NCBI RefSeq assembly: GCF_964204645.1
Contig: NC_134031.1
Coordinates: 17,481,307-17,545,306, forward strand
Source of the DNA: Tubulanus polymorphus
Taxonomy: Eukaryota; Nemertea; Palaeonemertea; Tubulaniformes; Tubulanidae
Length of the DNA stretch: 64,000 bases
Direction: 5' to 3'
Shown here in pieces: positions 1 to 64,000 of this stretch (the first letter of the stretch is position 1; every line of letters begins with the position of its first letter). Both the position numbers and the translations under genes were made by a program. The notes below the pieces were generated by a model that was given only the letters and a program-made list of their open reading frames with translations, was not told the origin of the DNA and ran no database searches.

Positions 1-150
1 GCAGACGATTAGAATCGCCATTATCAATAGAGCTAGCGTAGTCCCCATGCTACGTATTTTAAGAAGGCGGTTCTATAGAGAAATGTTTAGTTTAAAATGC
101 CACTTCTTACACACGTTCGGCAACAGGCGACTCACATTGTCTGCCAGAAC
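1..150 (-). CDS. Candidate first coding exon of a secreted protein, cut by the left edge
   Basis: Read on the minus strand, a good 3' splice site (pyrimidine-rich stretch ending TTTTCCAG) opens an exon at 150. It carries about 100 bases without a long reading frame, then an ATG at 48-46. The 16 codons visible to the edge read MGTTLALLIMAILIVC: a short polar start followed by a hydrophobic core, typical of the first part of a signal peptide. The leader would therefore be spliced, and a non-coding first exon must lie to the right; the donor at 16056 is one possibility. The product cannot be named because the rest lies outside the window. Alternatively the hydrophobic codons are a chance reading in AT-rich DNA. 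Splice site and ATG are seen; the secreted nature is inferred. Confidence 0.35.
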
Positions 151-887
151 CTGGAAAATAAGACAACGATACAATTCTTCAGTAATTATTGAAAGATGTC
201 ATTGCACATTTTGGATACAAAAATGAATAGGGGTTGTTATCTCTAAGAATCACGTAACGCGTATGAGGGAGTTCGGGCAAAAAGTTTGTTTCAGATTGTT
301 AGAGGGGAAATGGGTGTCTCGAAACCTCTGTTACATTTTGCTAAGTAATATCGCAAGGGTCTGATTTGTTAGATATTGTTACAAGGGAAAGGTAGTTAAA
401 AACTTCCCCAAAAAATGTGTTACGTAAAACAGCCCTATATTATCCCTGGGTTTATTTACCCAATGACCAATATGTCGATAATATTTATAGAATACTTCTT
501 GAATTTCAAGTTTTGAAAACACCTAAAAAGTCAACGTGGATTAAGCCTCGAGCTTTCGAACGATAGTGTCAAATTCAGATGCAGTCAAATAATTGGTGTA
601 ATTTTTAGTTTCCGAATTATAACGGTCCAATCATCGGGTATGTTTACCAACATCGAAAAAACTAATCGGTGAAAATGTTTCGAAATCTTGTAGGTCTGCG
701 TCACAGAGTAATCATCTTATAGATGAATGAAGCCGTAGAGGTCCACACGCGATTTGGATGCTCACTGATGTCAGACTAGCTAATCTGATCTGTCTGAATA
801 GTTCACGGGAGCGCATCAACTTCTGCACATTCCTAGAGCTAAGTTCTATAGTGTGGTTGAAAAAATTGTCGTTCCACAGTTGCCATG

Positions 888-1087
888 TTACCACGGTTGT
901 TTACTGATTACTGGTTTCGAGTTGCAGGTAGGAGAAGAGACCAGCGGCGATTCGCCGCCGGTTCCTGTCAAATCGAGCAGTTCCGACTGAAAGGGCGGCT
1001 CATAATTTGTTAGACGCTTCGGCCGTATTCCCTTGAATAACTCGCAGGCACAGGCTGACATCGGATTCTTACGAACTGACATGGCTA
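888..1087 (-). CDS. Candidate coding exon, unknown protein
   Basis: A minus-strand open stretch begins at an acceptor-like TATTATTAG near 1086. It reads about 63 codons (SVRKNPMSACACELFKG... and PKRLTNYEPPFQ inside) to a TAA at 888-890. A GTAACA donor-like site overlaps the last codons (CCGTG|GTAACA), so this could be a terminal exon or an internal one. Codon choice looks more like a real exon than the surrounding AT-rich DNA, with many G/C third positions and a mixed, low-complexity-free composition. No family was recognised. It shares its strand with the left-edge secretory start, but splicing directly into the exon at 150 would meet a stop within a few codons, so the two are probably not consecutive coding exons of one frame. 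Confidence 0.3.
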
Positions 1088-1097
1088 ATAATATCAA

Positions 1098-4000
1098 ATA
1101 AGTTTGTATAAGCCTGATTTACTGCGTCTTTCGCGAGCGCTCAGTCATTTTAATACTGTAAATTTCCACCGTTTGGCGGTTACGTCGGCGCCAACGGTGA
1201 CAACAGCAATTAACGTATATTTCTAATTAAATTTCTAAGACCTGATGTGATCCTGTCGCCAAATAACACGTAGCGCATCTATCATCCGTAGCTTCACCGA
1301 CGTAAAACGCGATACCGCGCAGTCCAAGGCCGCGACGTGCCCCGAAAACAAAGAACTGTACGCTGTTACGTTTCACAGAACCGTCCAAGACCTCCCTGAT
1401 CAAACCAATTAACGTCCCTCTGATGTTCAGTCACATTTTCTCTAATTAAAACGCTTGTAATGACAACTCATCATCATGCAGTGTTTAATTGTAAAGGAGA
1501 ACCTCTCCCGGAGGCCAGACTTGCTGCAAGTCGAGATTGAAGTGAAAATCCTTATGATGTTGATTCTTTTAAAAAAAACCGTTGTGCAATACGGGTGAAG
1601 GTGGCCATAGAAAAAAAACCCAACCTTAATTCTGAGTAAAACTATGATAGTATATTGTTATAGATCAAGCTATATGATGGCTATATGACACTTGTTCATT
1701 TTTAAATCACGTTGTAGTAGTGTAAAACCCTTCACGTTTTCAGCAGAAGTTGTGGTTGTAGTCGAATGGTGACGTTTATCCGTTTTAAAAGTGACAATTC
1801 GGCACGGCGATAGCTGACGACAAGTCCGTCGGTTTAAAAACTAACACGCATTATCAATAATTCACGATGAAACTATTACGCAGCGATGTGTCGCTGTCAC
1901 TTTGTCAATAAATTGCCGCGAGTTTTTGTCGGAGCCAATACGATCACCTCTACTGATAAAAGTTTTACCAGCACTCTTTGCTGTGTTAACTTTGTGTAGG
2001 ACAGAAAAAAAAGAACTATTACTAACGAAATTGACTTGAAAATAATCAGGATCCCGTTTCCGACTTAAATGATTCATATCCGATTAGCTATTGTTTTGAT
2101 AGACGATAAGTGTATAGTCGAAACGTTGAACAAACAATACTCTAGATAAAGAATAAGATTTTTGGACTTTTTCGTCTTTACAGTGAGATTCTTGTAATAA
2201 CAATTCACTATATATTTCCGACATCATTTGCTGAAGTCTAAAACGCCAATATCCAACAGCAGAATCCACCGCTCTCCGATTTTGTAGCACATTCAGGCCC
2301 CGATAGAACACTTTGCTATGGCTCGTGCTTCCGTCGATTCCGTGGGAACATAACCATTACGATCAATCACTAAACATATGAAAATATCAAAGCCACTATT
2401 AAATCCTTTTTCTCTTAACATGTATTTTATTAACAGGAAACGCAGAATGCACTATGGTCGATACTGTTGCTGTTTATGTTCACACAATAGTAAATTGCCT
2501 ATACCACCCAGTCAACCGAGATAAAAAAATGCGCCATACATATTCGTTCTAACCGTTAGAGAACCATTAGAAAAAGTACAACAAAACACCGCATCACTCC
2601 CCCATCGCTAAAAAATCGTGCGGCTTCGTCTCCCGAATTGCGACGCAGGATTTTATCTTACATCGATCCACAGACTTTGAGAAAGAGTCCGCGGATTGAT
2701 CCGAATGGAGAACAGTCTGCGTAGCCGGAAATCAAAGATGAAAACAGGTTGCCGTCTGCCGGAAGTTATCTGTCACAACGTTCGTTAACAAACCCTTCAA
2801 TGGTAAACCATACTTGAGAAGTTGGAGATGAGAGATTTTTCTCGCGTTTAATTGAAACCTGCCCCGGGTTCCTTTTTACCTACAACTCTACGTATTTCAA
2901 TACTTTATGTCGATTCTTTCTTATTCATATTTTGTATTTTATGACCAATATCGTTACTGAATTCAATACCATCCTATGAAGGACTGTTGCTAAGTGGACT
3001 CGAAAGGTTTTTGGGACTGCTTGCGAGAAGCCTCTTGTGGCCGGATTCTTTTTTGTTTGAACGTACATTAAATATTCAAGGATTCGCTTGGATCACCGTG
3101 ACTAGCCTAAAAGCATCAAAGGTGGTAGTATTTGTGGACATGATGAATCAAAGTGTCTCTATTTCACTTCATTTATAATCAAGAATCATCGCTGCATTCT
3201 GATCGACGAAAGCTAGAGGAACTTCGTGACTTCAATGCGGAAAGAAAATCCAGAAGGGTTTATGTATGCATGAAGTAATGATTCCGCCTTTTTTGTCAAT
3301 ACTGAAAAAAATCGCCATTAACTTCCAACGGAATAAACATTATTGCAACCTTTTCATTTTTTTCATTAATCGCAATTAATGGGATATTTCATTTTTGTGA
3401 TTCCATTGATAAAACCGAAAACCGCAACCGTCAACCACCACGATGACTGCAGCAGACCCGCGTGAGATCAATTTACCTACTAATACGAGATGGTAAAATG
3501 TACTGTTTGCCTTCGAATTGTATCGCCTTATTGCAGAACCATGCGTTCATTATTAAAGACGTGATGAATCGTAATAATTCGCTGATTTTATTGCAACCTG
3601 AGTCAACGAAAAGTGTAATAATTTGTTTAAACACGCGAGGAAGTAAATAAAGTAACTGTTGAGATAAACTACTCTGAATCAATCTACCGATTTCGCTATG
3701 AACTCGAATGTTTTCTCAGAAACCCATAACCAGTTTTCACTAGTAAAATTACTCTCGATATTTTTAACGGAACAGCTTAAAACTAACGATATGTATAACG
3801 ATTGTCAGTCAAATCACGTTTAAATGCTGAATCTCGACAATCCTCGCGAGAGCCTGCAATCGGTTTTACCGCAGTACGAGCACGCTCGATTGAATTCACG
3901 GTGTTACAAAAGACCATAGGACCGACTGGGGGAAAAACAGCTCGAATGATTTTCACTACACAATAGAAACACTTAGCAGATTAGCTTTCTGTCTCTTCTG

Positions 4001-7000
4001 TCGCGTTCGATTACCAGGCTTCCAGAAAAATTTGATTTTCACACGAAAAGTTTTGTAATTATTACCAAAAGCAAATCAATGGACCTTAATAGCTTTAGTC
4101 TTTGTACCGTAACGGCAATTTCTGGCGCGTGTATCGACTTATAACATTTTTCGACCCTTGACTCGAAAAAAGTACAGTAGGAATTGTATGTAAAACGAAA
4201 AATACATAAAACCTAAATCATTATTCTAAAGTTTGATATACGTTTTACCAAAAATACATTCCTCTTTATGTATTTATGTTAATAAGTAAATCAGACTAAG
4301 AATGCCCCTAAACATTATAGAATACGAAACCATCAAATATGACCTGTTGACGGCCTGGGTGTGTCAAAGCCACATATTAAATACTTAATCAAATCATATA
4401 GTCCTGTCTTGAAAATACCCTGAGGTAATGTATTGTTTTTAACGATGACAAAGCACATGCATAAAATCGGTTCATATGTTTTTGTACGTTGGTGAATTTC
4501 ATGTGCGTTATTTCATCAAAACCTTCGATGCATTTTAAATAGTATTTGCGACAAGGAATTTCGTAAAGGGTTAAAGAACAAAAAATGTCAATAAGTCAAC
4601 ATTTGCATTATAACTATTGTGGTGTGAGTGATCAAATGACTCATTTGTCACTACATGCACTGAAATGCATGCCGCAATGATGACATATTGGCTGCTCTCT
4701 GCGGTCGTGACATGTTCAGCATAAAATTATATAATTTCTATATTACGAAGCTAAGCAAAGAAAACGCAAAAATTAAACCAAATTAAATATTAAAACCTAC
4801 AAGCTATTTAGCTATGAATTATACAGGCAGTAATAAAACTTTATTATCACGAAAAAAAACTGCATGCGAAAGATTAAAATCCCACTTGATAACGACCTCT
4901 CATATTTACTTGAATGAACAAGATTCAAATCTTAAATTTATTGAGAAGTGTTTGCGTTTCGTCTACTTCGGAGTGTTTTCGATTATCGTCTTGTGTTTGT
5001 TGATCATGACGGCGGTTTGTGTGATGATGTCGTCTGGTGGATGTCTTCCGAAGGTTCCTTATTAGTCGAGTTCAAAATCAGTTCCGACCAACCTGCGATA
5101 GGTCCTAACTCGGGTCGGCTTGGTCTTTACATGGACTAAGTCCATAGTCGTTACTAGCGTATGCTTAGTATCGACTATCGGCCAAAGTGCATCATTTACC
5201 ATTTTGATTTTTTTCCGATCACACATAAACATTAATCAAATCTGGACGTACCAGCTTTCCGGTCCATTTATCGTGTCAAAAGCATATATTCGTATTCTTA
5301 GTTATATAGTTATTCTTAATAGTCGTATATAAGAAATAGGCGCAGAAAATTGGTTATTCTTGGTCGCAGATTCGGTGCGACTGAATGTTCTTTTTCAGAA
5401 AATGAAGTATCGGTTATTTGTAATAGATAGATAAAGATATAGTTGTTGTAAGTCACAAGACACCTCTCCATGGCGTAGCGACGTTATCTTTGATATCGTT
5501 TTTAACCGATATGATGGTACTATAAATGCAGCGCCAGTAATAAAAGGTTACTTACTGAGCCTCGTGGGAGCAGGTCAGATGTGTCGATTTATTGCGATAT
5601 GACAGCGCTGTCAATATCATTGGGCCTGGGAATGAACGTCCTACCAAACCTACTGTACGTTACAACTAACGTATGTTGCATTTCTGATGAGTATTTCGCA
5701 ACCAGCAGTTCTACAATAGGATTTCAGCCAAATTCTCTCTCTAAGTAATTGAACGACGACTTCGAAAGATACAGATATGGTTGGAAGCATTGCCAGTCAT
5801 TTCCTGTATAAGCTAATTAATATCTTAAGCCTTAGAAGCTCTATCGAGAAAAATCGAAAGCAATTAAAGGTTGGATTTTAAAGTGAATCTAAAAATAAGG
5901 TTTATATTCGCTCATCAAAATCGGAATTTAAAAATGCGAAATCTTCTTAAGAGGGAATTGACTGTCGATAAATGAGTTCCCGGTATTCCTAATCGTCGGT
6001 GATCTTAATTAGATTTTCTTCGTACAAGATTAGAGGACGAGTTTTGTTGTACAGAAGTTTATAATGCCAGTAGAAACTTCGAATTATCAGAGGAGTCAAC
6101 AGGATCGGTGTCGCGTGCACTGAGTTAGATACGATGTCAGTTGCATTTACTACCATGATTTTAAGTGGGATATGTCCATTTAGTAAGTACTTAACGATAC
6201 AAAATTAACCCGGAAACTAAGCCGCAATGCGTGATACGAGAAGCCCCGGACGCTTCGCAGCCATAAAAAAGTCCGTCAATCCGCTGTGTAACCCTATCAC
6301 GTAATAGATTGAAACGAAACGGCCGCCCGAAAAATCAAGTCCTAATGATTTCGTGGAGAGATCATCGCGAGATGACACGATATGTTTTATTAAGCGAATA
6401 ATACTTCAATGTCGGCCGGGGAAACTGGATATCATATTCGATATGTTGGAAATTCTGCAGTAACATTTACGTTCCATCGCGCGCCTCGATACTCAACCTG
6501 ATTTATGTATTAATTGCTACTAATACTCGAGTACAACATGTAACCGCAAAGTTCACTGAAAAATCTCTCCCGTATCCGTTGGATTTTGAGTTCGCGAGAT
6601 CAATCATTTGATATGTGAAGAAAATGCAATCAGTATGGAATTCTGATTTGTGTACTATCTTATTTTGGGGCCAATCAATGATATGAGGGACCAATTGCAC
6701 CCCGGGAAATCGGAATGCTTTTCATTTTAGTTCCCCATATGATCTGATGATCATCGTTACACGTACGTTCGGTCCTCCCAACGAGTTTCGGCATCGATTT
6801 CCGATCAGATATTTTTATGCTGTCTTTGATCGATGAATTGAAGACACTGCGATTAGCGCGCCGCCTAGGGGTGATGATTTTTGTAATAAAAATGGAGTCG
6901 TATTACGAAGACGTTGTTGATATAACGCTTAGGTCGGATTTCGGGTTCAGAAACTGTTACAAGCTCATCTATAACGAGATTGCACACAGCCGCTAGACAT

Positions 7001-10000
7001 TTCAGCGCTCGATTGGGTAAATTAGTTCGATTGGGCGAAAGTAAACAGAACCGTGATCGATTCTGTGGCACAATCAGTCGACCTAAGCACCTAAACTGTA
7101 CGACCGAGTCACATCTCTGCGACCAGTCAATCGCAATTGATCAGAGATAGGTTTGGATATCGGTGATATTATGATGCGCCGTTTAGCACAGAACGTTTCG
7201 ATAAGCAACGCTTTTATACGTGCGTCACGTCCGTTGCAGCAGACGACTCTAGTTCGGTGAAACGATAAACTAGAAACTAGGAAGACCGATCAAACTGAAG
7301 GTATCGGGAATGAGATAGATACCTGTGAAAAGCAAATTAGTTGTATCCGAACCTAAACCTATTAAAACGCAATCTTACTCGAGATAATCTATATGAACGA
7401 AACCGCGTTTCTAACATGATACGAGCGTTAATTTAATCGGCCCTCCAATTCGCCGGTACAACCGTCAACTTTTCCGACAATTAACCAGATTTCCGTAGGT
7501 CTCAGTAAAGTAATTAACGAACGAAGATCGGGGTTATTGCTAGAAGCGAGCTGACTTAATCGATGCAATTGACTGCAAGTTTAAGTATACACGTATAGTT
7601 GTTCCTCCGTTTCACTGTTTGAAATTAATGTCCGCATATTCCTAGAGTCGTCGATGGACGATTCTTGACGAAATAGCCAGTGCCATATTGATAATGTATA
7701 TACGAAATATAATATATAATCCTTTAATGGATACACGATATGGTTGGAATATGTTTTGAAAGTATTCCTGCTCTTGGGATATTGATGATGACGTAGTTGT
7801 CTAATGCCTCATCATCTGAATTTTTCTCCTGCGCGACAACCAACATAAGTGCTGACATGCCCATTTTCAGCGTTTCCTTTAACCGGTTATGCTAACATTC
7901 ACCTCACCCGAATTATTGTCATCGATATCATTTTGTCAGTCGCAGGATATCGGTGTTTCAATTATCATCTCGCGAACGCATTTGCTGCCATTTTCGTTTC
8001 AATCCAATTTTGCCGTTTGGACATGTACTTAGCCTCGTTTGAACTAAATACGGGTCTCGTCGACGATAAGTGACTTCCGGCTTCTGTCAGCGTTCACTTC
8101 CGGTTTCTGTCAGCCTCGTCCCGTCTGTCATTTCGTTTTGTAAAACGTAATACATGGTCCATGTTTGATATAAAATTACCCGTATATACAAGTGAATTGT
8201 AAATAAAGATATAGGTTTGAACATATACCTTCCCAAACTTTCTAGAATAGGCCTACGTCACGAACGAGTGATATCTTTTTTTTTGTTATATACATTGAAA
8301 CGTCTCAGCTAAGTAGAGAAATAAAGGTGCCTTTCTTATTCTTATTCTTGTTCTTTTCTATGACGGATATCGTTAATATCGATGAAGAATGGACGTGTCC
8401 TGTTGTACCGGCTTTGGAACTATTGATGATCCCGTTGCCTTAAGAAATGAAAAATTACATTGTCGTGTTTGAGGCTCTCCGCGGCCGAGCAACTTTTCTC
8501 GTAGATTACATAGATATGCAATTATCAAAGCGTCATTTAATCACTATACTGTCCAGCGCGATTTCCACCTTTGAGCGGGAGGACAATGCCCTGAAAAGTA
8601 CGGAGAAGAAAGGAACGGGAAGGGGAAATCGATGGATTAGTAATTCTCCGGTTGATCCGGATTAGCGTTTCCTACCTCTCAGTCGGACTGTAATTCAAAG
8701 ATTTACGTGCGTTTCGGGAGACACTAATTACACCGGGAGTTACTGTAAGACCGTACGTAACGTAAATACCAACTGACGTTCTGATGTTTAGTAGCAGCTT
8801 TCTATAGTGGGCTTCTGACAATAATTCAGGATACCTGTCTCGCCGAATAGATAGTTCGGATACGAAACTAAAGGCATAGGTCGTGTTGACTGTTTTTTGT
8901 TCGAAAAGCAAAGATATGTGACTGGTTGCATACGGCATTTTCTGCGACTAGAAATGAAAGATTTATTTAAGCATGGTCTAAGTCCATGATTTAAGTTACC
9001 GTACAGCGGCGCCTTTGTTCTATAATTTACCACCAACGCATCATAGCCACTTTTTCTGATCTTTCGTTCGGATCGCAACAGCATAACAAATGTTACTCAC
9101 CCACCATATCGCTTAATTTGCTTCCATTTGAGTTCGATCGCTTTGTGATTCCATTTTGAAGTGGGCGCAATATCCTAATTTTTGCTTATTAGCAACGTTC
9201 AGTTTATTCGTTGTCATGGTAACCATTGGCCATGGTAACGAGTATTTCAGCATTGTAAATATTACGTATATATTTGCATTCTAATAATAAACGTCAAGCC
9301 GCTGCGGCACTTTGCCATTTTCAATCTCAATTGCCTTATCTTTCTTTTTTGTTGCAAAAAATTCTCATGTGTTCATGTGGTATACATAAGAGTAACCTGT
9401 AATTGCTTTTGGCACTGCTCACATGTTCACGTGAAGTACCAGTTCCAAAGCTAGACAAACCCAGGAAGTACATACACATCGACACTTCAAAAACACGTCA
9501 AAGTTTCCACAGATTTTTAAACTATTTGATAAAGCATTTTTTTCGACGAATTCATATTTTCAGCGCCTATTTCATCCTAGAATCTTTCGAATCAACACAT
9601 TACCTAGAGATGCGCAATCAACTATTGCAAGAAGTTCCCATTATTCTTTATGCGAAGATTGATGCTATTTTGTTGTTTATTGTCATTAATCACATTTCAC
9701 ATGAAGAGTTGTTTGTTTAGGGGTCGGGGAATTGTTTTCCTAGATGCATTGTACAGTTTTTCCTCATTCAAACTTCCCGATAGAATTTGTAAGGCACCAC
9801 GCGTTTTTAGCTTAGCATAAGCAACATAAATGATACACATCGTCTATGCAGTAATACTATAGGGTATTAAATTAAGGAAGAATTCAAGAAAAAGATTAGA
9901 TTGGTATCTCTTTTAAGAAAAACTATCCAGTGTGTCATTGCTCCAAATGATCTTACTTTTCAATCGCAAGTTGATCAGTTTATCCTTTGTCCAATTCACT

Positions 10001-12900
10001 ATTTGCGACAAATCTCGATAAAATTCATCTATAAATCAAAAATCCAATTCGGTGCTGAGCAACGACCAGAATATGGGTTCGAATTGTGGAAAATGGCTAC
10101 ATGATTTCTATCTTGACTTCGAAAGCGAATGATTCACTTTACATTGAACAAACCCATCCAATGACGTCAATATAATGACGGTAAAACGGAAATAACAATT
10201 CAAATATCGGTACCGATTAAAAGTTCGCGTTTTACCCCTACGCATGTAATTCAGTTGGAATTGAAATAATTAGTTGAGAAGATAAATCAATAAATTGCTC
10301 ATGACTGGACTTTTGAATATGCATATCGTGTGTTTATAAGAACGTGCCTTAAACCTACATTTTGGAAATCCGATTTTTTTAGGTATTATATAAACAAAAT
10401 GAGCATGCTAAAGTTATCTGTCAATAAACCATCGGGTTACTGGGCACTAAACCTTCTTGTATTCTCGATAACCTCATCATCTGAACAAATTGACTTGATT
10501 GTCAAACATCGTTCGGTCAGTTCCGCTAATTTCCGGTGATTTCCGCCTTGTAATGAGGTAGTCAATAAACAGTCAACTCCACGACAATCGACGGTAAACA
10601 CATATTCGTGGGCTCGCCTCTAAACTGATTTTGTTTATATTGTTTGTGGCCCTTTGATAAAACACCGACAATCGCACTCGTATATGAGTCTCCATTTGAC
10701 TCTTTGATGCTACGTGAAAGCAGGAATTTCCAGTCTTTTAAAGAAACATTTTTTAGATAATTGATATGATTTCTTATAGCACTTCAGTCCAAAGAAGTCC
10801 ACCATTTCATGAAGCGAAGGAGATCACAAAGCAAAGCGCATTAAATTCACGTCGCTATTAGGTAACTCATAAAAAAACTAATACTTAGCTTGGAAACCAT
10901 ATCAACGTTGCGAGTATTCATACAAAGCAAGTACCCCTTTCGTGAAATTACCGCTTGTAGATCTCTTTTGGTGTGTTGTGTAAGCCGGTATTGATCAAGA
11001 TGGAGACTGTTTGAATAGCTACTAATTGCAATCAGATTACCAACGTGTTTTCTGTAAGGACCGCCCTGATGACATTTTTCTAGACTAATTCTCTTACGTA
11101 AACTGGTGTCTTTGGAGGGTTTCTATTCTTAATTAGCGAACCAGTCGAATTAATACTGAACAAAGCTGGCACGGTAAAAGTTACCGGCGGCAAAGAAAAA
11201 TAACCGAGAGAGAAAGTCGTCTATACTCGACATAATTGATTTTTATCTGAAGAAGATTTTTCGAACTAATCTAAGTTTCTCTTAAAACGATACCGCGATG
11301 CTATCTGTGACCTTTCGTTCAGTACAATCCTATCATGTTCTATCGTCGAGTAATTCTAAACGAGCGATATTTTCTTTAACATAATGGATAAAGATGTCGT
11401 AGAATAGCTCATCACACGCGACGTAACTAACAACTTTTCGAATACTGAATTAGTTCTACATAAATTGCGAATACTTTCGGTTAGGTCCCCTATCGGGTAT
11501 AAAAGTAGAAAGCTCATTTGATTACTCGTTGTAATCAGTCTTCTGTACTGTAATCCAATATCAATCCAAACTTTTGTGCTAATTACTCTTTCGAGGATTA
11601 TGCAACGATCATCGTTCGAACATTTCTTTCGCAATTTAGAAGCCGCTTAATTTGTCTGCTACGTTACTTAGGAAGGAAATTTGCTTTCAGGAAACTACGA
11701 TACAGTTTCCTATACTTGAATGTTGAATTTTTCTGAATTCCCACGTGACGTATGTTTGAATAGGCGCGCTATTTCGTGGAATAACGGTCGCAAATTTATC
11801 AGTTCCCCCGAATTGGAGCTCGGTTTTGTTTGCTTGATAGTCGCGTATCACAATAGGATACCTTTTTGGTAAACACGCTTGACGAGTTGATATTGGAAAC
11901 TGTTATTGCGGCGCTTGAAAAACCCGTGTTTCGTTCTTGCATCTGTTTTTGCGGAGGCATTTTATTGGGTTGTCGTACGCGTAGTTGAACGACGACAAAA
12001 GGCGATGACTGCGTTCACTAATAAACGCCGATAACATATTCGCCACCGAAAATTATTATTTCCTTCCTTTCATTAACAAACGCGTCGAAGTTACTATTTC
12101 TATCTTTCAGAATTGATCGAAGAATCAATTGTTTTAGTGAATATGATATTTTATTCGAGGAAATTTTCCTGGTTAACTTGTTTTATTAGTGTATCACTGT
12201 TGATGCTTGGTCTGTGGACTGTGTAAATGCCCTTAAAATAGGTAATTGTCCGACTTATTTATTTGATTTTGATTTGGTTTCGTTTGGTATCCCTTACAGG
12301 CCCCTCACAGCTGCCAGGAGCGGAAATCGGAAATCGAGGTATAGAAGAAATGTTAGTTTTCACGAGCCGTTTCCAGCTAGCTTTTTTCTGCTATACGCGA
12401 CAGGACCTTAAATCATTCCATAGAAATTCTCAACTGCAATTAAACGTCTTAAATATGTTAAAATCCCGTCGTTTGATGGCCCATGAATTCGTAATAACAA
12501 TTGACAACCATTGTGCCGGAACTACCGCGACGACAGGTGAAATATTTATCGCTGTATTCATTCCGTAACATATTGGAGACTGAATTGGAGACCTTTAGAA
12601 ATGGCGAACAAACGGCCGCGTTAGGACAGCGTGAGAAGTTGAGCGCCCGCCTTCGACATCAACCTAAAACCTTAGATCTTATCTGAAGGGCAAGTAAGGG
12701 CTGCGTTATAGTGTATGTCGAAATCAGTTCATTGACAATTGATTGAATAATGATTTGAGGAATCGAAATTGATTTTGCTACCACCCCCTGCCAAATGTCA
12801 TTCGCCTTCAGACATTCCACCTTCGCCTACGCGCTTTTTCTCGGAATAGCAACACTAATCCGTGCATGCGAATATCGTTTCAAGAGATTGATAGAATAAA
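1098..12900. other. Gene-poor stretch, no gene supported
   Basis: Only short, shadow-like reading frames are seen. Local items: a 20-23-base direct repeat (acttccggYttctgtcagc twice) at about 8072-8115; and an 83-codon plus-strand frame at 4814-5065 with a hydrophobic segment but no splice or family support. The DNA may be intergenic or the intron of a minus-strand gene that continues to the left. Confidence 0.5.
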
Positions 12901-13594
12901 TTACTTCCACTATTATGATAGTAACAATATTACGTGTACTATTACTTCAAACTTAATATCGATTTTGATTCTTGATACTGTGGATCTTGCTTTATTCATT
13001 TTAGCTGTGATATAATTTCATGATACGCGTTCGATATGTAAGTGATGACTTGTTGACAGATTTCAGATGCTGCGTCTCTCGCGCTCATCCACCGACGTCA
13101 CGATGATAGTCATCGGAGACGTATAGTGTCAATAGATGTATCAGTAAATTCCGACGAGCCCCCGTCGTGAAATCAACCCTCCTTACTGAACCCTCCTATG
13201 CTCTTCAAGATGATTTCAAATCATTTGTCTATATTCTAATTAGGCTGATTGAAAGCTTAACGAATATTTTCCCTTTGTTAGATCGATATCCATCAACGTA
13301 TTTATTCAAGAAGTCAATATCTTCACGATATAAAACAACCCCCAAAAATGATCGAAAATCAAAGTATCAGTCGATTCCGATGTGTTCCTCGGATTATGGC
13401 TATCGGGAGTGCCCTCATTAACGTCATTCCCAGTTTAATTTCGCAGTTTCAATTCAGCATAACGCACATATATATACTTAATGCCACATTGTCGAGTTCG
13501 ATCTTACTTACATACGATTTATTCCCGATGAAGGATACGGTATCTTCACGCCATATTTGTTTTCAAATCGACGCCCTCCGAATTTTTAGATGCT

Positions 13595-13706
13595 CAGGAC
13601 CCAGTTCCACAGTTGTGAGTTAAGAATCGACTCAGAGTTAACTCTGAGTCGAATGATAATTTTAACTCAGAGTTAACTCTAACTCAGAACACTGTGGAGA
13701 TCCTGT
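13595..13706. repeat. Short palindromic TIR element
   Basis: The outer arms (TTCCACAG.TGTGAGTTA on the left, TAACTCAGAACACTGTGGA on the right) are imperfect inverted repeats. Each contains a perfect small palindrome built on GAGTTAACTC. The structure fits a short non-autonomous DNA transposon (MITE). No protein is coded. Confidence 0.6.
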
Positions 13707-13911
13707 ATCGTTGAATTTAAGTTCGTTATTTTGGTGAAATACGTTAACTATCTGAGCATGTGTATAGCTTCATCGAGCCGTTGTATCAGTTTTTAACGGC
13801 TATAAGTCTGTTCATAAAAATCAGCTTAAACCTAGACTATTTGAATAAAATGTGTATAGGGTGAAATAAAGAAAATTGTTTAAAATGTTTAGAGGATTAG
13901 CGATTGTAACA

Positions 13912-14317
13912 ATTTTTTGACGCTGTAAATACCGTTAAAATGATGTTTATATGACATTGATACCTGCGTAGTATGTGCCATTTAAAGGGGTTCTGTGTAA
14001 GTCGACGTGCACCACGTCATCAATATTGGCATTTCGAAATAACAATTACAATCACGAATTTTGGCGTTTATTTCTTACTCAATATGATTCACAACTTTTA
14101 TTCTATTTTTGATAAATTCCAATAATTATTTGACAATGTCAATATATTGGGGCTAGACTGGTTTCCGGTCAATTCAATTCAATTCAATTACCGACATATT
14201 TAAATCCAAAATAACTTTATTGATCCTTAGTATATAATTTATGTAATATCATTTGTTGTCGATAATACTACGCGATTTATGTTTGATTTTTCGAAGCGTC
14301 AATAAACTTTCAACTTC
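13912..14317 (+). repeat. Interspersed repeat family B, copy 1 (about 0.4 kb)
   Basis: Shares a colinear pattern with 53539-53974: a start around GTAAAxACCGTTA, then CACGTCATCAATATTGGC or its close variant, TTTTGGCGTTTATTT, CCGGTCAATTCAAT, and a common end GCGTCAATAAACTTTCAA. The two copies differ by many substitutions and small indels, so the family is old. This copy holds a (CAATT)n run at about 14170-14190. The class is not clear by eye: no TIRs are obvious and there is no reading frame. Confidence 0.65.
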
Positions 14318-16056
14318 GAAACTCTCTATGAATATATGTTGAGAAAATGCAGACTGATGCATAGAATATTACGATATTTCACATAAATCAAGGGTTTGTC
14401 GGAAATGCGCCATTTTATATCCGACACGAAATATTCTATCAGCGCTCGATAACACGGAATCAATGTTGAAGTCTGCACGGTACATTCTAATCAACAAACA
14501 AACTCCTGTGGGACAAAAATAGCGCTTTTCATATCGAAAAAAAAACTTATCAGTGTTTTCTTATTAAATACACTACCACAGTATTGCCAAAATTGGAATT
14601 AGGATTTTGACGGATATGACGTTATGTATTATGAATGGCGAAAATATTGTCTTTTTCATTATAGAGTTCTGACTATACAATTACATGCAGTATATGAATT
14701 CAGCTATTTCATTTCTCGAGTGAATTCGTAACTGTCTGACCAGAGGCAATGACTTCCTACTAATAGCAACATGGTTGAAGAAAAACCAAATTGGAATTGC
14801 GTAAACCTGATAACTTGGTTTTTTTCTTATCGGCGTTGATTAAAATATCACGGTTTGCTTTGGTTGAACAAGCTTTTCACGCTTGAGTAAATCGACTACG
14901 CAAAACACAATCGCGTTAGGTTTTCCGTTGCGTAGTTTCGCCACAACAACAGGTGCTACGCCATAAGGCGGAAAAATTTCGGCGTAAACGAATTGGTTAA
15001 CAGATTTAGACGTTCAACTGATCATCTTTTTTTAAGTCCATTCCGTTCTAAATAAACTGCAACATTTCAACTGTACGTATATGCATTATGTCGCTGAGTA
15101 CTTGTTCATTATTTGGTTGGCCTTTTAACAATGCATCAGTCCGTATCATAATCTCTCTCTTGAAGAATACGGAACTTCATTAAGCCGACGGTTATTGGAA
15201 ATACACGATCAAAATAACCAGGTTATTGCTGGCACCGCCTACTACTATTCAGAAATATGATATTCAGAATGCCGACAACATCAACTGATTTGATCATGTA
15301 GAACGTATTTTATTACGAATCGTGATTATTTCTTTACGAGAGACTCCATGGCTGTTACGGTGCTGATTTAACGCGTCAGTTGAAACGATTAATGCCCGGT
15401 TATCATCGTCCATCCCCCGGTCAAACCGACGATTAACGCCGATCGACAAGATCATAAAATTCAACATTCTTTATTCGCCTTCGTTGGCAGAAGTCCATCG
15501 TGATTCAGAACAACCGCTACCGGGCTTAATTCACTATCGATATCTTTATTTTTGCGTTAACTCCACAACCCTGAGATACAACTATGAATGGATCATATTT
15601 CAAAAGAATGCGCGAGATGAAATATATTGTGGCAAAAAATCAAGCCACAAAATAGAATATCCAATAAATGCTAAGGGTTTTATTACCAGAACAATGGCTA
15701 AATGAAAAATGATCTTGCGCATGTAACAACTAAACTTCGGAATTAAACTATATTATATAAAATCAATCACGCATTCATTTTTCAAATTAAAAACATGTGA
15801 AACTATTTTCGTTTCTGTGTAAACCTGATATCATTCAAACAGAATGTGCTGAATTAATTAATCATCGAAGTTGATTCTACGTGATATTAACTTTAATGAT
15901 ATAATGAATCTAGAAATGGGAATGGTACACGTAAAAACAGATGCAAATGTATAGAAATATAAACGAGTTTGCGACGGGGAATCATTAAACTTTTCAAGTC
16001 TTTTTTTTTCAGATGAAAAGGCTTTGTTAGAAACAAATAGTCATTATTCACTTACC
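14318..16056. other. No gene seen
   Basis: AT-rich DNA without a reading frame that looks coding. The 73-codon plus-strand frame at 15484-15705 has no family resemblance or paired splice signals. Confidence 0.5.
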
Positions 16057-16345
16057 GGTTATGAGGGTGTCGTTAAAGTTTCGCCAACTGGTTTTAGTTG
16101 TTTCGCTTTTGTAAAAATCCGAAATCGGATATTTCTCTGTAACTTGTATCGGCGGAGTTGACAAATCAGATGTTGTAAGTTGTTGTGATGTTGTTCGGTG
16201 CTTTCAATGCGTTTGATGAGTGAGTGAATGCGTGGTGTATGACTGATGGTGATGCGAGTTGGTTCGATAAGTCCGCGTGAAACCAGCCATTCGCTTCTAA
16301 CTATTAGTGAGAGAGATAGAGAGTCAACGCGCAACAACTCCTGAT
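16057..16345 (-). other. Candidate non-coding first exon (5' UTR) on the minus strand
   Basis: Read on the minus strand, this block is less AT-rich than its flanks. It has UTR-like CT/CA composition and ends at a strong donor, CCG|GTAAGTG, at the 16056/16057 junction. It contains only short frames, among them a 22-codon upstream-type frame starting ATGGCTGGT. It could be the leader exon of a gene whose coding part lies at or beyond the left edge of the window (see the acceptor at 150). No promoter motif is certain, and the 5' limit is a guess. Chance is a real alternative. Confidence 0.25.
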
Positions 16346-16470
16346 ATTGAATTATTAACTTTTTACTTTTATTTGAAGAAACCTGTAGGCGCGTGTTCTA
16401 ACTTATCATTAATGATCAAATTCTGTCCGTATAACGTAGGATAACTTGTAGGCGGGGAACATACGTTTAT

Positions 16471-16494
16471 TCTCTCTCTATATATATATATATA
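16471..16494. repeat. (TC)n(TA)n microsatellite
   Basis: A short CT run passes into an AT run. Directly read. Confidence 0.9.
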
Positions 16495-16499
16495 AGTAA

Positions 16500-19400
16500 T
16501 AGACCAATTTCTTCTGTCATCGTCTTAATGTTTCTATTCGCCGTATATATATATGCCTTGGCTAATTTAACGCGTGAGACATAAAAGAGACGATCATATG
16601 AATTCTCCGTGAAAATGCGTTCGACGTAAATTTACAACGATAAACGGATATAAAAGATAAAACATTTCATACACGTTTTAAAACATCAAATGGTTTTCGC
16701 TGATGATTCTCTTTGTTCGTTCTATTCATGATGTGTTTGATTATTTGGTCTATAACGCGGCTGCCAAAAAGATGAAATATATACGAAAACGATTCGTTGA
16801 AAATCTACCGAAACGTTAACTGACGAAATTAACAACGGCGGAAGAGAATTTAGTAATCGGCTCATGTAATCAAGGTTCAACGAAAGGCCAATACTTAACG
16901 ACATTATAGCCTTATGTCCTTGATACGGTAAGAATTAAACATTTTAAGCCAATGCCGAAATTAGATATCTACGTATCGTGCGCCCGATAGGAACAAGCTT
17001 TTAACCATCAATGAACGCAATAGAAAATAAACAATAAACTTTTCTGTCTCGGCATGGTGTTATTTTTACCAGTGTCCTTTTTGTAGAATGAACCGGAAAA
17101 TCTAACTCATCCACAGGGCCTGCCAGATGCTGGGACCTTACTCAGCCCAAAGCCAACAAGCCAATGAGCTTCGCACCTGTCCTTCAGACTAGCCTTTATT
17201 CTTTACATTTATAAGACGCGGAGAAGTCGATTTTGGCAAAGTAAAAAATCATGTTTTCTACGTACATCATCTATCGATATACGCTTATTGAACGTTATAA
17301 TAATTTAGAATATATCCGTATATCATTTCAGGAAATCGATTTCGGATCTCTGCTGGTTTGAAGAAACGATCAATAGACGATTTCTAATGAAATCGCCGAG
17401 GTCAATGTGAACTGACACTCGTCGGCGAAACATATTGCTTCGATTTATTTACTTTTGCCGAAATTTGACAGCGAACGGCAAGTGAACGCTATACCGGCGA
17501 TGAGTCTGAGTGTCATCCATAAATAATGTCCGGTTTTGTAATTATACGCGCACAACTAACGAACAAATGGCGCATACGTTGATGGCATTCCATCGTTACG
17601 CTTGCCGGAAATAATATTCCGACGTGATTTCGTGTTGGCGTCCGTATCTTAGTGATCCTTTATTTACCGATACGCGAATGACTATCTGTGATAGAACCAT
17701 TGTATTCGGACGCGGTTTTTGTTGCTCCGTTGATATTTTCCTTGCATATTTTTCACCATATACGGCCGTTAACATCCATCATTCACGACGTGGTTCGGTG
17801 ACGCATCTCCTATAGGAGTATTAATTGTGCAGATGAGTTTCCTTTCACAGTTGATTTGTTGAAGTACTGCTCAATAAGTTGCGTTACTGGGGAGCAGTAG
17901 CACAAAACTTTAGCATCAACATAAATCAGACATTGGTTCATCACCTGAGACCATCGGTTGATAATGGGGGGGGGGGCAAGGCACCAGTCACCCCATGGGC
18001 AATGAATTAAACACCAATCCTTGATGTACCGTCATTTTTAGAATTACGATATATGCACAAACCATATGATTTATCACACGGTCGAGATAATAAAACAATC
18101 CACAAAACAATAAACTGGTGCGATGCCATGTCCTGTAACGGACATTTTGGTCGCTTAATCGGTCAGAAGAGCTTTCCGTTATGTCGTATAATACGGGTTT
18201 ACGATAATAGATAACATAATCTAGGTATGAAATCCCTCGGTTATTGCTACTAAATGAATCAATAATGTGACCATTTCCATTAACTTTCTGGTTTATTTAA
18301 AATGTGTAATAACAGTAATAAGTTTTTTCACGAAATATATACCGTAAACATACTACATTTTTTACCCGAAATACTCCGTAAAAAAAACTTACGAATGTCT
18401 CGTATCATGTGAGGTGAAAAACAATGTGTCAAACCTTTCAGGTCTGCGCTAATTGAGCGTTTCAGATCACATTAGCTCTACCCGGCAATCAGGTATGGTA
18501 TTCATACTTACCTAGGACTAATTCAATAAATTCGCGTTGACTTTCGGCTTCGTCGAGAAATTCACTGCAAATTCAATTTTCTACCGTATATAAGTGTAAA
18601 CCATTACTTTAATCTTAATTCTAAAATCGAGAATATTTTCCAAACTGAAACAACAGTTCGATTGAATGGATATAAAATTCCATCGTACCGGGGGCACCAG
18701 GAGCGCATCCGGAACCATTATCAACTGTATTCCGGATTTTAGAAGGGCACTTCATAGCACAGGGCATCTTTTCACGGCTACTGCCTATCTAACAGATCCC
18801 CGTGTAGCATTATATAAGGCCCCCCTACACAAATATCGCCTGGACTGTTATTCGTTAAGGTAGAAATCATTTTTAAAATCATCTATTGATAGAATATGCC
18901 AGAAAATACATTTTCTGGGGGAAGGGCATTATTTTTATTCACCACTGTATTCCGGAATACGGTCTGGGTACCGCGCCTATGCGTACTTGAGTTATTCATC
19001 TTAACCGAACAAAATGACATTTAACTTAGCGCGTGTATTCTCCACAGGTTCATTATATTCGCTTTAATTGATCGAAAGGACAATTCTAGAGGGAAACAAA
19101 TGATAAAACGGCACTTAAAGATGACTAGCGGTTTGAAATGGGAAACGCAGCGCCAAGAGAGATAGGGAAATAGAGGAAGCTGTTGATTAAAGATCCGAAC
19201 GGAGAACTCATAAAAGTGTTAAATACATCGCTGAAAGTGAGTTCACTGCGGCAATTAACAGATAATTTCCTTCTTATGAGTCGAGAGACAACTTCATCGA
19301 ATCGACCAGATGCTTTCGAGGAAGATTTCTAAGGCGCTCTCGTTAGATGCGCCGCGGTGAAATTTCTCCACTTTGAACTTGGAAAAAAAAAATAAAACAT

Positions 19401-22400
19401 CTCCATACTTCAAAGTTGATTTAAACATTTCTGCGATAACAGCCGAGTTGATTGAGGACGTTTCGAACCTTCAATCTGTGATCACGGTGATCACACAGAG
19501 TGATCGCGTCGTGTATTCAACTCATTTTATCTAGTGACCCGAAATAAAGAAAAAACGATTAAAAAGTTTTCGAGGGTGAGAGGAGATGATTGTAACGACT
19601 TATGTCTGAAATATATAGAGAAAAGGTTGACTACCCCTTTGTCCGGGACATTTTTAGTCTTGCTTGGTTTGTCCTAAATATTATCTAAATCACTTCTTTA
19701 CAAGCGGCGAATGTACAAAATTGGCAATAAGATCTTCAACAATCCTATGATATATTTTTTTTTTTCCAAATTTCGAAGTCTGTTTAATTAGGCAGACAAC
19801 AAAAATTAACCCCAATCAGTCGCTTGCCGGTTCAGAGATTGTTTGAATGAACCAGAACCGAAATTATGTACTTCGATTTAAACAATTCTTTTCGTTCCCG
19901 GCAGGACGAAAGTGGTGGGTTTGTAAGAGAAACATAACCAATAGAATCAAATACATAAACAGGGACAAGATCAAAAGATTGGATGTTGAATATAACAATA
20001 GACCCCAACTCAGTTTTTTTCTCGTCTTGTGAGCAACAGATTAAAAAATGGACCGAATCAGAAAAATTTACGGAGTGAACACGTAAAAAACATCATCATT
20101 TACAAGAAGTGTTTAACAACAGAAGATCGCTCGCTCGCTCGCTCGTATCAGTCATCGTTTTACGCGACGTTCGCCGAAGATAGCCGATCAGTCATTGTTA
20201 CACGGAGAAAGTCTGAGTGTCTCGGGCTGATAACGAAAGTAATTTCTCGTCGAATCATCGAACCGAACAGATGCAGTATCGTCGAATCGAGTCAAAGGAC
20301 ACGGCACGCATAGTCCCCGGATAGTCGTTCATCTCTTAGAGCAGTTCCATGATGATAAGTATCGAAGACGTGTCGACACTGAATGGATGTACTCCCGACA
20401 CGAGTGGTTGATATTGGCGATCGAACCACTCGACCTAGTACTCACTCAATCTGTAATCAACTCTCGTTCTCTGATTTCCCGGATAGTTTCCCGTCTCGTT
20501 ATTTTGTCCGGCTCTTTTTGTATGCCCGTTTTCCTAGGTACCTTTTCATCAATGAAGTTGGCGAGTGGCATGCTGACTTGGAAAGTCGATGTACACAAAC
20601 TCTCTAGTTCTTATCCGTTAATGCTTCTATTATGCAATGATTATGTTTCATTTTATCAATAATTCAACAATGGACTAAAAAATTCAACGGCAATATCCGT
20701 AGATTGACTTCCATGATTTAAGCCTGCTAAACGCCATCAGCGCATAATAGAATGACATAAAACAACGCCGTCGTAATTTATTTGCGCGCAATATCGCATT
20801 TTTAAGCGGCGGAGTTGAGTCGGCATGCGGTTGCTTTTAACGAACCTTGCCGGTACGATTTTCAGTGTCGCTACCGCTGATATTTATTTTCCTAGTGAGC
20901 AATAACCCGTAAGATAATTCGCGCCCCCTGCTGGCAACTTCATTAACTCCATCGTGTTTCTGCAAATATATTTTGTTGCGTGTAACAGGTTAGCCGGTAC
21001 GGAACAGAATCAGTCAAATCCACGAATCTCTAGCTTTCCATGTGATATTTCAATGAATATCCGCCCCGTAGCTCTAAAAGAATAAGCGCAACTCCCATCG
21101 ATCAATTGGTTTTTAAATTATGAATATTTTGACCATAGTTGATACCGTTATTCCGCTGTCGTCTGACAAGATAGATGAGTCGCATTCATATTGGCAAAAG
21201 ATAAATATCTATTAGACGACGACGATGCTGGATGTTGGTTGTCAGGTGTGATTATTGCGGTATCATTTCCGGCGAGCACTTAATAAAAATTTGACACAGT
21301 CAACTGCCGCGGAAACTATCAATATTTTACCACAAAGTCTTACGCTAATCATCACCATCGGTCTTTCCAAAACAAGGTGAAAAGTTCAAGCGAGAAAAAC
21401 TTTGATAATTTCGCACGAAAGAATGTCCGACCATTTTTGGCTATAAAACGTCATTGTAATAGATCTTATTTTCACACGAGGAGAAATGTATCAAAATGAA
21501 TCAGATTCCGGCTTGATTTCGATTTACTATTCTATCAACGATCGAATATGAAGATAATAGAAATCAATCGAGCACATGTTTTAGGCAAATACCTTAGTTT
21601 AATAAAGTGAGACTTTTCAAGAATCTGTTTACTAAACAGAAAATAAATAAATAGATAAATGGGGTTAAATTGCAATTAGCTGACATCGGAAAACATTCTC
21701 CCATCAGGACTTTTCAAAAGTCGGCTTACGGAAATGTTCCTATCGTTCCGAATGTATTCCAGGGGCGGAAAAAGTTGAAGGATTCAGTTCGCCTTGGTAC
21801 CAGTCAGTGTTGTCTTCGCGTCGCCTTGATTATCAGCATTTCAGTTTCTGTTATGATATAATAGTAACCGCGCCTTCGTTATCACATATAACAGGCAAAT
21901 ACAATATGATTGCCTGTAGCCGTACGCTGCAGCCGTTTATGCCCTTAATCTTGAAATGAAAACCCACAGAACCGGTATCAAATACGACGGTTTTCTTTGT
22001 TCACTCTTATCGATGACCGGTTTTTGCGATGTTGACGTCCATCGCAACGTCAATTTCCAAGTTTCGTGTAGCGAAAAGGGATTTCCTCCCGGGAATAAAC
22101 ATGCTCGATAACATTACCGAAGCTATAAAAACGCAGTCGTCTGGACAGTGTTCCTCCATAGCGCAATTTTCTCCGAAGCAGATTTTGAGCCAACGATGGC
22201 TGCAAACGCGCAACGTCGAAGCTTGTAGTTATTATCGAAGGTCGAGAACAATATTTATTATACCCAGTGGAACCGCGTTACAACGAACTTCATGGGACAA
22301 GTAAATCTGTTAAAGGGTCCCTACAGATCAGTCATTCCTGGATATAAGGAGTTTTAAAGGAGAAAATTTATAATTTCGAGGAAGTGTCTGCATCAGTTTC

Positions 22401-22500
22401 ATATCCCAATTACTGTAGCCTCAATCGAAACTGTTTATTTCGGTAAACTATTAATTCCACGGCTTTTTGTAAGCAAATTTACATCCTGTACACTACGTAC
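16500..22500. other. Gene-poor stretch with simple repeats
   Basis: No gene can be supported. It includes a G11 run at 17966-17976, a (GCTC)n run at 20127-20145, and several frames of 60-94 codons at 20.0-20.7 and 22.0-22.3 kb in less AT-rich DNA. Those frames overlap one another in different phases and resemble nothing known. The 20.0-22.3 kb blocks could be UTR or regulatory DNA. Confidence 0.45.
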
Positions 22501-22512
22501 AAAAATCGGTTT

Positions 22513-22720
22513 TTCAATTCGGTAACCGCCTAATTGGGTAAAAACTCGAGGTCCTAACCGAATCGATACAGGCGTAGCTTAATGTACTACAAACATTTCT
22601 AATTGCCTTTTTCTCAAAATTGAAGGAGTTTTGGGCATTTTGCTCATATTAAAGAGTTTCAAGCACCTTTAAGCATTTTCCATTTAGGAATCAATGAGTT
22701 GAAGGTCCCCAATAGTTCGT
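22513..22720 (+). repeat. Interspersed repeat family C, copy 1
   Basis: Contains GGTAACCGCCTAATTGGGT followed by TTGCCTTTTTCTCAAAATTGAAGGAGTTT and a run resembling GAGTTTCAAGCACCTTTAA. The same modules appear in reverse orientation at 33432-33672, and part of them at 23300-23431. Confidence 0.65.
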
Positions 22721-23107
22721 AATAATTTGGGATAAGGTTCTAGGCCTGTAATAACCGATAAATGGTTACAACAGAGGTCATTATAAACGGGGTTCCTACT
22801 ATGTTACTTATTCACCGAAGAATTTTGTCGATGCATTCAGCGACGACCAGGGTAATGAGTATATTGAAATTCACCCATAGACAAGCATATTTTACTACAC
22901 GGGTCCTTCCCGTAAATTAAAGAAACTCAGTCGTGTATTGTTCATCTACATTTAGAAAATACACGTTCACCTCACAGCCTATTCCACAACTCCTAGCGGT
23001 CAAAACTTATTTCTTTTCAATTATCTGAACTCATAAAGCACGACCAATAAGCAAATCAGAGACACAAGAGAAGAGACGAAGTAATTATATTCTATATACA
23101 CTAAAAT

Positions 23108-23113
23108 TTTATT
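23108..23113 (-). terminator. IMP4 polyadenylation signal
   Basis: AATAAA on the minus strand, 9 bases past the IMP4 stop codon. This implies a very short 3' UTR if it is the signal used. Confidence 0.6.
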
Positions 23114-23121
23114 TGTGAGCC

Positions 23122-25974
23122 TTATCCATCACTGAGGAAAAACTGTTTTTTAGCAGTGTTCATATACGGCCTGTAAACCCATTCGACATCAGCTGTCTCC
23201 GCATTCTCCAACGTACCTTGTTTAATTTCATACACTGAAACAAAGAAAATATGTATTTCAATTCATGTACGTATGATTCTGAGGAATTAATGAGAATATC
23301 TTAATGGGTTCTTATGACTCCTTGATTCGTTAGAAACTCCTTAACAAATGCTTTTAAAGGTGCTTGAAACTCCATTAATTTGAGCAAAATGCCCGAAACT
23401 CCATTTAAAACTCCTTCACTCGTGAGAAATCTACTTACATTTCAATTCGAATCTTGGTCCGACTTCGGTAAGCTCAATTTCTTTATGATCGACTTTCTTG
23501 TAAATATGATGTCTGCAAATGGAAAATGATTCACATGTCAAATAACTCAAAAATTTTATGAAGGAAATATTTTCAGGGGGGCCACTTGACTATTCCCTGA
23601 CCTGCACGTTACTTTCCCTGACTCGATCTGCTAAGAATCCAATCAATTAACACTGTTTGATTTTACACGCGAGCTCGCAACAAATTTCTCTGACTTTTCC
23701 CGGGTTTTTAGCTTTTTTTTAACAAAATTTCCTGACTATTCCTAACTTTTTTAAAGAAAAGAAACTTCCCTGACTATTCCCTGATTTCCAGGTAAGAAGC
23801 AACCCTGAAAGATTATAAATGTATGGTACCTAAATGAAATTTGATCCCCTTCATTCGCGAAAGTGATCACTCTCTTGCTTTCATCTTTCGGCACCGGGAA
23901 GAGATACTTCAGGATGTTCATCACACGCTCGCCGAGTCGCGATTTGAAATTGTGGAATATTAAATGCGGATACGCTTCGGACATCGTGCCACTATCGGGT
24001 ATATCGTGTCGCATGATCGTGTTCGACATTGTAAAATGCGCTGTAGGTCCGTACGGCAAATGACAAACAATGAGGCCATCTACAAACATAAACAAGATTG
24101 ATTATTGAAAATGATCATTATTACAAAATCATGATATCTTCATATTTTTAACTATTTTTTACATGCCAAATAAAATAATCACAGGGCTAAAAAAATCTAC
24201 CTTGCATATTGCTTTTTTAAAATCATGATCTCAAACTCAGGAGTTATAGAAATAAACTGATACAAATTGTGTTGGAGTTAACAGTATGACCTGGCCGACT
24301 ACAAGAAACAAGGTATCATTTTTTAGCCTTTACTGGGTTTTTAAAATACAGTAAAAAGTACTAAATACGGTAAATTCCATAATAACGCCACGGTTGGAGG
24401 TCCAATGAAAAACAAGGCATCAAAACGAATTTGGCGTCGTAAAGAACAGTATCTTCATTGAATATCAAGATTGAGCAAATTTGTGTTCTCAGAAGAAAAT
24501 GTTGGCGTTAACAGAGCAGTGGCATTAAAATGGATGACATTATAACAAACTTTGACTGTATTAAGTATTACTCGTCCTTAACGGTCGGAGAAGAATTGAT
24601 AAAATTACCCGGTTGCCCTCTGTGCTCGTGGAGTAATATCAGATCAGTGACTTCGTTCGCACGGCACGCATCCATCAGTTGTTTCATCTCGTAGTTACCA
24701 CGATTTATCCGCTGAGAATTCGGGAATATGAGTCTCATTTCCTGAAAAAAAAAACACGAATAATCAGTGGTTACTTTTATTTTACAAGCTCTTACGTCGA
24801 CTATTCCCTGACATGCACGCAGATAATTAGATTGTGAGTCAGAGCAAATAGTTTGGGGAGTTTTCCCTAACTAGATCTACTTAGCATACAATCAATTAAC
24901 ACTCCCCAAACTATTTGCTCTTACGCATGATCTAATCATCTCAAAATATTTCCCCGACTTTTCCCTAGCTCTTTTCCCCCAAATTCCATGACTATTCCCT
25001 GCTTTTTTTTTTAAAGAATGAAAATTCCCAGACTTTTTCCTGATTTCCTGGAAAATTGCCACCCTGATAAGGATGTGATGATTCCATAATTTCAACTCAC
25101 AGTGAAATGAAACCCGCTGAACAATAACATACCTTTGCAAACATTTTCAGGCGGGAACTCGGATCTCGAGATGTAGTGACTACAATTTTCGGGTCAGTTA
25201 CCCCGGCCCATCGGTACTCATCATCGATGTGCGTCGTCAAACCTGCAGAATGTAGAGCGAATCAAGCTTCAAAAATGATTATGTGAGGGCTCAGGAATAT
25301 TCGTCTAGTAAAATAAAGTTTAGTTAATTTTTGTAAAGACAGTATAAATTGAAAGAATTGTACATACCATCAGCCCCTTCATCATCCCAATTCAACGTTT
25401 TCTCCAACGCGACGGCATCCGAAGCTAAATCTGTCGGTAGCTGTTTATTTTCTGTTTAAAAACAAATAAACTGATTATTTTCCAGACCAACAAGAAAGAC
25501 AATACAGGATATAGTTTGACAGTGTTGTGTCACGATAAGGTATACCTTTACTTCTGGGAAATTATGAGCATCAAGTTAACTGATAAGGGTATTACTTGGT
25601 CCAGGACATTGAAAATTGTAGTTTGAAATATTATTTAGAATTTTCGAATACTTGAATTGAATAACTAACCATCTATAGCATTTTTTAATTTTTGCTTTTT
25701 CTCTGCTATCGTGCGATCCCGGTCTTCTATAGACTTCCTATAAATATATTCCCTTCGAAGTCGAGCTTGTCGGCGCAACTAAAATGAAATGAGCGAGTTT
25801 CACCAGTAAATACAGCTTAATCATTGAAAAATTCAGAAAGATTCAATAAACTATATTTGACTTTGGAGCGTCTGAACCCGGAAGTAAATCAATTCTCGGT
25901 TTTAACGGTTAGAAAATGAACATGAAAATTACTAAATATAGTTTTGAGAATAGAGTACGTAAAGTTGTTACCAT
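23122..25974 (-). CDS. IMP4: U3 small nucleolar ribonucleoprotein IMP4 (Brix-domain)
   Basis: IMP4 sits with IMP3 and MPP10 in the U3 snoRNP and helps U3 pair with pre-18S rRNA in the nucleolus. Coding exons in gene order: 25974-25972, 25778-25670, 25451-25368, 25242-25133, 24741-24609, 24079-23830, 23512-23439, 23234-23122. All have AG/GT borders and matching phases. The product is 291 residues, the length remembered for human IMP4. Visible landmarks: LRRQARLRREYIYRK at the start; DDEYRWAGV, then TTSRDPSSRL (88-97) opening the Brix domain; HEHRG; HLPYGPTAHF (153-162); MRHDIPD (169-175); FPVPKDESKRVITFAN; GPRFELK; and the tail TADVEW...FFLSDG. Exon 1 codes only the initiator Met, placed by inference: it gives the right length, the phase fits, and its donor is ATG|GTAACA. 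The gene is head to head with ELYS. Its introns hold repeats of three families. Confidence 0.95.
23300..23431 (-). repeat. Interspersed repeat family C, copy 2 (partial)
   Basis: Lies in the last IMP4 introns. It carries TGCTTGAAACTCC, TTTGAGCAAAATGC and AAACTCCTTCA in the same order as the copy at 33432-33672, but lacks the GGTAACCGCC part. Confidence 0.6.
23574..23808 (-). repeat. Interspersed repeat family A, copy in an IMP4 intron
   Basis: Runs from CAGGGGGGCCACTTGACTATT to a degenerate AACCCTGA. Inside are repeated TTCCCTGAC modules, AATCCAATCAATTAACACTG and a CTGATTTCC close to the end. The same module order is seen at 24789-25066 and 62239-62514. Confidence 0.7.
24190..24335 (+). repeat. 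Interspersed repeat family D, copy 1
   Basis: Shares AAATCATGATC and GACCTGGCCGACTACAAGAAACAAGGTATC-type modules with 59750-59880 and, inverted, with 42146-42330. It lies in an IMP4 intron. Confidence 0.55.
24789..25066 (-). repeat. Interspersed repeat family A, second copy in an IMP4 intron
   Basis: The module order matches the neighbouring copy (CTATTCCCTGAC, AATCAATTAACACT, TTCCCTGCTT, CTGATTTCCTGG) and it ends GCCACCCTGA. An extra internal inverted segment, AGCAAATAGTTTGGGGAGT with its partner ACTCCCCAAACTATTTGCT, is a local 19-base palindrome arm pair at about 24844-24917. Confidence 0.7.
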
Positions 25975-26378
25975 AGTTAATCTAGGAATCGGTATTATTC
26001 GATAAGTAACCGAAGAAACAGACGTAAAAAGTGTCACACGAACACATGGACGGGTATAACTCTGTGTCGTGACTCTTTCGCAAGCGCGACAGACCCGCTG
26101 TACGGACTTCGGCCCGGATTTAAACAAATGAATAACAAACGGCGGCTACAATGCGGTTTCGAATACCATCCGGATCCGATTCATTAGTTTCATAATAAAT
26201 GAAAATACAATAAATGAAATATACGCGACCCCCCCCCCCCCCCCGCGCTCGCCCGGAAAGAGATGAAGGTTATACGAGCTCAATAAGGTCTCACCAATAA
26301 TACGCTCACCGCGTGGGCTTCGTAGAAAGACCACTGCCTGTGGCCTTCCCAAATTTTAATTGACCTGTCTGATTTGGT

Positions 26379-27082
26379 CCCGTACATCCTCTATTCAGCA
26401 TTATGACCACTCTGAATCAGCATCAGTAATTACTGGGTTCGAACCCGGGACACCCCGGTACATCCTCCATTCAGCATCAGGGCCACTCTGAATCGGTATC
26501 AGTAATTACTGGGTTCGAACCCGGGACATCCCCGTACATCCTCTATTCAGCATCAGTAACGCTCTGAATCACTTATCAGTCATTACTTTTGTTAAGATAT
26601 CAACATTTTACCGTACGGTGCTGCCTCTATGCTCATCGTTAGCGGGATTTTTATACACTAACGTTAGTCAACTCTGGCAAGCTAAGGTCACGGAGTGTAA
26701 CGGCGCATAACATAACTGGACAGCACGTCGATTGCCAGAGTTGACTTTAGTTAGTGTATGAAAATCCCGCTAACGATGAGCATAGCGGCAGCACTGTACG
26801 GTCGGGACACCCCTGTACATCCTTTATTCAGCATCAGGACAACTCTGAATCAGTATCAGTAATTACTGGGTTTGAACCCGGGACACCCCTGTACATCCTC
26901 TATTCAGTATCAGTACCACTCTGAACCAGCATTATTGATTACTGTGTTCGAACCTGGGACACCCCTGTTCATCCTTTATCCATCAGGACCCTGAATCACA
27001 GTACACCCCGTACATCCTCTATTCAGCATCAGGACCACTCTGAATCAGTATCATTAATTACTGGGTTTGAACCCGGGACAAG
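26379..27082. repeat. 76-bp minisatellite, about seven units, split by an inverted repeat
   Basis: The units start near 26381, 26457, 26533, 26811, 26887, 26963 (shortened) and 27005. A unit runs CCCGTACATCCTCTATTCAG, then CATCAGGACCACTCTGAATCAG, a CAGTAATTACTG palindrome, and GGGTTCGAACCCGGGACA. The exact 76-base step is seen between the first three units. The GGTTCGAACC core equals a tRNA B-box but is also a self-palindrome. No A-box or cloverleaf is present, so these are not called tRNA genes. Confidence 0.85.
26610..26802. mobile_element. 193-bp fold-back element (MITE-like) in the minisatellite
   Basis: Two arms of about 71 bases, 26610-26680 and 26732-26802, are near-perfect reverse complements. 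They begin ACCGTACGGTGCTGCC and end at CAACTCTGGCAA, around a spacer of about 50 bases. It interrupts the third minisatellite unit. It has no coding capacity, so any movement would need an enzyme supplied elsewhere. Confidence 0.85.
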
Positions 27083-27814
27083 ATTGCCAGCTGAACAATG
27101 GTAGAACTTTAATAAGGCCATACAAATAAATTACTTGATTCCAACTACCCTCTTCTAATTTAGCCGCCGCCTGTCTTTTTTTGTCTTAAATTTTAGAATA
27201 ATTTATTGAAATCGAAGAATAAAAACGTTAACATTTATTGATGAAAACCTCTAGCTTTATTTCTCATGCATAGCTTCAATGCATAGCTTCCCCGAAGTGG
27301 TAACATAAATAATTCCTAGTTCAAGGCTAAACAAAAATGATACTTTGTTTCTTCGCAGCGGCCGTGTCATTTTTGTTAGATAGCCTATAATAAAATTTGT
27401 AATCAGTTCCTGCCGGTTCTTTTATAAGGTTATGGTAAAATTTATCACGATTTCAAAAACAGTAGGCCTCCACTAGGCCCGGTCTGTCAATAGAGGGGAG
27501 ACAACACCGATCCTCTGAAATTCGTAATTCGTGAAACGTAACTCGTAATTCATAATTCGTAACTCGCAAGTCGTATGGCCCTTGGGGAATTCCATAATTA
27601 TTAACATGTTCTTAACATTATTTTTAGTTAGTAAACAATCGAGTTGTTACTTTCGACATTTCGTCTATAAAATGCAAGGTTTTCATTTTCCATCGGGATC
27701 CCAAGTCCTCTCACGGGACATGCTGCGCTGCTGCAGTTTAACCTGTTTCACTTTTTCAGCATGAGTATTTTCATATAGGTATTAATTATATTTACTGGCA
27801 CTCGAGGAGGAAAG

Positions 27815-30800
27815 ATGAGAATCAACCTGCCAAATTCAACAACTGCCATTCGGCATATAACGCAAGGCACTTTATCTGAAATACGCAGCCAACAAGACGA
27901 CGAAAATGATATACAAGGAAAAATAAGTCGAGGTATTCGCCATCAATCAATTTACCCGTCCCATTCCACTTGCGGTTCGGTAAAAATCGACCAGTTCAAA
28001 AAGGGAATACTAGTCTAGTACCTAGCCGTCGTTCCACAACGGCACAAACAACGTCTAGGACGAAAGTGCTCATATATGGTTAGTTTTCGTCCCTCATTTT
28101 GAGGGACGAAGCTTTGAGCGTCTATTTCACCCCTTCATTCAAACACCATCAACTTACCTCAAACTGACTGTTCTGTAATCAGATGGAAGTTAACTATTGT
28201 TTGTGCATAAATTTATAATCCTAAGTAGCTTTTGACGATCGAAGTAACTCAAAACTTTTGCCTATTCGCCTCAAAAAACAGTTGAAGTGAAGCAATGTAA
28301 CAAATAGCGGTCATCCTTATTACCGAGATGACGTATTTTACCGAGATGAAATTAAATATAACATATTTATTTATTCCTTATCGATTTTAACAATTGATAT
28401 ATAATATTATATTGGTAATAAATGCCTGCTGGAGTCATATTTTACATATTTTGTCGGATATTTTTGTAGAAAAATAACTTTTAACTTTACCGATATGAGA
28501 TCGTCGATCAATCAAATTCAATATTTTCACTAGTGCATATTGAATTTTCACATTTTATTGATTTAGTCCGTATTGGAAATCCCGATTGTGGCAATCAGTT
28601 TAATTCAAATCAAATCAATAAATTCTCCGGTCCGCGTTCATTCATCAAAAATATTATTATCAAACAAGTTTTTTTTAAGTCAACAAGGTAACTAATCTAT
28701 TTATTTAAGTACAAAGGTTTGATTTGACACTAAAATCAGTTGTTGCATTGCAATTAACAGGAGTTAACCTCTATATGATATTTTAGCGTCAGACGTTGTT
28801 GGGGTATTCAGACTAAGGGAATACTGGCTCTGTGTCTGTAATCGTGAAAACGTCTTTTTTCATTTTTGTAGATGGAAAATTCTCGTGGTTTCATTGCGGC
28901 TCAAATCTTGAAGTCGTGGATACGTTTACCGGCGAACGGCTGGCTGCGTGGAGTTTCGGCGCGTGTCTCCACGACAAGAAAGCCACGATTACAGTGGTTA
29001 CCGAATATCGGTGTCCTGGTTCTCGGAAACTACTCGTCGGGGTCATGTACACGAATCAAACCAGTATGCTGTGCGTATTCAACATAAACAGATCAAAAGT
29101 AACGAAGGCAGTTGTCATGCCACAAATGGTTAGTGTCTGGCTATAAGACTGATCCTAATTGCAGCAGCCATTTCAACAGCAACAGGCCCTTCACTTACTT
29201 TACCAAATCACCAAATGTCCTTTAGGCCTACATATTTGAGGGTCCAAAGAGCGCCCCTATCTAAAATCTTCCTATCCATGCGCCCAAGACAAGCACACGG
29301 TATATGAATCAAAACGGTGAATATGGGGCCAAGAATAAACAATCAGACCTTTTGGGTTCGAACTGTTTTCAATGGTTTCCTGGCTCACTCGCTATCTGGT
29401 TGTTTCCCAGGGCACATCCGTGTTTCCAAACGTGCCGAGAAAGGGTTAAAATATAGTGAATAATCTCTGTCCTAGAAATGTTAATAAAAAGAACTCTTAA
29501 AAGATGACTTTCTTAAAAGATGACTCGATGATTTCAAAAAAGAAGTTAATTGTAAAAAGTAAATTTATCATCATCAATTGCGATGATTGCGTCATAGAAT
29601 TTCCATCTCAACGATGATACCGGTACCTCGTAATTTGACACTCCATAAATTCTTTTTTTTGTGATGATTCTCTTCTAATTTCTTATTTCAGGTAACGACG
29701 ATCGAGCACATCAGCGTCGGCGACAACGATATTCCAGACATCGAGTCTGTTCTCAGTGAACAACTGCGAATGTATTCCGGTTTAGTCGCTGTTGGTTTGA
29801 AGACCGGCCTCGTATTTCTAATCGGTATGTTTCACCGTGTAAAAAGCCTTGAACAATTAAATTTGGTTGAATGTGTACTGCCAACACTGCTGTTGGCAAT
29901 CAAGGGTTCCACTTGTGGCAAGTAAGGATCTGCTTGGTTTGCAAGCAGTTACTTGGTCCTTTGCATTTAATTCCTTTTACATCTCAGTTAAATCGAATTA
30001 ACTTTAGATAAATCAATTGTTGATAATGAAAACTATACCAATTACTGAGTGGACTTATGAATTCAGTGTATATTTGGGTGATCCTGTGATCATCGTTGGA
30101 TTTGGGAGCATTTCAAAGTTGATTGATGATGAACTGATTTTGACAACTCGAGTGCTCATCACGCTGTCAGCTCCCCCATTTCCTAACAATCCTACCAGTA
30201 CGCGTAAGCTGATTGACGTAACGAACAGAAGATCTAAGAACGTGCAGATTTCGTTTCTGGTTTTCAGATTTGAACGGAGATAGCTCTTTTACTTCCGATG
30301 AAGTGAGGCCGAGTCAACTTAGTATGATATCGCCCCGTGATACTGACACACATATCAAACGACACGCTGCGCTACAAAAAGGGGATCATTTATGTTTGCC
30401 GCTAGATTGTAAGTATGACAGCGAAGGAAAATCTGAATATTGATTCTAAAGGTAGATTGAATGGTCATCGAGTTCATGCTATGCATGCCTATCTATTTTG
30501 ATAGCCGAGTGTCATAGGAGAGGTTCGTTTCTATATCGGGCCACAGATGGTACGATATTGAAAAAATTTAACACGGGTAAGCAATGATTTTCAACCCAAT
30601 ACATTTTCACAATCATTTCACGTGTGCGTATTATTTTTTAAAATGTTTGTATTTTCGGTTCGTTTTGCGTAGATTATGTTTTCGTCAGTCAGCTACACTA
30701 CGCCAGACAGATCGGCTGCCTTTTGGTCGGGTTCAATTTCGGCTGTTTTCAAATGTGGCGTCTGAACAGTCCGGTTTTAGAGTACGTATGTTCCTCAGTC

Positions 30801-33800
30801 GCGTTGATTAGAATTTCTCTATCACCTGCAATGCGTTTAATACGCTACGTTTTCTATTTGATTGATCAGGTACAGTAGTCAGATTGAAGATGACCTAGCT
30901 CCGGTGATCGATTTTGTTTACCAAGAACCTGAAAACGACCCGAAGAATTTCGTTTATATCTGGGTTTGTCGCGGACCCAACTGTTTTGACCAAAGGTATG
31001 TGAATAATTTTTAGATTCCACGAAATTTTGATTATGCTTCGGTTTATTTTGATTATCGATCTTTGTTTTCAGGGATGGAGATTGTTCTTCTTTGTCGATG
31101 TACCAGTTCGGGTATAACAAGAAAAATCATATATCAAACTATGGATATTTGTACGAGGTATGTTCATCCCATATCATTAAGAGAAACCCTTAAAAATGGG
31201 TATGATAATTCCATTCGAAATGTAGGGGTTAAAATGATAACATCCGTTTGAATTGATATTGTGGTTTTCTATTAATGATATTCATCAAGACTGGAAATAT
31301 TCTCAACTATTTACAATGTTCATCCAGACTAGGCTTAATCGAAGTCATCAAAGTTTTGTTCTTAGTTCTGACTGGCTTGTTACGGTATAAATCATTAGAA
31401 AATGATAAAATGTCCCTGTTTTGTAGGATTTGTCGACAGTCGTACATAGGTTTGAGCACGCATTGACGATGGACCCGTACAACATGTCGGAAATACCGAT
31501 GAATTGTAGTAAACTCGTGAGCAGCAAACTGATCTGCGTCGACGCGATGAACTTCCAACAGGATTCTGAAGATTCATTCGATGGTAAGATTCTATTTTAT
31601 TCAGAAAATTTAGCTCGCGCTTGGAAAGAAACGAGAATATTGCGTTAAATTTTCGTCACAGTTTTCATTTTGCCTATCAAATTCCTGAAAATGCAGCTAC
31701 TACAGATGAAATATCTACTCAATCATGGAATTGGACGCTCATTTTGGATTGAAATGTTTGTTTTCTTGATCTTGGAATAGAGATTGTCTATCTATTTTTT
31801 TGATTGGTAGATTTGTTTTGATTTGGTATCCCTGACAAACCCACCACACCTGCCGGCAATGAATTGGAAGGTTTGATTTTGAAATCGGATTGACTTGTTT
31901 GTTTTTCAGGTAGTTCAAATGATCTTAGCCTGTGTATGTTTACATGGGAAGCCTATCCTGAAGATACGCATTCTCGGTCAGTTACGATACTAGCGATGTT
32001 CGACCTGAATCGATGGTATCACGCTCAAATGCCAGGATCCATTCGGTAAATTCAACGCACTAGTTAACTATGCATCAGAAAAGAAAAATTAATGTCTGAA
32101 AACTGATGATTTAGAGCGCTGTATAATGTACTTTTAGGCCGGCAAATCGTGAATGTTCATTTTTTGCATTTTACTCGTTGAAGGAATCACTTCTCGCGGC
32201 TAGTCATTGTAATTTAATTGTAAGCATTAAAATCTCTGCATTGAGGATTCTCGCTTTAAAGATTCTCACTCATATCTCAAAAACTTACATTAAATGTACG
32301 ATTCGTTTTGCAGGCTTGTGATGTTAATTCGGCCGGAGTCGTACGATTTAGTTCAACAGCAATGCCTTCGCCAGAACAGCATTTCTACCCGTCAGCTCTT
32401 TCATTTGGTGAGTACGGTTTAAAATAAAAACTTGTAAAAGCATACGGATAGTTCTGGGATGTCAATTGCTTGTCTAAAGGCAACTTTTAGCGGTATTTCT
32501 TGAATTACCTTTATCAACCAGTCACCATCAAAATGTTGACGTCCGTTGTATGATGGAGGTTCACTTTTACAAATGGTCGTATTTTCATCTTGAAAAACTT
32601 GAAAATCACCCATAAAATACCCGGGAAGACTTCGGAATTTCAAATTAGTGCTTGGAACAATGAACTCAGGGCTGATAGTGATAAAGTACTTGTTTCTACT
32701 TCCTATTATGTAGGATGAATTCTATCGTTCTCATTTTCTGTATCTTCTCAATGTTTGTAGATGTGATGTGTATGTTGGAAAACGGAATTGTAAGTGCGGA
32801 ATTTCTCGGCGTTCAGCGACAGTGTCTCGTTGATTTGATGCGTTTCGGCCCGATGGGAATCGTAGAACCGACTGATTTATATAATCGCTGTTATTTATGC
32901 GGCCTGCTGCCAAAAGGCAACAATGCCCCAGCGCCGAGCACCGCTTTGGTAAGCAATACTTATCCATCCATATTAAGTTAGGTATTTATCTATGTATTTC
33001 AGAAATGAATAACGAAAATTTGTACCAATCCTGAGATATATTGTGATATAAATCTGAAACAAAAAATGCAAACGGATAATTCTGATTAATTTTTTTACAG
33101 AATTTACAGCGTGAAGCTTTGCTGAGTATTGCCCTAGAATACGCAGTTGTTGGTATAATGTCTGCCTGTATAACCCAGTGGGCAGAAGGAGGTAGGTATC
33201 TAACTAGCTATAAAAAATCTCGTATACACAAGCCATTATGGTAAATCATTATCTTCGTTGAATAATCTAAATTAATCTCATTAATGTTGCTGGTATTGCA
33301 GAATTCACTCAGAAAGGTTGCAACAGACGCTTTCTGCTACAGTGGATGTGGAAACGAACCGTTCAGCTGAAGGAGTGCATCGATAAAATCTGTAAGCTTC
33401 AGCCCAACAATCCGCTTTTGCCAATTTTGAATTAACAAATCTATAACCTTTACAGGGTCACCTCCTTGATTCCTTAAACACTCCTTCCAAATGGAAAATA
33501 CTTTTAAAGATGCATCAAACTCCTTTAATTTGAGCAAAATGCTCGAAACTCCTTTAAAACTCCTTCAATTTTGAGAAAAAAAGGCAATTCAAAATTTGTC
33601 TAGTTTGTAGTTGCCTTAATCGGTACAGTTGGGACATGGATATTTTTTAACCCAATTAGGCGGTTACGGAATAAGAAGGCGTGTTAGGTATTGTGTAGAA
33701 TAAAAGTTTGGTTTTCAGCTCGCCTAAATTTAATCAACTTGTCGATCGACATCATTTTCAGGTATTCCGATGTTTAACTTCAGTAACTGTCCCGTCGATA

Positions 33801-36800
33801 GACAAACTCTACAGCTGCTTAATAACCAGTGCAACCAGTTGAATCATATCGTTTCATTATTCCAACTGCTGCAAACCGAAGAAGCTGGACCTATCACTGA
33901 ACAAGGTAATTTATGTATTCGCTAAAAGAAGACTTGTGCGATCCTAAATTGGCGATTATTTTTACGCGAAAATCAAAATTCTTGTATTGATTATTTAGGT
34001 TTGCGAGATTTAGTCAGTAAGAGCAGTGTGGTAACGTTACTGTTACAATTTACGCAGATGGTTCAGTGGTTTTTAGCCGCTCGGTTGCTGCCTGAAAACG
34101 AAGGTAAATTTCAAAATCATCAATATGTCTAGTTAAAACCCTTTCAGTGCTAACTTGTCAACTATCATCCGATTTCAAAAGAAGGCGATCCTATCATCTG
34201 GAGTCCGTTTATTACCGATAGATACGATGCATTTCAGAGAACTCGTATCCACCGGACGACCAGTACGCGTACCCAGTAACGTCGATACTCGCGGCATTTT
34301 CTGACCGACGCCAGGAATTGAGAAATATCCACTCGGATAGCGTGTTCCATGATTTATTGATGATCGATGGTATGGTCAATCAATTCGGCGATGAATTACG
34401 TCAAGTTTGGTTAAAAGAGGGCGGTACCGGAGTATACCCTCCAGCTAGTATACATGTAAGATTTAAATGAAAATATTCTCGGTTTAATGCCCCGAAATTC
34501 TAAATCTGAAATGTCCGTCATCATAATTCTAGGCGTTGCTGTCGATCTATTTATTGAACGGAGTTCCGTTGATGTTGAAACACAGTATAGTCGCGTATTT
34601 CATCCTCGACCTCATCTCTCTGCAAGCAGACGGTCGTCATGACAATATTACCGATTGTTGGTCGGGATTTTGTCAGAGGTTCTCACTGCCGCTCGGACTT
34701 ACTCGACTTATACATGGCATGTGGCAACTCGATCATAAAGACAGTGAGGTAAAAATCTCTACTGAGATTGTAGTTTTTGGGTCGTTCTTTATTCAAATAT
34801 GGTCAAACTTCTTTAAGTCATTGTAAAGAACAGTTGTAGTTGGGACCATTGATATGTTGATGACTTATTCGAGTTAAGTCTTATGCTAGTCGCAATGTTT
34901 TGCTTACTGCGATGAGATGTGTCTCTCCCAGTGGCAAGCAACATACTTTGCTCTGACAGGACTAGTCGCACACTTTTGCTGGTAATCGCATTGCAGTTGA
35001 TCTAAGCGCCCATTTACGACCAGTTTCAACCGATTGCGTCATACAAACAGTCGCAAATCAACCTACGCCTGCTTTAGTAAATTAAAACTTAAAATACGAA
35101 CTGGGACTCCGCAAGAGAGCCAGCATAAGTGATGTGATGACTGATGTGTACATTTCAGGAAGCGTTGAAAACGTTATTGGATCCGATGGTTGAGAAAGTG
35201 CTTCAACCCTGGCATCATAGACGTATATTGAAATCGTTCCTGTATCAAGGTCACGCTCGTTATGCACTGAGATATTTACACACGAGACGTCCGACAATCG
35301 TCTCGGCCGATGACGTCAAATTGAAACTCGATATTCTTCTAGCTAATGGGTTTGTAGATTATTTACGACATACATAGATAGGTTGCATGATATCTTCTAC
35401 AGTAGACTTGTTTAAAATTTTACTTATCCCAATCATCACTCTGACTACCCTGGAGGAAATCTATTGGTCCTATCTCGAATCAACAGCAGGATCTACTCTA
35501 TCAATAACTTCATCTATAAACAATTAATGCGGTTGGCATATCATTTAGTTTCGAGAATAATTCTGTAATGGCTCAATCTGGGGTCTCTGCTAGTCAGTAA
35601 TCTGTCTGTGGTTTAGTTTCACAATCGGATATTTTCAAAAACCACATTTTGGTATAAGCCCGTCCGATTAAAGAAGCTTACCACCAATGATTAGGTTAAT
35701 AACTAGGGCCTGTACTATATGCGTGTATCCTTCATTTACTGTGTTCTTTTCTAAACCTGTTTTTCGTTGCTACTTGATAACAGTTGTACGTCTGAGGCTT
35801 TCCATTACCAACGCTCTTGTCGCGATCAAATTAACTCTACAGACCTTCTTCGACATTTCTATCGAGGATGCCTTGAAAGTGAGTCGAGATTTTCATGAAT
35901 TTCGTACAGTTACGATGCTCATCTTCCCCGATTAACCACTGACTAATGACTTCATTATATCGTAAATAATTCTAGCTCAATCGATGGACAAGTTACTACA
36001 GCTGTCAATGAATAGTCAAGAAGAGGAAGCCCTCGTTTCTTACTTGAAAAACTGCGAGATAGATGGCGCCTACGCGGAGGAGTTGTTGACCATGCACTAT
36101 CTACAACGAGGCCGCTTTATCGAAGCCGTTCAACTGAACGAAAATTCAAAGCACAAAGCGCCGGTGGATGCCGACATGAGCCGGCGTACGGCTGCCCGCA
36201 ACGCCATCGTTAAAGGATACATGTCCGTTTTGCCGAACGTGCAGCGAAAATTCATCTATATGTCGAGCGGCGCCGCGTCGCAGCCGACGACGAAGAAAAG
36301 CGTGATCGCGCGACCGAAACCGCTGTCGACCGTCGTGAATAAAGATCACGGCGCTAAAGTGGTATCGCAGGCGAGTCTGATTCTCGCCGTGTTAGACAAA
36401 GTCGAAGAAACGAATCTACAAGAGGATCTACAAAACGATCCGAGGTAAAAATGACGTAAATCCCCGTTTGGAAGCTACCTTTCATCCATTCCCGGTCCTA
36501 CGCCGTGTTGTGTTTCTCTGCTTGTCCTGGGATCTTAGCCTTGAGCTTCGGCAGCGAATAAAGATTTACTCATAGATTTTATACGATGTATTATTTGAGA
36601 TACGACCTACAACAATGGCGTCATTCTCCCATCTTCAAATCATATGATGTATATTGATTCATACTTAACAATATATTTTGGAATATTGGGAAATCAGAAA
36701 CATCTAGAAAATAAATCAGGGAAAACTCGACAAATTCTGTCAAAAGTCAGAAAATTTCGAAATGCTTGACCACACGTTTCTTTATCAATACTTGACTCAT

Positions 36801-39800
36801 TGAAAATGAATTAATTGTAACATTTAAAACCAAGAAATTCCTTGGATTTACTCAGGGAAAACTCAGAGAATTAGTAAATTGGTGGAAAGTGACCTCCCTG
36901 GTCTAATTGAAACGGTGAAATGGCGCAGTGTATTTTATTTTATATAATCTTATTATTTGCAATGTAAAATATTTGGCTATATTTTGTTGTGGCATTGATG
37001 ATTTCAGAGAAACAAGTCAAGTTGTTTACGCCAGCATCATCGAGGAATTGAGTGATGGCCCGCCTGTCAGTAACACGCCATCGAAACTAGCATTCGGTTT
37101 ATCTCCTGTGAAGTCATTCCAAAAACGTTCCGACTCGGCAAAAAAGTAAGGACTTCTTAGGCATTAATGATGGTAGTTTGAGTAAGTAACATCTACATTA
37201 ATATTGTGCGTTCGATTTTAGAAAAACTCCGTATTACAACGCTGAAGCGATGGCTTTGTTGAAAACGCCACCGATCAGACATAAACCGGCTAGCAAAACT
37301 CCGATGTCGGCAAAACCGGCGCGCGCGTCGACACCTCAGTCAATCCTGAAAGTTCGTCAGATTAATGACGCCGTGACTTCATCTGCGACCAAGAAAGATT
37401 ACTCGGTTAAAGGCAGACGCATCCTAGGTATGTAGTGAATACTTTGAAAAATCTTTAGGGCCATTCATAAAGCGGGAATGCGAAACTTTCTGGTTTTCAG
37501 TAGTTGGGTTCGTAAACATGACTAAGGCAATCAATAGTACTTAACATACCGTAGCTGCTTTGAAATGTTTGAAATGCTCTTAAAAGTTTCTAAAAGTTTA
37601 TCATCCCTACTGCAGATCTAATCTCGAGTGAGAAAGAAACAGTTTCGTCTCCACTGGCGAAGTCGCCCGCCGTTTCTAGACTGCAAAAACAGACGACGAC
37701 TCCGCAGCAGACGTCATCGCCCGACCGTAAACAGTTACGATTCTCGATGCCCGGCGATACGACGACGGACAAACCTACCGATACGTCGTCGCGCGTCGAT
37801 GCCAGCAGCTCGTTGTTGCGTGCTGCGCAGCTGAAATCGATGTCGTCAAAAAAAGTTTCCATCTTAACTGAGCAGTCTCCCGATGCATCCATGGATACGA
37901 GTGAACAAGAGATTACTTTCAAATCGTCAAAAGGTAGAAATTGTTGTTATGTTTGCCTTCTTATTCATATTTACCCTTTACAGTCAATACAGTCACTCCT
38001 TCCATATAGAAAACTATCACTTTTGGCTTCAATGGTATGGCATTTTCTATTTAACTCACCGCGGCTTGACGGGTAGTATGGTGCTACCTTCTAAATACAA
38101 ACTAAAACCAATCGTGAAATGAGTGAAAAAATACAGTGATGAAGTTAATTACAATGGATGATAGACTGATTTTATGATTTTTTTTAAAGTTACTGGTGAA
38201 TAGTACGAGCTGTTTCTAATTTTCGATGTTGTGTTTTGATAGTTGCCGCCGCTGGTGGAGACAACGCGCACATCGGAAGACATTCACCCGTCGAGCCGAC
38301 CGAACAACCTTCAGCCTCGCAATCATTCCTCGGTCGATTGTTCTCATTCGGGACTCCCGAGCAGAAGTCATCTCCCGCAACTCGACTGTTCACCGGTGAA
38401 ACGTCGGAATCGACGCGACGAGTCGCCCATTCAATCGACGACGAATCGCAAGACGACGACGATGATCAGGAAGACGACGAAGAGGAAGAAGAGAAAGCCG
38501 ATGACGCCGACGACGAGGAAACAGTCGAAGATGAAGCGACGATGGAAGAGGGAGAAGATGAGGAGGATGTTATATCATCAGGAGATTCGGTCATTACCGA
38601 GGAGGATGCGGCACTACTAACGCCACCTGTCGTTCCTGAAGAGAAAACGGTGAATAAATAATCAGTTTACTGATTTAGATTTAGTTTTACAATTCGAGAT
38701 GACATTTTTGAAAAGTTTGAGAATGTTTGGTGTTATATATGACTGGTTCATGTTTGTGTATTTCTATTGATTTTTAGGTTGAAGAAGTGACGCCCACTGG
38801 GTCATCGGATGAATCGGAGATGTCAGGAGAACCAGGTATGTTTTAATACGTATTCGACCGATTCCTGATAGAAGTATGAAGAAAACTCCACCCTATGTGT
38901 TAGCGTTGGGAATGTAACTGTAAATGTGTCATGTCTGATGCAGGTACCTTAAGCGCCTCTCTTAAATTGTTCTTTATGAAGGTGCTGCTATGAAATGAGT
39001 CCTTGTTTCGTGGTTTTGTATGAAAGTTTCTATAAATTAAGTTTTTCTCTAGTTGTTTTTGAAAAATATTAATTTTGCTCGAAACGACTGATGTAAAAAC
39101 ATCGACGTTTGTTTTGTAGAACGAGACAGAACTCGTCAGAAGTCGCCGTTGTCGTCCGGATCGTTCATGATGCAAATGCGATCGGGAAAAGGAGGCCGCG
39201 ACCAAAGTCCAGATGAGGTTAAGCCTTCTCAGGAATCTCCAGAAAAAACAGGTAGGTTAGAGCGAATTGTTGCTCTGAGAATCGTTGATATTTCGTCTAT
39301 CATCCGAAATTATTAAATCGTGATTTGTGTTCGTTAACATTAGGAATGCAGCACAGTTTTACATTCGCGACGCCGGTTCCTGTGGAAACAGATGCAGGTG
39401 AGAGATAAACAACGGTCTTAGTGGACCTGGAAAACTGGGAAAATTCAGGGAATGGGAAAAATGTAGAAAACAGAGAAACTGTTGAAATCTGCCAAAATTT
39501 TGGAAACTGGGAATTTAGATATGCTATTGACCACGTATGTCTTTATGAATATGTGATTCATGAATAATGGTTATAGATTGTGACATTTTAAACAAAGAGA
39601 TTTCTCAATTTAAAATTCCATGGAATTCAGGAAATTTTGTGTTATAACATGGAAAACTCAAAGGGAATTTGTAAATGGGTGGAAGGTGGCGGCACCCTGT
39701 AGCATATGAAACTCCTGTTTTGCCCATCATGTAGTCGGTGGTTGTTGGAATATTTCTTTTCACTTTTGTAGCTTCTATCGAAAACAGTATATCTACGACG

Positions 39801-40789
39801 CCATCGACTCCGGCGAGACCGTTCGTCTTCTCTCCACCTCTCACTCGATCACGACAACGTCTACGTCGTAGCAACGAAGAACAAATACCGAAACCAGATT
39901 TACGTCTGCCTTCTCCGCCGAGGACTCCCGGCACGAGGTCGTCGCCGCCTCGTCGCAGCAGTCGTGGGGAAAAGGTCGCCAGCCCGATGGTTTTGACATT
40001 CGAGCAGCAAGACGTGCCTGATTCTCCGAGTTCACGGACGCGATCAAACCGGTGAGATACACAAATACAGCATTCGTAGCGAGTCTCCTTAAAAAGTGCT
40101 TACTTTTGAACAGATTTAGTAGGGCCCTTACTTAGCACGGAAAAAAATCTTGAAAAGTTTAAAAATTGCCTACAAAATTCTTGCTTTTGACTTTTGGTAT
40201 CCCAAATTTTTTTTTGACAATTATGTACATTATTATGCCAGTGTTAATGCCTGTATAAACATATTGTTGAAGATAACCTGTCCCACACTTCTGTGCTATA
40301 TAAAAGCTATACCAGTGTTTCACAAGCATGTTATGGATTAGAACGAGGGCCACTCTTAATGATAGGAAAAGTCCTCTCTTTTGTCTCAGTATTATGAACC
40401 CTGAAATTCCGGTCCGGATGGAAATTAATCGGCTGCCTTTTGAAATCAAATTTTCACATTTTCACCACCCACTGAAAACATCGTCTGGAATGGAGTAAGA
40501 ATGAACAATGATTTACTGCTTGCTTATTTTCAGGGGTAAACGAACTCAACGAATCCCATTAACGTCATCGTCGAAAACTGTCGCCGAGTTGCCCGTCGTC
40601 GGTGACGTCCGATCGTTAACCCCAGACGCGGTGGTAACGCAGTCTCCTCATCAGAAAAAACAACAAGACAAAAAAGCAGCCAGCGGATACCGCATGGTTC
40701 TACGTAATCGCAGGTCGTCGCTGTTGACTCCCGGCAGTCAAAGCACAAAATCTCGGCCATCAACTCTGGAACGTACGCGAAATAAATAA
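27815..40789 (+). CDS. AHCTF1: ELYS nucleoporin (AT-hook-containing transcription factor 1)
   Basis: ELYS binds chromatin and recruits the Nup107-160 complex to seed nuclear pores after mitosis. Exons: 27815-27932, 28872-29128, 29692-29824, 30268-30408, 30673-30781, 30870-30995, 31073-31157, 31427-31583, 31910-32045, 32138-32219, 32314-32407, 32761-32948, 33101-33191, 33302-33391, 33762-33905, 33999-34103, 34238-34455, 34533-34748, 35159-35349, 35784-35878, 35976-36444, 37008-37145, 37222-37427, 37616-37933, 38243-38649, 38778-38835, 39120-39251, 39344-39397, 39772-40051, 40534-40789. Phases close to 1,697 residues (human about 2,266). Residues 1-480 form the beta-propeller (GERLAAW, QEPENDP, FDLNRWYHAQMP); about 600-1080 is the helical ELYS domain (GGTGVYPPAS, LMIDGMVNQFG, ARPKPLS). 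The rest is low-complexity, with an acidic run in exon 25 and a basic RGKRTQR near the end. Exon 1 is the least certain. Confidence 0.93.
28086..28110. repeat. Perfect 11-bp hairpin
   Basis: TTCGTCCCTCA, a 3-base loop, then TGAGGGACGAA, in ELYS intron 1. Possibly the end of an old fold-back element. Confidence 0.6.
33432..33672 (-). repeat. Interspersed repeat family C, copy 3
   Basis: In an ELYS intron, inverted relative to the copy at 22513: CTCCTTTAATTTGAGCAAAATGCTCGAAACTCC-type text, then TGAGAAAAAAAGGCAAT, ending AACCCAATTAGGCGGTTACGG. The GGTAACCGCCTAATTGGGT module shows the two copies are the same family. Confidence 0.65.
36700..36900 (+). repeat. Family A-related repeat in an ELYS intron
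   Basis: TCAGGGAAAACTC occurs twice with CAGAAAATTTC between, ending AGTGACCTCCCTGG. This is the inverted form of the TTCCCTGAC modules, and it lacks a clean left TIR. Confidence 0.5.
39427..39702 (+). repeat. Family A-related repeat in an ELYS intron
   Basis: GGAAAACTGGGAAAATTCAGGGAATGGG at the left and GGTGGAAGGTGGCGGCACCCTG at the right, with the same GGGAAT modules as the 36.7-kb copy. Confidence 0.5.
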
Positions 40790-41157
40790 CGTAAATTCGA
40801 AATAGAGAATTGTATAATAACGGACTAAGGATTTGTACTTAAAAAGAAAATTCAAGGCACAGTTTCACGGAAAATCAAATTCGAGTTTTAAGATAAGCTG
40901 CTGTTCATTGCTTCATATTTCTGATAGAAATATTTTGTTGCGAGGCTCGGGCCTTGTTTTAAAGATGCCAATGCCGCAATTTATTTACACCGTATGCATT
41001 TAAGAGACGAATAAGAATTGACTCTGTGTGATAACGAGAAAGATGGCGCGTTAGTAGATTACGGCTGAATCTGATTAGTTAATGATGTTATGTTGCATGA
41101 TAATACATGTACATGATGTGTGAAAACATGGTTGATAATGTAATTTCATTGAATATA

Positions 41158-41163
41158 AATAAA
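41158..41163 (+). terminator. ELYS polyadenylation signal
   Basis: AATAAA about 370 bases past the stop codon, within an A/T-rich 3' UTR (40790 to about 41185). Confidence 0.6.
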
Positions 41164-41259
41164 TGATGATTTATATTAAACATGTTCCATGATTTCGTTT
41201 TTCATTACGGTGATGGAACTGTCGTATCTTATTTCAAATTCATTTCGAAACGAAACTAC

Positions 41260-41398
41260 AAATTTGATATCACATCGATCATTGAGGATGAGTTACTGTG
41301 GATGCTCTTTAAAACCAAATCGTCTGCTAAATTTGGAATCACATTGACCAATGAGGATGAGTTACTGTGGATGCTCTTTAAAACCAAATCGTCTGCTA
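41260..41398 (+). repeat. 69-bp tandem duplication
   Basis: Two adjacent 69-base units, the second starting at 41329, share GAGGATGAGTTACTGTGGATG, CTCTTTAAAACCAAATCGTCTGC and their borders with only a few differences. The step is a multiple of three, so both lie in one 104-codon plus-strand frame (41182-41496). That frame has no other sign of being a gene. The duplication begins about 75 bases after the likely end of the ELYS transcript. Confidence 0.85.
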
Positions 41399-41499
41399 TA
41401 ACCGATAGTCGGTATGAAAACACATGTACCTGTAACGAAATTCTAAGTTACAGTTTTAATAGAAACACAAGTTACAGTTTATTTGTATTCTGCTAAAAT

Positions 41500-44400
41500 A
41501 TGATTTCCTACCGAGTACAATGCGTTTAGGTCAGAAACGGCTAAATTATCGATGTCCTGGTTCAAAATAATAATGATCAAATACGATGATGCATTCTAAT
41601 CAAACGTCTGCTAATAATCTATACACATTGCTTTGATGGTCGACGCGGGTTCCTGCGGGTTATGTTGATTCAGGAATCTCTGAATATCCAGATCAATATG
41701 CTCGGAAACGAATAGTTAAATGTAGCGTTGATTCCAGTCATCTACGTCTGCTGTTTTATTTTGCTGCCGTAAAAAGGATATTTGTTCAGGCCGTCAGCGA
41801 AAGTATTTTCCTATGAATCGCTCGAGGAATGTTGATTTCCAGCAATCTACGTCATTTCAGCTGTGTATCATTTTTCGTTTCATTTATTAGCCAGGTAGAC
41901 GGCGTATCTCGGCGATATTTTTTTCATAATCCCCAATCCAACCCAGTGAATATATACTTATCGCGGTAAGCAAAGATATCGGAATACTCGGATTTCAGGT
42001 CAGTTTATAACGTACGGATTATCTCGACAATCCTGAATTATGCAGGACACGAAAATGCAACGGGGAATGAAATAAGACCGCCGCCTTCAGGATTTTTAGC
42101 CGAAGATTTCTAAGCTAACCAAAACTTGTATCCGATAAAGAAATTTCATGTTTCCTTTGCTTTAGGCGAAGATAAAATGATACCTTGTTTCTCTAAATCA
42201 GCCGGGCCACTTTTGTAAACTGCAATAAGATTGATCCAGTTCATTTCTTTAGCTGGTTCTGCTATCGCTTTCTTCATTATGATTTTGAAATAGTAACGCA
42301 GAGAGAGTAGATAGGCGGCCGGGTCAACTTTCAAATCGTCAGAAATGAAAAACGAGGTTTCAATTTGTTTAGCCTTGTACATTCATTTTTGATAATCTAT
42401 ACTGAAATCGATTTTAAGTTGTTATAGCGTATGAAGTTCCCTATTTTATAAGAAAATGGAGCCGTTTATTGGACAGTTGCCGATACTCACAGCTAAGGGA
42501 ATATCGTAATTTTCCCCCAGTGGGTGATATGAAAACCTGCGTATATATATCGGTGATGATCAGCTATCATTTCAGAATAACGCCTACAAGACAATAACGT
42601 GATAGTTTTCTTCCACATGAATGAATGTCCACGACTGATATCTGTTTGCGCATTCAACTACATATACATATATATCCGTGTTCGAATTAAGGCTCCACGA
42701 ACAGACAGATACCGGTAAAAACGCCCTAGGAATTACAATCGAAGGAAGCGTAAAGCCGACTTTTAAGTCAGGACGCGAGTCAAGCCCAACGCCCACGAGG
42801 GTGACATGAAATTAATCTTATAAACGTTAAAAGGTTTCTTCATGCATTCCTTCATCTTAAATGTTTGTATTTGTTATATATACTATTGTGCGATTATCAT
42901 AATTAAGAATGGAAAATAGAATTGTCATTATTAACGTCATTAACGCACACGACGCAGGGAAACGCAGAAACACGAAAACAAACATGTGTGATCTGGAAAA
43001 CGTTGTTGACAAAACCATGTTTCTCATTACCATGTTTCTCGTTAACGTACGCGACAGAGAAACATGTTTCTGTCTCCTGTTTCCGCCTCCGTCTGTGCTA
43101 GGCTTTTAGAATCCCCTCGAAACCTTACGCTAACGGTAGTAATTTTCCCTTCATATTATATAACTTTCAAATCGAATCTAAAAACACTGGAACTGGTATC
43201 TTAAAAAAAAAACAACAAAAAACCAACCAAAAATTTGAAATAAAAAAAACTTTTTTAAGGACAATAGTCAACTGGGATGGTGTGCTACATGATTCAATAA
43301 TTTATCATTACTCGAAATTGTTATACGCCTCCAACGACGAAAATAATTCACTCGCTTTTAAAATTTTACGACTTCTGGGGAGAGACATCGAAACACACTT
43401 AACACGAACGCAATCGCAGCGTGTAGAACGCACTGTAATTAGCGACCCAGATTTCCCACGATTGATCACGCCCCATATTCCGTTGAAAAATCCTCTTGTT
43501 CCCGAACTGCAAAAATCGATGGTTGTTGTTTATTTTTGAACACGACCGAACGCCATGTGTTGATACGGATTCTAAAATGTCAATAACAAGGCTAGGCGCA
43601 GAGGTTGTCTGACTAAAGTCTTATAGGGATCACAATCCTTCATTAGAAAGACATCGACGTTAAATGCGCTATACATGTCTTTAGTTTCATATCAATGAAA
43701 ATCGTCTGCTGAAAAATAACCGCGCAGCTATGTGACATTGATCGTCTCTCTATCCAAGACCGCCAGCCCGTCCTTAAAATCTGCTTTTGAAATTTGATTT
43801 TTAACTCGTGATGCGAGCGGTTTGTCGTCGTGTCACGTGACTATTTTGAAGTTGCGCGAAATTGTTCGGAACACTGCGTCTGCGATATAAGATCAAAAAC
43901 GAGCCTCATCTATTCCTACCTTCCTTTCACGTCCAAACGCAAGTCTAAAAAGTAAATCCCATATGAATATTTTCCTTTCTAGATTTTCGCGTAAATGCGT
44001 AGAAATAATGAACCGCTGCCACGAACACAATTAACGGGATTTACTAATGTTTTAATGTCCTTTATGTTTCCATCGATCGAATCTTTACATATTCTGCATC
44101 AGGTAAAATAAGTTTGAAACGAGATACTGCATTTTGGATCAAAGACTATGAGATCAGGGAATTCAGATTTGCTATTAATTAAATTTTCCATCATTTGGGG
44201 AGATTTTTCATTAAATAAATGCTTTGAAAAAGTCACCACTGTTCTCCAAACTGAGTTGAACATTTGCAGGTTTTCTTCCTGAACTGTACTGTTACCAAGT
44301 TGTTGCAATTACCTGCAACGTTCGGCGACCTCCTGTCGTCAATTTACAGGGACGATGAGGTATTCGCATTGCACACGGGATTTCTACGGTTTCGAGACAT

Positions 44401-44640
44401 ACGATACGATCTGACACGGGTTTCCTCAGATCTTTAAGCGCCCACCAGTGTTAAGCACCGACTCTCCCTTCTTTTTACTTCCCAGCGATTTAATCAACAG
44501 ACCACGTACTCGGGAAACGAACGCATTTCCGAAAATTCCGAAACAGAAAGTTCGCATTGGTGTTTCGACGTCGTCAAACGACCTTTTCCGTTGCGGCTAT
44601 TTATAAAAATATACGGACCACACTGACATAGTCATGTCGT
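41500..44640. other. Gene-poor stretch
   Basis: Apart from the family D copy near 42.2 kb, no gene is supported. An 85-codon plus-strand frame at 43282-43539 begins after an A-rich tract and ends in TGA. It has no recognised family and no splice partners. Confidence 0.5.
42146..42382 (-). repeat. Family D repeat copy carrying a 78-codon open frame
   Basis: A minus-strand frame of 78 codons starts ATGTACAAGGCT and looks protein-like. However, its second half (AACTGGATC...GCAGTTTACAAA, GGCCCGGCTGATTTAGAG, CAAGGTATCATTTT) matches text at 59750-59880 and 24190-24335, where the frame is broken. It is most likely a repeat-derived open frame rather than a conserved gene. If the family once coded a protein, this is its best preserved copy in the window. 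Confidence 0.5.
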
Positions 44641-44647
44641 TCCTTGT

Positions 44648-44653
44648 TTTATT
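44648..44653 (-). terminator. Possible polyadenylation signal of the two-exon membrane-protein candidate
   Basis: AATAAA on the minus strand, about 225 bases past the stop at 44878. It supports a transcript unit on this strand but may be chance in AT-rich DNA. Confidence 0.35.
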
Positions 44654-44877
44654 TATAGGAAACATCGATCCTTATTGGTGTTTGTAGAAACTGCTTGGAT
44701 CCATTTCGTCTTTCATTCGATAAGACGCTTTAAGATCATCAAAATCTGGATGCTTCAAAACGGCGATAATGGCTTGATCTCAACATTCACTGCAATACAG
44801 TCTCCTATATACCTTTATATGACCAGTGGAAAGAGTTGGTATTCTACATGTAATTTGGCAAGATGTATTTTCCGAGG

Positions 44878-45377
44878 TTATTTCGGATCGAACCCCGTTA
44901 TAAGTAATGTGTACTGGTCGTTATTTTCATAATGAGAAATTATTGTTACGACAGCAAATGCACTAAGTCCAAAAATAAACGAAAAATTTACGAGTAGATT
45001 AGCGTTCCTTCGCCATCGTGCAGACTTTGTTCCGTCGGTCCTCTGAATACCACCTGAAATTTCCGTATGTATACCGTGCGGCAATTGAAGCGACAAAAAG
45101 CATTAAGATGTGACCAGAATAGATTATGACAGTCATGTTGCATATTCAAATAAACGATGAGGGTTCAAAAGGATAAACTTCCTACGCATTTACATTTCCG
45201 GAATACATGTCTACCGTAATAGGCTATGCCTTTTGTTTTATGAATTAATGTATGCAACATGTTCATCCTACCTGTTGTTCTTTTTTTTTTATTCGCGATA
45301 ACTACGTTGGCGTTTAACGACGAGGGCTGACGAGCGGATGCTGGATTCTTACTGGCGCGCACATTTCGTGACGTCAT
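44878..45377 (-). CDS. Candidate two-exon small single-pass membrane protein, unknown family
   Basis: Exon A (45377-45272) starts MTSRNVRASKNPASARQPSS and ends at a GTAGGA donor in phase 1. Exon B (45053-44878) follows a GAAATTTCAG acceptor in the same phase and ends in TAA, giving 93 residues. Exon A is basic and Ser/Asn-rich, ending NKKKRTTG. Exon B has RWRRNAN, a 20-22 residue hydrophobic span (about 55-76) and a polar tail ISHYENNDQY...GFDPK. The positive charge before the span suggests the N-terminus in the cytosol. The start lies 154 bases from the NdWFamide start codon, on the other strand. No family was recognised. Frame continuity across the splice and the downstream AATAAA favour a gene; short length and lack of homology argue for caution. 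Confidence 0.4.
45369..45376. promoter_or_regulatory. Palindromic CRE (TGACGTCA) between two divergent start codons
   Basis: A perfect CREB/ATF consensus 156 bases upstream of the NdWFamide ATG, embedded in CGTGACGTCATTC. It also overlaps the first codons of the minus-strand candidate. cAMP-response elements are common near neuropeptide gene starts. Its use here is inference. Confidence 0.5.
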
Positions 45378-45531
45378 TCTTCAGAACTTAAAACTTCGAT
45401 GGCGCTACGATTCGCACCAGACCACAATTCCAGCGCGTGAAAACCATCCGTCGTAAGGCTGATCCTCATCGCATAAGATCAAGACGTGTGAATTATCTCT
45501 CAAATCTTTGGACGTTAAAGCTCACGAGAAA

Positions 45532-48500
45532 ATGATGTCCCGAGCAGTTTTCATAGCTTTCTTCCTCATGGCCGTCGTGGTGACAGTGTCCCAAGCGAAC
45601 TGGTTCGGAAAGAGAGGTAAGTAGCGGCTTTTGAAATTAAACATGTCTCGATTTCTTGGTTAGGTTGAACAAAGACGTTAAAAAACCTGATGATTAGAAT
45701 ATGCAGTTCTGAATTAAACCTCGCCTTACTCGGCAGCCAGGCTACCGGGACCGGAAAAAATTGACCGAGGTCCCGTAAGCAAAGTTAAGGATCGGAAAAA
45801 TAAGATGCGAAATCAGAAAATGATTTCGTTTCAATCCATTCGTCTAAAGTTCTAGTTTGTTTGGGTATGTCCGAGTAAGGCCAAGGTTTACTGTCACAGC
45901 GTATACTATTTGGAAAATTGAATACTTAGCGCAATGAAGAAAGGTAAAAAAGGTTACGTTAAGTCGAGAAGATGCACACAATATCCGTAAATATACACGA
46001 GAAAAATCCCACAATAAATTCCGCTAAAGATGAACAGTTCTTGAATAGAAATATGTATTCTTTGGCTGAATTATTTGAGGGATTTCTCTCGTATGTTTCT
46101 ATACGTTTGTTAGCAAGATTCGAAATTTTGCTTGTTACATAGAATAAAGAGTCGCCAGATAATTCTATTAATCCTATTGAATCATATTTTATGAATAGTT
46201 AAAAAAGAAGCATATACTTTAATGATTGTCAGAATTACCATCAGAATCATAAACAACGCGTTCATTTGAACTTTTAAACTTGTGCCTTCAAAGAAAGTTG
46301 GCTCGCGCGTCGTTAACGCTTTGAAGTCTCAGAGAAATCTCCAGTTACAAGTCACTTATCGATATTTCGAAACAGAACTCACAATGGAAGGATGCTGCTA
46401 TTGATATCATCCATCTCGTGGTGGAAGAAAAATATTCAAAACATGACGATGACTCAAATCACAGATTTGCCAGTTCCGCGAAGTATCACCTCATGTATAC
46501 GAAACTGAACATGTAAAGACAATTTGCCTCAACTTAGTTTGGTTACGATATTGCTTATGTTCCGCGTAATGCATCAGTCGCATTTGAAGATTTAATTGCG
46601 CTGACCAGTTTAATCTTACGTCCTTCGCGTATGGTTTCATCTGAATGCTCTGCATATTAAGTAGACCCATTATTTCCTATTCCTCATACTTTTTAGATGT
46701 TCTTACTACTGTTCTTTTTGTCATTGCACCGATGTATTTGAACATAATCTCAAAGTGTTAAGTTTAGAACAAATTCTAACTCCATCATATTTCCCATATA
46801 CGTATATACCAATTTGTATAGATATGATGTTTAGATCAATCTATACGATACATGTGTTACGCCTTTATATAAAGCGAATTGGGATGCCATATATGTATCA
46901 TCGTTGGTCAATCAGCAATTCTTGACCTTGTTGGCAATTAATCTATCAGCCATGACATGTTTCGCTTATCCACGAATCGCGGGATGCTTTAAGAAGATAT
47001 AATTGAATACCTTGTGCACGTTATTTTTATTCTGATATATTCAAGAACAAGTTTAATCCGGCCCTGTGTATAATGGCGATAATTTGATACTTCTTCTGTC
47101 GGCATGATCAAAGAAATTCGAAAGAAAACTATTTGCGGTTTTACATACGGAATAGCCAATCGGTGCTTTTATTTCGGATCACGTGGTCATACCGCACGTC
47201 GGTCGACCAATGAAAAGTTATTCGTCGATCTCCGAGCAACTTTTCTTTAAAAAGTACGTTCAATTTAAAGTAAGGAAATTTAGAATTATGAAACTACCCT
47301 CGGAATAAAGTTTGGGACGCCTCCGTTGCTCGTAAAGTCAATCTACTGATTCATTCACTCCATCGTATGCGTGAATAATCATTTTTTTTTATTACCATAT
47401 TGATGCTTTGGTGGACGTGCCATCATACATCATAACTAGAATTTCGACAATTACGCAATATCTGCGAACTATCGGCAACAGAGTTCACCTGAAAGGGGGC
47501 ATTTATGCACACAGTTCTTGAAATGCTTGGATTTTTTAGAAAATTATTTCTGAAAATAACGAACTTCAAAGTTCAGTACCCTTGATTTCTATGCGCACGG
47601 CAAAAACTGACCACCGATTTTTATATCGCTCTCATGTCGCATTGTTGTAATTTTGAGAAATGATTTTTACATAACTGAAAACTAGAGATTCACGCGGTTT
47701 GAATGTTGCTGAAACTGTCAAAATCCATCCATGGACAGATGAAATATGATACAACACGCATCACAGATAGTTTTTAAAAAAGAGAAAAAAATGACCCAAC
47801 AATACGGGACAAAAGTACCATAACAAAATGGCGGCTAGCAACTGTAAAATGGTTTATTGTTCGTCGTTTTACCCGCGTTAGCACCCGGTGATATACGATT
47901 TATACGCAATTCAATGAACAAAATACACTAGAGATTTGAAATACCGTCTGGTTTGTTTCATCAATACATGGTGCGGTATTCGTCTGAACTCCTAATCACC
48001 CGCACTCCCACACCTTTATCCGATTTCAAAGGTATAGCTTAGTTTAGTTGTCAATTGGTTATGATTGTCATCGTCAAAGTTAATTAGATATACCGAGTTC
48101 ATTTTGCTTTTTGTCCACAAACCTGTCATCACCGGCCGCTAAAATAACAACGAAGCTTATTTTGCCCGACACGCTTTTTTGTGAAATGTTCGTTTCGACG
48201 CGCAAAAATGAATCCGAATTGCGGGAAAATTGGGAATAGACAAAGTCGCGTAGCGAGTGGCTTTGATACCGATTTTCTCTATGATTTTTCAAACCCATAA
48301 TGAGATTTGAGTGCGAGTAATGTGAACTGTCGAAATGGGGATAGTGGTTGTAGATTGGATTTGCCGAGAACCGGATATGATATGGATTTTCTTCGAGCTT
48401 TCCTAAATCTGCCTGGCATGGATTCGCGCGGCCGCTCCCAAAGGGATTCCTAATCCCGCATTGTAAGGTGAAATAGAAAAAAAAAAGAAAAACGATGTTC

Positions 48501-51500
48501 TTAATGTTGAAATCAGTTTGAGGCATCGCCGAAATACATAAAGCAGACGGTGGAGTTGTGTTACTTTACAATTATTCTGTACTTCACTTCTTGGAAAGTC
48601 TCCACAGACAATGTTTTCCTCCAGGGGCGGATACAAGGGGATGGTGCAGGGGGTGCGCACCCCCTAAAATGTAAATGGCTCAATTCTACAGGGAAAATTA
48701 AGAATGTTAAATTGATACCTAAAGAGTTTGTTAAGCTTTTGTGTATTTCCAAAAAAATTGAGTTAATGTTTTCCGATGAGCTTTCTTTCGGGGGGGGGGG
48801 GGGGTTGCCCACGGAACCGAATGTTTGTTAGTTGGAACACTGATCTGGAAATGGACGACCACGGGATTCAGCATGTCCGCTGTTGTTCGGACTTAGTTTC
48901 AAGATGGCCGACACTGTAAAAAACGTTACGACCGAGCTAGAGTGCGTCCGGTAAAGTTGTGACTTAGTAGACTAGCTACGAAAACCGAAGGTTGGCTTGG
49001 TTGCCAATATTTCCTACCACAGGTGATGGTCACTTGAGGTTCAACCTCTAGTTTGCAGGTATAAAGGAAGAAATGGTGATTATATGTAAAGCTAGTTCTT
49101 CATAATTCGAAAACGAAGTCAGATTGAAATATCAAGAAATGTGTAGCAAATAAAAGGAAAATGGGGAAAAAATTGTAGGTGTTACCATTTCGTCACGGAT
49201 TGTCGTTCTTTGCGAGAATTATTCTCGCGTGATTACTTAAGCATGCAGACGATCTTTGAGAAACCACGTGTAACGTTTACAGATCAATGTCAACAGACGA
49301 GAATCACATCGACACCTGAAAAACTGGATGTGACAGATCGGGTTTTTTTCAAACTCGAACCATTCATTTGATCATAGCAAACAGCCGAACTTTCTTATGT
49401 ATTTGATTTTTCTCTGCAAAACAAAAAGCAAAATACTGTAACTTGAAAAACGTTGTTCGCCTTTGCAACGATGGGCACACAACAAAAATGTTAAAGAATT
49501 ACTGCTTTTCACGCGTTACGCGATATCATCAATAAATGCACAAGCCTCTGTCGATATCGATCATAAACGAATTTTTAACGAACAGATTATACTCAATTTC
49601 AATACCAAATTCATGGCGGTACGTAGGCCTACAATGCCATGATGATTGAAACCTTAAGATGAATGACGAAATAAAATTTCCAAATCCTTTTAGAAAAACT
49701 TAAGAGTGGATCTGTTTTGAACATGAGCACTTGTAGAAAGTGGAAATTTGAGATTTTTGGTCAATTTCCCAGGGACGCTGCTTAACTGCGTAGATAAATA
49801 GTATCGATCAGCCAATCCTTATTATCCATAAATAAACAACGAACATGGAAAACCATTCTCCGAAAACTTTTTTCGTTTCTTTTGACGGCAGATTTTGTCC
49901 TCGAAATAGAACGAACTAAAACCCAACAGCAACCCCGGGGATATTTAGACAATGGCGCCGAAATCTGGTGACGCGCATCGATCGGAGTTTGTAACCCAAC
50001 TCTTTACTAGCTGTTGATGTTGCAAACTAATACTTATCCCATTCAGGTCTGGAAATCCGGTACAGATGCTATCGACAACGCAAAGTCTATTATTTATTCG
50101 CTCCGACCGACGAGCGACGGTATACGGGGATCTAAACTATTGAATAATTGACGAAAAACATGAGAATTAATATCGCAAAATCCGACAGAAAGTTTACAAG
50201 AGATTTTATTCCCCTTAATCTATCAGCTCGTCTGCGCATGCCGATATTAGGTCATCTCAGAGAATTGTCACGTGATGGTATCCAGTAACCGACTTCAATG
50301 AAGATTTTTCAAAAGAAAAAAAATACGTTTGAAACGAATATCTGTGACTAGGTTCTCGAGCTAAAACTTCTCTCCAGATAATGAGTGGCTTATATTGCAA
50401 GTTTGTTATTGTTTTACAAAGAGATGCTTTTTACGAGACCTTTTGTTTTATTCGATATAAAGAATTGCTATAGTTCAAAAGAAACAATCTTCTTCGCTTC
50501 TATCCTTTTGAGTTTTAGTTACGCATACATTACATCTCGAATGGAATCTCCAATCAAACGCATAAGGCGCCGAGAAATCTTACCGGGTGAATTGGATTTT
50601 CATATGATACCCCGGAAAGTTTTTATCAGCAAATTACGTGTGCAGGCCTCGATTTTTTTCTCATATTTCATTGTTCTCGATAGATGAAAAATCAACATAC
50701 ATCCGATATCTCAAGACGTCATTCGTTTGAAATAATCAGTCGACGCTTTCGTAATTCCGAATGAACTCGGTTGCGGGATAATGACTTTCCTTTCGTATAT
50801 ACATAGAACAAACTTATCGGGTTTATTGAGCAAGTATATACACATATGCGATAACTATCTGTCTCAGAGGGTGTCGTGTATCGTGCATTGTTCTCCTGGA
50901 CAATCGAATCCGCGCAGGTATGAAATTAATCATCTATACTTTCGCGATTGCGGACTTTTTTGATGTCGTCGCCATTATTAGACGATTCCGCGAATTAAGC
51001 CGAACCCCTGATGCGCCCAGGTACTTCGTACAATACCGAACGTTAGTTATGCGAAATGTGAGCCACCATTTTATGGCGCTATATAATGGCGATTGATGAT
51101 TGCGCATCCCTTTTATTTTTCTGTTAATTATTCACGAAGATGTAGGGAAATTACAGTACATGGAAGGATATACCTAGGCCCATACAGAAATAATGTATCG
51201 GTTATGTGCGTTTGATTTAGTGTTTCCATCTTATGAAAATGAAAGAACCATGTTGCAAAACTGAAAGCTATCTTATTTCAATCAGTTCCTATGTCCACCA
51301 TCACTCTATTTACTTTACTCTGCTTACTTTAATCTGCATTGAAAGTTCCGAGTCGAGATGGAAGTCAGAGATTGCAATCGAAATCTGGCGTCAGGTTTCA
51401 ATATCTCCCGATGTATCAAGTTTATTTTCGACGAATCATTCTTTATTCATTTCTTTTTCTCGAAAAAGCAATACATGATCATCGAGTCTATCTCAGTGCA

Positions 51501-54500
51501 ACTCGTATTCGACCGGAGAGAACAGTCTGCGCGCATTATTTCGAGAACGTATGATCGCGCAAGCAGAAGAAAAATTCTAACGTTTGCCTGGAGATTCTAA
51601 CATTCAGTTTACGGACAAAAACCACCGGTTCTGGCGATGCTGTTACATTCTTTAGTTTATTATTGCAATCGAATCATTTGCTTGATCGCAGTTTATGAGG
51701 CGATAGTTTTGTTCGTTGGAATATATACCTGAGGCGAAGCGCGACAGTCCTCAACTCTAGCAAACATCGGGTCAAGTATTGATGATTTGCAAACTAGCAT
51801 AAAGGAATGTATATATAGCATTATTGAAATTAATTTTACTGAATATATTCCTTCCGAATGAGTTGGTCATTTTAACCTTTTAAACATGAAACATTTACAT
51901 GAGAACAATTTAACGTCTTTGAAGTATGGAATATGTATTGTCTTTAAATGCGCGATTCCGTTGAAACTACGATCATTAATTCTATGAAATTTTCTAAGAA
52001 CTTCTTAGAATTTCTAAGAATAGATAATCAATTTCCCAACTCGTTGACGAATTATTCTCCGTCTCCGTCGACGATCTTTCGATTTTCTTTCCGCAACTTT
52101 TTCGTTCGCTTTATCTTGAGTTGTATAAGCTGGTTGGCTAACTGCACACTTTTTCAATGACCTTGGTATCGATAGAAACAAAATATTGGAAAAAGCACTT
52201 TTTCGGATACACGTTTTTCTAAGATTGCGAAATGCGAGGTCTCGAAAAAATAAATACTTCATCTGCGCAGATTGCGATAAAAACTTAAACAACTTCTCAA
52301 AATAATTAATCACTGTCGAGTCGATATCATTTCACTCGGGTTGAATTACTTTTCTGTAATCAGCATCAGAACCGAAATGTAATACGAAACTGACTTTTTA
52401 GAAGTGCTGATTACATCGCACGCTCCACTCCCGTTACAGCATTTTGGGCTTTTTCGTACTTACAGAAATTCGAGGACTGTAACGATTGTTCGAAAATGTC
52501 ACTGCTATAATAAATAATCTCTGTGTCTGTTTTTAAGTTCCGTCAACAAAGTTTTAAACATTTTCCGTCGTCAGTCTGGTTTTCGGTAAAAAAATGGTTT
52601 TAGCTAAATGTTACAACGTCGAAAATGAACACATGATACTTTGATGAGAAAAATTCAGAAGTTAGTTCTGGCTACATTTTCACCATCTCAAAAATGGGTT
52701 CATCAAGGGTGTATGATGGCTATTTTTATTCATTTAGCGTAGGCAGTAGCGAATTAGACATGAGATCGAGACCTTATAGATATAAGAAACACGTGCCTTT
52801 AAACAAAAAGACTTCAAAGAATCAAATTTCAAAGAGTTTCTACATCACGGGAGACTTAGAACGGCTTTACGTCGTCGGCTTCACACACACTACATGTATA
52901 TGCAATTTATTCATGATCGAAAAGAATCTACAAAGAATCCGCAAGAAGTCGAACTCGAAACGATTGAATACTGAAAGATTTGAAGAGATCTAGATTATCA
53001 TATATCACGTCTATTAAAGCAAATATGTATAAATGTATTAGCATTAGCTCGTACGTCATTCAGTGTCCGATGCTTTTTCTTCGTCCACCAGCAAACATCA
53101 CATGAACAATCGCGTCATCATGTCATTTGTCGAATAATAGCTCCAGGATCAGCCCGCCAACTTTAGGACTTAGGTCATGACTGAACAAGGGCTCTGAATT
53201 TTAAGTTTCGCATACTTCACGTGCAAATGTTAACAGCACAATACTGCCAAAAATATTTCAAATAAACTGCCATTCATGTTTTAGAAATAATATAGGGAGA
53301 AAAAATGATCGTGGTCTAGACACAATATTGGCTCTTTGAAGTCATTTGACTCAGGAGTCGGACTAAAATCCACGCCATGAAACTTTAGGTCCTGGAGCTA
53401 GATTTGCTTTGTTTTATGTTTAATAAGCTCAGATCAATTTCATATTTCGTTCAATGGCGAATGAATTCAATGCGGCTTATAGATACATCGCCTGGGGTTA
53501 CTCCAAGTTTCCTTTTAGCGGTGGATGGAAGGTGGTGAGATTTTTGCCGCCGTAAAAACCGTTACAATATTGTTTGTACACATCGATACCTAGTATACGC
53601 TGTGCGAGTCGGTTCTGTGTGACTCGATGTGCATTACGTCATCAATATTGGCGTTTCAAAATAACATTTAGAATTGTGAATTTTGGCGTTTATTTTGTAA
53701 CTAGATATCTCATAACTATATTTTTTTCATAACCGAGATATTTCATAATTTTATATTTGATGAATTTTGATAATCGTTTTTGAGAGGATGCGCACTACGT
53801 CAGCAACATACCGGGACTAGACTGGTTGCCGGTCAATTCAATAATCGATATTCAAGTTCAAAATAACTTGTATAATTGAACCTTTATACCATATCATTTA
53901 CACTATATCATTCATTGTCGACAACATTAAGCAATATATGTGTTATTTTTCAAGGCGTCAATAAACTTTCAAGTTAGTAGTTTTCTGGTTAGGTTATGAA
54001 TGAAAAGGAATGCCACGTCGCTCCTCAAACGTTGTACGGAGACACCCCCATTAATCCGTCGGAGTATTTTCAGATTGCGGGATGTGCTTACCGTTGTCAG
54101 ATGTCATTTTCAGTGCATCACGCGCGCATATCGCGGAAACTATGTGACTTTTTCGCCAATTTTCTATTGTCAATTGCCATCTGTCAATCTCGCATCGTAA
54201 CTGTCCACTAATGGATCGGGAAATACACAACAATCGTTTTCTTATCGGTTTTCTTCTGCATACCTGGTCAACACCTCGCGAATGCTCTCAATTGAATTCG
54301 TTGGCTTTTTAGCCAATTCCATCATCTTCTTGACAGGTGCGCGAATTCCGAATAACAACTCGTGAAAATGGAAAGAACGATCTTTTCGCGGTATATATGA
54401 TTGGAATTGATTATAGATACCGGTATCATATGAAATGATAGCTTAAACCTTTCGGGGGGGGGGGGGGGCATTCGAATGATCTCTTGTTTAATATCCAATG

Positions 54501-56979
54501 CTCAATGATACCACGCTAATGGACCAGAGACTTTCAGAATTCTGATCAGGCTATTTTTGCTGTCTAGTAACGTGTCATCTGTTCCGTTATGGCGGCTTTT
54601 AAACGACTGTCAGCGAAATTTGTATTTACCTGCTAGCTCACCGACGTCCGGAAGGCCGGCGAGTTGTTTCAGTTTTTATCGAGAAGTTTACTGGGTTGGC
54701 GATGCGAGTAGAATTTATAACCAGGGACAGCGTCTTAACGACGATCTTTATTCATTATTCGAGATGCAGATTAAACGTTTATCATCGACAAAACCTCAGC
54801 TTTGCGAGAGGTGTGTAACGGGGTTTCTTGTTTTACGTAGCTTTGTTGATAGTACAAAAGGGCGATTCTTTGGAATCACATGCAAAAAAATCTAACTTCA
54901 CAACAAATGTTCTCCGCGTCGAGAAGCGGCCATCTATTAGCATCTGTGTCAGCAACTACCTCGTCGAAGGTCCATATTTGGCGAGCGCTGAATCAACAAA
55001 CTATCACGGACCGTCGGTCTGCAATCGGCGGCAACCGTTTCAAAACGGCAGCATCGATCTCGGCTTTTCTTATTCCGAAAAGCGACTCAGGATTTCTGGA
55101 TGTGTGTGTAGTCATGATCAAATGTCAATGCTTACATAAGGTAGCGCTCGGAGCTGTCGGCTGCGAATGTCGGGCGAATTCGGGCGGAATAAGGCGCGGC
55201 GGCAAACACAACATCGCTACACGAGATGTAGCGATATCACCTAATTGGGATGAACAGCTATATATACATTGAATAATTGGCTGAAATGTAATCGGGCGTA
55301 AGTGGTTACACGAATTTCAGCGGTCTTAGGGAGGACACAACAGCGTCAAAACGCGCATCTGACATTCTTTTCGACTTCGACCGCATTGGAGACCACCACA
55401 TTTTGGTCGATGTTCAGACATCTCGATACAATTCACCGTCCGATCTGGAAAAAAAACTTGACGTGTCGATCAGGAAGAGAAAAACACTCATAGCCACTCG
55501 GCGTGAAGCTTTCATTCAATAATATCCATTACGACGGGTTTTTTTTCTTATTTAACTTTTTAGAAACGAAGGAAAAATACTCTGGCACTCATGCGTTTTT
55601 GTGCATGCATTCTTGCTTTGAAAATACGGACTATTTTCAACAGAAAATAATGCTTTGACAGAAGAAAGGACATTTGGGAGACATCGTACCCAAACGCTGA
55701 TATCTCGATAACTTCTATGGGAATTTGCTGTAGCGATTTGTCCCTCTTTTAGTGACGTCATAAACTGCTTATTGGCTATAATGTATCTACTTGACGAGTC
55801 CGAAATTACGACGTGACCTCTTTTTATTCTAAGCTTTATGAAGAAATGTTCTATTGAAGAAAAACCAATTTCTAGGATGATGCGCGTTATATAGCTGTGA
55901 CGACGAGTTCCAAGGCGTAACTTTCCTAATAGTATCTTCGTCAATAGTATAGGTCACGGTCTCGTGGTTCATCGAGGAGCGCTGCGCCGTTCCACGTGTA
56001 GAGGGGAACGAAGAAACCAAACGACTAATTGATCTGGTTTCGTGTCTTTGATGTTTATTCAAATAAACGGATCATTTGCGACGATTTCGTTTGAATAAAA
56101 TCTCGTCCTGTTTATCAGTTATTTCCACCGCGGGCGATGCAGTAACATATAAACCATATAATTTACTTTGTATAAAGGCTGATTTCGTTTCGTATAAGTA
56201 TCGAGTAAAACTTCGCTATGATTACTCTCAGTACACGTTTTTTTAGACGAGAAATATTTTCTAAATGAGACATTTCGTTTTTAAAATTACGCTGTATTAG
56301 ACAAGCCCGGTTACTCCTTGCCGGGTTCGCTTCGATCACGATAATCAAAAGGGGGTCTGGTCGCAAAAGTCGTATATTAAAGAAACTAATTCTAATAAGA
56401 CAGCGCGCTCCATAGCTACTGGCAACTGATAACCATCTGCCATAGTTCCCAAATATCGAACGCGGTTTAAGCGCACAAACCATGTTTTCACGGACATTAT
56501 CTAATCGAACATGAATTTTTGCCCAAAATCAAAGAAAAAGTATAAACGACCCAAACTTTTGTTCCCGATTTAGTAACCTAATGCATATATAGATGAAATT
56601 GTAATGATTCTAGCCCGCAGGCAAGTGTCTATTCGTACAGCCAATCATTGCATTCATTTCCAGACTGACGAAAAGTTTTAAACGAATTATAATTGAAATG
56701 AGTGCAGATTACTTCGTTTAATCGTTCCGCACAACTTCTATATTTTCTTTGTTTTGAATAAAGATAAGATGCATCATCCTCGCATGCTTTATGCAAGGAC
56801 GCACGCGAATGATTCGTTTTACATCGTTTTTTGTAGGTGACGAGGTGAATGCGTTCAAAGAGTACCTGGCCAGCGTTCAACAGCAGGGTTCCATGAACGA
56901 CTCAGACCACGTTTTACGGATGATAGCCTTCATACTGAAAGCTTACGAAGCGCACCGACAAGAGCAAGCCACCAGTTAG
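45532..56979 (+). CDS. NdWFamide-type neuropeptide precursor
   Basis: The precursor has 75 residues in two coding exons, 45532-45616 and 56837-56979, joined in phase 1 (G|GT makes Gly) across an 11.2-kb intron. Residues 1-22 are a signal peptide (MMSRAVFIAFFLM..., hydrophobic core, ending VSQA), which would be cleaved before Asn. NWFGKR follows at once: cleavage after KR, trimming and Gly-directed amidation give Asn-Trp-Phe-NH2. In Aplysia and Lymnaea the mature tripeptide carries D-Trp and excites heart and muscle; the isomer cannot be read from DNA. The remaining 47 residues have no Cys or dibasic site and hold a helix-like part (VLRMIAFILKAYEAHR). A second ATG three bases on would shorten the signal peptide by one residue. 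The strong acceptor (GTTTTTTGTAG) and a nearby AATAAA support exon 2. Confidence 0.88.
48622..48835 (+). mobile_element. Possible end of a CAGGGGCGGA-type DNA transposon relic
   Basis: CAGGGGCGGATACAAGGGGATGG followed by GGGGGTGCGCACCCCC resembles the conserved terminus of non-autonomous DNA transposons often met in animal genomes. The right end is unclear: a G15 run and GGTTGCCCACGGAACC lie near 48.8 kb. No transposase is seen. Confidence 0.35.
53539..53974 (+). repeat. Interspersed repeat family B, copy 2
   Basis: Colinear with 13912-14317: GTAAAAACCGTTACAATAT, ACGTCATCAATATTGGCGTTTC, TTTTGGCGTTTATTTTG, CCGGTCAATTCAAT and CGTCAATAAACTTTCAA. It lies inside the NdWFamide intron. Confidence 0.65.
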
Positions 56980-57346
56980 AGAATTAGACGTCGTCAACGC
57001 GCGTATAACAGTCTAAGACTCATCAACGAAACGCTCAATATAACTTCGTTATGTGCATTTCCAACTTCCAGTCATCACCAAACTATATGTATAGATTTCA
57101 ATCCGAACTTTTTATCTATATATACGTAGATATATAGCTTCGTAATACCCCAAGATTCGCTATAGTAACCGAAATTCCCTATAGATATTGATGATGTCGA
57201 GAGTATGGGAATTTGCGCCTCGTCCTTCGCTATGTGGTGTTTTTAATAATCCCCTCAAAATTCCGCGTCAGTGCAGCGCTAATTACAATTCGCTTCATAT
57301 TGAAAATGATGTCGAAAAGGAAATTTGAAATGTATGCACATGAATG

Positions 57347-57352
57347 AATAAA
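57347..57352 (+). terminator. NdWFamide precursor polyadenylation signal
   Basis: AATAAA about 370 bases past the stop codon, followed by a T-rich stretch. Confidence 0.65.
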
Positions 57353-57701
57353 GCACTTTTTATATTATGAAACGTTGTGTTTATCTTGTAGTCATTTCGC
57401 GTGTGTTCGTTGATGCGGAGCGCAACTCTCGATTGCTGTGAATTGCTTCGTCGTTTTTATATATATATACAATGACTTCACCAGGGTGACCATTCTCAAT
57501 CCACTTTCAAATTCCATGTATTTTCCCGGAGAGAAAAGCAGATTTTTCCCTGTGTTCTGATGAATGGCGGTAGGAATGACCAGCGAGTTGTTATCTTGAA
57601 AGACCCAAGTTTAGTAAGCTAGTCCAATAACTATCAGCGACTATCAGCAGCTCTTTAATAAGTTTTGTCCGATGAAACGAGGATTGTAAAGCTGTAAAGT
57701 T

Positions 57702-57836
57702 CTGGGCTCAGTTTCACGAAAAAGTTTAAGCCTAAAAAAGTTAAGTTTGAATTGTTGTCCTCATTGAAAACATGAAGTAACCAATGACAATTACACCAAA
57801 AACTTGAGTTAAACCTTTTTGTGAAATTGGGCCCCA
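57702..57836. mobile_element. Nested MITE 1 (135 bp)
   Basis: TIRs CTGGGCTCAGTTTCACGAAAAAGTTTA and its imperfect reverse complement TAAACCTTTTTGTGAAATTGGGCCCCAG. It directly abuts MITE 2. Confidence 0.75.
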
Positions 57837-57976
57837 GGGGCCAGTTGCATAGTCACGGCTTAGACTTAAGACCAGTCTAAGACCAACTTAGCTCTATAGC
57901 TAATATAACAACTTAAGACCAGTCTTAAGATTTAAGACCACTTTTGGACTTAAGTCACGACTGTGCAACTGGCCCC
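57837..57976. mobile_element. Nested MITE 2 (140 bp)
   Basis: TIRs GGGGCCAGTTGCATAGTCACGG and ...CGACTGTGCAACTGGCCCC. The interior repeats CTTAAGACCAGTCTTAAG and related palindromes, so the whole element can fold back. Confidence 0.8.
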
Positions 57977-58690
57977 AGATGACAGGCATGGAGATCGTGA
58001 AACACAATTCGCTATGAAAATGGGCGTGCAGAATAAACTCCATTTCCCTGTTTTATTAGATTCCCTGTGTTTTCCCCCGAAAGAAATAAGTTCCGTGTGT
58101 TGTAGAATTGTGGTCACCCTCTTACACCTGTCAAGCCGCATAGATAGAAAAAAAAGAACCAACAATAATTCGAGGAAAATCTTAGGGCGGGTGATTTCCT
58201 GAGTGGCTTCAGTTGCTACGAGCTAATGTTTTCGAAACTTCTTCAAAATGTTGGCAATTAATTGTTCTGAACCGCTTGCTTCTGTCGACAAGATGAGACT
58301 ACGCGCACCTGCTGTAATGAAGACGAATCGTTTTTCGCAATTTAAACGAGAATATAAAACTTGACAGCAAAATGAAATTTCCTACATGAAAAATATCTCA
58401 TCAAACGGCCACGGTCTTCGTCGAAGCGCCGGATTTATACTCTTCCCAGAAAACCGAGAAACACAAAACCACAAATCAGAGTAAAGATAGATATATTTTG
58501 ATTTTTCGCTGATTAAAATGACTAAACTTTCTAACGACAATATCAGACGACTTTTACCAATGATATACAGTTACAGCTGATAATAATTCCTAGTCGGAAA
58601 ATTCGACTATGTTTTCAACGTCAGATAGAAAAAAAACAGCAGTATTTTAGAAGTTGATTGCATTTACGTAGAAACAATATTCATCGACTA

Positions 58691-58790
58691 AAAGGTCAAG
58701 TGCCCACTAATTCCTACTTTTTGAGATTTACCTTCCGAATGATACTTTAGTATATAAATAACGACTCTATTCAGAGGGCACTTGACCTTT
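58691..58790. mobile_element. 100-bp short TIR element
   Basis: AAAGGTCAAGTGCCC at the left and its exact reverse-complement type GGGCACTTGACCTTT at the right. The AT-rich interior of about 70 bases is non-coding. Confidence 0.75.
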
Positions 58791-59060
58791 AAATCAGATT
58801 CACATACAAAAAAAATTATCATCAATTGACATAACTTTCAACTGACTGGCAAAATGACTTTTAGATAGATAATCCTTAAGATGATTGATATAAAATTCAT
58901 TTTGGAGTCAAATATTTTAATTCTTTTGATTGCAAATTTTCTGATGTGTTGCTTACATAACTGCCTACTTTACAACGATAGCCCAGAGCACTATAGCAGA
59001 CAGACAGATGAGTTCTCGGCTTTCGTTTTATCTTAAAACGTCAAAGTATAAATTTCAAAT

Positions 59061-59381
59061 ACAGTATACCTCGCCTAACTTGGACAAGCTGGCACTGGCA
59101 AAATTGGTCTAACGAGATACGGATATGAAAATACAGCCAACCCCCGATACACCGCCCACATCGGTGCAGAATGATTTTGGCAGTATAGAGGGTATGGCGG
59201 TATAACGGGGGCGTTTTACTATGTATTTGTATTGAGATTTACATTGAGAAAACCTGGCAGTAGGCGGGGTGATAGTAAATGGGAGGCAGTATATCAGTGT
59301 TTGACTGTATGTTACGTAGTCAGAAAAATTATTTCGTTTTTGTTCGAGTTGATCATGTCAGGTTAAGGCGAGCTTTACTGT
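59061..59381. mobile_element. TIR element with a second TIR element nested inside
   Basis: Outer ends are ACAGTATACCTCGCCTAAC and GTTAAGGCGAGCTTTACTGT. Inside, 59131-59310 is bounded by ATACAGCCAACCCCCGATACACCGCC and GGCAGTATATCAGTGTTTGACTGTAT, also imperfect inverted repeats. Both lack coding capacity. Confidence 0.75.
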
Positions 59382-59749
59382 ATCGTCAATTGTGAGATCG
59401 TTTATCAATGTAAGACTAGTTTAACTAATTGAAAAACTGGCATATGGATACATCAATTCAAGTATGAAAACACTGAACAATTGGTTATGGCTGGAGGCAT
59501 TAAAATGTAAGAATAACAATCATTTTGATTTAATACAAATATAAGCATTCTTAACACACGACAAAAATACAACTAGACCTAGACTGAACACAAAACTTTA
59601 AAAAAACATATGTACAAGAAAACACGTGTCAAACTAAAAACGTTTGACACAATACCGGGTACATGTATAACAAACATGATAAAATAACTGAATAAGTCAA
59701 AAATAAATTGAAACCTGGTTTCTCATTTCTGGCCACCTATCTACCCTGT

Positions 59750-59880
59750 ACATTACTTTTTTTAAATCATGATCAAGCTACAAAAACACCCAGCAAGAAC
59801 TGATTACAAACTGCAATGCAGTTTACAAAGTTGACCCAGCTGATTACGAGAACCAAGGTATCATTTTTAGCCTTATATTC
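59750..59880 (+). repeat. Interspersed repeat family D, copy 3
   Basis: AAATCATGATCAAGC, GCAGTTTACAAAGTTGACCC, GCTGATTACGAGAACCAAGG and TATCATTTTTAGCC match the copies at 24190 and (inverted) 42146. Confidence 0.6.
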
Positions 59881-60086
59881 GTGGAATGGCAAAAAGAGCT
59901 TCTAAAACTGTGTAAAGGCGAAGTTTTGCGAAGATATGTACTATTAATTAACACGAACTAGACTAGTAGCAAAATGAACGACAAAATATTCGTGACGTTT
60001 ATCACCGTATTAAATGTTAAATCAAAGATATGTTTTAAAACACAATCGTTAAACGCAACCAGAAAAAAATCACCCTTGTTGCGTGG

Positions 60087-63000
60087 TTAAAATTCTTCAT
60101 GCATCACCTTCCCCTTATAACGCTTGCTCTCTGGCGGATGCTTCATTTGTTCGTTCAGATCTTTATTCAATTCGCGCCCGCGTTTCAGAATTTTCGACGG
60201 CAATTTCTGCATGACGACGCGCACCTGTTGCTCGGGCGAAATACGATCGAAATTCGGCGGCAGTCGGTCGCGCGGTAAGTTTCCAGCTTTGAAAATTTCT
60301 TCGAGTACGACCTTGAAATTGTTGACGTTCATGAACTGACTCGACACGGCAACTGTTTCTTCTACGTTGAACGCCTGAAATAGAAATCATTCCAAATTTT
60401 ACACGATCCAATAAAAGAGAGAACATTTAATATTCCAGCAAAAGTCAACTAAATCTACAGGAAGCATGTAGATTTAATTTCATTTTAAATTGAGAATATA
60501 CATAGTGAGTTTCAAACTTATATAATGAAAAAGTATTGTGTAAATGAGGCCAACATTTTAAAATGAATTCTTAAGAAACAAACTAATACATCGTAACTAG
60601 CTAGGTAACTATCATAACTTTATGATGACATTCTGTAACAATCTTTAAAATAGTTTAACGCTATCTTTTCACTGAAATCTGATGATGACGACGATGATGC
60701 AGAAAATATACCTGATGGTACCAGCCGGTTGGAATGAACAGCAATTCTCCGGGAAGTTGGTCGAATTCGATTGCCTTTGCTTTCTTGAACTTGCGATACT
60801 TATTAGGGTCAATAAAACCGAATGCATCAATCGGGCTGAAAATAGGAGACGATAAATGAATACAACACAACTGTCAAAACTACAGACATCACTTAACTTA
60901 AATCTTGGGTTGAAAATCCATTATAGCAAAAACATAGTGCCACTATGCCTGAAGAGGCCGGGAAATGTATCTCCCAATAAACGCGTTTGCAACAATGAAT
61001 ATATTTACACAATAGAAAATGATATTTGTACTGTTTTTACCATCAAGGATTATCACTAAACTTTATTCAAACACATTTACTGACTTAACTTCCCAAACAT
61101 GCCTTTTAAATTTCACAGTTCAATAATACCAACATTCTTTTACACAGAATTGCTGCATTCAGAATGCTGATGCATTAATTATATTGCTGAATTCGTGAAT
61201 CTACCCGCAAGTGGTGTACACTAGTACATACCTGTTGTATTTGTAACAGTCCAGAGGAAAATTAGACTTGCGCCCTTCTACTGGATAGAGGTATTCATCC
61301 TGTCCAGGTGGATATAACTGAAATAATACCAGCACACTGAGACATTTAATTTCACGGTAAACAAACGCAATTCATTTCACTTTTAAAATTGTTTACGCTA
61401 ACGGCTAATCGTTCAGAGAGCGAGTAGTACTCAATTTTCGTCTCCGTGGTGGAAAGAGGCAATGGAGGTAAGTGTCTTGCATAGGGACACAATTGTACTT
61501 CAAACCTACATCATCCACAATTGTATGCAGTGATCACGCAGAGATGTTTGGCTCGGGTTAAACTAGCCTGGATTTGACTGGAGTCAAATTTGGCCCGTGC
61601 TCGATTTGAAAGCACGTTTACACGTCAATTGCGCCCTCATTTGAATATAAACTGTGGCAAGTAACCACACAATAATATGATAGTACATACTAAAATTTGG
61701 CACTGACGTAGTTTGACATTTCTGGTCAGGCTCAATTTGGCCTGTGTGAAACAAGCAGGGACACATTTTGAGTGTGAACGATTGGTTCAGGCCAGATTTC
61801 ACCCAAGTCAAAAACGCTTGTGTGATTGTGGATAACTGTAGGGTCTCATCTGTGCCTTCAGGTAGAACATGTACATGGAACAAACGAAGGGCGGAGCCTT
61901 ATAGAATGGATAGACTAACCTTCCAGCGCTTGCGTCCCTTGAATACAGCGTTTGTGCCGGTCCAATTATAAGGGTCAATATGCAGTGATGACCTGGAGAA
62001 GGCAGTTCCCCACAGTAGCATCGCGTTCCAGGGACGGATATCTTTAGGAAACAACTCGAAATAGTCGTCCAACATATAAATCTACAAGTAGAAACGAACT
62101 ATTGAAAATCTTAAAATCAACATTTTCAGACATGAATGATTATTATTTTTTATTGATTTGATTGATAGCACTGAGTTAAGTTGAATAAGTCTACGACTTT
62201 TCTTATATTCATGAAAGATTCTTTAATCTTAAATTAATCAGGGTGACCACTTCTATTTGAATTGTTTTTCCCCTGACATTCCCTGACATGTAAATTGTTT
62301 TCTCTGATTCTGCTAAGAATCCAATCAATTAACACAGTCAAATACATAAGACGTAGGCAGAAAATGTTTGATTTAACATGTGATCTAGCAATCTCAACAA
62401 ATTTCCCCGACTTTCCCTGATTTCTACCTTAATTCTTACAAAAATTCCCTGACTTTTTTGAAATAAAGAAAATTCCCTGACTTTTCCCTGATTTCCTGGT
62501 GAGTGGCCACCCTGTTAATTATTTCATGTTGATTCTGATGATAATTAACTGATTGAAAATATGAAAATCGTTGACTCACAATTTGTCCCATATCGTTGTA
62601 TAATTCTCTTCGATTCGGCAAAAACAATTCATCTTCGATATACGTCCACGAGCTATTTCTGCCCTCTCCGGAATGTTGCAAGAACAATTTCATCGGCATC
62701 GCTAAACTCTCCGCTTTATCTAAATCACCCTTTAATTGAAAAGTACACAAACAAATGATATTTACCCAAAGAAAATGATACACAATCAATTCATAATGCA
62801 GTGGAATAAAATATCGGATTCCACTCAGAATATAACTGTGAGAATTGTTATGAACAAATTTGATGGTTCCAATGAGAAATTTCATTTCTCTGAAGGTATA
62901 TAAAAGTAAACCTACCGCTACTGCTTTGACAGCAATTCTCTCATCTCCATAATTATCCAAAAAGAACTTTTTATTCCATCGTTTAAATGCTTGCCATTTT

Positions 63001-63696
63001 GGCATGACATCTGTGACTATTACTGGCCTAAATTATTTAGAAAATGGAGTTATTAAGCACATTAGTATGATAGTATTAATTGAATTGCTGGGCTGCATTT
63101 TATATAATAATACAAATAATCTATTTTCTTTTATAGCGCACTCCTACAAATTGTAAACAGTAAGCTTTACAACGGTATCAAATGAATATGAGCTGATAAA
63201 AAAATAATTAACAACACTTGGAGAATAAATTATAAGCTAAAATCTACAGACTAAGACATAATTGCATAATATTCTAAGATAAATTGCAGTTATAAATTTT
63301 CATAAAAAAATAAGTTTTAAAATTCTTCTTAAAACTGCTGAACTTTGTCTAATACTTAAGGGCAGCCCAGTCACCTGTCATTGCATGCTTTGAGACTGGT
63401 TTAACTTTTTTCTTTTTAGAGTGATAACAAAAATACCGCTAAAAGCACAATTGAATCAGATTTTTAAAGTTCTAAATTGCCAATTCGACTTAAATATTTC
63501 AATACCATTTTCCATCATAAACATCGTTGAATTCTCGTAGAGATAATTTCTGTCGTTTATCGATGCCGTCCACGTTGTAAAGATATGTATATTTTCTCAT
63601 ATTCTCTTCGCGTGTTTTCAAAACTTCGTTGAAATCAAACACGTACGGCTCGTATGTGAAGTTGTTTCCATAGTTTTCGATTTTGTCAGCGGCAAC
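60087..63696 (-). CDS. JmjC/cupin_8 Fe(II)-2-oxoglutarate dioxygenase, 5' end beyond the window
   Basis: Seven exons are visible: 63696-63506, 63027-62916, 62729-62580, 62081-61920, 61317-61232, 60835-60712, 60374-60087. All junctions keep phase and give 370 residues ending in TAA. The cupin fold is marked by PVIVTDVMPKWQAF, then WGTAFSRSSLHIDPYNWTG, with the HxD iron ligands at His185/Asp187 of the visible part. It continues GRKRWKLYPPGQDEYLYP (the Lys-rich 2-oxoglutarate-side strand) and PGELLFIPTGWYHQAFNVEETVAVS, with the distal His274. The full iron triad is kept, so the enzyme should be active. The C-terminal 95 residues are charged (PSKILKRGRELNKDL). It resembles the JMJD6/JMJD4/HSPBAP1-type small JmjC group (hydroxylase or demethylase roles), but no exact orthologue or substrate is claimed. 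The N-terminus lies past 64000. An intron holds a family A element. Confidence 0.88.
62239..62514. mobile_element. Family A TIR element, best preserved copy
   Basis: Ends are CAGGGTGACCAC and GTGGCCACCCTG, flanked by TTAAT-type sequence on both sides, a possible target duplication. Inside are TTCCCTGAC modules and AATCCAATCAATTAACACAG. It sits in a JmjC intron and is non-coding: a MITE that defines the family seen at 23.6, 24.8, 36.7, 39.4 and 57.5 kb. Confidence 0.75.
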
Positions 63697-64000
63697 CTGA
63701 TATAAAGAATTTACAGTTAGTTTATTTTGCTCAACAAAATTACATTGCGTAGAGCACAGAAAAAATTAAACAGTATCAATACTACATAAACATGTGTACG
63801 ATAAACATGAATCTCAATTATGAGATAGATGAAAGATGATATGAAAGTGGGCATGTGCCCTTCAAATCATAATGTCTGCGATGTCTAAATCTTAAATAAT
63901 TGTCTATTGAATACTAGACCTATACTAACAATTGAGGGAAATGCTTTTGAAGATTTTTCCTCAGCTGATAGTGAAAGTGAGGGGCAACATTTCTACATTT
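63697..64000 (-). other. Intron of the JmjC gene reaching the right edge
   Basis: AT-rich with no coding exon seen. The exon starting at 63696 is preceded by TTTATATCAG, so the upstream exons lie beyond the window. Confidence 0.6.

Follow-up and report, generated by a model that had tools for sequence, protein, structure and literature searches.

The locus considered here raises the question of whether it encodes a precursor of NdWFamide and, if so, whether the tail of the precursor, which is separated from the hormone by a long intron, carries the cue for the epimerization of Trp. Asn-Trp-Phe-amide is a heart-exciting peptide that was described earlier in snails and related animals. The window, which is the whole stretch of DNA analyzed, comprises 64 kb (positions 17481307–17545306 of contig C7) in an assembly of 267.8 Mb consisting of 77 contigs.

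Structure of the Gene

As shown in Table 1, the coding sequence is divided into two exons, which give MMSRAVFIAFFLMAVVVTVSQA-NWFG-KR-(47 residues)-stop when they are joined and translated. The coding part of exon 1 consists of the signal peptide, NWFGKR, and the first base of the next codon. The coding total of 228 bases is in frame and corresponds to a precursor of 75 residues. The cleavage site of the signal peptide was called by the −3,−1 rule alone, with the rule taken from general knowledge. A second AATAAA is located at 58032, further downstream of exon 2.

The locus is very probably a two-exon, single-copy neuropeptide gene of the NdWFamide family, in which position 45616 would be spliced to position 56837. 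The preliminary description had given the same coordinates, reading frame, peptide, intron length, and 47-residue tail (with the split Gly counted), all of which were confirmed, and its reading of the locus as a one-copy NdWFamide-type precursor with an intron one base past the Lys-Arg codons is supported.

Table 1. Positions of the parts of the predicted precursor gene in the window.
Feature	Position	Strand	Basis or remark
Signal peptide, 22 residues, MMSRAVFIAFFLMAVVVTVSQA	45532–45597	+	Translation; hydrophobic leader; predicted cleavage after S-Q-A
Mature peptide Asn-Trp-Phe	45598–45606	+	Sequence; adjoins the predicted cleavage site
Gly (amide donor) and Lys-Arg cleavage site	45607–45615	+	Sequence
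Exon 1, coding part, ending in phase 1	45532–45616	+	Donor GAG/GTAAGT (slash, exon boundary), rank 1 of 635
GT-AG intron, 11,220 bases	45617–56836	+	Splice-site scoring; no gene, RNA family, or repeat recognized inside it
Exon 2: remaining bases of the Gly codon, 46 residues, and stop TAG (56977–56979)	56837–56979	+	Acceptor rank 13 of 881; highest sum of acceptor and codon scores among 35
AATAAA polyadenylation signal	57347–57352	+	Sequence

Relationship to the NdWFamide Family

As expected of an NdWFamide precursor, NWF followed by Gly and a dibasic site is located directly behind the predicted signal peptide, and the peptide is present in a single copy in a short precursor (75 aa) with one C-terminal tail that has no dibasic site. 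The Aplysia precursor also carries NWF directly behind its leader. The product is almost certainly NWF-amide.

A second D-residue peptide was sought in the genome with the pattern (R/S)-GF-X-D-K-(R/S), which we take to be of the achatin type; six scattered single sites without a cluster were obtained, compared to three for the backward control. Because this pattern would miss other cleavage sites and third residues, the result does not bear on the presence of achatin either way.

The NdWFamide family is recorded in molluscs; according to the accessible part of PMC8557429, the same family was also reported outside the molluscs, in nemerteans and phoronids, and was undetected by those authors in brachiopods. 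In a table of PMC8735849, read without its header, the Aplysia NdWFamide precursor A0A161R9R0 has 90 aa, and three nudipleuran precursors have 83–84 aa with a leader of 25 residues and are 40–46% identical to that of Aplysia. The present precursor resembles these gastropod and bivalve precursors in having a leader and one NWF-type peptide in a short chain, with 75 aa and a leader of 22 residues compared to 83–90 aa. The scallop, however, carries NWYamide, whereas the peptide is NWF here.

In the Pfam search, the precursor gave no match at E values up to 1; Hormone_3, the domain expected of an NPY/NPF precursor, was thus absent from it within this limit, while the NPF exon found in this assembly scores 60.8 bits. 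No NdWFamide precursor or tail sequence was found among the papers listed when the main texts of the literature, as distinct from the supplements, were searched by the peptide letters.

Occurrence of the Motif and the Leader

The motif was searched for in the genome as a degenerate DNA pattern, consisting of NW[FY]GK followed by the beginning of a codon for Arg or Ser, with the backward pattern as the control. Seven sites were obtained in 267.8 Mb, which corresponds to about 0.0017 per 64 kb, and the control gave one. An open frame with a Met ahead of the motif is present at the site of this gene and at none of the six others, where the test covers a leader on the same exon. Donor-like GTs are located in, or at most 60 bases from, some of the other sites (8.5 bits at L011, 7.5 at L015, and 7.0 at L013, compared to 11.8 here); therefore, the donor alone does not distinguish this site, and its presence was dropped as a mark of a real site. 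Two of the other sites coding for NWFGKR, L012 (reverse strand, approximately 409–425) and L015 (approximately 599–615), have flanking DNA that appears similar by eye, as in a dispersed repeat.

In the window, the combination of a hydrophobic leader and a G-[KR][KR] site was found only for the ATGs at 45532 and 45535, although 515 frames that begin with ATG and have 28 or more codons were compared. When the genome was searched with the whole precursor at E values up to 10, only its own two exons were matched; there is no paralogue within the sensitivity of that search.

Splice Sites and Choice of the Second Exon

The splice sites were scored with generic matrices, which were based on general knowledge rather than on training with this species. 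The donor, GAG followed by GTAAGT, scores 11.8 bits and ranks first among the 635 GT sites between 45000 and 57000. The acceptor, TTTTTTGTAG followed by G, ranks 13th among the 881 AG sites between 45640 and 63990. Acceptors with a score above 4 that open at least 20 codons were shortlisted, which gave 35 candidates, and the acceptor at 56837 is the first of these when the acceptor and codon scores are combined (17.1 bits). The codon support of exon 2 is modest, at 8.9 bits over 46 codons. The codon model is weak evidence, because its training set comprised no more than 634 codons, taken from five open frames in the window, and among these frames a strong match to Pfam (ELYS-bb) is limited to one. 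The coincidence of the leader, the motif, and the donor is stronger evidence than the codon model.

It is hardly credible that the open frame arose by chance and that no gene is present. In favor of chance, six of the seven NWFGK-type sites have no leader on the same exon; at this site, however, the leader, the motif, the highest of 635 donors, an acceptor of matching phase, a stop codon, and a polyadenylation signal coincide. A different tail, produced when a real exon 1 is joined to another downstream exon or through an alternative acceptor, is more conceivable than this, though still distinctly unlikely. Among the 881 acceptors, twelve have higher scores than that of the exon at 56837, and the runner-up on the shortlist, at 54953, opens 105 codons and reaches a combined score of 14.7 bits; with such a score beside 17.1 bits, the acceptor ranking is not overwhelming. 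At 56798, there is also a weaker in-frame acceptor, which reads into the same tail. Against another exon, the exon beginning at 56837 has the highest combined score of the 35 candidates, ends in a stop codon followed by the AATAAA at 57347, and yields a precursor whose length is like that of the family. The two-exon gene with the acceptor at 56837 is thus the preferred structure.

Intron between the Hormone and the Tail

No RNA family was found in the intron at E values up to 0.1, and there were no direct or inverted repeats of at least 24 bases. Eleven open frames of at least 90 codons are located in or across the intron, and nine of them (all except 54819–55139 and 56629–56901) gave no Pfam match over the cut-off; the top match in the intron frames was zf-AD, with an E value of 0.024, which is under its cut-off.

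In the NPY/NPF genes of many bilaterians, an intron splits the codon of the second Arg in the C-terminal RxRF/Y between its second and third bases (PMC8536682, accessible part). The NPF exon of the present genome (PF00159), inspected by eye for this exon alone, has a leader-like start, ends in GRPR with the last Arg of its hormone, and breaks at CG/GTAAGT, which is the same position in phase 2. The present gene is similar to the NPY/NPF genes described in that paper in that the hormone is located near the leader, the intron is at the end of the hormone, and the tail follows; it differs in that their intron is in phase 2 inside the Arg codon, whereas the intron here is in phase 1, past Lys-Arg. 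Because this NPF exon and the NPY/NPF genes of other animals share this layout, the intron between the hormone and the tail is not special, and the layout is of a known kind. Introns that interrupt cleavage sites were described for CCWamide and related genes by Thiel and co-authors in the accessible text of PMC8557429, and the PrRP-type genes have, according to PMC7314547 as far as available, a phase-1 intron that is located within the hormone.

Other Genes in the Window and the Genome

Upstream, a gene at 28817–29146 on the forward strand resembles the nucleoporin ELYS, with a Pfam match to the beta-propeller ELYS-bb at an E value of 5.1e-13. Frames up to approximately 38661 may belong to this ELYS-like gene, and the three that were scanned gave no match over the cut-off. 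On the reverse strand, the open frame at 62436–63032 has a weak match to Cupin_8 (E value of 0.0039; 17.6 bits compared to a cut-off of 27.4), and the open frame at 60087–60386 looks conserved and has no Pfam match; we presume that the latter resembles CSTF3, a subunit of the mRNA 3′-end cleavage factor.

Seven globin matches were found in the genome, three of which are located within approximately 10.6 kb on contig C4. Beside a globin exon at L003, positions 779–938 form a run of approximately 160 bases that consists mostly of TA dinucleotides. Among the PDB chains, one globin is nearest to the nerve hemoglobin 8oup and to Hemoglobin III, both of which we take to be bivalve proteins. Haemocyan_bet_s and Eryth_link_C (the annelid linker) had no match in the genome, where the control genomes gave no match either, and the models of COX1 and bacterial SSU had no match in the genome. 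None of these markers, nor a ferritin compared with PDB chains, assigned the host to a phylum, and its putative placement in Lophotrochozoa is based on the peptide itself.

Tail and Epimerization of Trp

Counted as K plus R less D plus E, the net charge of the 47-residue tail is −3, and the tail lacks dibasic sites. When the tail alone was predicted from the single sequence, two helices were obtained at residues 2–16 and 20–46, with a mean pLDDT of 80.5 and a pTM of 0.46. The hydrophobic moments of these helices are unexceptional, since they were reached by 166 and 526 of 2000 shuffles, respectively. The most likely role of the tail would be that of a spacer and of a segment for folding or sorting, which is the weakest step of the explanation.

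The configuration of Trp, D or L, cannot be read from DNA, and the D form in this animal is putative. The preliminary description regarded the tail as a natural place to look for the cue of epimerization; the biochemistry of Aplysia speaks against this proposal. In the accessible part of PMC11277431, a fraction of the central nervous system (ganglia) of Aplysia converts the synthetic free tripeptide NWFa to NdWFa. Bare GXFD tetrapeptides (analogues of GFFD) with Phe, Tyr, Trp, or Leu as residue 2 are converted as well, whereas those with Ala, Ser, Asp, or Lys at this position are not. In vitro, a cue located in the initial residues of the processed peptide is therefore sufficient. Because the substrates of the Aplysia assay had no tail, there is no need to place a cue there, although the assay does not establish that the tail has no role in the cell. 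The same part of the paper does not give the gene of the Aplysia isomerase, in agreement with the earlier statement that the epimerizing enzyme is not settled.

A location of the cue for Trp epimerization in the tail is accordingly very improbable: in its favor, the propeptide has no other part besides the hormone, and the tail is predicted to form two helices, but the Aplysia fraction isomerizes free NWFa and, with selectivity for residue 2, bare GXFD (PMC11277431, accessible part). A broader proposal, that the gene comes from a phylum without an NdWFamide record and that its tail, with the two helices, acts as a conserved partner in processing or epimerization, missed because the isomerase assays used short free peptides, is also improbable, if slightly less so than a different second exon.

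The processing of an NdWFamide-family precursor with a spacer-like tail can be proposed as follows. The precursor of 75 residues would enter the secretory pathway, where, as known from the family and from established precursor biology, signal peptidase would expose Asn-1, a prohormone convertase would cut behind Lys-Arg, and a carboxypeptidase would trim the basic residues. An amidating enzyme would then convert Gly to the C-terminal amide, and the products would be NWF-NH2 and a C-terminal flanking peptide of 47 residues. If an isomerase of the Aplysia type is present, Trp-2 may be inverted on the freed N-terminus or on the tripeptide, with no instruction from the tail.

The gene alone does not open the question of epimerization, as the published extracts, in the accessible text of PMC11277431, already place this step on the free peptide. 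It provides an exact gene model of a neuropeptide of the D-Trp type, in which the hormone and the tail are cleanly divided between two exons; such a model is of use in annotation and in exon-swap tests.
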